Shown piece by piece: positions 1-41,048 of a stretch of DNA of 41,048 bases. Both the position numbers and the translations under genes were made by a program. Source of the DNA: Nitrososphaerota archaeon (GTDB lineage: Archaea; Thermoproteota; Nitrososphaeria; Nitrososphaerales; Nitrosopumilaceae); contig JACZTB010000012.1 in assembly GCA_022573895.1 (NCBI GenBank), forward strand, positions 1 through 41,048. Direction: 5' to 3'. Under the pieces are notes generated by a model. That model was not told where the DNA came from. It saw only the letters and a list, made by a program, of their open reading frames with translations, and did not search any database. Numbering within the stretch: the first letter of the stretch is position 1; every line of letters starts with the position of its first letter.

Positions 1-1
1 T

Positions 2-100
2 TTTAAACAAAGAGGAAAACGAGACATGCTTTCTGCAAAGTATATCTCACAACGAGACGGATATAGACATTCTATTCTACCTCTATCAATGACGGGTTAA
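2..100 (+). CDS. possible C-terminal end of an unknown gene (partial)
   Basis: The frame beginning at base 2 stays open to a TAA at 98-100 and enters from beyond the window edge. The 32 residues are rich in Arg, Lys, Asp and Gly and read like protein, unlike the AT-biased random sequence that follows. It is too short to assign to a family. Chance openness over 32 codons is quite possible, so this is only a candidate gene end. Confidence 0.35.
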   Translation, partial: FKQRGKRDMLSAKYISQRDGYRHSILPLSMTG

Positions 101-449
101 AAAATTAGAAATTTTATTGTAAAAATTTTTACAAATCCATGAGCTTGCTATTTTTTCTTTTCTCCACGCCTGTAAAATGATTAAAGTATGAAAATATCAC
201 AGATTTTCTTTGTTTTTTTTAAAGAAAATGAAATTTTTAGTCAAACAACTATATAACGGAGTATCATTTTTTCAAAAAATTCAATATTCGAATCAGCTAT
301 ACATATTTATTGAAGATAATTCGTTTTTTTTGAAACTAATAACTCTGATCGCAAAATAATTCGAAATATTTTCATGTTTTTCTATTTTTTTATACATATT
401 TTATCGATCTATTCTTATATAGTTGTGAATTCTCTAATAAAATACCAAG
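101..449. other. AT-rich intergenic region with a hairpin and a promoter
   Basis: About 350 bases with no convincing gene on either strand. It holds long T and A runs and a perfect 9-bp inverted repeat (203-211 against 221-229, T-rich 9-nt loop), which could be a terminator-like hairpin for the upstream gene. Near the right end TTATATAG at about 414-421 lies roughly 30 nt before the ATG at 450 and is the probable TATA box for the zinc-finger gene. Confidence 0.4.
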
Positions 450-893
450 ATGACTTGTAAAGGAATTTGTGTTAGATACAAGGCTCAAAAGCCTGTAGGA
501 ACCGGAAGATATGCTTCTGGACAACGTCGATGCCAAATTTGTGAAATCTTCATCAAATGGGAAGGACTTTGGTGTCCATGTTGTGGATATAGATTAAGAA
601 CAAAACCACGTAACCTAAAATACAAAGCAAAATTACGTGCTAGAGTTGAGGCTGATTCTATTGAAGCTAAAGCAATTGCAAAAACTCAATCAGAAGAGAT
701 TGAAGTTGGTGTAGCTGTAAAAGCAAAATCAAAAGCTAAAACAATTAAATCCAAAGCAACGATAAAGGAAAAAACTCCTTGTACATACTGTGAAAAACTG
801 TTTGTGTATGCCGACAAACATGAAAAGAATTGCAAGAAAAATCCAAATATCAAAATTTCCCAAGAAAGTGAATCAATAGCAATAAAAGCATAA
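450..893 (+). CDS. zinc-finger protein of thaumarchaeal type, unknown function
   Basis: 147 residues. The N-terminal half carries Cys pairs at C3/C7, C28/C31 and C42/C44/C45, suggesting one or two zinc ribbons. The middle (about 60-105) is a Lys/Ala-rich low-complexity linker. The C-terminus has a C-x2-C-x11-H-x4-C finger (about residues 110-127) ending in a basic tail. Basic charge plus zinc fingers suggest nucleic-acid binding, perhaps transcription or translation, but this is inference. The conserved Cys-rich N-terminus with WCPCCGYRLR resembles small proteins common in ammonia-oxidising archaea. It stands alone, 17 nt before the next gene, and may be cotranscribed with it. Confidence 0.8.
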   Translation: MTCKGICVRYKAQKPVGTGRYASGQRRCQICEIFIKWEGLWCPCCGYRLRTKPRNLKYKAKLRARVEADSIEAKAIAKTQSEEIEVGVAVKAKSKAKTIKSKATIKEKTPCTYCEKLFVYADKHEKNCKKNPNIKISQESESIAIKA

Positions 894-910
894 GATTTGT
901 TCATAGCTTA

Positions 911-1252
911 TTGAACCCTCCAAATGGATTTTCCCAAAAAGTGGTAAATTTGGAGAGCCGTACTTTTTTTTTACAGATTCAAAAATTTGAAAATGGATAT
1001 TTTATTTCTATTACAGAAGGAACTAACAAAATAGGTTCTATGGTTATTTCTTTAGCAACTGGACCTAAACCAATTACAACAACTATTATCCCCTCTAGAA
1101 CTGAATCTGTTTTTCAAAAACTTATCGCTGAACAAATTAGCACTAGGATAAGAGGCATTGCTTTAGTTTCTACCTTTACTCAAAAAAAATTAGAACCAAA
1201 TACTGCAAAAGCCTTAATGTCTGAGATAATGGAAATGGTAGATAATGACTGA
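911..1252 (+). CDS. small protein resembling proteasome assembly chaperone 3 (PAC3/Pba3-like)
   Basis: 113 residues from a TTG at 911; in-frame GTG (941) or TTG (950) are alternative starts and would remove a poorly structured N-terminus. From memory of the family, the core from KIGSMV through EIMEMV follows the layout of eukaryotic PAC3: a beta strand with K-x-G-(S/T), a strand ending in TTxI, a long helix, then a hydrophobic strand and a C-terminal helix. PAC3 helps assemble 20S proteasome alpha rings; archaeal PAC-like proteins are known. The assignment is by eye and tentative. The end overlaps the UbiD gene start by 8 nt, so the two are translationally coupled. Confidence 0.5.
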   Translation: MNPPNGFSQKVVNLESRTFFLQIQKFENGYFISITEGTNKIGSMVISLATGPKPITTTIIPSRTESVFQKLIAEQISTRIRGIALVSTFTQKKLEPNTAKALMSEIMEMVDND

Positions 1253-2576
1253 TTTAAGAAATTATATTTCTCAAATTAAAAAGAGTAAAGATCTTAAAAT
1301 TGTAAAAACAAAAGTTTCTACAAAATTTGAGATTGCGGGAATAACTGCAAAAGTTGACGGTTCATATGCAGTTTTATTTGAAAATATCAAAGAAAGTAAC
1401 TTCCATTTAGTTGCTAATTTACTAGGAACTCGAAAAAGATTTGCTTTGGCAGTTGGAGATACAGAAGATAATATTCATAAAAAAATAATTTCAGCAATCA
1501 AAAAAGCTAAACACCCAAAAATTACCTCTTCAGGGAAATTCATGGAAAACAAGTCAAAAAATCTCTTTTCCCTGCCTATTGTAACTCATTTTGAAAAGGA
1601 ATCTGGTCCATTTATCACATCTTCCATTGTTTATACTAAGAATCCTGAAACTGGAAAACAAAATTCCTCATTTCATAGATTTATGCCAATTGATAAAACT
1701 CATTTTTCCATTAGAATGGTAGAGGGACGTCATCTCCACAGATGTTTTGTTGATGCAAAAGAACATGGAGAAGATTTGAAAATTGCAATTACTGTGGGCG
1801 TTCATCCAGCAATTTCTATCGCAGGTGCATATCAAGCTGAATGGGGAAAAGATGAAATTGATATTGCGAATTCTCTTTTAGGCGGAAAATTAACTTTGGC
1901 AAAACTTCCTTCTACAGGACTGAATGTACCATCTGGTGCTGAAATTGTAATGGAAGGAAAAATTCTTCATGATAAAACACACCGTGAATGGATGGTTGAA
2001 ATGCTTCAAACATATGATCATAAAAGATCTCAACCAGTTTTTGAACTTGAAAATCTGTATTTTAGAAACAATCCAATTTTCCATGATGTTCTATCTGGTT
2101 ATTCAGAGCATAGGTTACTAATGGGAATGCCAATTGAATCTAAGTTAAATTGGATATTGAAGAAAATTTATCCTCAAACACTTCAAGTCTCAATGACTAA
2201 TGGTGGATGCAATTGGTTACATGCAGTTGTACAAATTAAAAAGAAAAGTGAATCTGATCCTAAAAAAATAATTAAGAAAACATTTGATTCTCATCGTTCC
2301 CTAAAACAAGTAACTGTAGTTGACGAAGATATTGATCCTAATAGTGCAGAATCGGTAGAATATGCTATGGCTACAAGATTTCAAGCGAACAAAGATCTGA
2401 TTATTCTCAAAAATGTTCGTGGTTCTAGTCTTGATCCTTCTAGTGATCAACAAAAATTACAAACTGCAAAAATGGGCATTGATGCAACTAGATCTCTTTC
2501 AAAACGCCCTGATGGATTTAAAATAGCAAAAATTCCAAAAATTAATAAAATTAAACTAGAGAAATATTTCAAATAA
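1245..2576 (+). CDS. UbiD-family prenylated-FMN decarboxylase, possible anhydromevalonate phosphate decarboxylase
   Basis: 443 residues, a full-length UbiD-family protein. Visible landmarks are the R-M-V-E-G-R region near residue 160, A-E-I-V-M-E-G near 235, the P-V-F-E-L ... GYSEHRLLMGMP block at about 265-300, and the C-terminal MGIDAT. These enzymes decarboxylate unsaturated acids using prenylated FMN. Archaea generally lack ubiquinone; in archaea that use the modified mevalonate route, a UbiD homologue decarboxylates trans-anhydromevalonate 5-phosphate to isopentenyl phosphate, so that role is the best guess. HMG-CoA reductase at 30.6 kb belongs to the same pathway. The partner UbiX and the AcnX-type dehydratase are not in this window. 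Other decarboxylase substrates remain possible. Confidence 0.85.
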   Translation: MTDLRNYISQIKKSKDLKIVKTKVSTKFEIAGITAKVDGSYAVLFENIKESNFHLVANLLGTRKRFALAVGDTEDNIHKKIISAIKKAKHPKITSSGKFMENKSKNLFSLPIVTHFEKESGPFITSSIVYTKNPETGKQNSSFHRFMPIDKTHFSIRMVEGRHLHRCFVDAKEHGEDLKIAITVGVHPAISIAGAYQAEWGKDEIDIANSLLGGKLTLAKLPSTGLNVPSGAEIVMEGKILHDKTHREWMVEMLQTYDHKRSQPVFELENLYFRNNPIFHDVLSGYSEHRLLMGMPIESKLNWILKKIYPQTLQVSMTNGGCNWLHAVVQIKKKSESDPKKIIKKTFDSHRSLKQVTVVDEDIDPNSAESVEYAMATRFQANKDLIILKNVRGSSLDPSSDQQKLQTAKMGIDATRSLSKRPDGFKIAKIPKINKIKLEKYFK

Positions 2577-2655
2577 TCAAAATCAACTGATTAAATTAAA
2601 TTGGAATTTGATTTTCATGGATCCATTTAAGAATAACAGAAAGTCTCTTTAATCA

Positions 2656-3069
2656 ATGTCTGAACAAGGTAAAAGCGATGAGTGGGATTCATTATGGCAA
2701 GAATATACCAAGTCTCTTGAAAACTGGAAATCACTTTTTGAGCAAATACAAAATTCAAGTAATGACATGCAATCTAAGTTCAATCAAGTTTGGGACAAGG
2801 CTACTGTTGAATCAAGTGCTGAAACCATGAAACTATTTGGAGAAAATTGGCAAAAAGCCATGAATGAAGCAGGAATGCAATCCTTTAAAGAATTTGGTGA
2901 AAATTGGCAAAAAGCTCTTAATGATTCTAATGCTTCTGTTTTCAAACAATTTGCTGAAAATTGGCAGAAGACTCTAAGTTCATCTGGATTAGAACAGATG
3001 CAAGCTTATGGCGAAATGATGAAAAAATTTGCTGAAACTTGGAATTCTATGTGGCCAAGATCACAATAA
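2656..3069 (+). CDS. tryptophan-rich helical repeat protein, phasin-like
   Basis: 137 residues, almost entirely predicted amphipathic helix, no membrane segment. Three copies of a 19-residue repeat start at residues 61, 80 and 99, each opening F-(G/A)-E-N-W-Q-K; related W-x-x-x motifs occur N-terminally (W10, W14, W24) and at the end. A second protein at 4950-5429 has the same W/Q-rich periodic style, so these are probable paralogues. The pattern recalls phasins and PhaE-type proteins that coat polyhydroxyalkanoate granules; some ammonia-oxidising archaea carry PHA synthase genes. No PHA enzyme is in the window, so the function is inference. It sits between the UbiD gene and an unknown gene with its own short upstream region. 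Confidence 0.8.
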   Translation: MSEQGKSDEWDSLWQEYTKSLENWKSLFEQIQNSSNDMQSKFNQVWDKATVESSAETMKLFGENWQKAMNEAGMQSFKEFGENWQKALNDSNASVFKQFAENWQKTLSSSGLEQMQAYGEMMKKFAETWNSMWPRSQ

Positions 3070-3110
3070 CTTCCGAAAGAATAAACACTTGATTTATTCA
3101 TTATTTTTTG

Positions 3111-3776
3111 ATGACAATCACCACGAGTGAATGCTTTATTGAATTATCTAGTTTTGATGATTTAGCAAGATATGCTTGTGCATTTAGAGAATATCCAAGA
3201 AGAGTGTATTCTCAAGAATTTGATGGTTCAAGAATTATTTCAACTAGTTTAACTCTTGCAAACACTCTGTTGATTTTTTATGCTCAAATGCCAAAATCTG
3301 GTAGGTATATTTCATACCAAGTTAATGCAGGAAAAGAGACTTGTGAAATTGTAGAATCTACAAAAGATATCTCAAATTATGCACCTATTGTACATATGGA
3401 ATCAAAAATTTCCTCATTATCTGTAAAAACCAAAAAAATTTCTGATCAATTTTATCCAATTCAAGTTAAAGATTTGGGAAGTTTAGCACGATTAACATAT
3501 GATCCTGAGTTTCCAGATGAACAAAATCTTACTCTATATGCATTACCTCACAAAAATTCTTGGGTAATAGGATACATTACCCAATTAGAAATGGATGAAG
3601 TAATCTATAATTTCAATTATGTTGAATTAGATTCCGAACCTACTAGACATTTTATTAAATATCAGGGGAATCAAGGACGAGATCCAGTATTTTCAGATAA
3701 TTTTGATCATGGATATTCATATTTACCAGTCATCAAAATTAAAAATGAACATTCGATCTTTGGATTTTCAGATTAA
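3111..3776 (+). CDS. conserved-looking protein of unknown function
   Basis: 221 residues from the ATG at 3111; a TTG directly before it (3108) adds one residue. No signal peptide, membrane segment or recognisable motif. The composition is that of a mixed alpha/beta soluble protein rich in aromatic residues (many Tyr and Phe), with alternating hydrophobic stretches suggesting beta-sheet. I do not recognise the family. It follows the phasin-like gene by about 40 nt in the same direction and converges on the minus-strand gene pair 3792-4846 with a 15-nt gap. Confidence 0.75.
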   Translation: MTITTSECFIELSSFDDLARYACAFREYPRRVYSQEFDGSRIISTSLTLANTLLIFYAQMPKSGRYISYQVNAGKETCEIVESTKDISNYAPIVHMESKISSLSVKTKKISDQFYPIQVKDLGSLARLTYDPEFPDEQNLTLYALPHKNSWVIGYITQLEMDEVIYNFNYVELDSEPTRHFIKYQGNQGRDPVFSDNFDHGYSYLPVIKIKNEHSIFGFSD

Positions 3777-3791
3777 ATTTTAAACCTATTT

Positions 3792-4466
3792 CTAAGTTAA
3801 TTCTTTTATTTTCTTTCTTGATTCTTCAACTAATCGTTTTATAACTGGGATGTAAATTTCTGCAGCATATACAATTTCAATATCTTTGTATTCTTCAATT
3901 TCTAAAAATGCAGAAGCTATTACCTGATTTTCTCTTACTTTAGGCTCATTATTTTCACTTCTTTTACGATTTATGGTTTCTAAAAATATTGGTAATTGTC
4001 TTTTGACTTCAATTTCTAATTCTTCTTTTGAACATAATTTTTCATGACTCAAATTAACTTTGATCTGTTGATTAATATCATCTTCGTATCTATCTGACGC
4101 TCTGATCATGATTTTAATTTTAGGTAATTTATCAAATTTGTTCTTGAATTGACAGATTTTTTTAATGAAATTAGGATATGAATTTTCATGTTCCTGATTG
4201 TATCTGATTGAATACCATTCTGAAAATTTCATCGCATTTTGGTCATTTTTAATTTTTGCTTTTCCATCAAATTTTTTTTGTGAAATCTTTTCTGAAATAA
4301 ATAATCCAAAATCTCTATTTCCTTCCTCAAAAATCCCATTAAATATATCATTTACAGAATTTATGTATTCATTAAAAAAATAATCTACATAGTAAGGATC
4401 AGGATCGTATTGTTTAATCTGTTTTAGATATATTTCACAATCTTTTATTGTTTTTTCAATATTCAT
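3792..4466 (-). CDS. unknown soluble protein
   Basis: 224 residues, Lys/Glu/Ile-rich, mainly helical. It has a central charged region (about 120-160) and a C-terminal helix that is strongly charged (RLVEESRKKIKEL). No family recognised. Its ATG overlaps the stop codon of the upstream gene by one base (TAATG), so it forms a two-gene operon with 4466-4846 and is probably translationally coupled. The pairing of two unfamiliar proteins suggests a joint role, but nothing in either sequence shows what. Confidence 0.75.
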   Translation of the reverse strand: MNIEKTIKDCEIYLKQIKQYDPDPYYVDYFFNEYINSVNDIFNGIFEEGNRDFGLFISEKISQKKFDGKAKIKNDQNAMKFSEWYSIRYNQEHENSYPNFIKKICQFKNKFDKLPKIKIMIRASDRYEDDINQQIKVNLSHEKLCSKEELEIEVKRQLPIFLETINRKRSENNEPKVRENQVIASAFLEIEEYKDIEIVYAAEIYIPVIKRLVEESRKKIKELT

Positions 4467-4846
4467 TAGTCTTTGTTAGATTCAGAAGTTGTATATTTTG
4501 ATTGTGCTTTCAAACTTGTAGCTAATTCTTTGAAAATTTCATTTACACTGACATCAACTAAATTAATTGTTGCATTTTCCTTTACGATTTGTTTTTCAAA
4601 TTTTTCTTTAATCGCAAAAGATACTGATGACCAATGTAGAGTTCCTTTCAATTGTTCTTCAACTGTGGTATTAGTTGTTGGGAAATTTGCTGGTGAGAAT
4701 ACAATTCCATTTGTCCATTGCATTGTAGGAATCCCCCCACCTGAGGATTTTGTATTAAATGCTATTTGTTTTACCCAATCATCAAATTTGTATTCAATTA
4801 CTTCATGAATAATTAATTTTTTCCATGGTTCTACAGAGATTTCCAT
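4466..4846 (-). CDS. unknown small protein, first gene of a two-gene operon
   Basis: 126 residues beginning M-E-I-S-V-E-P-W. A glycine run with P-T-M-Q-W-T-N-G-I-V-F follows at about residues 36-50, then a helical C-terminal half and a polar Ser/Thr tail. No membrane segment and no family recognised. The gene is followed with a one-base overlap by 3792-4466. The start is the only ATG in a suitable position. Confidence 0.75.
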   Translation of the reverse strand: MEISVEPWKKLIIHEVIEYKFDDWVKQIAFNTKSSGGGIPTMQWTNGIVFSPANFPTTNTTVEEQLKGTLHWSSVSFAIKEKFEKQIVKENATINLVDVSVNEIFKELATSLKAQSKYTTSESNKD

Positions 4847-4949
4847 TTAATCATAGTACTCTCAAACCAATTATAATCTTATTTTTTGAGCCTAATTCGT
4901 TCTAGTCTTGGAAAAATAAAAATTTGAAGCCTTTTCTTAATTTACAATT

Positions 4950-5429
4950 TTACAGAATTACATGTCCTGATTGCCATGCCTGATTAAATTTTTTGATAGC
5001 TTCTTGGTATGCCATAATTGAATCGTCACCTGACGTTTTAAGAAATTTTTCCCACTGTTCATTGAATTTTTTGATTGATTCAATATTGGTTTCTTTGAAA
5101 ATACTTTCAAACATCTTTGATTGTTGTTTGATATATTCAGGGCCAATTTCTTCCCATGTACTTTCCCAACTTGAAGTTACTTTTTTCAATAACTCCGCAT
5201 CTGTTTCTAATGCTTTTTGGCATGCATCATGATATGACATTAGAGTTTCATTTGTAGCTTTTTGCCATTGAGCAAGAGATTCTTTCCAACCAGTCAATGC
5301 AGTATTGTATTCTTTCCATGCTTTTTCAAATTCTGGTTTTTTTATTGAAGATTTTGTTTGTTTTTTTGATCTAGCAATTGTTTTTTTGATTGACTTCTTT
5401 TTATGAGTGCGTTTTTTCTTGATAGCCAT
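4950..5429 (-). CDS. phasin-like helical protein with a lysine-rich N-terminal tail
   Basis: 159 residues. The first ~32 are very basic (Lys/Arg-rich, with repeated K-K and S-I-K-K) like a histone tail. The rest is amphipathic helix with recurring Trp and Gln (G-W-K-E-S-L-A-Q-W-Q-K, S-W-E-S-T-W-E, Q-A-W-Q), closely matching the style of 2656-3069. PHA-granule phasins with Lys-rich DNA-binding tails are known in bacteria (PhaF, PhaM), where they tie granules to the nucleoid; a similar role here is speculation. It could also be a structural nucleoid protein. It is transcribed alone, away from its upstream neighbour. Confidence 0.78.
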   Translation of the reverse strand: MAIKKKRTHKKKSIKKTIARSKKQTKSSIKKPEFEKAWKEYNTALTGWKESLAQWQKATNETLMSYHDACQKALETDAELLKKVTSSWESTWEEIGPEYIKQQSKMFESIFKETNIESIKKFNEQWEKFLKTSGDDSIMAYQEAIKKFNQAWQSGHVIL

Positions 5430-5501
5430 ACAGTAGTTTGAAAATAGTATATGTTAAATCTTTCAATAATTCTGAAGTTTAGAAAATTTAATGAATTTTT
5501 A

Positions 5502-5657
5502 TTAAAATCCTGATGCTTTGGTAAAGTTTGTAAGATACTTTTTGTCCTTATTTTTGAATAATTTGTAGTGCTCTTTGCATAGATTTCTAGTTTCTCTAAA
5601 ACTGATTTTTACTGTTTCTATTACTTTTAACTTACACTTTGAAATACTACATTGCAT
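5502..5657 (-). CDS. 51-residue putative zinc-finger protein
   Basis: A short ORF with ATG at 5657 and TAA at 5502-5504. The product has Cys at residues 3 and 8, and Cys27 with His30 followed by Y-K-L-F, a C-x4-C ... C-x2-H layout that would fit one zinc ion; it is basic towards the end. Small proteins with a terminal L-C-x-x-H motif are common in archaea. It fills most of an otherwise empty 320-nt gap and reads away from the gene at 5749. The upstream side is very AT-rich, suited to a leaderless promoter. Function unknown; it may bind nucleic acid or a protein. Confidence 0.55.
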   Translation of the reverse strand: MQCSISKCKLKVIETVKISFRETRNLCKEHYKLFKNKDKKYLTNFTKASGF

Positions 5658-5748
5658 TATAACAAATAATACATATTTACTAATAAGACTTTGAAATTAT
5701 GTTATTACCTTCTGCTAACTTTTTATCATTGTATTATATCAAAAAATT

Positions 5749-5958
5749 ATGAATGATGATGAGAAAGGTAAACAATTTTTAGGATTAATTGATGAGCAAA
5801 GTAATCTTCAGCGGAGTATTGTTGTAAAATTGTCTTCTTTAATTAGATCAAAATGGAATTCTAATGAATTACAAAACGAGCTTGAAACACTAGTAGAAGA
5901 ATATTCTAAAATTACTAAAAAGATTAACAGTCTTGATGAGAATACCAGTTTTTTATAG
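5749..5958 (+). CDS. 69-residue helical protein of unknown function
   Basis: Acidic, predicted to be two helices with heptad-like Leu/Ile spacing (coiled coil). No Cys, no membrane segment. The start ATG is preceded by the AT-rich stretch TTATATCAAA about 10-15 nt upstream; no clear ribosome site. Its end overlaps the end of the convergent heme O synthase gene by 6 nt. The protein-like composition supports a real gene but the size leaves doubt. Confidence 0.6.
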   Translation: MNDDEKGKQFLGLIDEQSNLQRSIVVKLSSLIRSKWNSNELQNELETLVEEYSKITKKINSLDENTSFL

Positions 5959-6882
5959 TGCAGAGTCTACCATTAATGCAATAAACAATACTGCCAAATA
6001 GGGACTAGAAAATTTAAACAAAGTCCATGAGGCTTTTTCCATAGGCTTAACTATAACCCATATTGACAATGCCATCATTAATGCACCTGATGCAATTGCA
6101 GTCCATAGGTATACTCCACCTACCATCTCTTCACCGCTTTCTGTTGTTATGAAAAATGGAGCAATTGAAAACAAAACCATTACAACAGTCGAACCTGCAA
6201 TTATTCTTGCGGATGTTTTTTCAGATTGTACTGCAGTTAACATTGGAACATTTACTTTGATATAATCATCTTTGAAATGTAAGGTTAAAGCCCAAATATG
6301 CATTGGAATCCAAATAAACACCAATCCTGCCATTGCAAGACCCATCGTCCACAAATCTGACATACTTACAGCTACCCATCCAATCAAAGGAGGCGCACCT
6401 CCACACAAACCTCCTAAAATTATGTTTGTCCTTGATCTTCGTTTTAATATATACGAATAAACTAGAATATTGTCTATCAATGCAAATGCAATGAATGTAG
6501 TTGCCCACATACCTTGTTCCAATGTTGTAGTGAACGAAATTCCAAATGCTAAAACTAAAGATATTCCAGCTAATACTAATCCAAAATTCCTTGCTTTTTC
6601 TGCTGGATAGATTCTCTTTGATGGAAGAGGTCTATCTTTTGTTCTTTCCATTATTGCATCAATATCTCTATCATGATAGTTTGTCAAAGTGTTTGCAGCA
6701 GCTGAACCTGCTGCAACTGAAAATAACATTAATAACCATGTGGCTGGAGAAATTTCAATATTATAAATATTGGATGCAGTTAACGCTGCACCAAATGCAG
6801 TAAACACTAGTAAATACCAGATCTTTGGTTTTGTTAATTCATAGTATACCGCAACACGAGATTCTGACTTTTGTTTTTGCAA
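5953..6882 (-). CDS. ctaB: heme O synthase (protoheme IX farnesyltransferase)
   Basis: 309 residues, UbiA-superfamily membrane prenyltransferase that attaches farnesyl (or a longer prenyl) group to heme b to make heme O for terminal oxidases. The N-D/D-x-x-x-D type site is visible as N-Y-H-D-R-D-I-D-A-I-M-E-R-T-x-x-R-P-L-P at about residues 67-86, with about eight membrane segments. The second motif region lies near the cytoplasmic loop with H-F-K-D-D-Y (about 200-207). The start is TTG at 6882; no ATG suits. It lies 2 nt after the stop of the Lrp/AsnC gene, so the two are cotranscribed. Confidence 0.95.
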   Translation of the reverse strand: MQKQKSESRVAVYYELTKPKIWYLLVFTAFGAALTASNIYNIEISPATWLLMLFSVAAGSAAANTLTNYHDRDIDAIMERTKDRPLPSKRIYPAEKARNFGLVLAGISLVLAFGISFTTTLEQGMWATTFIAFALIDNILVYSYILKRRSRTNIILGGLCGGAPPLIGWVAVSMSDLWTMGLAMAGLVFIWIPMHIWALTLHFKDDYIKVNVPMLTAVQSEKTSARIIAGSTVVMVLFSIAPFFITTESGEEMVGGVYLWTAIASGALMMALSIWVIVKPMEKASWTLFKFSSPYLAVLFIALMVDSAL

Positions 6883-6884
6883 TA

Positions 6885-7352
6885 CTAGTCACTGTCCTCA
6901 GATAATAAATATGGCATTATTTTAGTTCGTGATTTCATTTCAATAAACGACTCTGAAGACTGAATTCCATCAATCCTACCAATTTGCTCAGAGACCATTT
7001 TATGCATCTGATCTAATGATTTTGAAAACATAGTTATCAATATATCAAATCTACCTGTAACTTCGGCAACCTCTCTGACTCCATTAATCTTGAATAATTC
7101 CTCAATTACATGATCACGTTTTTTTGTATCCATATTAATTCCAGTTAACGCCTTGACATTATAACCAAGTTCTGCATCGTTAACAACAATTGTAAAACGT
7201 TCAATTAATTTTCTTTTGACTAGTCTTTTGATTCTTGAATATATTACTGATGAGTTAACATTGATCTTTTTTGATAAACGTGGAACTGAAATTGATGCAT
7301 CATTACATAATTCTGATAAAATTTGTAAATCTAAATTATCTACCTTTACCGT
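6885..7352 (-). CDS. Lrp/AsnC-family transcription regulator with an apparent ACG start
   Basis: The C-terminal RAM/effector domain (G-V-R-E-V-A-E-V-T-G-R-F-D-I-L) is easily seen from the ATG at 7133, but the same frame continues upstream without a stop to TGA at 7353-7355. It encodes a complete helix-turn-helix: D-N-L-D-L-Q-I-L-S-E-L, then ...S-V-P-R-L-S-K-K-I-N-V-N-S-S-V-I-Y-S-R-I-K-R-L. From ACG at 7352 the product is 155 residues, the usual family length. There is no in-frame ATG, GTG or TTG before 7133. A Shine-Dalgarno-like AGGTG ends 6 nt before ACG. These regulators sense amino acids or other small ligands; its coupling to ctaB hints at respiratory control. Confidence 0.85.
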   Translation of the reverse strand, partial: TVKVDNLDLQILSELCNDASISVPRLSKKINVNSSVIYSRIKRLVKRKLIERFTIVVNDAELGYNVKALTGINMDTKKRDHVIEELFKINGVREVAEVTGRFDILITMFSKSLDQMHKMVSEQIGRIDGIQSSESFIEMKSRTKIMPYLLSEDSD

Positions 7353-7358
7353 TCAAAA

Positions 7359-7394
7359 CACCTGAGTCGATCTAGATTTTTGGTTCTTATAAAG
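7359..7394 (-). promoter_or_regulatory. TATA box and ribosome site of the Lrp/AsnC gene
   Basis: On the minus strand CTTTATAAG occupies 7386-7394. A start site about 26 nt downstream falls near 7364, leaving a leader of only about a dozen bases. AGGTG at 7359-7363 complements the 3' end of 16S rRNA and sits six bases before the ACG at 7352. Both signals support translation beginning at that ACG rather than at the internal ATG 7133. Confidence 0.55.
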
Positions 7395-7423
7395 TTATTA
7401 TTGTAAAAATTACAAAAAATAGT

Positions 7424-8500
7424 CTAAATCTTACCTTTTTTGTATAGCATTTCTGCTAGCAAAACTGCACCTTTTGCAGAACCCATCTTCTTGTTGTGTG
7501 AGAACAATATGTATTTGAGTCCATGATCAAACAGTTCCACTTTTTCTACTCTTCCAATTGTTGTAGTCATTCCACCGCCAACAGATCTTTCCATTCTTGG
7601 TTGAGGTCTTGTTGGATCTTCATGAAACGCATAGTATTTTTCTGGAGCTGAAGGCAATCCTTGAACTGAAATATTCTGATTGTAAGAATTGTAAAGTTCT
7701 TTGGCTTTTGCAGGATCAATCTCATCTGAAGTCTCTACAAAGACCGATTCAGTATGTCCGTCAATTACTGGTACTCTAGTACAGGTACAACTGATCTTAA
7801 TGTCTGCGTCCTCAATTTTACCATCCTTGAGTTTTCCTAAGATCTTTATTGTCTCAGTTCTAACCTTTTCTTCCTCTTTTGGAATATATGGTATGATATT
7901 ATCCGTAATTCCCATTGCAGATACTCCAGATCTTCCACCCCCAGAGATTGCTTGCATTGAGGTCATGAAAACCTTTTTTACCCCATATTTATCAAGTAAT
8001 GGTTTTAGTGTAATTGCTAAACCTGTAGTAGTACAATTTGGTAGAGGAGCTACCCAACCTTTCCAGTTACGGTTCTTCTTTTGAGTTTCAAGTAATTCAG
8101 CTTGGTCGTCGTTAATACCTGGAATAAGAATTGGGACATCTTCTTCATATCTGTATGCAGAACTAGTTGAAATTACTGGCAAGTCTGCTGCCATTTTAGT
8201 TTCAATATCTCTTGCAGCTACAGATTCTACTGCTGAAAATACAAGATCTAATTGTGATACGTCAAGATCATCAATTTTTTTGACAGTCATTGACTTGATG
8301 TATTCTGGTATTTCTCCACCAGCATCCCATGCAATAATTCCGCTTTCATCTTTGATTGCATCAAGATAGTCCTTGCCTGCTGAACGCTCTGAAGCTGCAA
8401 TTTGAGTTACCTCAAACCATGGGTGATTCTCTAAAGTTTGGACAAATTCTTGTCCTACGGAACCTGTTACTCCTATAATTACAACTCTTTTCTTACCCAT
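7424..8500 (-). CDS. asd: aspartate-semialdehyde dehydrogenase
   Basis: 358 residues from ATG 8500; a TTG at 8524 would add eight residues, but MGKKRVVIIGVTGSVGQ is the typical start. The NADP loop is G-V-T-G-S-V-G at residues 9-15 of that form, and the catalytic Cys is in P-N-C-T-T-T. The enzyme reduces aspartyl phosphate to the semialdehyde for lysine, threonine and methionine. Archaeal malonyl-CoA reductases of the 3-hydroxypropionate/4-hydroxybutyrate cycle are related to this family and cannot be excluded by eye. It is divergent from the cobalamin operon, sharing an 83-nt spacer. Confidence 0.9.
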   Translation of the reverse strand: MGKKRVVIIGVTGSVGQEFVQTLENHPWFEVTQIAASERSAGKDYLDAIKDESGIIAWDAGGEIPEYIKSMTVKKIDDLDVSQLDLVFSAVESVAARDIETKMAADLPVISTSSAYRYEEDVPILIPGINDDQAELLETQKKNRNWKGWVAPLPNCTTTGLAITLKPLLDKYGVKKVFMTSMQAISGGGRSGVSAMGITDNIIPYIPKEEEKVRTETIKILGKLKDGKIEDADIKISCTCTRVPVIDGHTESVFVETSDEIDPAKAKELYNSYNQNISVQGLPSAPEKYYAFHEDPTRPQPRMERSVGGGMTTTIGRVEKVELFDHGLKYILFSHNKKMGSAKGAVLLAEMLYKKGKI

Positions 8501-8583
8501 AATTGGATAGTTGATCGCCTTCAATTAATAATCGTTTTTCAGACTACCAAAAGATACTATATCACTTGTTTCTATCTGGAACT

Positions 8584-9663
8584 GTGAAAATAAGGATAAA
8601 GCGCAATATTGCAAAACATAATCCTGTAGCTCACGGAGGTAGATTCTCTGTAGATAATCGTGATCCTAGTATTGTAGATTTCAGCTCAAACATTAGTCCT
8701 GCTGGAATGCCTACTTCTGTCAAATCAATCTTGAAAAGAAGACTGGATCAAATGGAATACTATCCAGATTCACATTCTAGTGATTTAATATCTGGCCTCA
8801 AAAAATACACTGGATTACCAGAATCAAACCTGATTGTTGGAAATGGTTCAATTGAGATAATCTATAATTTCTGTAGTGCGTTTTTATCAAAAAAACGTAT
8901 TTTGATTCCCGTACCCACATTTGGTGAATATGAGGCTGCAGCAAAACTTGCTGATTGTAAAATTACTTTTTTTAAAACAATGAATCTTGCTAAAAATCTT
9001 AATTCTTTTACTTCTCAAATTCCTGTAAATGGATGCATCTTTGTGTGTAATCCAAACAACCCAACTGGAACTATTTTGTCTAAAAAACAACTGATTAAAA
9101 TTCTACTATCTGCTAAACGTAAATCTTGTCTTGTATTTGTTGATGAATGCTTTATTGAGCTGGTTCCACAATCAAATCAATCTATACTAAATTTAGTAAA
9201 AACATATGATAATCTTTTTGTACTAAGATCACTTACAAAATCATTTGGTCTAGCTGGTATTAGAATTGGATATGCAGGAGCTTCAAAACAAATTATAACT
9301 ATTCTACAAAAGATGAAAATTCCTTGGAGTGTTAATGCTTTAGCTCAAGAGGCAGGCATAATTGCAATCAAAAACAAATCACATCTTATTGAATCAAAAT
9401 CTATCATAAAAAAAGAATCTCGTTTTCTTAAAAACAAGATTGCTGATATACAAGGCTTTCAGTGTCATAACTCTTCAACTAACTTTATTTTGATTAAAAT
9501 AAAACAAGACTCTACAAAACTCCAAAGAAAATTACTAAAACACAAAGTTTTGATTCGAGATTGTAAAAGCTTCCGTGGCCTCAATAACCATTACATTAGA
9601 ATTGCAATAAAGTCTCACAAAGATAATCTAAAACTAGTAAGAGCATTGGAGGCAGAAGCATGA
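8584..9663 (+). CDS. cobD: threonine-phosphate decarboxylase-like aminotransferase (cobalamin)
   Basis: About 359 residues. Class I/II PLP fold close to HisC, but with the N-terminal N-P-V-A-H-G-G-R motif typical of CobD/CobC. C-N-P-N-N-P-T-G, V-D-E-C-F-I-E and the PLP lysine in S-L-T-K-S-F-G-L-A-G-I-R are present. CobD makes (R)-1-aminopropan-2-yl phosphate for the nucleotide loop of B12. Position at the head of the cobalamin operon supports this over a second histidinol-phosphate aminotransferase, since a true hisC is in the his operon. The start is GTG 8584 (TTG 8566 is an alternative); TACTATAT near 8554-8561 would allow a leaderless GTG start. Confidence 0.85.
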   Translation: MKIRIKRNIAKHNPVAHGGRFSVDNRDPSIVDFSSNISPAGMPTSVKSILKRRLDQMEYYPDSHSSDLISGLKKYTGLPESNLIVGNGSIEIIYNFCSAFLSKKRILIPVPTFGEYEAAAKLADCKITFFKTMNLAKNLNSFTSQIPVNGCIFVCNPNNPTGTILSKKQLIKILLSAKRKSCLVFVDECFIELVPQSNQSILNLVKTYDNLFVLRSLTKSFGLAGIRIGYAGASKQIITILQKMKIPWSVNALAQEAGIIAIKNKSHLIESKSIIKKESRFLKNKIADIQGFQCHNSSTNFILIKIKQDSTKLQRKLLKHKVLIRDCKSFRGLNNHYIRIAIKSHKDNLKLVRALEAEA

Positions 9664-10499
9664 AATCTTTAATGGTTCAGGGAACCACTTCTGGTGCTGG
9701 TAAAACTACTCTAGTTGCAGCATTATGCAGAATATTTTCTGACAAGAACTATAGTGTGGCTCCATTCAAGTCACAAAATATGTCTAACTTTGGCTATGCC
9801 ACGCCTGATTTTGAGATATCTCGTGCTCAGGCAATTCAGGCGATAGCTGCAAGATGCCAAATCACGCCAGATCTTAATCCTATAATGCTCAAACCATTGG
9901 GAAATTACTATAGTCTAGTCTATCTTAACGGTAAGCGTTACAAGAAAATGCATGCAAAGGAATACTATGCAAAATTTGTAAAATCAAAAGGAATCAAAGC
10001 CGCAACTGATTCTTTATCTAGACTCAAGAAAAATTATGATTTAATAATTTTAGAGGGCGCTGGTTCCCCTGCTGAAATCAATTTACAAAAATATGATATT
10101 GCAAATATGCAAATTGCTCAGAAAGCAAATGCATCTGTTTTGTTAGTATCAGATATTGATAAGGGAGGATCTTTTGCAAGTATTGTTGGAACTATGGCAC
10201 TAATTGAGAAAAAATATCAAAAACTAGTCAAGGGATTTGTATTTAACAAGTTTCGTGGAGATATTGATATACTTAAGCCAGGATTTAGAAAACTAAAACA
10301 AATTACAAAGATTCCTGTTTTAGGAACTATTCCAATGATCAAGATAAATCTACCTGAAGAGGATTCACTTGATGCAAAACCAAAAGAGATTGCTTGGACC
10401 AAAAATAATATTGCTAAAATAGACAGAGAATTAGATAAGTTAGCAAAAACTGTAAAAAACAATTTAGATATCAAAACAATTGAGAGTATGATAAAATGA
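9660..10499 (+). CDS. cobQ: cobyric acid synthase, synthetase domain only
   Basis: 279 residues. The ATP-binding loop G-T-T-S-G-A-G-K-T-T is at residues 8-17. P-F-K-S-Q-N-M-S-N follows at about 36-44, E-G-A-G-S-P-A-E-I-N at 130-140 and S-D-I-D-K-G-G-S-F-A near 165. This is the dethiobiotin-synthetase-like half of CobQ/CbiP, which amidates the b, d, e and g carboxylates of adenosylcobyrinate diamide. Family members usually run to about 480-500 residues with a C-terminal glutaminase domain; here the protein ends after the linker, and the next gene starts 4 nt before the stop, so nothing has been lost by a recent frameshift. Ammonia or a separate glutaminase must supply nitrogen. Confidence 0.9.
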   Translation: MKSLMVQGTTSGAGKTTLVAALCRIFSDKNYSVAPFKSQNMSNFGYATPDFEISRAQAIQAIAARCQITPDLNPIMLKPLGNYYSLVYLNGKRYKKMHAKEYYAKFVKSKGIKAATDSLSRLKKNYDLIILEGAGSPAEINLQKYDIANMQIAQKANASVLLVSDIDKGGSFASIVGTMALIEKKYQKLVKGFVFNKFRGDIDILKPGFRKLKQITKIPVLGTIPMIKINLPEEDSLDAKPKEIAWTKNNIAKIDRELDKLAKTVKNNLDIKTIESMIK

Positions 10500-11467
10500 T
10501 CCTAGAGCCTATTGTAATTATTGCATTTGCATTAGGAATGGACTTTGTATTCGGAGATCCTAAGAATAGATATCACCCAACTGTATGGATTGGAACACTA
10601 ATTGCAAAGCTAACATCACTAGCTAAAAATCAAAATACGTATGTTGAAAAACTTGGAGGAATCTTTGTAGTTGCAATAACTGTAGGAGTTGTAGTTACAT
10701 TACTTTTAATTTTAGATACTGGAATTTCATTACTTACAACTGACTGGGTAACCATTGTTGTTTCAGGTGTAGTTGTAGTAATACTACTCAAGACCACTAT
10801 TGCTATTCGTGGAATGGAAAAACATGCCAAAGCAGTATTGGAGTCACTTGACCAAAACAATCTTGACATGGCTAGAACAAATCTATCCATGATTGTTAAA
10901 AGAAATACCAAAAATTTGGATAAAAATCACGTTATTTCAGGCGTACTTGAAAGCATCAGCGAAAATACTGTAGATGGGATTACTGGACCTTTATTCTATT
11001 TTGCTCTTTTTGGATTACCTGGAGCATTTGTGTATCGAGTAATCAATACTGTAGATTCAATGATTGGATACAAGACTGATATTTTCAAAAATGTAGGATG
11101 GTTTGGGGCAACCTGTGACACAATTTTAAATTATATTCCGTCTAGGCTCACAGGATTAGTAATGATTATTTCAGCAGCTATTTTACAAAACAATTGGAAG
11201 GAATCATACAAGATAATGATTAGAGATGGCAAAAAAACTGAAAGCCCTAATGCAGGATATCCTATGGCTGCACTTGCAGGAGCACTTGAAACAAAGTTTG
11301 AAAAGATAAATCACTACAAGTTAGGCAATGGCGAAATCATGCTGACAAAAGAACATGTAAACTCTGCACTTACAATGATGAAGCTTACTTCAATTCTTTT
11401 CTTTGGACTAGTAATCATTCCAATAATTACTATTTTATCACTAGTCGGATGGTGGATTCATGCTTAA
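10496..11467 (+). CDS. cbiB: adenosylcobinamide-phosphate synthase (membrane)
   Basis: 323 residues, an integral membrane protein with about five hydrophobic segments. The diagnostic G-D-P-K-N-R-Y-H-P-T-V-W-I-G is at residues 20-33, and S-E-N-T-V-D-G-I-T-G-P near 155-165 is strongly conserved in CbiB. It joins aminopropanol phosphate (the CobD product) to cobyric acid. Overlaps cobQ by 4 nt (ATGA) and cobS by 8 nt, in keeping with translational coupling in the operon. Confidence 0.95.
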   Translation: MILEPIVIIAFALGMDFVFGDPKNRYHPTVWIGTLIAKLTSLAKNQNTYVEKLGGIFVVAITVGVVVTLLLILDTGISLLTTDWVTIVVSGVVVVILLKTTIAIRGMEKHAKAVLESLDQNNLDMARTNLSMIVKRNTKNLDKNHVISGVLESISENTVDGITGPLFYFALFGLPGAFVYRVINTVDSMIGYKTDIFKNVGWFGATCDTILNYIPSRLTGLVMIISAAILQNNWKESYKIMIRDGKKTESPNAGYPMAALAGALETKFEKINHYKLGNGEIMLTKEHVNSALTMMKLTSILFFGLVIIPIITILSLVGWWIHA

Positions 11468-12185
11468 AGAAATTAGTTCTGTTTTTTCTTTTCTGACAAT
11501 CTTTCCATCATCAAATGCAACCCTGGAAAATACTGCAAAATACATGTATCTTTTTCCTATTGTTGGAATTGTAATTGGACTCTTAGTTGGCTCTTTTGGT
11601 TTTGGATTATCTTTCCTTTTAGATCCTTTACTAGTTAGCTTGTTAGTAGTTGCTTCTATTGCAATTGTTACTGGAATTCATCATGCAGATGGCTTGGCTG
11701 ATTTTGCTGATGGGCTTATGGTAAAAGGAAGCAAAGATAGAAAGCTAAAAGCAATGAAAGACCTTTCTACGGGTTCCGCAGGAATTGTTGGAATTGTTTT
11801 GTATCTTGTTGGTTTGATAATAACAATTTCTCTCACAAGTGGATTTGATTTGTTTAGGGCAATTCTGATTAGTGAAATTTTGGCAAAATTCTCAATGGTG
11901 CTAATGGCTAGTCTGGGAAACTCAGCCTCACCAGGCTCAAATTCTCCTTTTGTAAAGATTATGAAAGATAAGAAAAAACTTTCAGCTGCATTCATCATTA
12001 TGCTAATTCCAGTAATTGCTATTGGTGAAACTACTGGGCTAGTAATGCTTGGAGTAACTGTCACTCTAACCTTATTTCTTCTAGCAATATCTAATCGTAG
12101 TTTTGGTGGAATTACTGGTGATGTCCTTGGTGCTACAAATGAACTTACAAGATTGGCTTCTTTGGTGGTATTTGTATCGATATGA
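11460..12185 (+). CDS. cobS: adenosylcobinamide-GDP ribazoletransferase
   Basis: 241 residues, hydrophobic with five to six membrane segments. The signature H-H-A-D-G-L-A-D-F-A-D-G-L-M at about residues 70-83 and the following D-x-S-T-G-S-A-G are typical CobS. It catalyses the last step of the nucleotide loop, joining GDP-cobinamide and alpha-ribazole (phosphate). Length is normal for the family. It overlaps cbiB by 8 nt and cobY by 4 nt. Confidence 0.95.
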   Translation: MLKEISSVFSFLTIFPSSNATLENTAKYMYLFPIVGIVIGLLVGSFGFGLSFLLDPLLVSLLVVASIAIVTGIHHADGLADFADGLMVKGSKDRKLKAMKDLSTGSAGIVGIVLYLVGLIITISLTSGFDLFRAILISEILAKFSMVLMASLGNSASPGSNSPFVKIMKDKKKLSAAFIIMLIPVIAIGETTGLVMLGVTVTLTLFLLAISNRSFGGITGDVLGATNELTRLASLVVFVSI

Positions 12186-12766
12186 TTGGTCTTGTGATGG
12201 CAGGCGGTAAAGGCATTCGCATGAATTTAGATAATGAAAAACTATTACTCAAATACAAAAAACCCATAATCCTTCATGTAATTGACTCATTAAAAAATTC
12301 AAATTGTTTTTCAAAAATTTTAGCTGTTACTAGTCCCAATTCACCTAAAACAAAAACGTTATTGCAAGAAAATAATGTTGAAACTTTTGATACCCCTGGA
12401 ATTGGTTATGTAAAAGACCTAAATCTAGCACTTAAAACTATCAATGATTTAGTTTTAGTTACTTCTGGTGATCTCCCATTATTAGATAAAGAAGTCATAC
12501 AAAAAATTGTAACTCACTATGATTCTCAAAATATTTGGACTAGCATTCTTGTCACAAACAAATTTTTGATGACTCTTGGAATTGAATCTGATTATTCTGT
12601 AAATTTTGATAATCAAGAATGTCATTATACAGGAATTTCTTTAGTTAATTCAGAAAAAATTTCTTCACTTAAAAATTTTGAAGAAAATTATGTTATAATT
12701 GATGATAAGAGAATTGCATTTAATCTAAATACTAAACAAGACTATGATTTACTCAGCGCTACCTAA
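12182..12766 (+). CDS. cobY: GTP:adenosylcobinamide-phosphate guanylyltransferase, archaeal type
   Basis: 194 residues. The nucleotidyltransferase N-terminus M-A-G-G-K-G-I-R-M at residues 6-14 matches CobY, the archaeal replacement for bacterial CobU; S-G-D-L-P-L-L near residue 95 is the metal/nucleotide site. It makes GDP-cobinamide for CobS. Last gene of the cobalamin operon. Its 3' end overlaps by 18 nt the 3' end of the convergent S27e gene, so both strands code there. Confidence 0.88.
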   Translation: MIGLVMAGGKGIRMNLDNEKLLLKYKKPIILHVIDSLKNSNCFSKILAVTSPNSPKTKTLLQENNVETFDTPGIGYVKDLNLALKTINDLVLVTSGDLPLLDKEVIQKIVTHYDSQNIWTSILVTNKFLMTLGIESDYSVNFDNQECHYTGISLVNSEKISSLKNFEENYVIIDDKRIAFNLNTKQDYDLLSAT

Positions 12767-12946
12767 GATCTTACCATTTATCTTGGCTCTAGATCCTGTT
12801 GGTTCTGCAATGGTATTACCACAGGAATTGCATGCAACTGTTGTTGATGCATGAGAATAAACTACTTGAGGTTCACCACATTCATCACAGTTAACTTTAA
12901 GAAATTCGCTAGATGGTTTTGGAATTTCAATATGATCTTTTTTCAT
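12749..12946 (-). CDS. rps27e: ribosomal protein S27e
   Basis: 65 residues with a four-cysteine zinc ribbon: C-D-E-C near 20-23 and C-N-S-C near 39-42. The C-terminal G-S-R-A-K-I-N-G-K-I-L-G is characteristic. It belongs to the archaeal/eukaryotic small subunit. The ATG overlaps the L44e stop (ATGA), as expected for the usual archaeal L44e-S27e pair, and the end runs into cobY. Confidence 0.97.
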   Translation of the reverse strand: MKKDHIEIPKPSSEFLKVNCDECGEPQVVYSHASTTVACNSCGNTIAEPTGSRAKINGKILGSAE

Positions 12947-13224
12947 ACTGCCACCAACTCAAATTTCTTAATTCTAATGCCTGGTTTATTGTATTTCTTT
13001 TTACACACAGTACATGTCATAATAGGAGTAACTTTTTTTGTAACTTTAGCTGGTTTTGCTAGTTTTGGGAATTTCTGTCCACCGTATCCTCGTTTACGTT
13101 CTGCATGTCGGCGTTCACCTCTAGCAGAACCCCGTCTTTTTCCAGCTTTGTAAATGGATACCTTTTGTTCAGTATGTGTTTTACATTTCGGGCAATACTT
13201 TCTCATCACCTTTGGAATGTTCAT
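12943..13224 (-). CDS. rpl44e: ribosomal protein L44e
   Basis: 93 residues, very basic. Zinc-binding C-P-K-C near 11-14 and C-T-V-C-K-K-K-Y near 71-78; the middle G-K-R-R-G-S-A-R-G-E-R-R-H is typical of L44e, a large-subunit protein near the tRNA exit site. It opens a two-gene operon with S27e. Start at ATG 13224, with an AT-rich region upstream shared with the divergent adenine deaminase gene. Confidence 0.97.
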   Translation of the reverse strand: MNIPKVMRKYCPKCKTHTEQKVSIYKAGKRRGSARGERRHAERKRGYGGQKFPKLAKPAKVTKKVTPIMTCTVCKKKYNKPGIRIKKFELVAV

Positions 13225-13294
13225 ATCAACAAAACCTCTTCAACCGTAATTTAAGCATTGAATCTATAATAGATGCAAAACCCAATTAATAACC

Positions 13295-15058
13295 GTGAAT
13301 TCAAGCCTAGCAAGTTCTATCTCTTCTTTGAATTCTGTAGCAATGGGCGACAAAAAAGCCGATCTTGTTTTAAAAAATTGTAATTTGTTATCAGTCTATA
13401 CTCGAGAAATTATTCCAAAAATTCAGATTGCAATAATTAATGATAGAATTGCATATGTCGGCCCAGATGCATCACATACACTGAGTCCAAAAACAATAGT
13501 CATTGATGTAAATAACAAATATGTAAGTCCAGGTTTTGCAGATCCACATTTACATATTGACCAATTTGTACTACCATCTGAATTTGTTAAAAAGTCGCTT
13601 CTTTGCGGTGTTACTTCTCTTTTTTCTGACCCAATTGATATTGTTAGTGTTGCAGGTTACAAAGGTTTTCAGGAATTTCTTAAACTTGGAGAAGATTTAC
13701 CAATAAGAATTTTCCAAGTAGTTCCCGGAGGTCTTCCTGTTGATACAAAATTTAGTAACAGTAAAACTCTTTCATTATCACAAGAAAAATCTGCAGTAAA
13801 ACATCCTCACGTTCTTGGCTTGGGAGAAGTTTTTTCATGGACTAAAGTCACTCTACGTGAACCAAAAACAATGAAATCCATTTCAACAATGTTAGAGAAT
13901 GATTGCATAATTAATGGGCATACTTCTGGTATAAATGGAAAAAAACTCAATGCATACATCTCATCAGGTATACTCTCTTGTCATGAACCAATTAATTTTG
14001 ATGAGGTATTAGAAAGATTACGTCTTGGAATGTGGATAATGATTAGAGAGGGTTCTATAAGACGTGATTTGAAGGAAATTATCCCTCGTATTTTGTCTCA
14101 TGGAACATACATTAATCGCTTAATGTTTTGCTCTGATGGCCTTGATCCACTAGATATTACAAAATTTGGTCACATTGATCACTGCATCAGAGAGTCAATC
14201 AAACTTGGTCTAAAACCATTAGATGCAATTACTATGGCATCCAAGAATAATTTTGATTATTATAATATGGGAAAAGATCTTGGCGGAATTGCACCTGGAA
14301 AATTAGCAGATATTCTTATTTTTAATGATTTGAAATCATTCAAACCAAACAAAGTCTTTGTGGGAGGAAAACTTGTAGTCTCAAATGGAAGTATTGTGAC
14401 TCATATTAAGAAAAAAACAATATCATCTTGGATCAAAAAAACTATCAAACTAAAAAAATTCTCAGAAAATGATTTTCTTATAAAATCAAAAAAGAAAGAT
14501 GTTCTTGCAAACACTATCTTTATGCAAACTGAAATCATTACTAAGATTGGTTCAGCTGAACTCCATTCAAAAAATGGTCATGTCTCTGCCTCATTAGATT
14601 CTGATATATGGAAAGTTGCAGCATTTGATAGAATTCATGGGACAAATCGACATTCCATTGGATTTCTTGAAAACTTTGGAGCTGATATTGGCGCATTTGC
14701 TTCGACTTGGAGTTTTCATGAAAATGATATGATAGTTATAGGTTCCAATGATTCCGATATGGCAATTGCTTCTAATCATATTATCAATAATCAGGGAGGA
14801 CTTGTTGTAGTTAAATCTGGTAAAATTCTAGCTTCTTTGCCTTTACAGTTTGCAGGAATTATTTCAACAGATTCTTTTGAAAAGGTTTCATCAAATTTTG
14901 AAAAAATTATTAACTCTATTGTTGATTCAGGATGTAAATTTACTAGACCTCATCTTATTCCTTTGTTCTTACCTTTCTTGGCTTTACCATCTGTTAGAAT
15001 TCTCTCAGGTGGAATTGTTGATGTGAAAAAACGAAGTTATATCCAGCCGTTCAACTAA
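13295..15058 (+). CDS. ade: adenine deaminase
   Basis: 587 residues, an amidohydrolase that converts adenine to hypoxanthine for purine salvage. Metal site motifs: P-G-F-A-D-P-H-L-H-I-D at about 78-88, G-H-T-S-G near 209-213, S-C-H-E-P near 228-232 and C-S-D-G-L-D-P near 279-285. The extended C-terminal domain of the AdeC family is complete. Start is GTG 13295, with a TATA-like TCTATAAT about 30 nt upstream; ATG 13343 is a shorter alternative and begins M-G-D-K-K-A-D. With guaA and guaB in the window it supports purine interconversion. Confidence 0.92.
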   Translation: MNSSLASSISSLNSVAMGDKKADLVLKNCNLLSVYTREIIPKIQIAIINDRIAYVGPDASHTLSPKTIVIDVNNKYVSPGFADPHLHIDQFVLPSEFVKKSLLCGVTSLFSDPIDIVSVAGYKGFQEFLKLGEDLPIRIFQVVPGGLPVDTKFSNSKTLSLSQEKSAVKHPHVLGLGEVFSWTKVTLREPKTMKSISTMLENDCIINGHTSGINGKKLNAYISSGILSCHEPINFDEVLERLRLGMWIMIREGSIRRDLKEIIPRILSHGTYINRLMFCSDGLDPLDITKFGHIDHCIRESIKLGLKPLDAITMASKNNFDYYNMGKDLGGIAPGKLADILIFNDLKSFKPNKVFVGGKLVVSNGSIVTHIKKKTISSWIKKTIKLKKFSENDFLIKSKKKDVLANTIFMQTEIITKIGSAELHSKNGHVSASLDSDIWKVAAFDRIHGTNRHSIGFLENFGADIGAFASTWSFHENDMIVIGSNDSDMAIASNHIINNQGGLVVVKSGKILASLPLQFAGIISTDSFEKVSSNFEKIINSIVDSGCKFTRPHLIPLFLPFLALPSVRILSGGIVDVKKRSYIQPFN

Positions 15059-15101
15059 GCAATGTTAAAAAGGGGGATTCAGGGGACTGAAACTGAATCT
15101 A

Positions 15102-16724
15102 ATGGCATCAATTCAACAAGGACCAAATGGACCTGTTCTAGTTCTCAAAGAGAGCGCATTACAGCAAAAAGGTAAAGATGCTCAACAAAACAATATTGCT
15201 GCAGCAAAATTAGTTGCAGAGTTGGTCAGAAGTAGTCTTGGACCCAGAGGTCTTGATAAAATGCTAGTTGATTCTTTAGGTGATGTGACTATTACTAATG
15301 ATGGTGCTACAATTCTAAAAGAAATTGATGTTCAGCACCCTGCAGCCAAAATGATGGTTGAAATCGCTAAAACAGTAGATAGTGAAGTAGGTGATGGTAC
15401 AACTTCTGCTGTTATTTTTGGAGGAGCATTATTAGCTAAAGCAGAAGATCTGCTCAAAAAAGATGTTCATTCTTCAACCATTGTTGAGGGTTATCAGGCA
15501 GCTGCTGATAAAACTCTTGAAATTTACTCAGAAATGGCAAAGAAAATACAACCTGATGATAAAGAATCTCTTATCAAAATTGCAAAAACTAGTATGCAAT
15601 CAAAATTAATTTCTGAAGACAGTGGCATTTTATCAAAGATTGTAGTTGATACAATTCTTAGAATTGTAATTAAGAAAGGTGATGATTATACTGTTGATCT
15701 TGAAAATATTAAAGTTGAAAAGAAAGCAGGTGGTTCGATTCAAGACACACAAATTGTAAGTGGTATTGTTTTAGATAAAGAAATTGTTCATAGTGGAATG
15801 CCTACAAGAGTTGAAAAAGCAAAAATTGCATTAATAAATTCAGCACTAGAAATTGAAAAAACTGAAATGAGTGCTGAAATTAGAATTACTGATCCAACCC
15901 AAATGCAAATGTTCTTGGAAGAAGAAAATCGAATGCTAAAGACTATGGTTGACAAGTTACACGATGTTGGAGTTACTGTCTTGATTTGTCAAAAAGGAAT
16001 AGATGACATTTCACAGCACTATCTTTCAAAACATGGCATTATGGCAGTTCGTCGTGTTAAAGAAAGTGATATGACTAAACTTTCCAAAGCTACAGGTGGA
16101 CGTGTAATTAACAATCTAGATGATCTTTCAGAAAAAGACCTTGGCTATGCTGATTTGGCTCATCAAAAGAAAGTTGAATCTGACAAATGGGTATTCATTG
16201 AAGGATGTAAACATCCACAATCAGTCACTTTACTAATTCGTGGTGGCTCTCAAAGACTAATTGATGAAGTTGATCGTTCTATTCATGATGCTTTAATGGT
16301 AGTAAAAGATGTAATTGAAAAGCCTGAAATTGTTGCAGGTGGAGGCGCACCAGAGTCATATGCAGCCTCACAACTCAAGGATTGGGCTGACAGTTTTGAT
16401 GGAAGAGAACAACTTGCAATCAAAAAATATGCTGAAGCATTAGAAACAATTCCGTTAACTATTGCTGAAAATGCAGGAATGGATCCAATTGATACCATGG
16501 CTAATCTCAGAGCAAAACAAAACCAAGGTCATAAATGGACCGGCATTGATGCTAGAAACACAAAGATTGCTGATATGTTAGCGATTGATGTTATAGAACC
16601 AATTGTAGTAAAAGAGCAGATTATCAAATCTGCAACAGAAGCCGCATGTATGATTCTCAGAATAGATGACGTAATTGCTATTTCTGGATCATCAAGTGGT
16701 GGCGGTATGTCTCCAATGGGATAA
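15102..16724 (+). CDS. thsA: thermosome subunit (group II chaperonin)
   Basis: 540 residues, full length. Typical features: [12 protein letters not shown] near 48-59, [17 protein letters not shown] near 98-107, the apical substrate domain in the middle, G-G-G-A-P-E near 410 and a short Gly/Met C-terminal tail. It folds proteins in an ATP-driven eight- or nine-membered double ring. It has a 43-nt upstream gap containing TTAAAAAG at about 15066, a possible TATA element, so it is probably transcribed separately from ade. The exact paralogue letter is uncertain. Confidence 0.96.
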
Positions 16725-16764
16725 ATTTTAGTTAAAACTTAAGCCTTCTAATTTTCATGAATTA

Positions 16765-17634
16765 TTGTTGTACAAAATTGGTGTTGATTTAGGTGGCACG
16801 AAAACAGAAGCTGTTCTACTTGATGAAAATCTAAATGTTTTAGCGAGAAAAAGGATTCCAACTCCACAAAATGATTATCAAGAAATTATCAATTCTATTT
16901 CATCTTTGATATTAGAAATATCTACAGATATTTCTGACTTTTCTTTGGGAATTTGTACACCTGGCGCAATTTCTAAACAAACTGGATTAATTAAAAACAG
17001 CAATACACAATGCTTGATAGGAAAATCACTCAAAGAAGATCTAGAAAGTAAACTAGGAAAAAAAATATCGATAGAAAATGATGCTAACTGTTTTACTATG
17101 GCTGAAGCTAAAATGGGCGCTGCTAGTGGGTTTGGTGTAGTCTTTGGAGTTATTATGGGTACTGGTGTTGGAGGTGGAATTGTAATCGATGGAAAGCTTC
17201 ATTCTGGCAGAACTAACATTGGAGGAGAATGGGGACACCATACCTTACATCGTAATGGAAATCCTTGCTATTGCGGTAAAACTGGATGCGTAGAGACCTA
17301 TATCAGTGGCCCTTCATTGGAAAAACAATGGACAAGACTAACTGGAAAATCTCAAACTCTTCCTGAAATCCTTTCTAACATTAATAATGAGATTGGCCAA
17401 AAATGGAAAGATGAATTTTTAGAAAATTTTGCATATGGCCTTGCTAACGTTATAGACATCTTAGATCCTGATGTAATAGTTTTAGGTGGTGGTTTGTCAA
17501 ATATTGATTTTTTGTATACTGAAGGAAAAGAATCAGTTTACAGTAAAGTCTTTTCAGATTTAGTTGATACTCCAATCTTGAAAAACAGATTGGGCGATTC
17601 TGCAGGAGTATATGGTGCAGCAATTCTTACTTAG
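16765..17634 (+). CDS. ROK-family sugar kinase
   Basis: 289 residues. Phosphate-binding G-V-D-L-G-G-T-K-T-E at about 6-15, G-T-G-V-G-G-G-I-V near 132-140, and the ROK zinc site G-E-W-G-H-H ... C-Y-C-G-K-T-G-C-V-E-T-Y-I-S-G at about 155-185 with His and three Cys present. It probably phosphorylates glucose, fructose or an N-acetyl amino sugar; the substrate cannot be told from sequence. Start is one of two adjacent TTG codons (16765 or 16768), as an ATG at 16757 is in another frame. Confidence 0.9.
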   Translation: MLYKIGVDLGGTKTEAVLLDENLNVLARKRIPTPQNDYQEIINSISSLILEISTDISDFSLGICTPGAISKQTGLIKNSNTQCLIGKSLKEDLESKLGKKISIENDANCFTMAEAKMGAASGFGVVFGVIMGTGVGGGIVIDGKLHSGRTNIGGEWGHHTLHRNGNPCYCGKTGCVETYISGPSLEKQWTRLTGKSQTLPEILSNINNEIGQKWKDEFLENFAYGLANVIDILDPDVIVLGGGLSNIDFLYTEGKESVYSKVFSDLVDTPILKNRLGDSAGVYGAAILT

Positions 17635-17666
17635 TAATTCAAGACGTCCCAACCGCTCAAAAATTA

Positions 17667-18029
17667 TCATGTGTATTCATTTTTGATTTTCAAAATCTTA
17701 TCAACAATTTCAATTATGTCTGAATCTAATTCTAAGCTAATCAAAATTAATCCTGCTCCTCCAATAGGTACAGTTACTCGATAAATTTTTTCATATTTTG
17801 CTAATGCAAAAATAGGTTTTCCAATTTTTCCTGCTGTTTTTTTACGTGTAGACCATCGATAAATTGCTTGAGATAAAGACAATTCAGTTTCTTCTCTTGA
17901 TAAAAGGCTCTTTAATCCTGACCTCATCTTGTCATAAAGTTCTCCATAATCGTATATCCCTACATATCTGATTTTTTTATCACATTCAAGAATTTTATTA
18001 CAAATTTTTTCGTATTCCAAATTTATCAC
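17667..18029 (-). CDS. small protein of roadblock/profilin-like appearance, unknown
   Basis: 120 residues starting at GTG 18029, whose first base overlaps the guaA stop (TAGTG). The pattern of a helix, a strand I-R-Y-V-G-I-Y-D, a basic helix, then strands with Y-R-V-T-V-P-I and G-L-I-L-I-S-L-E-L-D followed by a C-terminal helix resembles roadblock/LC7 or profilin-like sensors. Similar small proteins occur repeatedly in ammonia-oxidising archaea. Function unknown; cotranscription with guaA may be incidental. Confidence 0.75.
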   Translation of the reverse strand: MINLEYEKICNKILECDKKIRYVGIYDYGELYDKMRSGLKSLLSREETELSLSQAIYRWSTRKKTAGKIGKPIFALAKYEKIYRVTVPIGGAGLILISLELDSDIIEIVDKILKIKNEYT

Positions 18030-19552
18030 TATTGTGGCTCAATTGTTGCAGGAGGTTTACTTGAAATGGCATAAGTTACCCATGTGACATCTTCAATTTC
18101 ATTTGTTATTCTATTACTCATTTTTTCTAAAAGACCATGTGACAATCTTGTCCAATCTGCAGTCATCGCGTCTATTGAATCTACGACTCTAATCATAACT
18201 ATGTTTCCATATCTTCTTTCATCACCAACAATACCTACTGCTTTATCGTCTCCAACTGCAGCATAAGCTTGCCACACTTTATCATACAAGTCAGCCTTCA
18301 TTAATTCCTCTTCAACAATTTTACTTGCTACTTTAGCAATCTGTAATTTTGTTGGAGTAACTTCTCCAATTATCCTGACAGCTAAACCTGGACCGGGAAA
18401 TGGATGTCTCATGAAAAGTTTCTCTGGAACGTTAAGAATTTTTGCAATCTTTCTTACTTCATCTTTGTATAACTCTCTTAATGGTTCTAAAATTTCCAAA
18501 TTGAGCCAATCTGGTAACCCTCCTACATTGTGATGAGATTTAATTACAGCTGCTGGTCCCTTCGAAACTCCACTTTCAATTACATCCGGATATAGTGTGC
18601 CTTGAGCTAACCATTTGAAAGGACCATTTTTTTCAGAAAATTCAGTAAAAACACGAATAAATTCCTCTCCTACAATCTTTCTCTTTTTTTCAGGATCTTT
18701 TACTCCTTTGAGTTTTACAAGAAATTCATCAGCTGCGTTAACTGCTGTAAAATTTAATTTGAAATTATTTTTGAACATCTCCTCAACTTCTATTTCTTCG
18801 TTTAACCGTAACAAACCATTATTTACAAAAATACACTTGAGCTTATCTCCAATTGCTTTATGAATTAGTAATGCAGTTACAGTAGAATCTATGCCTCCAC
18901 TAACTCCACAAAGTACATTTCCCTGTATTTTTGAAATTTTTTCTACAACTGTATCTATAAAACCCTCCATAGTCCAATCTTGTTTTGCTTTACATACTTT
19001 CAAAACAAAATTCTTAAGAATTTTGGTACCTTGTTCTGTATGCACCACTTCGGGGTGAAATTGAATTCCAAAGATTGATTTTTCCTCTGATGCAATTGCA
19101 GCAGCTTTTGCACTTTCTGTATGTCCTATTACTTGAAATCCTGGTGGAATTTCTTCTGCTTCATCACCATGGCTCATCCATGCTCTAATTGATTCTCCTA
19201 CATCACTTAGAAGATCTTTATCATTATCAATTGTAAGTAAAGATGAACCATATTCTTTGTTTGCTCTTTTTATTTTACCACCATATTTGTTTACAATTAA
19301 TTGATGTCCGTAACAAATTCCAAGTATTGGTAAATTCATATCAAAAATTTTATTTTCTGGAACTGGAGCATTTGAATTATAAACACTTGATGGACCACCT
19401 GAAAAAATTATTCCTTTTGGATTATGTTTCTGCAATTCTTCATAACTAATATCAAAAGGAACAAGTTCTGCATAAACAGAAAATTCTCTAATTCTTCTGC
19501 AAATCAAATGGCTGTATTGTGACCCAAAATCTAAAACTACAATTTTATCCAT
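18029..19552 (-). CDS. guaA: GMP synthase (glutamine-hydrolysing), single chain
   Basis: 507 residues from ATG 19552 (a TTG at 19576 lies inside the upstream gene). N-terminal class I glutaminase: S-G-G-P-S-S-V, catalytic Cys80 in G-I-C-Y-G-H, and F-H-P-E-V. The ATP pyrophosphatase loop is G-V-S-G-G-I-D-S-T near 215-223, followed by the dimerisation domain ending P-P-A-T-I-E. It converts XMP to GMP. Many archaea split this enzyme into two genes; here it is fused. The start lies 4 nt after the stop of 19557-20132. Confidence 0.96.
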   Translation of the reverse strand: MDKIVVLDFGSQYSHLICRRIREFSVYAELVPFDISYEELQKHNPKGIIFSGGPSSVYNSNAPVPENKIFDMNLPILGICYGHQLIVNKYGGKIKRANKEYGSSLLTIDNDKDLLSDVGESIRAWMSHGDEAEEIPPGFQVIGHTESAKAAAIASEEKSIFGIQFHPEVVHTEQGTKILKNFVLKVCKAKQDWTMEGFIDTVVEKISKIQGNVLCGVSGGIDSTVTALLIHKAIGDKLKCIFVNNGLLRLNEEIEVEEMFKNNFKLNFTAVNAADEFLVKLKGVKDPEKKRKIVGEEFIRVFTEFSEKNGPFKWLAQGTLYPDVIESGVSKGPAAVIKSHHNVGGLPDWLNLEILEPLRELYKDEVRKIAKILNVPEKLFMRHPFPGPGLAVRIIGEVTPTKLQIAKVASKIVEEELMKADLYDKVWQAYAAVGDDKAVGIVGDERRYGNIVMIRVVDSIDAMTADWTRLSHGLLEKMSNRITNEIEDVTWVTYAISSKPPATIEPQ

Positions 19553-19556
19553 GTTA

Positions 19557-20132
19557 TCACTTGTTGATATTTTCAAGCATTCGAGTTAATGACCATCCTG
19601 CTGTATTGATTAGCTCATTTACTCTTTCTTTTTGCCTATAGTTTTTGATAATAATTTCTCTTATGTCTGAGCCATTTTTGTTTATAATGTAATCAATAAT
19701 TGATTCCTTTTGGATTTTTCCATTTTCTGCTTCTACAATATCCTTCTTTTTCATTTCTCCAATAATTCTATCTAAAAAGAATGATTTGAAGGGTGGAATA
19801 TCATCACTAATCTCAATTTCATCATCTAAAACTATGGAAACTTGATCTGGTGTGACATAGGCATTGGCAATTACTTTACCATCACTTACTCTTTTAATTG
19901 GAATGGAATTTTCTTCAAGTTTTTTTGTAGTCTCTGTTTTGTTTTGAATCTCTACTCTTTTTGTGGTTCCTAACTGTGAAGCCTTTGTAAAACTTGAATC
20001 CTTTAAGAATAAATCCAAAGTTATGATATTTTTTTCTAACATTTCTATGGATTCTTGATGTTTGTCAATTTGCTCGATCAAACTTTCCTTCATAGCAACA
20101 ATATCTTTCACTTGTTCCTCTGAGAATTTCAT
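19557..20132 (-). CDS. unknown protein with N-terminal coiled coil
   Basis: 191 residues. Residues 1-50 are a charged coiled coil, followed by a polar linker (about 55-75) and a globular part with I-K-R-V-S-D-G-K-V-I-A-N-A-Y-V near 80. The C-terminus contains a helical N-x-x-x-G-W-S-L-T-R-M-L motif. The layout is reminiscent of thaumarchaeal proteins of unknown role. It sits directly upstream of guaA in the same operon. No membrane segment or signal peptide. Confidence 0.8.
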   Translation of the reverse strand: MKFSEEQVKDIVAMKESLIEQIDKHQESIEMLEKNIITLDLFLKDSSFTKASQLGTTKRVEIQNKTETTKKLEENSIPIKRVSDGKVIANAYVTPDQVSIVLDDEIEISDDIPPFKSFFLDRIIGEMKKKDIVEAENGKIQKESIIDYIINKNGSDIREIIIKNYRQKERVNELINTAGWSLTRMLENINK

Positions 20133-20167
20133 AATTTGATAAATGAGGGATGGGTATTAAATGCATT

Positions 20168-20905
20168 CTAGGTAATTATTCTACCTACCTCTTTGTATGA
20201 TATTTTTTTGAATCCTTTAATTGGCTTTGATGTGGTAAACAATTCTGATTTTGTAATAGTTGACAGCCATTCTAAAAGTGATTTTCCTTTATTTAATTTC
20301 ATTAATTTTATTTTCCTTTCTGATTTTTTTGTATTTGAGAATTTTCCAATACGATCTCCAAAATCCATTCCAAATAAAACAATTTTTTTTGCACCATAAT
20401 GATTAGCTAGAAAAACTCCTCTATCTCCATCAGTAAATCCGCCGAAATTTTGTATTTTACTAAAAGGTTTTGATTGAGTTGTTCCAATACAGTTTTTGAA
20501 TTTTTTTGCAAATTCTAGTTTTTCTATATTATCTCCATGTGCATGTACAACAAATATTGATTTTGTTTTTGCAATTTTTTTTAATACATTTTCATCTCCA
20601 TCCAAATCTGTAACAACAATATCTGGTATAATTCCATTTTCTACTAGTGCTTTAATTGAACTATCTGCAGCAATTTTTACCGATTTTTTGAAATTTTTTA
20701 ATTTTGGAATAGCAGTTGGTAACGATGGTCCGGAACCTATTACAAAAACTGTTTTTCCTTTAACCAAATTGATAATTTTTTCATTCACATCTGACTTTTT
20801 TAAAATTGAATTTAAAAGAACAGCTGATTCTTTATCCTTTTTTTCACTATACTTGAATTCTTTTAAAATATTTGAGTATCTCTTTTTCCAACCTGGAATC
20901 ATCAT
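20168..20905 (-). CDS. mptE: 6-hydroxymethyl-7,8-dihydropterin pyrophosphokinase, archaeal MptE type
   Basis: 245 residues from ATG 20905 (TTG 20914 is three codons longer). The DUF115-type core is evident: F-V-I-G-S-G-P-S-L near 53-61, A-A-D-S-S-I-K-A-L, V-T-D-L-D-G-D near 95-101, V-H-A-H-G-D and G-G-F-T-D-G-D-R near 145-152. It transfers pyrophosphate to hydroxymethyl-dihydropterin, the activated substrate for the dihydropteroate synthase step. The divergent neighbour, 34 nt away, encodes a dihydropteroate synthase, which strongly supports the role. Confidence 0.88.
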   Translation of the reverse strand: MMIPGWKKRYSNILKEFKYSEKKDKESAVLLNSILKKSDVNEKIINLVKGKTVFVIGSGPSLPTAIPKLKNFKKSVKIAADSSIKALVENGIIPDIVVTDLDGDENVLKKIAKTKSIFVVHAHGDNIEKLEFAKKFKNCIGTTQSKPFSKIQNFGGFTDGDRGVFLANHYGAKKIVLFGMDFGDRIGKFSNTKKSERKIKLMKLNKGKSLLEWLSTITKSELFTTSKPIKGFKKISYKEVGRIIT

Positions 20906-20939
20906 ATAACTCAAATTGCCTTAGTTTTTGATAAACCAT

Positions 20940-21791
20940 GTGACTAAAATTGGAAATGTACGAGTAGGTGGAAAAAATCCTGTACGTATAATGGGTATTC
21001 TAAACACCAGTCCTGAATCATTTTACAAAAAATCTATCAACACAACCAAAATACAAATAAAAAATACTGTAAAGCAGATGGAAGATGAAGGTGTAGATTT
21101 TATCGATGTTGGAGGTATGTCTACCGTACCTTATTTATCTACGACAGTCTCAGAAAAAGTTGAATCAAAAAGAATTCTTAATGCAATCAAAATAATTCAA
21201 AATGTCTCCAATCTCCCAATCTCTATTGATACATGTAGAGCCAAAGTTGCTAGAGATGCTTTAGAATATGGTATTGAAATAATCAATGACATTTCTGGAT
21301 TAAAGTATGATAGGAAAATGCAAGAGGTTGTTTCAGAATTTATCCCATCTCTAATTTTATGTGCATATAATTCCAAAACTGTTTTTGGAAATGCTATCAC
21401 TACAACTAAAAAACTTCTTAGAGAAAGCTTGAAAATTGCAAAAAAATCACATATTCCATCTGAAAAAATTGTATTAGATCCTGCTGTTGGTTTTTTTAGA
21501 AAAACTGGACATGGCCCATTTTTTACAAGAATTAAATCAGATTGGGTAGAAAGAGATCTATCAATAATTAAAAATTTGAATTCTATAAAACAGAATTATC
21601 CAATTTTAATCTCCGTTTCAAACAAATCTTTCCTAGGAAATCTTTTAGGAAAAGAAAATCCATCTGATCGATTATTTGGCTCGCTAGCTGCTGAAGCCAT
21701 ATCTGTCATAAATGGTGCTGATATTATTCGTACTCATAATGTTGAGGCTACTAAAGAAGCAATAACAATAGCTTCAAAACTCTCAAAATGA
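20940..21791 (+). CDS. folP: dihydropteroate synthase
   Basis: About 283 residues. Start is GTG 20940 or TTG 20928. The pterin site is seen in M-G-I-L-N-T-S-P-E-S-F-Y near residue 17, D-V-G-G-M-S-T near 56 and I-D-T-C-R-A near 96; I-N-D-I-S-G and L-D-P-A-V-G-F-F follow, and the last R-T-H-N-V matches the R-x-H end motif. It couples the pterin pyrophosphate to p-aminobenzoate (or a ribofuranosyl derivative) for folate or methanopterin-type cofactors. Divergent with mptE; the two enzymes act in sequence. Confidence 0.9.
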   Translation: MTKIGNVRVGGKNPVRIMGILNTSPESFYKKSINTTKIQIKNTVKQMEDEGVDFIDVGGMSTVPYLSTTVSEKVESKRILNAIKIIQNVSNLPISIDTCRAKVARDALEYGIEIINDISGLKYDRKMQEVVSEFIPSLILCAYNSKTVFGNAITTTKKLLRESLKIAKKSHIPSEKIVLDPAVGFFRKTGHGPFFTRIKSDWVERDLSIIKNLNSIKQNYPILISVSNKSFLGNLLGKENPSDRLFGSLAAEAISVINGADIIRTHNVEATKEAITIASKLSK

Positions 21792-21836
21792 CACAAAGGC
21801 TTATAATCAATATTTTACTTTCTTAACAAGGTTTCA

Positions 21837-23267
21837 TTGGAATTCAAAGAGGGATTAACTTTTGATGATGTTCTTCTTGTACCCAAATATTCCGATATTA
21901 CAAGTAGAAGTCAAACTGATCTGAGCAGTAAATTATCTCGAAATATCTCAATTAACATTCCTTTTGTGAGTGCAAATATGGATACTGTTACTGAATCTTC
22001 TATGGCTATGGCTATGGCTCGTGCTGGTGGTATTGGAATCATTCACAGATTTTTGTCCATTCAAGAACAAGCCAGTGAAGTTCTCAAAGTAAAACGTTCA
22101 GGTAGTGTGATAATTGAAAATCCTTATTCTATTTCTTCTGACAAGTCTATCCAAGACGCTCTAGATTATGCAGAAGACAAAGAAATCTCTGGTCTTTTGG
22201 TGGTTGATTCTGATTCTAAATTGGTAGGAATAATAACTGAGAGAGATTTACTATTTGCTAATCCAAATGATCATATTCAGGATGTTATGACAAAAGATGT
22301 TGTAACTGCAAAACCTGGAGTTGTATTAGATGAAGCAAAAGAAATTTTGCACAAACATAGAATCGAAAAATTACCAATAGTTGATGATTCAGGAATTATC
22401 AAAGGATTGATTACAAGTAAGGATATTATAAATAATGCAGACTATCCTAATGCATCCAAAGATAAGAAAGGACGACCTTTAGTTGGAGCAGCAGTTGGTG
22501 TAAAAGGTGACTTTTTAGAAAGAAGCGAATCTCTTTTAGACGCAGGAGCTGATGTACTTGTTGTTGATATAGCACACGGTCATAGTGAAAATGCATTAAA
22601 CACAGTTCGCAATATCAAAAAAGCATTTCCAGATTGTGAATTAATTGCAGGAAATATTGCAACTGCTCAAGGTACTGAAGATTTGATAAGAGCAGGAGTT
22701 GATGCAGTAAAAGTTGGTGTAGGATCTGGATCAATTTGTATTACTAGAGTAATTACTGGTTCTGGTGTTCCACAATTAACTGCAGTAATAGATTGTGCAA
22801 AAATTGGCAAGGAGCATGATATTCCAATAATTTCTGATGGTGGAACAAGAACTTCTGGTGATGCAACAAAGGCATTGGCTGCTGGTGCTTCATCTGTAAT
22901 GATAGGTAGTATGCTTGGAGGTACTGATGAATCACCGGGCACAGTTTTGACTAAAAACGGAAAACGTTTCAAAGTTTATCGTGGAATGGCTTCACTTGCT
23001 GCTTCACTTGGTAGAAAATCTAAGGAAACCGGCTCATTTTCACTTGATGATGATCTTAATGACTATGTTGCAGAAGGCGTTGAGGCTATGGTTCCTTACA
23101 AAGGAACTGTAACTGATATTCTAAAACAACTTACAGGTGGTGTTCGTTCTGGTCTGAGCTATTGTGGCGCACATACAATTTCTCAAATGCAAGATAATGC
23201 TGAGTTTATCAAAATGTCAAGAGCTGGATTTACAGAAAGTCAACCTCATGATGTTTCTTTGATGTAG
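21837..23267 (+). CDS. guaB: IMP dehydrogenase
   Basis: 476 residues. The barrel begins L-T-F-D-D-V-L-L-V-P, two CBS domains span about 95-205, and the catalytic Cys301 is in G-S-I-C-I-T-R. The flap carries G-M-A-S-L and E-G-V-E. It oxidises IMP to XMP, the substrate for the guaA product in this window. Start is TTG 21837. A TATA-like CTTATAATC sits at about 21800-21808, which would place the start of transcription close to the TTG. Confidence 0.97.
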   Translation: MEFKEGLTFDDVLLVPKYSDITSRSQTDLSSKLSRNISINIPFVSANMDTVTESSMAMAMARAGGIGIIHRFLSIQEQASEVLKVKRSGSVIIENPYSISSDKSIQDALDYAEDKEISGLLVVDSDSKLVGIITERDLLFANPNDHIQDVMTKDVVTAKPGVVLDEAKEILHKHRIEKLPIVDDSGIIKGLITSKDIINNADYPNASKDKKGRPLVGAAVGVKGDFLERSESLLDAGADVLVVDIAHGHSENALNTVRNIKKAFPDCELIAGNIATAQGTEDLIRAGVDAVKVGVGSGSICITRVITGSGVPQLTAVIDCAKIGKEHDIPIISDGGTRTSGDATKALAAGASSVMIGSMLGGTDESPGTVLTKNGKRFKVYRGMASLAASLGRKSKETGSFSLDDDLNDYVAEGVEAMVPYKGTVTDILKQLTGGVRSGLSYCGAHTISQMQDNAEFIKMSRAGFTESQPHDVSLM

Positions 23268-23302
23268 TTAATTTTTTAAACAGCATGTAAAGTTACTGAA
23301 TT

Positions 23303-23770
23303 ATGTTAGCAAAAAGAACTATCATTGGATTAATAATTGGAATTGTAATTATCGCAATTGGTGGTATATCTTTAATTCAAAATATTGGAACACTTACAAT
23401 TAATGAAAATTATGTTATAGAAGTTGGCGATTCGGTATTCTATACAATTCCTGCTCCTATTCATACCCCACAATCTATGACCATTACTGGTGACGCTTTT
23501 GATCTAAAACTTGAAAGTCCTGCTGAAGGGTTACAGATTCCAAAAACTTCCTACAAAAACAAATTGACATTAGAATGGACTCACTTAGTAGATGGTGAAT
23601 CAATAATCCAGATCCAAAATACAGGTAATACCGAATTATCAATCACAGGAGTTTTAATTAGAAGTTCTGATCCAATCTGGTTTACCTATGATTTAATGGT
23701 GATTATATCTGGAATGGTGATCATCGGATTTAGTATGGGCTTTACCTTAAGAAAACCCAAAGGCTTTTAG
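23303..23770 (+). CDS. membrane protein with two transmembrane helices, unknown
   Basis: 155 residues. An N-terminal hydrophobic helix at about 6-27 may be a signal anchor, the middle (about 30-125) is a beta-rich soluble domain with many Thr, Pro and Val, and a second helix spans about 128-147, leaving a short basic tail. The soluble domain would lie outside the cell. I do not recognise the family. Its last bases overlap the end of the convergent pheA by 4 nt. Confidence 0.75.
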   Translation: MLAKRTIIGLIIGIVIIAIGGISLIQNIGTLTINENYVIEVGDSVFYTIPAPIHTPQSMTITGDAFDLKLESPAEGLQIPKTSYKNKLTLEWTHLVDGESIIQIQNTGNTELSITGVLIRSSDPIWFTYDLMVIISGMVIIGFSMGFTLRKPKGF

Positions 23771-24582
23771 CTTAGTTTTGCAGAAGGATACGAACCTAAA
23801 ACTTTCATGAAGAGAGTCTCTTGTTTTATTTTATCTAGCATTTCTGAAATTTGTGGATTTTTTTCATGCCCTTCAAAATCTACATAGAAATTGTATTCCC
23901 ACGTATTTGTTTTCATCGGTCTAGATTCTATCTTTGTAAGATTGACACTATCCTTATGAAACTTTTCTATAATTCTGTATAAAGAACCTGGTTCGTGTTT
24001 GATGGAAAAAATTATTGAAGTTTTATCATTTCCTGTTTCAGGACTGTCTGTTTTTGATAGTATCAGAAATCTTGTATAATTATCCAAATTATTTGCGATA
24101 TTTTCAGCAATTATAGGCATATTATGTATGACTGATGCTGCTCTACTAGCTATACATGCACAATTTCTTTTGTTTATTTCTTTGATAATTTTTACACTAC
24201 CTGCTGTATCATACGCAGGAATTGTTTTCATGTTGTGGTGTTCAATAAATTTTCTACATTGACCTAAAGCTTGTGGATGCGAATAAATCGTATCTACTTC
24301 CTCCAATTTACCAATTCCAATCAAACAGTGTTCAATTTTATGATATATTTCACCTGTTGCATTTAGCGATGTTGAATACAGTAGATCATAGCTTTCGCCA
24401 ACACTTCCTTCCAATGAATTCTCTACAGGTAAAATTGCATATTTTGTTTTATCTATCGATGTATTCTCTAAAACTTCTACAAATGTTGGAAGAGGGACAG
24501 TCTCAATTTCTTCATTAAAAAATGATCTTGCTGCATCTTCACTATACGCCCCTCGTTCACCTTGGAACGAAACATGTATCAT
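23767..24582 (-). CDS. pheA: prephenate dehydratase
   Basis: 271 residues. F-Q-G-E-R-G-A-Y-S-E at about 5-14, P-V-E-N-S-L-E-G-S-V near 52-61 and the T-R-F-x-I-L motif near 165-170 are the standard catalytic landmarks. A C-terminal ACT domain contains H-E-P-G-S-L-Y and E-S-R-P, which bind phenylalanine in the family. It makes phenylpyruvate. It is 3 nt downstream of the csl4 stop, so cotranscribed with an exosome gene. Confidence 0.95.
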   Translation of the reverse strand: MIHVSFQGERGAYSEDAARSFFNEEIETVPLPTFVEVLENTSIDKTKYAILPVENSLEGSVGESYDLLYSTSLNATGEIYHKIEHCLIGIGKLEEVDTIYSHPQALGQCRKFIEHHNMKTIPAYDTAGSVKIIKEINKRNCACIASRAASVIHNMPIIAENIANNLDNYTRFLILSKTDSPETGNDKTSIIFSIKHEPGSLYRIIEKFHKDSVNLTKIESRPMKTNTWEYNFYVDFEGHEKNPQISEMLDKIKQETLFMKVLGSYPSAKLS

Positions 24583-24585
24583 TAC

Positions 24586-25137
24586 TTAATCTCTCAAATT
24601 GAAGAAATCATTTTTGCCAAAGTTTTTTGAAAGTTTTCTTTCATCAATCCACGAACATTCTGTACATTTTATGGCATCGCGCATTGGCACAACTTTGCCT
24701 CCACATCTTCTACATTTCGTAAACAAAACTCCTAAATCTGGTTCACTAATTGTTGCATGAATTGTACCATTAAGATGACTAAGAATTTTCAATGTTACTA
24801 TATCATTAACTAGTGCTATATTTCTAATTCTAATATTTCGTGTCCCACAAATGCATTCTACTTTTGATGTAGTGGGTTTTCCATTAATGTAATCAATTGA
24901 TACTGCAATCATGGATGACATCACTGCTGCAACTGTTCCAATAATAATATCTCCATCTCTTGGAATTGATAGAATCTTTGGATGCTTAATGCTAGCAATT
25001 CGTGTTGTCTTATCAATATCTTTTTGTCCTATGGTTGCTGCTCTAACCATATCACCATCATCAAAGGTGTTGTATCCAGCCTCATATTCCTCAATAGACG
25101 CTATTTTGTCACCTGGAAATACTGTATTTTCAGACAT
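24586..25137 (-). CDS. csl4: exosome RNA-binding subunit Csl4
   Basis: 183 residues. N-terminal domain with P-G-D-K-I-A-S-I-E-E-Y, a central S1 fold with G-D-I-I-I-G-T-V near 60-68, and a C-terminal zinc ribbon C-x2-C ... C-x2-C (C-R-R-C-G-G, C-T-E-C-S-W). This is the archaeal Csl4 layout. It caps the RNase PH ring of the exosome and helps recruit RNA and partners. First gene of an operon with pheA. The other exosome subunits are not in the window. Confidence 0.92.
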   Translation of the reverse strand: MSENTVFPGDKIASIEEYEAGYNTFDDGDMVRAATIGQKDIDKTTRIASIKHPKILSIPRDGDIIIGTVAAVMSSMIAVSIDYINGKPTTSKVECICGTRNIRIRNIALVNDIVTLKILSHLNGTIHATISEPDLGVLFTKCRRCGGKVVPMRDAIKCTECSWIDERKLSKNFGKNDFFNLRD

Positions 25138-25224
25138 GCTGAGATTTTTGTTGTAACGATTATAATTGTTTGTGGTCTGTAAGATCTTGGTAAATCATAT
25201 ATTTCCAAAAATTTGAAAAAAATC

Positions 25225-26298
25225 ATGAAAGCCTTAGTATATGATCAATATACTACCGATGATGATTTTTCTAAAATCTTAAAAATCAAAGATATCTCTT
25301 CTCCTGTACCAAAATCTGGTGAAGTAGTTTTCAAAGTAAAAGTAGCAGCTCTTAACTATGACGATATTTGGGGAATGAGAGGCAAACCCTTGGCAATTCC
25401 ATTGCCACACATATCTGGTACTGATGCTGCTGGGGAAGTTACTGCAGTTGGCAGTGATGTAAAAAATATCAAAGTAGGTGATAGAGTAGTTTCTCATGGA
25501 AATTTGTCATGTAGAGTTTGTAAAGCATGTACTGATGGAAGAGAATATGATTGCAGGAAACGAACCATTTGGGGTTTTGAAACAGGTCCACTTTGGGGTG
25601 GGTATTGTGAAGAAACACATCTTCCAGAAGTCAATGCTGTAAAGATTCCTGAAGGTGTATCATATGATGATGCAGCAGCTGCATCAATGACATTAGTTAC
25701 ATCATGGCATATGCTTGTTGGAAGAGCAAAAATTCAACCTGGACAATTAGTTTTGATTATGGGTGGCAGTTCCGGCGTTGGAAATTTTGGAATTCAAATA
25801 GCAAAACTTTTTGGATGTACTGTAATTGCTACTGCCAGTCCTGATAAATTAGATAAATTATTGGAACTGGGAGCTGATTATGCAATAAATCATAGAAATG
25901 GTGATTGGCACAAAGAAGTGCGGGCAATCGCAAGAAATATTCCGAAACCTTTTGGAGACATACCTGGAGTTGATGTAATTTTTGAACATATTGGCGGTTC
26001 TCACTGGAACAAAGAACTGACTTTACTAAATTATGGTGGAACAATTGTGACTACTGGAGCTACAACAGGTTATGATGCCAAGACTGACCTTCGTCATATT
26101 TTCTTTAAGGGAATTAATATTTTAGGCTCAACTCAAGGAACTAGAGCTGAATTAGAACGGGGTCTTTACTGGATGAGTCAAGGTAAAATAAAATCTGTCA
26201 TTGATTCAGTATATCCACTTGAACAGGCAGCAGAAGCTCACACAAGAATGCTCAAAGGTAAAATTTTTGGAAAAATCTTAATGAAACCCAATTTTTGA
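25225..26298 (+). CDS. medium-chain zinc-type reductase, acryloyl-/crotonyl-CoA reductase-like
   Basis: 357 residues from ATG 25225 (TTG 25213 is longer); CATATATTT about 25 nt upstream supports a leaderless ATG start. GroES-like and Rossmann domains are complete: the nucleotide loop is G-G-S-S-G-V-G-N-F-G near 175-184. A structural zinc lobe has four Cys (C-R-V-C-K-A-C ... C near 95-112). The usual catalytic-zinc Cys is replaced by N-Y-D-D near residue 48, as in quinone oxidoreductase and acryloyl-CoA reductase-type members. It may reduce an enoyl substrate; a role in the 3-hydroxypropionate/4-hydroxybutyrate cycle is speculation. Confidence 0.85.
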   Translation: MKALVYDQYTTDDDFSKILKIKDISSPVPKSGEVVFKVKVAALNYDDIWGMRGKPLAIPLPHISGTDAAGEVTAVGSDVKNIKVGDRVVSHGNLSCRVCKACTDGREYDCRKRTIWGFETGPLWGGYCEETHLPEVNAVKIPEGVSYDDAAAASMTLVTSWHMLVGRAKIQPGQLVLIMGGSSGVGNFGIQIAKLFGCTVIATASPDKLDKLLELGADYAINHRNGDWHKEVRAIARNIPKPFGDIPGVDVIFEHIGGSHWNKELTLLNYGGTIVTTGATTGYDAKTDLRHIFFKGINILGSTQGTRAELERGLYWMSQGKIKSVIDSVYPLEQAAEAHTRMLKGKIFGKILMKPNF

Positions 26299-26303
26299 TT
26301 GAC

Positions 26304-26903
26304 ATGACAGATCCTAAAACAAATTCAATTTTAGATGAAGGAAATAGATTATTTCTGCAAGGAAAGCTGAAAGAGGCAATTACATATTATGATAAAATTC
26401 TAAATGATAATCCAAAACACCTTAGTTCACTTAACAATAAGGGATATGCCCTAAGCAAACTTAAAGATTTTGATAACGCTATGAAGTGCTATGATGTTGC
26501 CTTAGAAATATGTCCAGGCGATCTTTCTGTATTAGTAAATAAACTCTCAACTCTTCGCAAACAAGGAAATTTTGTAGAAGCATTATCACTTTGTGAAAAA
26601 ATTTTAAAGGACAATCCAAAATACAACATTGTCTTATACCATAAAGAACGAATTTTGTTTTCTATGGAAAAATTTGATGATTCTATTTTGTGCTGTAACA
26701 GTATATTGAAAGATCATCCAGATAATAGCGATGTTTTATTTGATAAATCATGTAACCTTGTGATGCTCTCAAAAGTTGACGACTCGCTTGATCTGCTTGA
26801 ACGTGTGATCTCTCAAGGAATTCAATATAAAGTTAAAGCAAAAAAATCTAAATCATTTGAAAAATTAGCAGATAATTCTAGATTTCAAAAGTTAGTATCG
26901 TGA
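26304..26903 (+). CDS. tetratricopeptide-repeat protein
   Basis: 199 residues from ATG 26304; TTG 26295 overlaps the upstream stop. Four or five TPR units cover most of the length; the first two read as G-N-R-L-F-x-x-G-K-x-x-E-A-I-x-Y-Y-D-K-I-L and N-N-K-G-Y-A-L-S-K-L-K-D. Such proteins are scaffolds for protein-protein contacts; the partner is unknown. It is 5 nt after the reductase gene and may share its transcript. It ends adjacent to the end of convergent dph2. Confidence 0.88.
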   Translation: MTDPKTNSILDEGNRLFLQGKLKEAITYYDKILNDNPKHLSSLNNKGYALSKLKDFDNAMKCYDVALEICPGDLSVLVNKLSTLRKQGNFVEALSLCEKILKDNPKYNIVLYHKERILFSMEKFDDSILCCNSILKDHPDNSDVLFDKSCNLVMLSKVDDSLDLLERVISQGIQYKVKAKKSKSFEKLADNSRFQKLVS

Positions 26904-27899
26904 TTATAACCAATGTGGAATTTCTAAATATTCCTCAATACTCTCATTTCGTAAAATTTTGAGGAGGGCATTAGCCTGAGGTGTTGATAATACTGGCTTG
27001 TCAAACTGATTGTCTATAGAAATTCTTGGGCATGCTACTTGAACAAAAGCATCAATTCCTTTGAAATTCATTAATCTCTCATTTGTAATATCAGTAAGTG
27101 CAAATAATTGAACTTCTTTTCCTTCTTTTTCTAACTCTTTTTTAATTTTTAAAGCAAATACCTTGGATAGCTGTCCTTCTTTTAGTCCTACAATTACTCC
27201 AAATGATTTTGCTTCAGCTGCTTTGTATATTGCAAGAGTAGCTTTCTTTTTTAATTTCTGTGCAAATTCTGTAACTTCTCTTACTTCGTTAAAGTAAGGA
27301 TCTAAAACATATGTTGGTAAATTTGTTGATAGTGCAATTCCTGCTGCATGGAAATTACTTTGTCCTAAAAATACATAGGCATCTACTTCTTTTTTTAAAT
27401 CTGATGCAGGATAAAATTCACAACCAAATACTTGACCATCATTTAGTTGCCCTTTTCCTTTTCCAATTTTGACTTTAATTCCATTTTCTGTTAAAATCTT
27501 TTTAACTTTATCTATCTGATGCAAATGTTGACTGTCTGTTACCAACGAAATTGTTTTTCCTTTTAACACATCTCCACATTTTTTTGCAACACTGTCAAAT
27601 TCAACATCATCAAAAGCATCAATTAAGATTAAATTTTTTTCTGGTGATTCCATGTTTATTGTATGTCCAATATTGAATTGAATTTCTGCTCCAAGAACTT
27701 TTGAGCCAATTGTATTAAGGTCACAAGTTCCCCATGTTGTATCTGCTAAAATATATGCTGGAATTCCAAATTTTTTTGTAATTTTTACAGCCACTTCTTG
27801 AACTTGTGGTAAAATTCCATCAGGACCATTTAATGAAACTGATACTGGATTTTTATCTTTGATTTCTTTGAAAATTCTTTCTTCATCTACTACTATCAA
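26904..27899 (-). CDS. dph2: diphthamide biosynthesis protein Dph2 (radical SAM-like)
   Basis: 331 residues. Three cysteines that hold the unusual 4Fe-4S cluster are present at C59 (G-T-C-D), C160 (F-G-C-E) and C290 (A-C-P-R-I-S-I-D), at spacings close to the characterised archaeal Dph2. It moves an aminocarboxypropyl group from SAM to a histidine of elongation factor 2, the first step of diphthamide. Divergent from tiaS with a 59-nt spacer. Confidence 0.93.
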   Translation of the reverse strand: MIVVDEERIFKEIKDKNPVSVSLNGPDGILPQVQEVAVKITKKFGIPAYILADTTWGTCDLNTIGSKVLGAEIQFNIGHTINMESPEKNLILIDAFDDVEFDSVAKKCGDVLKGKTISLVTDSQHLHQIDKVKKILTENGIKVKIGKGKGQLNDGQVFGCEFYPASDLKKEVDAYVFLGQSNFHAAGIALSTNLPTYVLDPYFNEVREVTEFAQKLKKKATLAIYKAAEAKSFGVIVGLKEGQLSKVFALKIKKELEKEGKEVQLFALTDITNERLMNFKGIDAFVQVACPRISIDNQFDKPVLSTPQANALLKILRNESIEEYLEIPHWL

Positions 27900-27958
27900 T
27901 TCAGCTTGGGGATCAAACTTTATTAATTTAAATCAACTGTACTCTGCAACAACTAAAA

Positions 27959-29311
27959 ATGTCGGAATCGTTCAATCAATTTATGGTTGAAGAAACTGTT
28001 CTTAATATTGGATTTGATGATACCGATTCACCTAAAGGAATGTGTACCACGTTTTTAGCTTACAAAATTGTCGATTTACTTCAAAAACAAAAAATTGAAT
28101 TTCTTGATTTTCCAAGACTAATTCGATTTAATCCTAACATTCCGTGGAAAACTCGTGGAAATGGGGCAGTTTCACTCAGAATAAAGACTAAAAATCCTTC
28201 TAAAGTAAAAGATCAAATTAAAAATCTTGTTTCAAAATATTCTGATATTAAAAATGGAGCAAATCCTGGATTAGTATTTTTTGAAAGTGATACAATCCCT
28301 GCTGAATTTACAAATTTTAGTAACTTAGCTCTGTGGCAATTAATAAAAAGAAATTATGCAAAAAGATTTGCTAAAAAAAATGATCTTGAATTTTTCTACC
28401 AAGGAAATGGCCAGGGACTTGTTGGTGCAATTGGTGCAATAGGATATGATTTTCAAGATCACACATTAGAGCTTTTGAGCTATCGTAAAAGAACAAAATT
28501 TGGAAAAGAGAGAAAAATTTCTGCTGAAAGCGTGAAAATTATGCAAGAAAAAACTTTCCCAAATACTTTTAATAGTTTTGATACAAAAAAAGGGCGAATT
28601 TTAATTACTCCGCACGGTCCTGATCCTGTATTTTATGGTGTTAGAGGTGAAAATGTCGATTCACTAGTATATGCTACAAAGATTCTGAAAAGTGATGAAA
28701 AATTAGATGGCTACATGATCTTCAAATCTAATCAAGGTACTGGAGATCATTTGAAAAACGAATTAAATTTTGAAAACATGAAACCTTATGCTTCAGGAAA
28801 AATAACTGGAATTGTATCCAATACACCAAAAATTGTAAAAGGCGGACATGTCTTTTTCAAAATTCTTTCTAAAAGTCATGAGTTCTGGTGTGCAGTTTAC
28901 AAGCCAACAGGAATCTCATCTATTGCTTCAAATTTGATTAAGGGCGATAAAATTTGTGTAGGGGGAGGTGTTCGAAAGGCATCAAAAAAATTTCCTCGAA
29001 TCATTAATCTTGAATTTATTGATGTGATCTCTCTTGCAAAGAATATTGCAAAAACTAATCCTCATTGTAAACAATGTAACAAAAGAATGAAGTCTAAGGG
29101 AAAAAATCAGGGATTTCAGTGTATTCGATGTGGAAAGAAAGCCTCCAAAAAGGTAACTGTTGAAATTTCAAGAAAAGTCAAAAAACAACTATACATTCCA
29201 GAATTATCTGCTCATAGACACCTAACAAGACCTCTACAACGTATTGGAAAATCTAACAAAACCTCAAAATTCGATAAATCTCTTTCATGGTTTTGTGTTT
29301 ATGGAAACTAA
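27959..29311 (+). CDS. tiaS: tRNA(Ile2) 2-agmatinylcytidine synthetase
   Basis: 450 residues. G-F-D-D-T-D-S-P at about 18-25 is the kinase-like TCKD signature. The OB-fold region (about 275-350) and a C-terminal zinc ribbon (C-K-Q-C ... C-I-R-C near 362-385) are present. The enzyme attaches agmatine to the wobble C of tRNA-Ile2(CAU) so that it reads AUA, not AUG. A tRNA with a CAU anticodon, the initiator, is encoded on the opposite strand immediately downstream. An early in-frame Met at residue 9 is a possible shorter start. Confidence 0.95.
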   Translation: MSESFNQFMVEETVLNIGFDDTDSPKGMCTTFLAYKIVDLLQKQKIEFLDFPRLIRFNPNIPWKTRGNGAVSLRIKTKNPSKVKDQIKNLVSKYSDIKNGANPGLVFFESDTIPAEFTNFSNLALWQLIKRNYAKRFAKKNDLEFFYQGNGQGLVGAIGAIGYDFQDHTLELLSYRKRTKFGKERKISAESVKIMQEKTFPNTFNSFDTKKGRILITPHGPDPVFYGVRGENVDSLVYATKILKSDEKLDGYMIFKSNQGTGDHLKNELNFENMKPYASGKITGIVSNTPKIVKGGHVFFKILSKSHEFWCAVYKPTGISSIASNLIKGDKICVGGGVRKASKKFPRIINLEFIDVISLAKNIAKTNPHCKQCNKRMKSKGKNQGFQCIRCGKKASKKVTVEISRKVKKQLYIPELSAHRHLTRPLQRIGKSNKTSKFDKSLSWFCVYGN

Positions 29312-29312
29312 G

Positions 29313-29387
29313 TAGCGGGGAGTAGATTTGAACTGCTGATTTGCGGGTTATGAGCCCGCCGGGATGACCTGACTTCCCCACCCCGCT
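29313..29387 (-). tRNA. initiator tRNA-Met (CAU)
   Basis: 75 nt fold into a complete cloverleaf, no intron. Acceptor stem AGCGGGG/CCCCGCT, discriminator A at 29313; CCA is not encoded. D arm with GG, anticodon stem GCGGG/CCCGC with loop CTCATAA. The three consecutive G:C pairs above the loop and A1:U72 at the acceptor end mark an initiator rather than elongator tRNA. The T arm AGCAG/CTACT has one C:A mismatch at the middle pair (51:63). Two bases from the tiaS stop codon. Confidence 0.95.
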
Positions 29388-29409
29388 GATCGATAAAAAA
29401 GAATCTACC

Positions 29410-29417
29410 GTATATAC
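29410..29417 (-). promoter_or_regulatory. TATA box of the initiator tRNA
   Basis: GTATATAC on the minus strand, centred about 26 nt upstream of the tRNA 5' end at 29387, the standard archaeal spacing for transcription from close to the mature end. Confidence 0.6.
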
Positions 29418-29470
29418 GCTTTATCAAATTCTTGAAAGCAATTAATAGGATTTGAAAAGATAATCTTTCT

Positions 29471-30568
29471 GTGTATAAAAAAATTCGAATCATTGCCATC
29501 ATTGCTGTTGTGATATTTTCTTTTTTTGTTTTAACTTCAGAGTCAGATCCTATTCCATTACCATCACCATTGTCTACTTCAAATACTGAAAGTGCCTTTG
29601 TAATTATTTTAGCTACAAATCTTGACAAACCTCGTGCAATTGCTATTTCTGATGACAGAATTTTTGTTACAGAAAAAGATGGACGCATTAGAGTAATTCA
29701 AAACAATACTCTGTTAGAATCACCATTAGCTGTATTTCGCTCTGTTAATGTATTTGATGGAGGATTGTTAGGCATTGCACTACATCCAGATTTTTCAAAT
29801 AATCATTACATCTATGTATTTTTGAGCTATAAAGAGGATGGATATTTGTGGAATAAGATTCTGCGAATAACTGAATCTGAAAATAAATTACAAGATGCTG
29901 AAACTGTATTTGATAAAATTCCTGGCTCTAGATTTACAAATGGTGGTTTTATAAAATTTGGACCTGATGGAAAATTATATGTGGGTACTGGAACCGTTTC
30001 TGATTCATCTCATCTTCCACAAGACCTTGATTCTTTATCTGGAAAAATTTTAAGATTGAATGATGATGGTACCATTCCGGATGATAACCCATTTTCTGAT
30101 TCTCCGGTATATTCCTTGGGACATCGAAATCCTCAAGGAATGACTTGGGATGATAATGGCAACATGTTTGCAGCAGAATCTGGACCTGAAAAGAATGATG
30201 AAATTAATCTAATTCAAGCAGGAAAAAACTATGGCTGGCCTGAGCAACAATGCTCTGGAAATGATAACTTTGAAAATCCTATTCTTTGCTATGATCCAAG
30301 CATAGAACCAGGTGGCATCTTGTTTTATTCTGGAGATAAACTTGATTTTGAATCTCCATTCATAATGGCTTCTATGAGAGCAGCTAATCTTTTCCAGGTA
30401 GATTTTGAAGAGGGGCTTAGTTCCCAAAAATCTATTCTTAGTGGGATTGGTCGTGTTCGTGATGTAGTAGAAGGTCCTGATGGAAGTCTTTATGTAATTA
30501 CTTCAAATACCGATGGAAAAGGTTTTCCAGAAAAAACTGATGATAGATTATTGAGGATATTAAAATAA
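29471..30568 (+). CDS. glucose/sorbosone dehydrogenase-like beta-propeller protein
   Basis: 365 residues, start GTG 29471. An N-terminal membrane anchor or signal (about 5-22) points to export. The six-bladed propeller has G-L-L-G-I-A-L-H-P-D-F near 97-107, F-G-P-D-G-K-L-Y-V-G-T-G near 163-174, S-L-G-H-R-N-P-Q-G near 216-224 and a late G-P-D-G-S-L-Y. Family members use PQQ to oxidise sugars. In the H-N-G-G-R site expected before F-G-P-D-G, this protein has T-N-G-G-F, so the usual catalytic His is missing and activity is doubtful. It ends one base before hmgA. Confidence 0.88.
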   Translation: MYKKIRIIAIIAVVIFSFFVLTSESDPIPLPSPLSTSNTESAFVIILATNLDKPRAIAISDDRIFVTEKDGRIRVIQNNTLLESPLAVFRSVNVFDGGLLGIALHPDFSNNHYIYVFLSYKEDGYLWNKILRITESENKLQDAETVFDKIPGSRFTNGGFIKFGPDGKLYVGTGTVSDSSHLPQDLDSLSGKILRLNDDGTIPDDNPFSDSPVYSLGHRNPQGMTWDDNGNMFAAESGPEKNDEINLIQAGKNYGWPEQQCSGNDNFENPILCYDPSIEPGGILFYSGDKLDFESPFIMASMRAANLFQVDFEEGLSSQKSILSGIGRVRDVVEGPDGSLYVITSNTDGKGFPEKTDDRLLRILK

Positions 30569-30569
30569 A

Positions 30570-31826
30570 ATGCCAGACTCTTCAATTTCAAAGTTTTTTG
30601 AAAAATCAAGAAAAGAAAGATTAGATATTGTCGCAAGTTTTGCAAACCTTTCTAATGAAGAATTAGATATTTTACAAAGCAACAATGGCGGAATTTCATA
30701 TGACAAGGCAGATACAATGGCGGAAAATGTCATTGGCACATTTTCACTTCCATTAGGAATTGCAACAAATTTCAAAATTAACGGAAAAGACTACATAATT
30801 CCAATGGTTATTGAAGAACCCTCTGTAATTGCAGCAGCATCCAAAGGAGCCAAAGTTGCAAGAATTAAAGGTGGATTTGAAGTTACAGCAGACGAATCTT
30901 CCAGCATTGGTCAAATACAAGTATTAGATGTTGATATTCCTTCTGCAATTCAAAAAATTACTAATTCTTCAAATGAAATTCTTCAACTAGCAAATTCCAA
31001 AAGCAATACTTTGTCTAAAATGGGTAAAGGTGCAAAAGAGATCTCTTGTAGAGAAATTGATACACCATCTGGTAAAATGCTTATTGTCGAGATCTTAATT
31101 GACGTCGGAGATGCCATGGGTGCAAATATTACCAATACAATGTGCGAAGCTGTTTCACCCTTGATTGAAAAGATTTCAGGTGGACGAACACTACTTCGAA
31201 TATTATCAAATTATTCTACACGAAGAATCGCAAAAGCAAAAGCAGTGTTCGATAAGGAGGCTGTAGGGGGAGAGAATGTTGTTAATGATATTATTTTGGC
31301 ATTTGAATTTGCTGATAATGATGTGTATAGAGCAGTCACTCACAACAAAGGTATCATGAATGGAATCATAGCTGTTGCAAATGCAGTTGGTCAGGATAGT
31401 AGAGCCATTGAAGCTGCAGCAAATGCTTATGCTGCAAAATCTGGCAGATATCGCTCTCTTAGTACATGGAGTAAAGATGATGATGGTAATTTAGTTGGAA
31501 CCTTGGAAATTCCTCTATCCGTTGGGATTGTAGGTGGAATTGTAAATGTTCACCCCGTTGCTAAAGTTTGTACAAAGATTCTTAGAGTTTCAAGTGCACA
31601 AGAGCTTGCATGTGTAATGACTGCTGCTGGTTTGGCTCAAAATTACAGTGCTATTCGAGCTCTTGCAACTGAAGGAATTCAAAAGGGACACATGCGTCTA
31701 CACGCAAGGAACCTTGCCGTTGCTGCCGGAGCTGCACCTGAGCAGATAGATAAAATTGTTCAAAAAATGATTGAAGAAAAGAAAATTTCACTTGATAGAG
31801 CCAAAGAATTACTTGAGCAAATTTAA
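30570..31826 (+). CDS. hmgA: HMG-CoA reductase, class II
   Basis: 418 residues. The substrate site is E-E-P-S-V-I-A-A-A-S near 87-96; D-A-M-G-A-N-I-T-N-T-M-C-E-A-V follows near 178-192, and the catalytic His is in G-H-M-R-L-H-A-R-N-L-A near 376-386. The last pattern, A-R-N-x-A-V-x-A-G-A, and the E-N-x-x-G-T-F-x-x-P-L-G-I-A region near 53-66 are of the class II type best known in bacteria. It makes mevalonate for archaeal lipid isoprenoids. Start ATG one base after the upstream stop. Confidence 0.95.
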   Translation: MPDSSISKFFEKSRKERLDIVASFANLSNEELDILQSNNGGISYDKADTMAENVIGTFSLPLGIATNFKINGKDYIIPMVIEEPSVIAAASKGAKVARIKGGFEVTADESSSIGQIQVLDVDIPSAIQKITNSSNEILQLANSKSNTLSKMGKGAKEISCREIDTPSGKMLIVEILIDVGDAMGANITNTMCEAVSPLIEKISGGRTLLRILSNYSTRRIAKAKAVFDKEAVGGENVVNDIILAFEFADNDVYRAVTHNKGIMNGIIAVANAVGQDSRAIEAAANAYAAKSGRYRSLSTWSKDDDGNLVGTLEIPLSVGIVGGIVNVHPVAKVCTKILRVSSAQELACVMTAAGLAQNYSAIRALATEGIQKGHMRLHARNLAVAAGAAPEQIDKIVQKMIEEKKISLDRAKELLEQI

Positions 31827-31865
31827 AGATGCCATTATATAGCTAAAAAGTGAAAAAAATTGGAA

Positions 31866-32843
31866 ATGTCTAAAGTAAGATTTGCTATCCCTAAAGGAAG
31901 TCTAGAGGATGCTACTTTCAAACTATTAGAAAGATCTTGGACCAAAGTTACCAGAAAGAGTAAAACTTATCGAGTCTATCTAGATGATCCAAATATTGTC
32001 GTCAAGATGCTTCGCCCCCAAGAGATTCCAACTATGGTTGCAGAAGGATTGTATGATGTAGGTATTACTGGTAAAGATTGGGTAAGTGAAACAAATTCTG
32101 ATGTTGAATCTATTTTAGACTTGGAATATGGTAAAATCAGGCTAGTGATAGCTTTTCCAGACAAATATAGTTACAAAAATCTTGATGAAATGATTGCAGA
32201 TTATGGCAAGAAGAAAAAAATACTTCGTATATCTTCAGAATATCTTGCCACTGCCTCCAAATTTCTAAAACAGTCAAAGTCTTACAAAAAATATTATGGC
32301 TCCAAAGATCCCTTAATTGTAACTCCATGGGTTCGATTAGGAACTAACAAAAATGTACAAATTCATCTGTCCTTTGGTGCAACTGAGGCAAAGCCTCCTG
32401 AAGACGTAGATGCAATAATGGACGTTACTGAGACTGGTACAACTCTAAAGCAAAATAAATTGAAAATTACTGATGAAGTACTTAGCTCTACTGCACACTT
32501 GATTGCAAACAAGAAATCATTAAAGGATCCAAAAAAACGTGAAAAAATATTTGATATTGTAACCCTTATGAGAGGTGCCGTTCACGCCAAAAAATACTTG
32601 CACATTTACCTAAACGTTGAAGAAAAAAACCTAAAAAAACTTTTAACGCAGATGCCTTCCCTCAAAAAACCTACTGTAAGCCCACTTAGTGAAAAGGGAT
32701 GGTATGGAGTAAATACAGTCATCAAAAAAGACGAATTTTACAAACTTATTCCTAAACTGAGGAAGATTGCCCAAGGTCTTGTAGTTCATGAACCACGGCA
32801 AATACTAGAGCTTGAGGAGATTAAACGTGACGAAGAAAATTGA
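31866..32843 (+). CDS. hisG: ATP phosphoribosyltransferase, long form
   Basis: 325 residues from ATG 31866 (TTG 31860 is two codons longer). I-P-K-G-S-L opens the fold, V-G-I-T-G-K-D-W near 68-75 and M-D-V-T-E-T-G-T-T-L near 185-194 form the PRPP site. The C-terminal regulatory domain (about 250-325, K-P-T-V-S-P-L) marks the HisG-L form, self-sufficient without HisZ and inhibited by histidine in the family. First gene of the his operon. Confidence 0.95.
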   Translation: MSKVRFAIPKGSLEDATFKLLERSWTKVTRKSKTYRVYLDDPNIVVKMLRPQEIPTMVAEGLYDVGITGKDWVSETNSDVESILDLEYGKIRLVIAFPDKYSYKNLDEMIADYGKKKKILRISSEYLATASKFLKQSKSYKKYYGSKDPLIVTPWVRLGTNKNVQIHLSFGATEAKPPEDVDAIMDVTETGTTLKQNKLKITDEVLSSTAHLIANKKSLKDPKKREKIFDIVTLMRGAVHAKKYLHIYLNVEEKNLKKLLTQMPSLKKPTVSPLSEKGWYGVNTVIKKDEFYKLIPKLRKIAQGLVVHEPRQILELEEIKRDEEN

Positions 32844-34114
32844 TGAAAATAATCAAAGTAACTAATGTTGAAAAATTTGCAGCCAAAATTATACCAAAAC
32901 AGCCTCAAAAAAACAAAACCATAGTAGAGTCTATTCTAAAAAATGTTAAAAAAAATGGCGACAATGCAATTATACGATATGAAAAAAAATTCAGCGGCGC
33001 AAATCTTTCTTCGTTACGTTTAACCCAAACAGAGATAAAAAATGCATACTCTAAAGTTTCAAAATCTGAACTTGGTGCATTACGTTTAGCGAAAGCGCGA
33101 CTCGAAAAAACTGAATATATGATTAAATCCATCTTAAAAAATAAAATAATTAACAGCAATGGAATTAAAATTTCTAAAAAATTTATTCCGATTCAAAGTG
33201 TTGGATGTTACATACCAGGTGGATTGGCTAAATATCCAAGCTCTGTAATAATGTCTGTAGTTCCAGCTAAAGTTGCAGGTGTAAAAAGAGTTGTAGTAGT
33301 CTCTCCTCCAAATTCAGATGGAAAGATCAATCCGTTAACAATTGTTGCTGCAAATATCTGCGGTGCTGATGAAATTTACAAAACAGGTGGTGCACAATCG
33401 ATTGCAGCATTATCATATGGCACCAAGACCATTTCCAAAGTTGACAAAATTGTTGGTCCTGGAGGTTCATTTGTTACCACTGCAAAATATTTGTTAAGTG
33501 ATCGAACTGGAATCGATATGCTTGCAGGTCCTACTGAATTAGGAATTATTGCAGATAACTCAGCAAATCCAAAATTTGTTGCGCTAGATCTCATTTCTCA
33601 AGCAGAGCACAGCAGTGATACATTATGTTATTTGATTACAACTTCTGAAAAACTTGCAAAATCTGTAAGCAATATTATTTCTGAATTAATACCAAAAATT
33701 CAAAGAGGGAATTTTGTAAAGTCCAGTCTGAAAAATAATGGATTTATTGCAATCTGCCAAAATAAATCTGATATGATACAACTTGTAAATATTTTGGCGC
33801 CTGAGCACCTACAAATAATGACAAAAAATCCTGGGTCTCTTTCCTCAAAAATTACTTCACCGGGACTAATTTTGCTTGGAAACAATACTCCATCATCTGC
33901 TAGTGACTATGTTTTAGGCTCAAATCACATTCTTCCTACTAATGGATTTGGGAAAATTCGCGGTTCACTTTCAGTTCTGGACTTTATCAAGGTAAACACT
34001 CAGATTACTTGCACAAAATCGTCATTATCCAAACTTTCAAAATACCTTCAAGTTTTAACAAATGCTGAAGGGCTTCCTAATCACTATGAAGCAGTTCGAG
34101 GTAGATTAAAATGA
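32843..34114 (+). CDS. hisD: histidinol dehydrogenase
   Basis: 423 residues from the ATG at 32843 that shares one base with the hisG stop (TGATG). Y-I-P-G-G-L-A-K-Y-P-S-S near 119-130, G-G-A-Q-S-I-A-A-L near 180-188, K-I-V-G-P-G, I-D-M-L-A-G-P-T-E near 226-234, and Q-A-E-H near 251-254 with a C-terminal H-Y-E-A-V-R-G-R are all canonical. It oxidises histidinol to histidine in two steps. Overlaps hisC by 4 nt. Confidence 0.97.
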   Translation: MKIIKVTNVEKFAAKIIPKQPQKNKTIVESILKNVKKNGDNAIIRYEKKFSGANLSSLRLTQTEIKNAYSKVSKSELGALRLAKARLEKTEYMIKSILKNKIINSNGIKISKKFIPIQSVGCYIPGGLAKYPSSVIMSVVPAKVAGVKRVVVVSPPNSDGKINPLTIVAANICGADEIYKTGGAQSIAALSYGTKTISKVDKIVGPGGSFVTTAKYLLSDRTGIDMLAGPTELGIIADNSANPKFVALDLISQAEHSSDTLCYLITTSEKLAKSVSNIISELIPKIQRGNFVKSSLKNNGFIAICQNKSDMIQLVNILAPEHLQIMTKNPGSLSSKITSPGLILLGNNTPSSASDYVLGSNHILPTNGFGKIRGSLSVLDFIKVNTQITCTKSSLSKLSKYLQVLTNAEGLPNHYEAVRGRLK

Positions 34115-35181
34115 AAAAAAACTGGTTTGAAGAAAAAACAAAGAAATTTTCTTTGATTGGTGGTTATCAAAAACCTGAACTAAATTATGATTCACTAAAG
34201 CTTGATTCCAATGAAAACTATGTCATCTCAAAACAGTTTCAAAATGACATTATATCATCAGCAAGAAAAAGTTCTGATGTAAGAGAATATCCACTAGGTG
34301 GAGTAGAACGCTTAATCCAGATGATATCTAAATTTGTTAAAATGCCCTCTTCAATGATTGGTGTTGGTAACGGATCTGATCAAATTTTAGATCTGATACT
34401 TTCTAATTTTGCATCAAAGCAGACCAAAGTTCTTACATCTAATCCTACTTTTGGATTTTTTGAAGAGCGGTGTAAATTATATTCAATTCCTTTGATTACA
34501 ATTCCATTTTCAAATGATATGAAACTAGACATTAAAGATTTTGCAAAGCAATCTAAAAATGCAGACATACTCTATCTTGATTCTCCAAACAATCCTACAG
34601 GATTTCAATTTCCAAAAAATGAACTACAAAGACTCGTCAAATCTTTTAATGGTCTTGTAATAATTGACGAGGCCTATGGGGAATTTGGCAATTACTCTCT
34701 ATCCAGTATGGTAAAAACCCAAGAAAATTTGATTGTTGTACAAACTCTTTCAAAATCATTTGGGTTGGCTGGACTTCGACTCGGATATTTTATTGCAAAT
34801 AAAAAATTCACCAATACCTTTATGAATATTCTACAATATCCATATCCTCTAAGCACCATCACCATTGAATCTGGCATTCTAGCTCTAGAAAAACCAAAAC
34901 TTATGAAAGACGCAGCAAGCAACATCAAACTTGAAAGGAAAAGAATTATTGATAATTTACGGAAATATGATTCCTTTCAAGTCTTTGATTCCAAGGCTAA
35001 TTTTGTGCTGTTTGACGCTCATGGGATCTACAAACGCGTCTATTCAGCACTTGCTGAGCAAGGAATTTCAATTCGAAAACTAGGAAAAATAGGAGATCAT
35101 GAAGGATGTCTTAGAGTAACAGTTGGAACAAAAGAGATGAACTCTAAATTTTTACTTGCTATTCGTGATTTGCTGGGATGA
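34111..35181 (+). CDS. hisC: histidinol-phosphate aminotransferase
   Basis: 356 residues, PLP enzyme. L-D-S-N-E-N-Y near 30-36, V-G-N-G-S-D-Q-I-L-D near 88-97, D-S-P-N-N-P-T-G near 153-160, D-E-A-Y near 185 and S-L-S-K-S-F-G-L-A-G-L-R with the PLP lysine near 215. It converts imidazole-acetol phosphate to histidinol phosphate. ATGA overlaps on both sides show tight coupling within the operon. Confidence 0.95.
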   Translation: MKKNWFEEKTKKFSLIGGYQKPELNYDSLKLDSNENYVISKQFQNDIISSARKSSDVREYPLGGVERLIQMISKFVKMPSSMIGVGNGSDQILDLILSNFASKQTKVLTSNPTFGFFEERCKLYSIPLITIPFSNDMKLDIKDFAKQSKNADILYLDSPNNPTGFQFPKNELQRLVKSFNGLVIIDEAYGEFGNYSLSSMVKTQENLIVVQTLSKSFGLAGLRLGYFIANKKFTNTFMNILQYPYPLSTITIESGILALEKPKLMKDAASNIKLERKRIIDNLRKYDSFQVFDSKANFVLFDAHGIYKRVYSALAEQGISIRKLGKIGDHEGCLRVTVGTKEMNSKFLLAIRDLLG

Positions 35182-36149
35182 CTCTGATTAAAAAATCTGA
35201 AGGAATCTACATTGATGATTCTGATAATGTCCTAAATGAGATTGACGGAATAATATTTGATTGCGATGGTGTTTTAATTGATGTTTCAAAATCATATGAT
35301 CTAACAATCCTAAAAACAACTCGATATTTTTTAGAGAATTTTGCAAAAATTGACGACTCGATAGATATAGATTTTAAAATAATTGATGGATTCAAGTCAA
35401 CAGGTGGATTCAATGACGAAGTTGATCTTACATACGCTGCAATAATTTCTATAGTTGCTGCAAAAAAATTAGAAAAAGATCAAACAAATTTTATCTTTGA
35501 TGTAATTAATAATGCTGATTCTAGCGGTATACTATCTGTAGAAAAATATCTCGAAAATCAAGTTGACATTTCTGATATCAAAAAACAATTATCCTATCCT
35601 GGAGAACATCACAAAAATCCACTGTATCAAATATTTGATCAACTTTTCTATGGTCCTGAATTGTATCAAAAATTATTTGGAAATTCCTCGAAATTCTCTG
35701 AACCTGGTTTAATTGAGCAAGATGATGTGATTTTAAATAATTCGTTGCTTGAAAAACTACAAAAAAAATTTGATACAAAAATTGCAATAGTAACAGGTAG
35801 GGGAAAAGAGTCTATCAGTTATTCATTGAAGACGTTGTTGCAGAAATTTGATCTGAAAAATTCTGTGTTTCTAGAAGATGAATCACGCGAACTTGCAAAA
35901 CCCAATCCTCAACCACTGATTAATTCCATTAAAGGAATGAATTGTGTCTTAACTCTATATGTTGGAGATTCTATGGAGGATTTTATCATTGCAAAAAAGG
36001 TCACTGAGTTTGGATGTAAAACTATTTTTTGCGGAATTATTGGCACCAGCAAAAATCCTCAAGAAAAACTTGAATTGTTTCAGCGTAATGGAGCTATTCT
36101 GGTATTAGATTCCATCAATCTACTTCCGAATGTATTAAATTTAGAATAA
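35178..36149 (+). CDS. HAD-superfamily phosphatase in the his operon, candidate histidinol-phosphatase
   Basis: 323 residues. HAD motif I is D-C-D-G-V-L-I-D with D28 and D30; T-G-R-G at about 213-216 is motif II-like, K-P-N-P-Q-P near 247-252 provides the motif III lysine, and G-D-S-M-E-D near 268-273 is motif IV. A long cap region (about 40-200) is unusual for small HADs. It lies between hisC and hisB with an ATGA overlap to hisC. Histidinol-phosphate phosphatase acts directly after HisC and no other phosphatase gene is present, so this is the best candidate. Other small-molecule substrates are possible. Confidence 0.85.
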   Translation: MTLIKKSEGIYIDDSDNVLNEIDGIIFDCDGVLIDVSKSYDLTILKTTRYFLENFAKIDDSIDIDFKIIDGFKSTGGFNDEVDLTYAAIISIVAAKKLEKDQTNFIFDVINNADSSGILSVEKYLENQVDISDIKKQLSYPGEHHKNPLYQIFDQLFYGPELYQKLFGNSSKFSEPGLIEQDDVILNNSLLEKLQKKFDTKIAIVTGRGKESISYSLKTLLQKFDLKNSVFLEDESRELAKPNPQPLINSIKGMNCVLTLYVGDSMEDFIIAKKVTEFGCKTIFCGIIGTSKNPQEKLELFQRNGAILVLDSINLLPNVLNLE

Positions 36150-36175
36150 AGCAGATTACATAACCTGTGAGAGAT

Positions 36176-36763
36176 ATGAAACTACGGAAAGCATCAATTA
36201 AACGAAGTACCAAAGAAACTAGCATTCAAGTATCTGTTAATCTAGATGGAACAGGAAAAACAAGCATCAAAACAGGCATTAATTTTCTTGATCACTTGAT
36301 TGTATCTTTTGGTAAACATAGTATGATGGATCTGAAAGTTGATGCAAAATCAAATGATGGAATTGAACACCACCTAATTGAGGATACTGCAATTACAATA
36401 GGACAAGCAATTGATAAAGCATTAAGCACAAGAAGTGGAATTACAAGATTTAGTTATGCATCTGTTCCAATGGATGAATCTCTTGCTGAAGCTTCAATTG
36501 ATTTAGTTAAGCGTCCATTTTGGAAGTTGACTTTGTCAATTAAACGAAATAAAATTGAAGACATCTCTAAAGAAGATCTAGAGCACTTTTTCCAATCGTT
36601 GCTGCAAAATCTGAATATCTGTGTTCACCTTACTGTAAAGTATGGTGAAAACGATCATCACAAAGTAGAGGCTGCCATAAAGTCACTTGCTGTAGCATTT
36701 AGAATGGCATCATCGTATGACAAAAAACAGAAAGGCATTCCAAGCACAAAAGGTTCAATGTAA
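36176..36763 (+). CDS. hisB: imidazoleglycerol-phosphate dehydratase
   Basis: 195 residues from ATG 36176; GTG 36167 is a longer alternative. Manganese-binding histidine motifs H-H-L-I-E-D near 60-65 and D-H-H-K-V-E-A near 160-166, plus F-L-D-H-L near 38-42; the final I-P-S-T-K-G is the usual end. Single-domain form, so the phosphatase half fused to HisB in some bacteria is absent. TAATG overlap with the next gene. Confidence 0.96.
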
Positions 36764-37092
36764 TGGTTAGTGTCGCAATTTTTGATTATGGTGCTGGAAA
36801 TATTTTCAGCCTGAAAAATTCACTTGAAAAAGCAGGAGCTTCAGTTGATGTAATTACTAGTTTTGACAAACCTAATGAATACTCTGGTTTACTACTTCCT
36901 GGTGTAGGAAACTTTGATCCTGCAATCAAAAGCATTACTCAATTTTCAAAAACTGGATTCAATGATTTCGTAAAAAACATTCCTGTTTTAGGAATTTGTC
37001 TTGGAATGGAGATGTTTTTTGAAAAAAGTGAAGAAGGAAAGGAAAAAGGCTTGGGAATTATGGACGGTGAGGTAATTGTTCTTCCACTATGA
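36763..37092 (+). CDS. hisH: HisH N-terminal half with catalytic Cys (split gene)
   Basis: 109 residues, the first half of the glutaminase subunit of imidazole-glycerol-phosphate synthase. I-F-D-Y-G-A-G-N near 6-13, P-G-V-G-N-F near 46-51 and the nucleophile Cys79 in L-G-I-C-L-G. It ends at TGA 37090-37092 after ...G-E-V-I-V-L-P-L, just where a normal HisH would run on into V-P-H-M-G-W-N. The next ATG overlaps the stop as ATGA in a different frame (minus one). Either two coupled subunits or a frameshifted gene. Confidence 0.85.
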   Translation: MVSVAIFDYGAGNIFSLKNSLEKAGASVDVITSFDKPNEYSGLLLPGVGNFDPAIKSITQFSKTGFNDFVKNIPVLGICLGMEMFFEKSEEGKEKGLGIMDGEVIVLPL

Positions 37093-37364
37093 AAGTACCT
37101 CATATGGGATGGAATAATTTAGAGATAAAAAAACCAGGTAAGCTTTTAGAAGGAGTTGAGAATGGTTCTTGGGTTTATTTTGTACACTCGTATAGAGTTA
37201 GACCAAATTCTGATGATGTAATCACTGCAGAATCTGATTATGGAATTAAAGTTCCAGCAGTAGTTGAACAAGACAACTTTTTTGGAACCCAATTTCATCC
37301 AGAAAAATCTAGCTCAGTAGGAAAAATAATGATAAAGAACTTTCTTGATGTGTGTAAAAAATGA
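37089..37364 (+). CDS. hisH: HisH C-terminal half with His/Glu of the triad (split gene)
   Basis: 91 residues beginning M-K-V-P-H-M-G-W-N, the normal mid-sequence of HisH. It has Y-F-V-H-S-Y near 30-35, and the remaining glutaminase residues H70 and E72 in Q-F-H-P-E-K-S. Joined to the previous half the protein would be about 200 residues, the usual HisH length, with one base-level frame change at 37089-37092. It overlaps hisA by 4 nt. If expressed alone it cannot hydrolyse glutamine without the Cys half. Confidence 0.85.
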   Translation: MKVPHMGWNNLEIKKPGKLLEGVENGSWVYFVHSYRVRPNSDDVITAESDYGIKVPAVVEQDNFFGTQFHPEKSSSVGKIMIKNFLDVCKK

Positions 37365-38065
37365 AGATCATTCCTGCGATTGATCTAATGGATGGCCAAG
37401 TAGTTCGACTTTACAAAGGCGATCCAAAACAGAAAACAGTGTATAGTGATAATCCTGTTGAAATTGCAAAAAAATGGGAAGCAAATGGTGCTGATATGTT
37501 GCATATAGTAGATTTGGATGCAACTTTAGGAATAGGTTCCAATCTGTCAATAATAAAAAAAATCCTGGAGAAAATCTCAATTCCAGTTGAAGTTGCTGGT
37601 GGTCTACGAGATGAGTCATTGATCTTGGATGTTCTTAAAGTTTCAAGTAGAGTAGTAATTGGAACTTTGGCCTTTAAAGACAAAGAATTACTAAAAAAAT
37701 TACTTTTGTCTTTAGGACCTGAAAAAATTGTAATCGCTGTTGATCACAAAGATGGTGAAATTGTAATACATGGTTGGCAAGACAGAACTGGAATTAAATT
37801 AATTGAATCTATCAAAGAATTTCTTGAGATGGGCTTTACTGAATTCTTATTGACAAATGTTAATCGTGATGGAACCCTTGATGGTCCAGATTTGGAATTT
37901 TTGGAGCAAGCTTGTAACTTGGAGAAAACTAATGTTATTGCTAGTGGCGGTATTTCAAATGTTGATGATGTTAAAGATGTAAAAGGAAAAAATGCATTTG
38001 GAGTTATACTCGGAAAGGCTCTTTATGAAAATAAAATATCAATAGAGGCAGCAAAGAAAGTATGA
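37361..38065 (+). CDS. hisA: phosphoribosylformimino-AICAR-phosphate isomerase
   Basis: 234 residues, half-barrel repeat fold. I-P-A-I-D-L-M-D-G at 4-12 with the first catalytic Asp at D8, G-G-L-R near 80, and D-G-T-L-D-G-P near 166-172 with the second Asp. V-I-A-S-G-G-I-S near 190-197 binds phosphate. Isomerises ProFAR to PRFAR, the substrate of HisF. ATGA overlap to both neighbours. Confidence 0.96.
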
Positions 38066-38865
38066 CTCTGACAAAACGAATCATTCCTTGTCTTGATGTG
38101 AAGGATGGCAGAGTGGTAAAGGGACTTCATTTCGAATCAATGAAGGATGCAGGTGATCCTGTGGAACTTGCTGAAAAATACAGCAATGAAGGAGCAGATG
38201 AGCTTGTATTTTTGGATATTACTGCATCTGATGAGCAAAGAGAGACCATCAAGGATTTGGTCAGAAAAATTGCGTTAGTAATTGATATTCCATTTACTGT
38301 TGGAGGCGGTGTAAAGTCACTAGAGGATGCAAGAAATATTTTACTTAATGGAGCTGACAAAGTAGGAATCAATACTGGTGCAATAAAGAATCCAGCAATA
38401 ATTACTGAATTGATGGGGTTGTTTGGCAGGCAATGTATTGTAGTTGCAATTGATGCCAAAAGAAATTTTGATATTGATAATAAGAAAAATATTTTCACTG
38501 AAGATGATAAAAAATTCTGGTTTGAGGTCTTCATTTATGGCGGAAAGGAAAGCACAGGAATTGATGCCATTTCATGGGCAAAAGAAGCTGAAAAGCTAGG
38601 TGCAGGAGAAATTCTTCTAACCAGTATTGATAAAGATGGAACAAAGGATGGCTATGATATTTTATTGACTAAAGAAATTGTTGACTCTGTGTCAATTCCA
38701 GTAATTGCATCTGGTGGCTGTGGAAAGCCTGATGATATGGTGGATGTATTCAGAGAGTCAAATGCCGATGCTGCACTTGCTGCTTCAATATTTCACTATA
38801 ACACTCATGGTGTTAATGGCGTTAAGACATATCTTAAAGACAAAGAAATCCCTGTAAGACTGTGA
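38062..38865 (+). CDS. hisF: imidazole-glycerol-phosphate synthase cyclase subunit
   Basis: 267 residues. [14 protein letters not shown] at 8-21 with catalytic Asp12, V-G-G-G-V near 80-84, [11 protein letters not shown] near 189-199, and a phosphate site V-I-A-S-G-G-C-G near 212-219. It uses ammonia channelled from HisH to cyclise PRFAR. Last gene of the main his operon; 72 nt later hisI has its own promoter. Confidence 0.97.
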
Positions 38866-38907
38866 TATAGATCAACTATTTTTCCTTAAAGGAATTTTTT
38901 TGCAAAT

Positions 38908-38917
38908 ATTATAATAT
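38908..38917 (+). promoter_or_regulatory. TATA box of hisI
   Basis: ATTATAATAT centred 25-26 nt before the ATG at 38938. With this spacing transcription would start at or next to the ATG, a leaderless mRNA. No ribosome site precedes the ATG, in agreement. Confidence 0.6.
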
Positions 38918-38937
38918 CCATTTCTCAAGTCATAACC

Positions 38938-39267
38938 ATGCAGAAATCCATAGATGATATTGATTTTGAAAAAGGTGGTGGATTAATTCCAATTATAGTC
39001 CAGGATGCAAATACAAAAGATGTTCTAACCCTTGCTTATTCCAATAAAGAATCTCTTGAACTAACAAAGAAAACTGGAAACTCTTGGTTTTGGAGCCGTT
39101 CAAGAAAAAAACTTTGGATGAAAGGTGAAGAATCAGGCAATACCCAAAAAGTAAAAGAAATTATTGTTGACTGTGACTCTGATGCAATTATTTATCTGGT
39201 TGAACCATCAGGACCAGCTTGCCATACTGGTGAGAGGGTTTGTTTTCACAACAAGCTAGAAAAATAA
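38938..39267 (+). CDS. hisI: phosphoribosyl-AMP cyclohydrolase
   Basis: 109 residues. The standard S-R-S-R-K-K-L-W-M-K-G-E-x-S-G near 54-68, D-C-D-S-D-A near 79-84 and the metal/zinc motif G-P-A-C-H-T-G near 91-97 with the final V-C-F-H-N. It opens the ring of phosphoribosyl-AMP. HisI only, with no HisE domain. It is transcribed from its own promoter at the end of the his cluster. Confidence 0.95.
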   Translation: MQKSIDDIDFEKGGGLIPIIVQDANTKDVLTLAYSNKESLELTKKTGNSWFWSRSRKKLWMKGEESGNTQKVKEIIVDCDSDAIIYLVEPSGPACHTGERVCFHNKLEK

Positions 39268-39552
39268 TCCAACGAACTGTTTCAATGTTTGTTCCTGGTA
39301 GAATTCTTTCTGTGATCTCAAAATTTAGATTTGGATAATTTGTTCCTCTAAAGATTAATGACCACCTACAGATGTTATCATCACTTCCATCTTACTTGAT
39401 AACACAGATTCCACAAATGCTAACAACAGTGAATTTGACATATAACAGACAATGGCAGATATAGATTTTAGATCAGGTACCTTACCAAAAACTGTTGGTG
39501 GTAGATAATATACTCTGATAACTTTGTAATGCATTTAAAATTGATTTTTTGA
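39268..39552. other. intergenic region with apparent gene debris
   Basis: About 285 bases without an intact gene. On the plus strand an 18-codon ORF from ATG 39452 (M-A-D-I-D-F-R-S-G-T-L-P-K-T-V) ends in TAA soon after. On the minus strand a short open frame beginning at an ATG near 39440 ends at about 39360, and a separate frame below it continues in protein-like style to about 39270. These could be remnants of truncated genes at an insertion boundary. I cannot assign any family. Confidence 0.35.
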
Positions 39553-39602
39553 TACCCCTACATTTTTAAAGAAAATGAAAATTATATAAATATGTAGGGG
39601 TA
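39553..39602 (+). promoter_or_regulatory. inverted-repeat operator framing the Fic gene TATA box
   Basis: TACCCCTACAT (39553-39563) and its exact reverse complement ATGTAGGGGTA (39592-39602) are 28 bp apart. ATTATATAAATA at 39581-39592 is the TATA box, and the distance to the ATG at 39612 (about 25 nt) predicts a leaderless transcript. The right arm lies between the TATA box and the start, so a bound repressor would block transcription. The arms are G+C-rich in an AT-rich setting. A stem-loop in RNA is less likely because the left arm precedes the transcript. Confidence 0.6.
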
Positions 39603-39611
39603 ACTATTATT

Positions 39612-40493
39612 ATGGTAATAATAAAGAAGAAACTCCTCAAAGGCAAGATCTATTATTATCTTGAACACAGCATAAGGAAAGGTAAGAGAGTACAGAAGAA
39701 GGAGAAGTATCTAGGAAGAAAGATTCCTTCTAACATAGCAGAGATCAAGAAGGAGTTTGTTGATGAGATCAAGGAGGAATGGTATGTAGATATTGACAAG
39801 ATTAAGCAAAATTTCTCCAAAGAACAGAAGACGATACCAAGGTCTATCAAAGAAAAGGAGATGCAAAACTTTGCTACCCGATTCACTTATGACACGCAGA
39901 GGATAGAAGGCTCCACTCTTACCAGAAGGGAAACTACTGACCTTCTAGAAAAGGGAATTGCACCAAAAAACAAGCCCATGAAAGACGTACAAGAAGCAGA
40001 ATCTCACAGAGACCTATTCTATGAGATATTAAAATTCAAAAAAGAACTAACATTGCAGGTAGTACTGGATTGGCACTGGAATCTCTTCAATAAAACAAAA
40101 CCCGACATAGCAGGAGAGATAAGAAAATATCAGGTTGGAATAAGTGGAAGCAAATTCATGCCACCCTCTCCTGTTGAGGTATATCCAATGCTAACAGAGT
40201 TTTTCAAGTGGTACAGAAAGAACAAAGATAAACTTCATCCTATTGAGCTTGCAGCACTGGCACATCTGAGATTTGTAACAATACATCCATTTGGGGATGG
40301 AAACGGCAGAATTACAAGACTTGTCATGAATTTTATACTGAATAGAAAAAAATACCCAATGCTTGACATTCCATACGAGAGAAGAAACAGTTACTACAAT
40401 GCACTAGAAAGATCACAAGTCAAGAAAGATGAAAAGATATTTCTCAAGTGGTTTGTAAGGCGATACGTAAAAGAATACAAGCAATATCTATAA
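39612..40493 (+). CDS. Fic-domain protein (probable AMP transferase)
   Basis: 293 residues. Active-site loop H-P-F-G-D-G-N-G-R-I-T-R at 225-236, complete with His225 and Arg233. An inhibitory helix motif T-Q-R-I-E-G (T95, E99) precedes the core, so it is a class II Fic with built-in autoinhibition. The N-terminus (1-45) is very basic. Such enzymes AMPylate protein hydroxyls; the target is unknown. Codon use has more AGG/AGA and G+C than neighbours, compatible with transfer. It lies in the accessory region with an inverted-repeat promoter. Confidence 0.9.
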   Translation: MVIIKKKLLKGKIYYYLEHSIRKGKRVQKKEKYLGRKIPSNIAEIKKEFVDEIKEEWYVDIDKIKQNFSKEQKTIPRSIKEKEMQNFATRFTYDTQRIEGSTLTRRETTDLLEKGIAPKNKPMKDVQEAESHRDLFYEILKFKKELTLQVVLDWHWNLFNKTKPDIAGEIRKYQVGISGSKFMPPSPVEVYPMLTEFFKWYRKNKDKLHPIELAALAHLRFVTIHPFGDGNGRITRLVMNFILNRKKYPMLDIPYERRNSYYNALERSQVKKDEKIFLKWFVRRYVKEYKQYL

Positions 40494-40583
40494 TGTTGTT
40501 TTTTCTATAGTTTTTAAAAAGACAGAAAGCGACTGGAGGCTTGAAATATTTTTATCTATTTTTTGTAAATTTTTCTTCTGTGA

Positions 40584-40800
40584 TCAAACTTCAATTACAA
40601 ATATTATCATCTTATTTTGTTGCAAATCTAAAATTATTCTATAATCTTCTACACGTAGTCTGAAAAATGCTGAATTTGTTAATCTACTAACTGCATTGAA
40701 AGGATCTTTTTCACATTCACAGACATTATTGAAGATTTGCTGTGCATCCTTTTTGTTTATTTTCTATAACTGCTTTACAGATTAAGGCACAACAGAAATG
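40584..40800 (-). pseudogene. RelE/ParE-type toxin relic
   Basis: In the frame ending at TGA 40584-40586 the last 40 residues read D-P-F-N-A-V-S-R-L ... F-F-R-L-R-V-E-D-Y-R-I-I-L-D ... K-M-I-I-F-V-I-E-V, the core of RelE-family mRNA interferases. The open frame reaches back only to a TAG at 40764-40766 and has no start codon. The likely N-terminal helix continues in another frame (A-L-I-C-K-A-V-I-E-N-K, about 40766-40800). The usual C-terminal G-H-R-x-x-(V/I)-Y tail is missing. A frameshifted, truncated toxin gene is the best reading; a sequencing error is the alternative. Confidence 0.65.
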
Positions 40801-40834
40801 AAATTTGGGTGATTTAGTGCCTATTTTAGAGCAT

Positions 40835-40894
40835 ATATGTCCTACATCTAGGACATATGTCTTATATCTAGGACATGTATCATAAATATAGGAC
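40835..40894 (+). repeat. three 20-bp tandem repeats (operator-like) in front of a winged-helix gene
   Basis: Units start at 40835, 40855 and 40875. The first two differ at two positions; each ends CTAGGAC, the third ends ATAGGAC and is degenerate in its left part. Unit 1 with the start of unit 2 forms a perfect dyad TATGTCCTA-CATC-TAGGACATA. The array ends three bases before the ATG at 40898 and contains TATA-like AT stretches. It looks like multiple binding sites for a dimeric DNA-binding protein, most simply the product of the adjacent gene. Confidence 0.7.
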
Positions 40895-40897
40895 ACA

Positions 40898-41048
40898 ATG
40901 CAATTCCATAACTATCTAGAGCAGGCAGTTGGAAACAAACTAGCTATTAGCTTACTTCGTACTATGGTAAACTATCAGGGAAAGGTCTTTACTGTAAGAA
41001 GTTTAGCCAAAACAGCAAAGGTTTCACTTAATGAGACCGCTCTCACAA
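40898..41048 (+). CDS. winged-helix protein, N-terminal part (runs off the window)
   Basis: ATG 40898 opens a frame still open at the window end (50 codons). The sequence L-E-Q-A-V-G-N-K-L-A-I-S-L-L-R-T-M ... G-K-V-F-T-V-R-S-L-A-K-T-A-K-V-S-L is a winged helix-turn-helix, most like the regulatory N-terminus of proteins carrying an MNT-type nucleotidyltransferase domain. The rest cannot be seen. Its promoter contains the repeat array, suggesting autoregulation in the style of an antitoxin. Confidence 0.65.
   Translation, partial: MQFHNYLEQAVGNKLAISLLRTMVNYQGKVFTVRSLAKTAKVSLNETALT

Follow-up and report, generated by a model that had tools for sequence, protein, structure and literature searches.

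The cobalamin operon and its short cobQ gene

The window analysed here, a 41,048-nucleotide stretch of contig JACZTB010000012.1 from a Nitrososphaerota archaeon of the family Nitrosopumilaceae, carries a cobalamin operon on its forward strand. Within it lies cobQ (9660..10499, +), which reads as an open frame of 279 amino acids plus stop, beginning with ATG. This start codon overlaps the 3' end of an upstream aminotransferase gene of the threonine-phosphate decarboxylase CobD type (8566..9663, +; TIGR01140, 292 bits against a cut-off of 290.55). Downstream lie cbiB, encoding adenosylcobinamide-phosphate synthase (10496..11467, +; TIGR00380, 280.9 bits against 165.9), cobS (11460..12185, +; TIGR00317, 173.9 bits against 110) and a gene for a cobY-like nucleotidyltransferase (12182..12766, +) that scores below the cut-off with both NF045495 (83.3 bits) and TIGR00454 (95.7 bits). 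As an earlier note on this DNA had claimed, the next gene begins inside the last codons of cobQ, with cbiB starting at 10496 in a 4-base ATGA overlap. Elsewhere in the window, hisH (36721-37364) reads as two overlapping frames, about 36721-37092 and 37071-37364; since a close relative (L270, from genome G151) has a single intact hisH of 202 aa at the equivalent place, a base error in the window's assembly is likely.

The same note had described this CobQ as lacking its glutaminase domain, and the profiles bear this out. Pfam gives CbiA/AAA_26-type synthetase matches to the 279-aa protein and no match to GATase_3 (PF07685), a domain that is also absent in alignment. The cobyric acid synthase profile NF001989 is matched at 337.5 bits against a cut-off of 273, with only positions 1-244 of its 480 covered. 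Against TIGR00313, whose cut-off is 309.9 bits, the protein falls short at 299.4 bits, and a short relative from family f2 (L123) scores 320.9 bits. The protein is a variant of a known enzyme, cobyric acid synthase. Among named relatives it is closest to thaumarchaeote assemblies from marine and brackish settings (96-99% identity), and then to Nitrosopumilus. The short form is common to 80 loci, those kept from 102 in a scan of relatives, with frames of 274-300 aa apart from one of 258 aa that is truncated by a contig end (L083). An assembly artefact was rejected.

The short enzyme very probably works, judging from its sequence and its setting. The synthetase motifs GTTSGAGKT (the P-loop), QNMSN, EGAGSPAEIN, DIDKGGSFAS and NKFRGD are invariant or nearly so in 34 sequences from ammonia-oxidising archaea (AOA). 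Purifying selection is evident in dN/dS values of 0.05-0.13 against three near relatives and of 0.073-0.17 within the genus (28 pairs), in a set from which L128 was left out and in which L127 and L129 repeat L034 and L036. No second CobQ-like match of comparable score was found in the window's genome. Nitrosopumilus maritimus is reported, in a passage of PMC8281238, to make cobalamin, and B12 gene clusters are described as conserved in AOA in the relevant part of PMC4303638, where the missing domain goes unmentioned. We therefore consider it very unlikely that the protein is not a working cobyric acid synthase, being degenerate or acting on another substrate. The TIGR00313 score below cut-off and the altered motifs of comparable short CobQ-like proteins in other archaea would fit such a reading, but the near-invariant motifs, the low dN/dS, the conserved operon with no comparable second match in the genome, and cobalamin synthesis in N. 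maritimus all argue against it.

Internal excision and the retained tail

The earlier note had also held that the gene ends at the linker, and this claim was dropped. The ATP-dependent, dethiobiotin-synthetase-like domain (residues 1-237; 9660..10370, +), supported by profiles, conserved motifs and a predicted fold matching 1dae, is followed by a short variable linker (residues about 238-247; 10371..10400, +), delimited by alignment and adjoining a low-confidence block of the predicted model (pLDDT 62). In alignment this linker is the site at which full-length CobQ holds its glutaminase domain of about 215 aa. Beyond it are retained C-terminal tail helices (residues 248-278; 10401..10493, +), with a predicted helix at 248-268 in a block of pLDDT about 79-98. 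These last 30 or so residues align with the extreme C-terminus of full-length CobQ, beyond the glutaminase. An HMM of the tail, built from the 34 AOA short CobQ sequences, has its best match at the extreme C-terminus in 22 of 26 domain-bearing CobQs, 18 of these with an independent E below 0.01; its sole match lies elsewhere in one of the 26 and there is none in three. A reversed-sequence control gave no match better than E 0.18. Because the end of the short protein matches the C-terminus of the full-length one, the glutaminase was excised internally while the fold-closing tail was kept.

Predicted models agree with this arrangement. Short CobQ (pLDDT 91.6, pTM 0.91) and a full-length CobQ, L120 (pLDDT 90.9, pTM 0.91), were both matched by the dethiobiotin synthetase structure 1dae, over residues 1..274 in the former (Z 19.6, rmsd 3.1, 211 aligned) and residues 10..508 in the latter (Z 19.3, rmsd 3.2, 211 aligned). 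As 1dae spans both, the tail completes the synthetase fold in each of them, and the glutaminase is an insert that AOA have removed. This BioD structure is the nearest solved fold to the CobQ synthetase plus tail, although its substrate and chemistry are different and identity is only 18%. Full-length CobQ/CbiP (TIGR00313, NF001989) shares with AOA CobQ the synthetase domain and its motifs, the C-terminal tail and the operon setting, whereas the short AOA form is without the internal GATase_3 domain and its Cys/His glutaminase site. In CbiA, unlike CobQ, a tail-like helix precedes the glutaminase, as indicated by weak tail-HMM matches.

Distribution of the domain and its dead intermediates

A full-length query of 516 aa, in which the glutaminase domain starts near residue 262, was searched against 80 chosen genomes of the class. 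There was no match past residue 265 in any of the 15 genomes of family f1, two of which have CobQ in broken pieces, or in 36 of the 37 genomes of f8, the remaining one (G371, 66% complete) having no CobQ match. Six of seven f2 genomes likewise had no match extending into the bulk of the glutaminase half, and both f3 genomes have a full-length CobQ. Matches extended through residue 462 or further in 19 of 19 genomes of f6, f7, f13, f14 and f22, all AmoA-negative families. AmoA (PF12942) occurs in 249 of 400 genomes of the class, all of them in f1, f2, f3 or f8; a directed search found it in four of four genomes of f2 and f3 (G054, G038, G177 and G037) and in none of 20 genomes of f6, f7, f13, f14 and f22. 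Family f1 is Nitrosopumilaceae, and we take f8 to be Nitrososphaeraceae and f2 to be Nitrosocaldaceae. The f2 genus g46 is presumably Ca. Nitrosothermus, given 31% GC in the stretch read and 31.9-33.1% in a passage of PMC7819960, and f3 probably corresponds to Ca. Nitrosomirales (compare the description in part of PMC10811736).

Several irregular frames were seen among these genomes. Four f1 loci, high-GC genomes among them, have CobQ frames of 340-535 aa in which the surplus is N-terminal and mainly an upstream extension of the open frame (L179, L180, L181 and L182). In an AOA genome that is otherwise one contig, CobQ is broken into two frames (L185:4275-5115, G158). A contig titled Phycisphaerales bacterium (L039, JAJDDH010000291.1) carries an AOA-type cobQ at 84% identity and is probably a mis-binned archaeal contig.

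Beyond AOA the short length is not usual. At a threshold of 1e-15, 43 genomes from elsewhere in the phylum had a match; 39 were full-length (two with an internal stop), three were short and one was broken. The three genomes with only short CobQ-like proteins (G517, G611 and G698; 304-319 aa) show that short forms are not unique to AOA. In these proteins EGAGSPAEIN is altered and the tail is similar, and they score far below CobQ cut-offs. Short CobQ-like ligases outside the class were located at L241:2978-3892, L242:453-1394, L243:1608-2549 and L244:366-1325, and no cob genes were seen near them.

The domain-bearing CobQs contain what appear to be stages of its loss. In an alignment of 26 of them, which left out L161 (an X in its sequence), L251, L254, L261 and near-copies, the catalytic Cys and His are both kept in 24. 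The His sits in a YLHG motif, and the pair corresponds to C94/H189 of GatD; a passage of PMC5871853 describes the surroundings of that GatD pair as conserved in CobQ. Every aligned CobQ from AmoA-negative relatives has the pair intact. In AmoA-bearing f3, one protein (L162) has His replaced by Tyr, and the catalytic His is also missing from the second f3 sequence (L161) in a separate alignment. In AmoA-bearing f2/g46 (L178), the Cys has become Asp, the His is absent and the domain has decayed. Among the matches listed, GATase_3 scores for CobQ lie at 160-207 bits and descend to 77.5, 75.8 and 45.4. CbiA keeps both Cys and His in all six AOA examined, including one from f3 and one from f2/g46, and the loss is thus specific to CobQ.

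The two f3 proteins share 80.7% identity in the synthetase and 57.3% in the glutaminase, yet AmoA-negative pairs also show such a gap, mostly smaller, so the f3 gap alone is a weak sign of relaxed evolution. The identity of only 26-32% between the glutaminases of f3 and f2/g46 and those of AmoA-negative genomes is the stronger sign.

Two trees bear on the number of excisions. The first, of all 64 sequences with tail columns included, united the forms lacking the domain and left f3 and f2/g46 out of that group (98/94). For the second, 11 of the 64 were dropped (three short CobQ-like proteins from outside the class, five from f42 and three from f22) and columns past window residue 237 were removed. 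On these synthetase columns, the CobQs of AmoA-bearing genomes form one clade (100/96), within which f1 and f8 form another (100/99) and f2 is one group at 82/78, not starred and of modest support. This topology points to one excision in f2/g2 and another in f1+f8. We lean towards at least two excisions, while the first tree would permit a single one. We conclude that the domain has truly been lost across the lineage, leaving fossil stages, and that within the class this loss is limited to AmoA-bearing families.

Because AOA are one clade in the CobQ tree, any link with ammonia oxidation draws on a single lineage, perhaps with two or three steps within it. It is conceivable, though on balance rather improbable, that the loss was a lineage accident unrelated to ammonia oxidation and was tolerated since B12 synthesis needs little amide nitrogen. 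Such an accident would be compatible with ammonia use, and it would accord with the single clade, with the short CobQ-like proteins in three genomes outside the class and with the retention of the CbiA glutaminase. However, the lesions differ between f3, f2/g46 and the rest, and within the class they are confined to AmoA-bearing families. Another possibility, which we rate about evenly, is that CobQ in AOA passed from a dead domain to domain loss as ammonia oxidation made its glutaminase dispensable, four of the amide nitrogens of B12 then coming from the cell's ammonium pool.

Nitrogen donor and a probable switch to ammonia

A missing glutaminase could also be encoded elsewhere. MurT/GatD and euryarchaeal GuaA are split enzymes, and by analogy the CobQ glutaminase domain might have become a separate gene. 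In the genome of the window (G000; 97.7% complete, 92 contigs), GATase_3 matched three proteins: CbiA, at full length (451 aa, 152.6 bits), and, weakly, two others that we take from their sequence features to be PdxT and PurQ. The search for an orphan glutaminase that the earlier note had proposed therefore found none in this genome, where the only strong CobB/CobQ-type glutaminase is fused in CbiA. Complete AOA genomes have one strong, CbiA-sized match and weaker ones of PdxT or PurQ size, and no orphan CobQ glutaminase was recognised in AOA, in both cases among the matches listed (56 genomes searched with GATase_3). A simple gene split is thus largely refuted and we consider it extremely unlikely. 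Among solved structures, GatD is most closely related to the CobQ glutaminase domain, but MurT/GatD is encoded by two genes and its glutaminase subunit is active, and a GatD-like orphan was not found in the window's genome by the GATase_3 search.

A glutaminase of another kind may instead act in trans, whether specific to CobQ or shared. Two orphan class I GATases occur in the window's genome. The better candidate, of a type represented by L225, is an orphan of 180-190 aa (180 aa in this genome, G000:C32:7944-8486, also L230:7944-8486). The other (L224:1420-2103, G000:C16) has 227 aa and lies near a gene reading as glutamate dehydrogenase. The L225 type, with a Cys and an FHPE-motif His, is present in the window's genome and in nine of nine other AmoA-bearing genomes (f1, f2, f3 and f8). 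Of five AmoA-negative genomes, G041 alone yielded a frame of this size among those fetched, and this frame scores like an unrelated GATase. Amidotransferases usually have committed glutaminase subunits, as noted in part of PMC3376133, which also favours a partner. Against it, the L225 type matches PF00117 and is not of the CobB/CobQ type; in the AOA loci that were inspected its gene lies next to one for a large protein, which is UPF0182 in the window's genome, and often one for a TPR protein, but not next to cobQ. Furthermore, a dead domain of the kind seen in f3 and f2/g46 should block the docking face that a partner would need. The persistence of these dead domains suggests that the switch to ammonia preceded excision and speaks against a partner on the same face. 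We consider action in trans unlikely, although it is the chief rival to direct use of ammonia, and the existence of an AOA-wide orphan GATase remains a counterpoint to the ammonia reading.

We think it likely that the short protein is a true cobyric acid synthase which in AOA no longer needs glutamine and depends on ammonia. Its nitrogen donor would be free ammonia, with ammonia oxidation as the presumed reason. In full-length CobQ, the glutaminase interrupts the chain, separating the synthetase core from the fold-closing helices. Its activity was probably lost first in AOA, as the absence of the catalytic His in f3 (two genomes) and of both Cys and His in f2 (one genome) suggests, and the domain would then have been excised, probably on two or more occasions, leaving the fold-closing tail in place. 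CobQ chemistry relies on ATP activation of the b, d, e and g carboxylates of the corrinoid substrate; the remaining enzyme would retain this step, and the activated carboxylates would be amidated by free ammonia reaching the synthetase site from solvent. Dependence on ammonia fits the distribution well: AmoA-bearing families have lost or inactivated the domain, AmoA-negative relatives keep it intact, and domains that are dead but still present form the intermediates.

Similar routes are known in other amidotransferases. The fold of NadE differs from that of the CobQ synthetase. Single-domain archaeal NadE is, like short CobQ, a synthetase without a glutaminase, and a passage of PMC3376133 describes such an archaeal NAD synthetase as working with ammonia. 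The single-domain form of NadE is judged ancestral in the source passage, whereas short CobQ would be derived, by loss within a full-length family. In human CPS1, Ser replaces the Cys of the glutaminase, according to part of PMC4655335, and the vertebrate enzyme moved to free ammonia after its glutaminase was inactivated, a stage that the f3 and f2/g46 CobQs resemble. CPS1 retains its dead domain, whereas most AOA CobQs have removed theirs, and ammonia use is established for CPS1 and inferred for CobQ. Short CobQ is likewise without a functional glutaminase site when compared with these two ammonia-dependent enzymes.

Many AOA inhabit environments with very low external ammonia. The high internal ammonium on which the earlier note relied is an assumption, and intracellular ammonium in AOA is stated to be not known in a section of a review (PMC10432482). 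If free ammonia were plentiful, CbiA and other glutaminases might decay too, and CbiA has not.

No description of the loss of the CobQ glutaminase in AOA was found in the literature searched (open PMC papers). For annotation, we caution that the short cobQ scores under one standard CobQ cut-off (TIGR00313). The series of dead, decayed and excised domains offers a rare staged view of an amidotransferase abandoning glutamine. AOA have been implicated in global B12 production, as stated in part of PMC4303638, and if their CobQ is ammonia-dependent, one step of B12 synthesis would be tied to cellular ammonium. If this is true, CobQ would be a genomic sign of the cytosolic ammonium level of AOA.

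Follow-up and report, generated by a model that had tools for sequence, protein, structure and literature searches.

A tandem array of 20-bp dyads as the predicted operator of an archaeal HEPN/MNT toxin–antitoxin-type operon

Three 20-bp dyads abut head to tail immediately 5' of a winged-helix (wHTH) gene at the end of a thaumarchaeal contig, and are predicted, with a probability of roughly 0.8, to be the operator of an autorepressed HEPN/MNT toxin–antitoxin-type operon whose antitoxin has a DNA-binding domain of its own. The window, i.e., the whole stretch of DNA analyzed here, is an entire contig (C14) of 41,048 nucleotides and ends within this gene; the named relatives of the genome are Thaumarchaeota and Nitrososphaeraceae MAGs. 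The upstream gene product, wHTH fused to a minimal nucleotidyltransferase (MNT), would be the antitoxin, and the downstream gene product, a HEPN protein, would be the RNase toxin.

The array lies at window positions 40837-40896, follows the pattern ATGTCCTA-N4-TAGGACAT and is made up of six 8-bp half-sites: ATGTCCTA (40837-40844), TAGGACAT (40849-40856), ATGTCTTA (40857-40864), TAGGACAT (40869-40876), the degenerate GTATCATA (40877-40884) and TAGGACAC (40889-40896). Predicted operator unit 1 (ATGTCCTAcatcTAGGACAT, 40837-40856) matches all 16 of 16 consensus letters and is a perfect dyad that extends to 10-bp arms (40835-40844/40849-40858). Unit 2 (ATGTCTTAtatcTAGGACAT, 40857-40876) matches 15 of 16, and unit 3 (GTATCATAaataTAGGACAC, 40877-40896) matches 12 of 16 and is separated by 1 bp from the ATG at 40898; no strand is assigned to the three units. 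The original prediction of three units with an exact 20-bp period, one of them a perfect dyad and the last beside this ATG, is borne out by these features, and only its span (40835-40894) needs to be shifted by 2 bp. When the sequence is compared with itself at lag 20, 34 of 41 positions are identical. In 20,000 dinucleotide shuffles, scored at all lags between 8 and 30, no value this high arose, and the array is the most periodic 61-bp stretch in the window. Taken alone, the octamer TAGGACAT shows no genomic enrichment (53 places versus 85 for the reversed control). A genome search for further copies of the array pattern (three mismatches or fewer) returned this site only.

The window contains the first 50 residues of the wHTH–MNT gene (40898-41048, + strand). 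The start of a second contig of the same genome, C56, overlaps the end of C14 by 127 bp with four mismatches (97% identity, below 100%) and carries on the reading frame; C56 is thus taken as the continuation of C14 or as a strain variant of that continuation. In C56 (locus L021), the wHTH–MNT gene continues over positions 1-582 and is directly followed by the HEPN gene (579-968), with a 4-bp overlap. The winged-helix gene is confirmed, and the partner domain anticipated beyond position 41048 proved to be the MNT. This gene content, with HEPN directly 3', supports the earlier idea of an autorepressed regulator or antitoxin. At the opposite end of the window, positions 1-127 share 93% identity with a segment inside another contig of the same genome (C30, 23372-23499).

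The module proteins match the Pfam families PF05168 (24.4 bits, cut-off 22) and PF01909 (37.8 bits, cut-off 21). The PADLOC profile PDC-M05A matches the fusion protein with E=3.6e-17, and this match covers the wHTH region; PDC-M05B matches the HEPN protein of the adjacent gene (E=1.1e-6). An AlphaFold model of a relative (L019; pLDDT 89.8) comprises a wHTH with a recognition helix at residues 44-56 and a wing at 60-73, followed by an MNT fold. The wHTH half of the model is similar in fold to DNA-bound repressors, SlyA and PefR among them, and the MNT half resembles HEPN–MNT antitoxins (7bxo, 8xeo) and superposes on MntA structures. The HEPN protein of C56 is modeled as a helical bundle (pLDDT 92.7). 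The MNT motif GSX10DXD (G118, S119, D130 and D132) is invariant in 40 relatives; as the motif is intact, a nucleotidyl-transfer step is plausible.

The position of the array suggests how the operon might be regulated. The array extends from -61 to -2 relative to the ATG, a stretch in which a short-leader archaeal promoter would have to lie, so binding there would close the operon's own promoter. Dimers of wHTH–MNT would sit in a head-to-tail row on the 20-bp dyads, spaced by about two turns of the helix, and would thereby mask both the TATA/TFB region and the point at which a short-leader transcript would begin, such that the occupied array would shut the promoter. A drop in the antitoxin level, or capture of the antitoxin by the toxin, for example, might remove the protein from the operator and lead to derepression. 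The analysis establishes the array, the genes present, the conserved array and register, and the joint variation of half-site and recognition helix. Binding, repression, dimer occupancy, toxicity, the antitoxin role and any trigger are inferred, and self-silencing is proposed by analogy with AbiEi-type antitoxins acting at tandem inverted repeats (PMC7319586). A sigma-70 promoter scan gave no sense-strand match, the sigma-70 model being unsuited to archaea.

The roles of the two proteins might be reversed as in AbiE or MenAT, with the nucleotidyltransferase as the toxin, HEPN as an accessory or substrate-binding partner and the wHTH still acting as the autoregulator. AbiE indeed pairs a wHTH autoregulator bound to tandem inverted repeats with a nucleotidyltransferase toxin (PMC7319586), and MNT was assigned as the toxin in an early reading (PMC2701414). 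However, the wHTH and the nucleotidyltransferase of AbiE are separate proteins and the toxin is of the DUF1814 type, whereas here NTP_transf_2 is on the same chain as the wHTH, and Pfam gives no DUF1814 match in the module proteins. Also, the RNase motif RX4H is kept in the HEPN proteins, each of the 26 aligned relatives having R59 and H64, and HEPN is the toxin in the tested class I HEPN/MNT pairs (PMC7641770). Reversed roles are considered unlikely.

Further support for an autorepressed operon comes from relatives of the module, which a profile search located in 41 (about 10%) of the 400 genomes sampled from the order; a phylum-wide sample of 398 genomes gave no match outside this order. An automatic rule places a HEPN gene next to the wHTH–MNT gene in 29 of 44 relatives, and inspection by eye does so in more; in the others it is missing or broken. 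Most relatives have 20-bp-spaced dyads upstream of the start codon: lag 20 is within the best three of 32 lags upstream of 40 of 46 genes, some of which are close copies, and the periodicity is weak or absent in several (e.g., L085, L086, L048 and L081). The ten genes with TAGGACAT-type sites, that of the window included, have two to five clear units each, and in eight of them no more than 0-1 nt separates the array from the ATG. Among 42 same-type pairs, whose proteins are 50-77% identical, upstream identity is 0.36-0.49 between -60 and -1, compared with a background of 0.24-0.29 beyond -60.

The half-site sequence changes along with the DNA-reading helix of the protein. Sites of the TGGTAG/CTACCA/ACCATATGG type accompany 16 of 16 proteins with a recognition helix starting HPE or HPQ and 0 of 24 others, and sites of the GGACA/TGTCC type accompany 15 of 16 with the helix [NSA]E.A[LV] and 0 of 24 others, the operator classes having been defined after inspection of the sequences. 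When mapped on a tree of MNT-half sequences alone, the HPE helix type and its operator type require three changes each, and the NETAL-type helix and its operator type require five each; the phylogenetically independent contrasts number two to three and one to five, too few for a significant sign test. Four genomes have two modules (G298, G270, G311 and G165), and in each of these the two operator types differ and each fits its own helix.

This co-variation bears on the possibility that a different regulator, such as a global repressor or a viral protein, is the main protein to bind the array, with the encoded wHTH serving another purpose. That half-site type tracks the module's own recognition helix, even between two modules of one genome, argues against such a regulator, as does the single array in the window's genome, and this explanation is judged quite improbable. 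It draws on sites that occur without the gene. The array pattern (three mismatches or fewer) is present in 16 of the 400 genomes: upstream of a wHTH–MNT gene in ten, as an orphan in three, and as a single weak match in three, the last being at the level of the reversed control (six matches). Repeats are thus not widespread away from a regulator: a convincing array is present in 13 genomes, and in 10 of these it lies immediately 5' of the wHTH–MNT gene. The orphan TAGGACAT arrays, all three without the family-1 wHTH–MNT gene, comprise four near-perfect units beside an MFS gene (G321, L089 about 3600-3677), two units before a Fic gene (G340, L091 about 2767-2793), and two units about 60 bp upstream of a wHTH–MNT module of a second family (G228, L090 about 3946-3983). 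A small, virus-like contig that bears a terminase (G270:C199) has an array-like double dyad within one of its ORFs (L092, about 2879-2916); this site would also favor another or viral regulator, and may have arisen by chance.

The second wHTH–MNT family (L098-L107) has sites of a different kind. In every member seen, the dyad TGTTGTATAAATACAACA or a similar one directly overlaps the start codon, and most members have a TTTAAGT-like TATA element some 25-30 bp 5' of the ATG. The combination of start-codon dyad and TATA-like element suggests that these modules are leaderless and self-regulated. The G228 array was considered as an operator of this family and rejected, because the other members have the different dyad and no such array; it probably represents a relic or a site of foreign origin.

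It is highly improbable that the dyad is an RNA element, or terminates transcription of the upstream Fic gene, instead of serving as an operator: unit 1 was scored as a terminator-like hairpin with a T-rich stretch behind it, but the units are tandem, are in a fixed 20-bp register to the downstream ATG and are kept in relatives, and an Rfam search gave no match. The Fic-family gene itself (39612-40493, + strand; Pfam Fic E=4.5e-23) provides context only. Just 5' of its start, window positions 39553-39602 form a long dyad, TACCCCTACAT...ATGTAGGGGTA, with 21-nt arms that are 86% complementary, and the Fic relative in G340 (L091) has a long dyad of different sequence, TTACCCACTGCAT...ATGCAGTGGGTAA, at the same place.

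Iteron replicons typically have direct repeats of about 20 bp beside a winged-helix gene, a layout that the array resembles, but the idea that the repeats are plasmid or mobile-element iterons, recognized by a replication initiator of the winged-helix type, can virtually be discarded, because the sites are dyads, the second half of the protein is a nucleotidyltransferase with no Rep domain, HEPN follows, the array and the Fic gene come after a chromosomal his operon in the window, and searches of phage, plasmid and viral-contig collections returned no relative (50,697 phage and 72,556 plasmid records). The hisH gene appears to be split into two overlapping ORFs (109 and 91 aa; window 36763-37364), which suggests a frameshift or a sequencing error.

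The predicted self-silencing operon has counterparts among known systems. As judged from profile matches of both proteins and from the same two-gene layout, the gene pair belongs to the PADLOC candidate defense system PDC-M05. PDC-M05 consists of a nucleotidyltransferase (M05A) and a HEPN protein (M05B), and is an archaeal-enriched candidate phage-defense system with an unproven antiviral role (PMC12988326). The literature searched gave neither an operator nor a mode of regulation for PDC-M05; the predicted operator arrays and the link between helix and half-site are added here to the system as published.

The module has some, but not all, of the defining features of the type VII HepT/MntA system, represented by Shewanella SO_3166/SO_3165 (PMC7641770). 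Adjacent HEPN and MNT genes, GSX10DXD and RX4H are shared. Unlike in type VII, the MNT has an N-terminal wHTH and a predicted operator, and the NCBIfam MntA_antitoxin score, obtained for relative L019, is 27 bits, below the curated cut-off of 60. MntA AMPylates a HepT tyrosine located two residues after the RX4H histidine (PMC7641770). This tyrosine (RX4HXY) is present in 0 of 26 HEPN relatives, where the position is usually D or E, and another tyrosine elsewhere, Y99 (EYQP), is invariant instead. The class II HEPN/MNT pairs share the Pfam families PF05168 and PF01909 with the module, but RX4H, which is invariant here, is unreported in class II toxins (PMC7641770).

In the type IV system AbiE, the wHTH antitoxin AbiEi and its counterpart Rv2827c are likened to wHTH–MNT in silencing an operon via tandem inverted repeats, two of 23 bp in abiE and four for Rv2827c (PMC7319586), silencing that is predicted here from sequence. 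The difference lies in the division of functions: AbiE has a separate antitoxin and a DUF1814 toxin, whereas wHTH and nucleotidyltransferase are joined here in one chain and the partner is HEPN.

Among predicted toxin–antitoxin pairs, HEPN/MNT has been called the most abundant. MNTs have been contrasted with typical antitoxins, which have a DNA-binding domain, and the MNT antitoxin has been described as being without one (PMC7641770, 2020); a 2009 survey proposed that a DNA-binding component is provided in trans for HEPN/MNT (PMC2701414). No description of operators for a wHTH–MNT antitoxin was found in the literature searched, which covered few subscription journals. As a tentative proposal, to which we give somewhat less than even odds, these modules might form a distinct HEPN/MNT class in which the MNT antitoxin is also the repressor of its own operon, so that one protein joins transcriptional and chemical control of the toxin; neutralization would depend on a residue other than the HepT tyrosine, perhaps the invariant Y99, or on binding alone, and paralogous modules would be insulated by joint switching of helix and operator. 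In the archaeal modules the missing DNA-binding component is fused to MNT, and dozens of relatives have predicted operators; the natural helix and half-site swaps of these modules offer a ready set for testing autoregulation, cooperativity and the insulation of paralogs.
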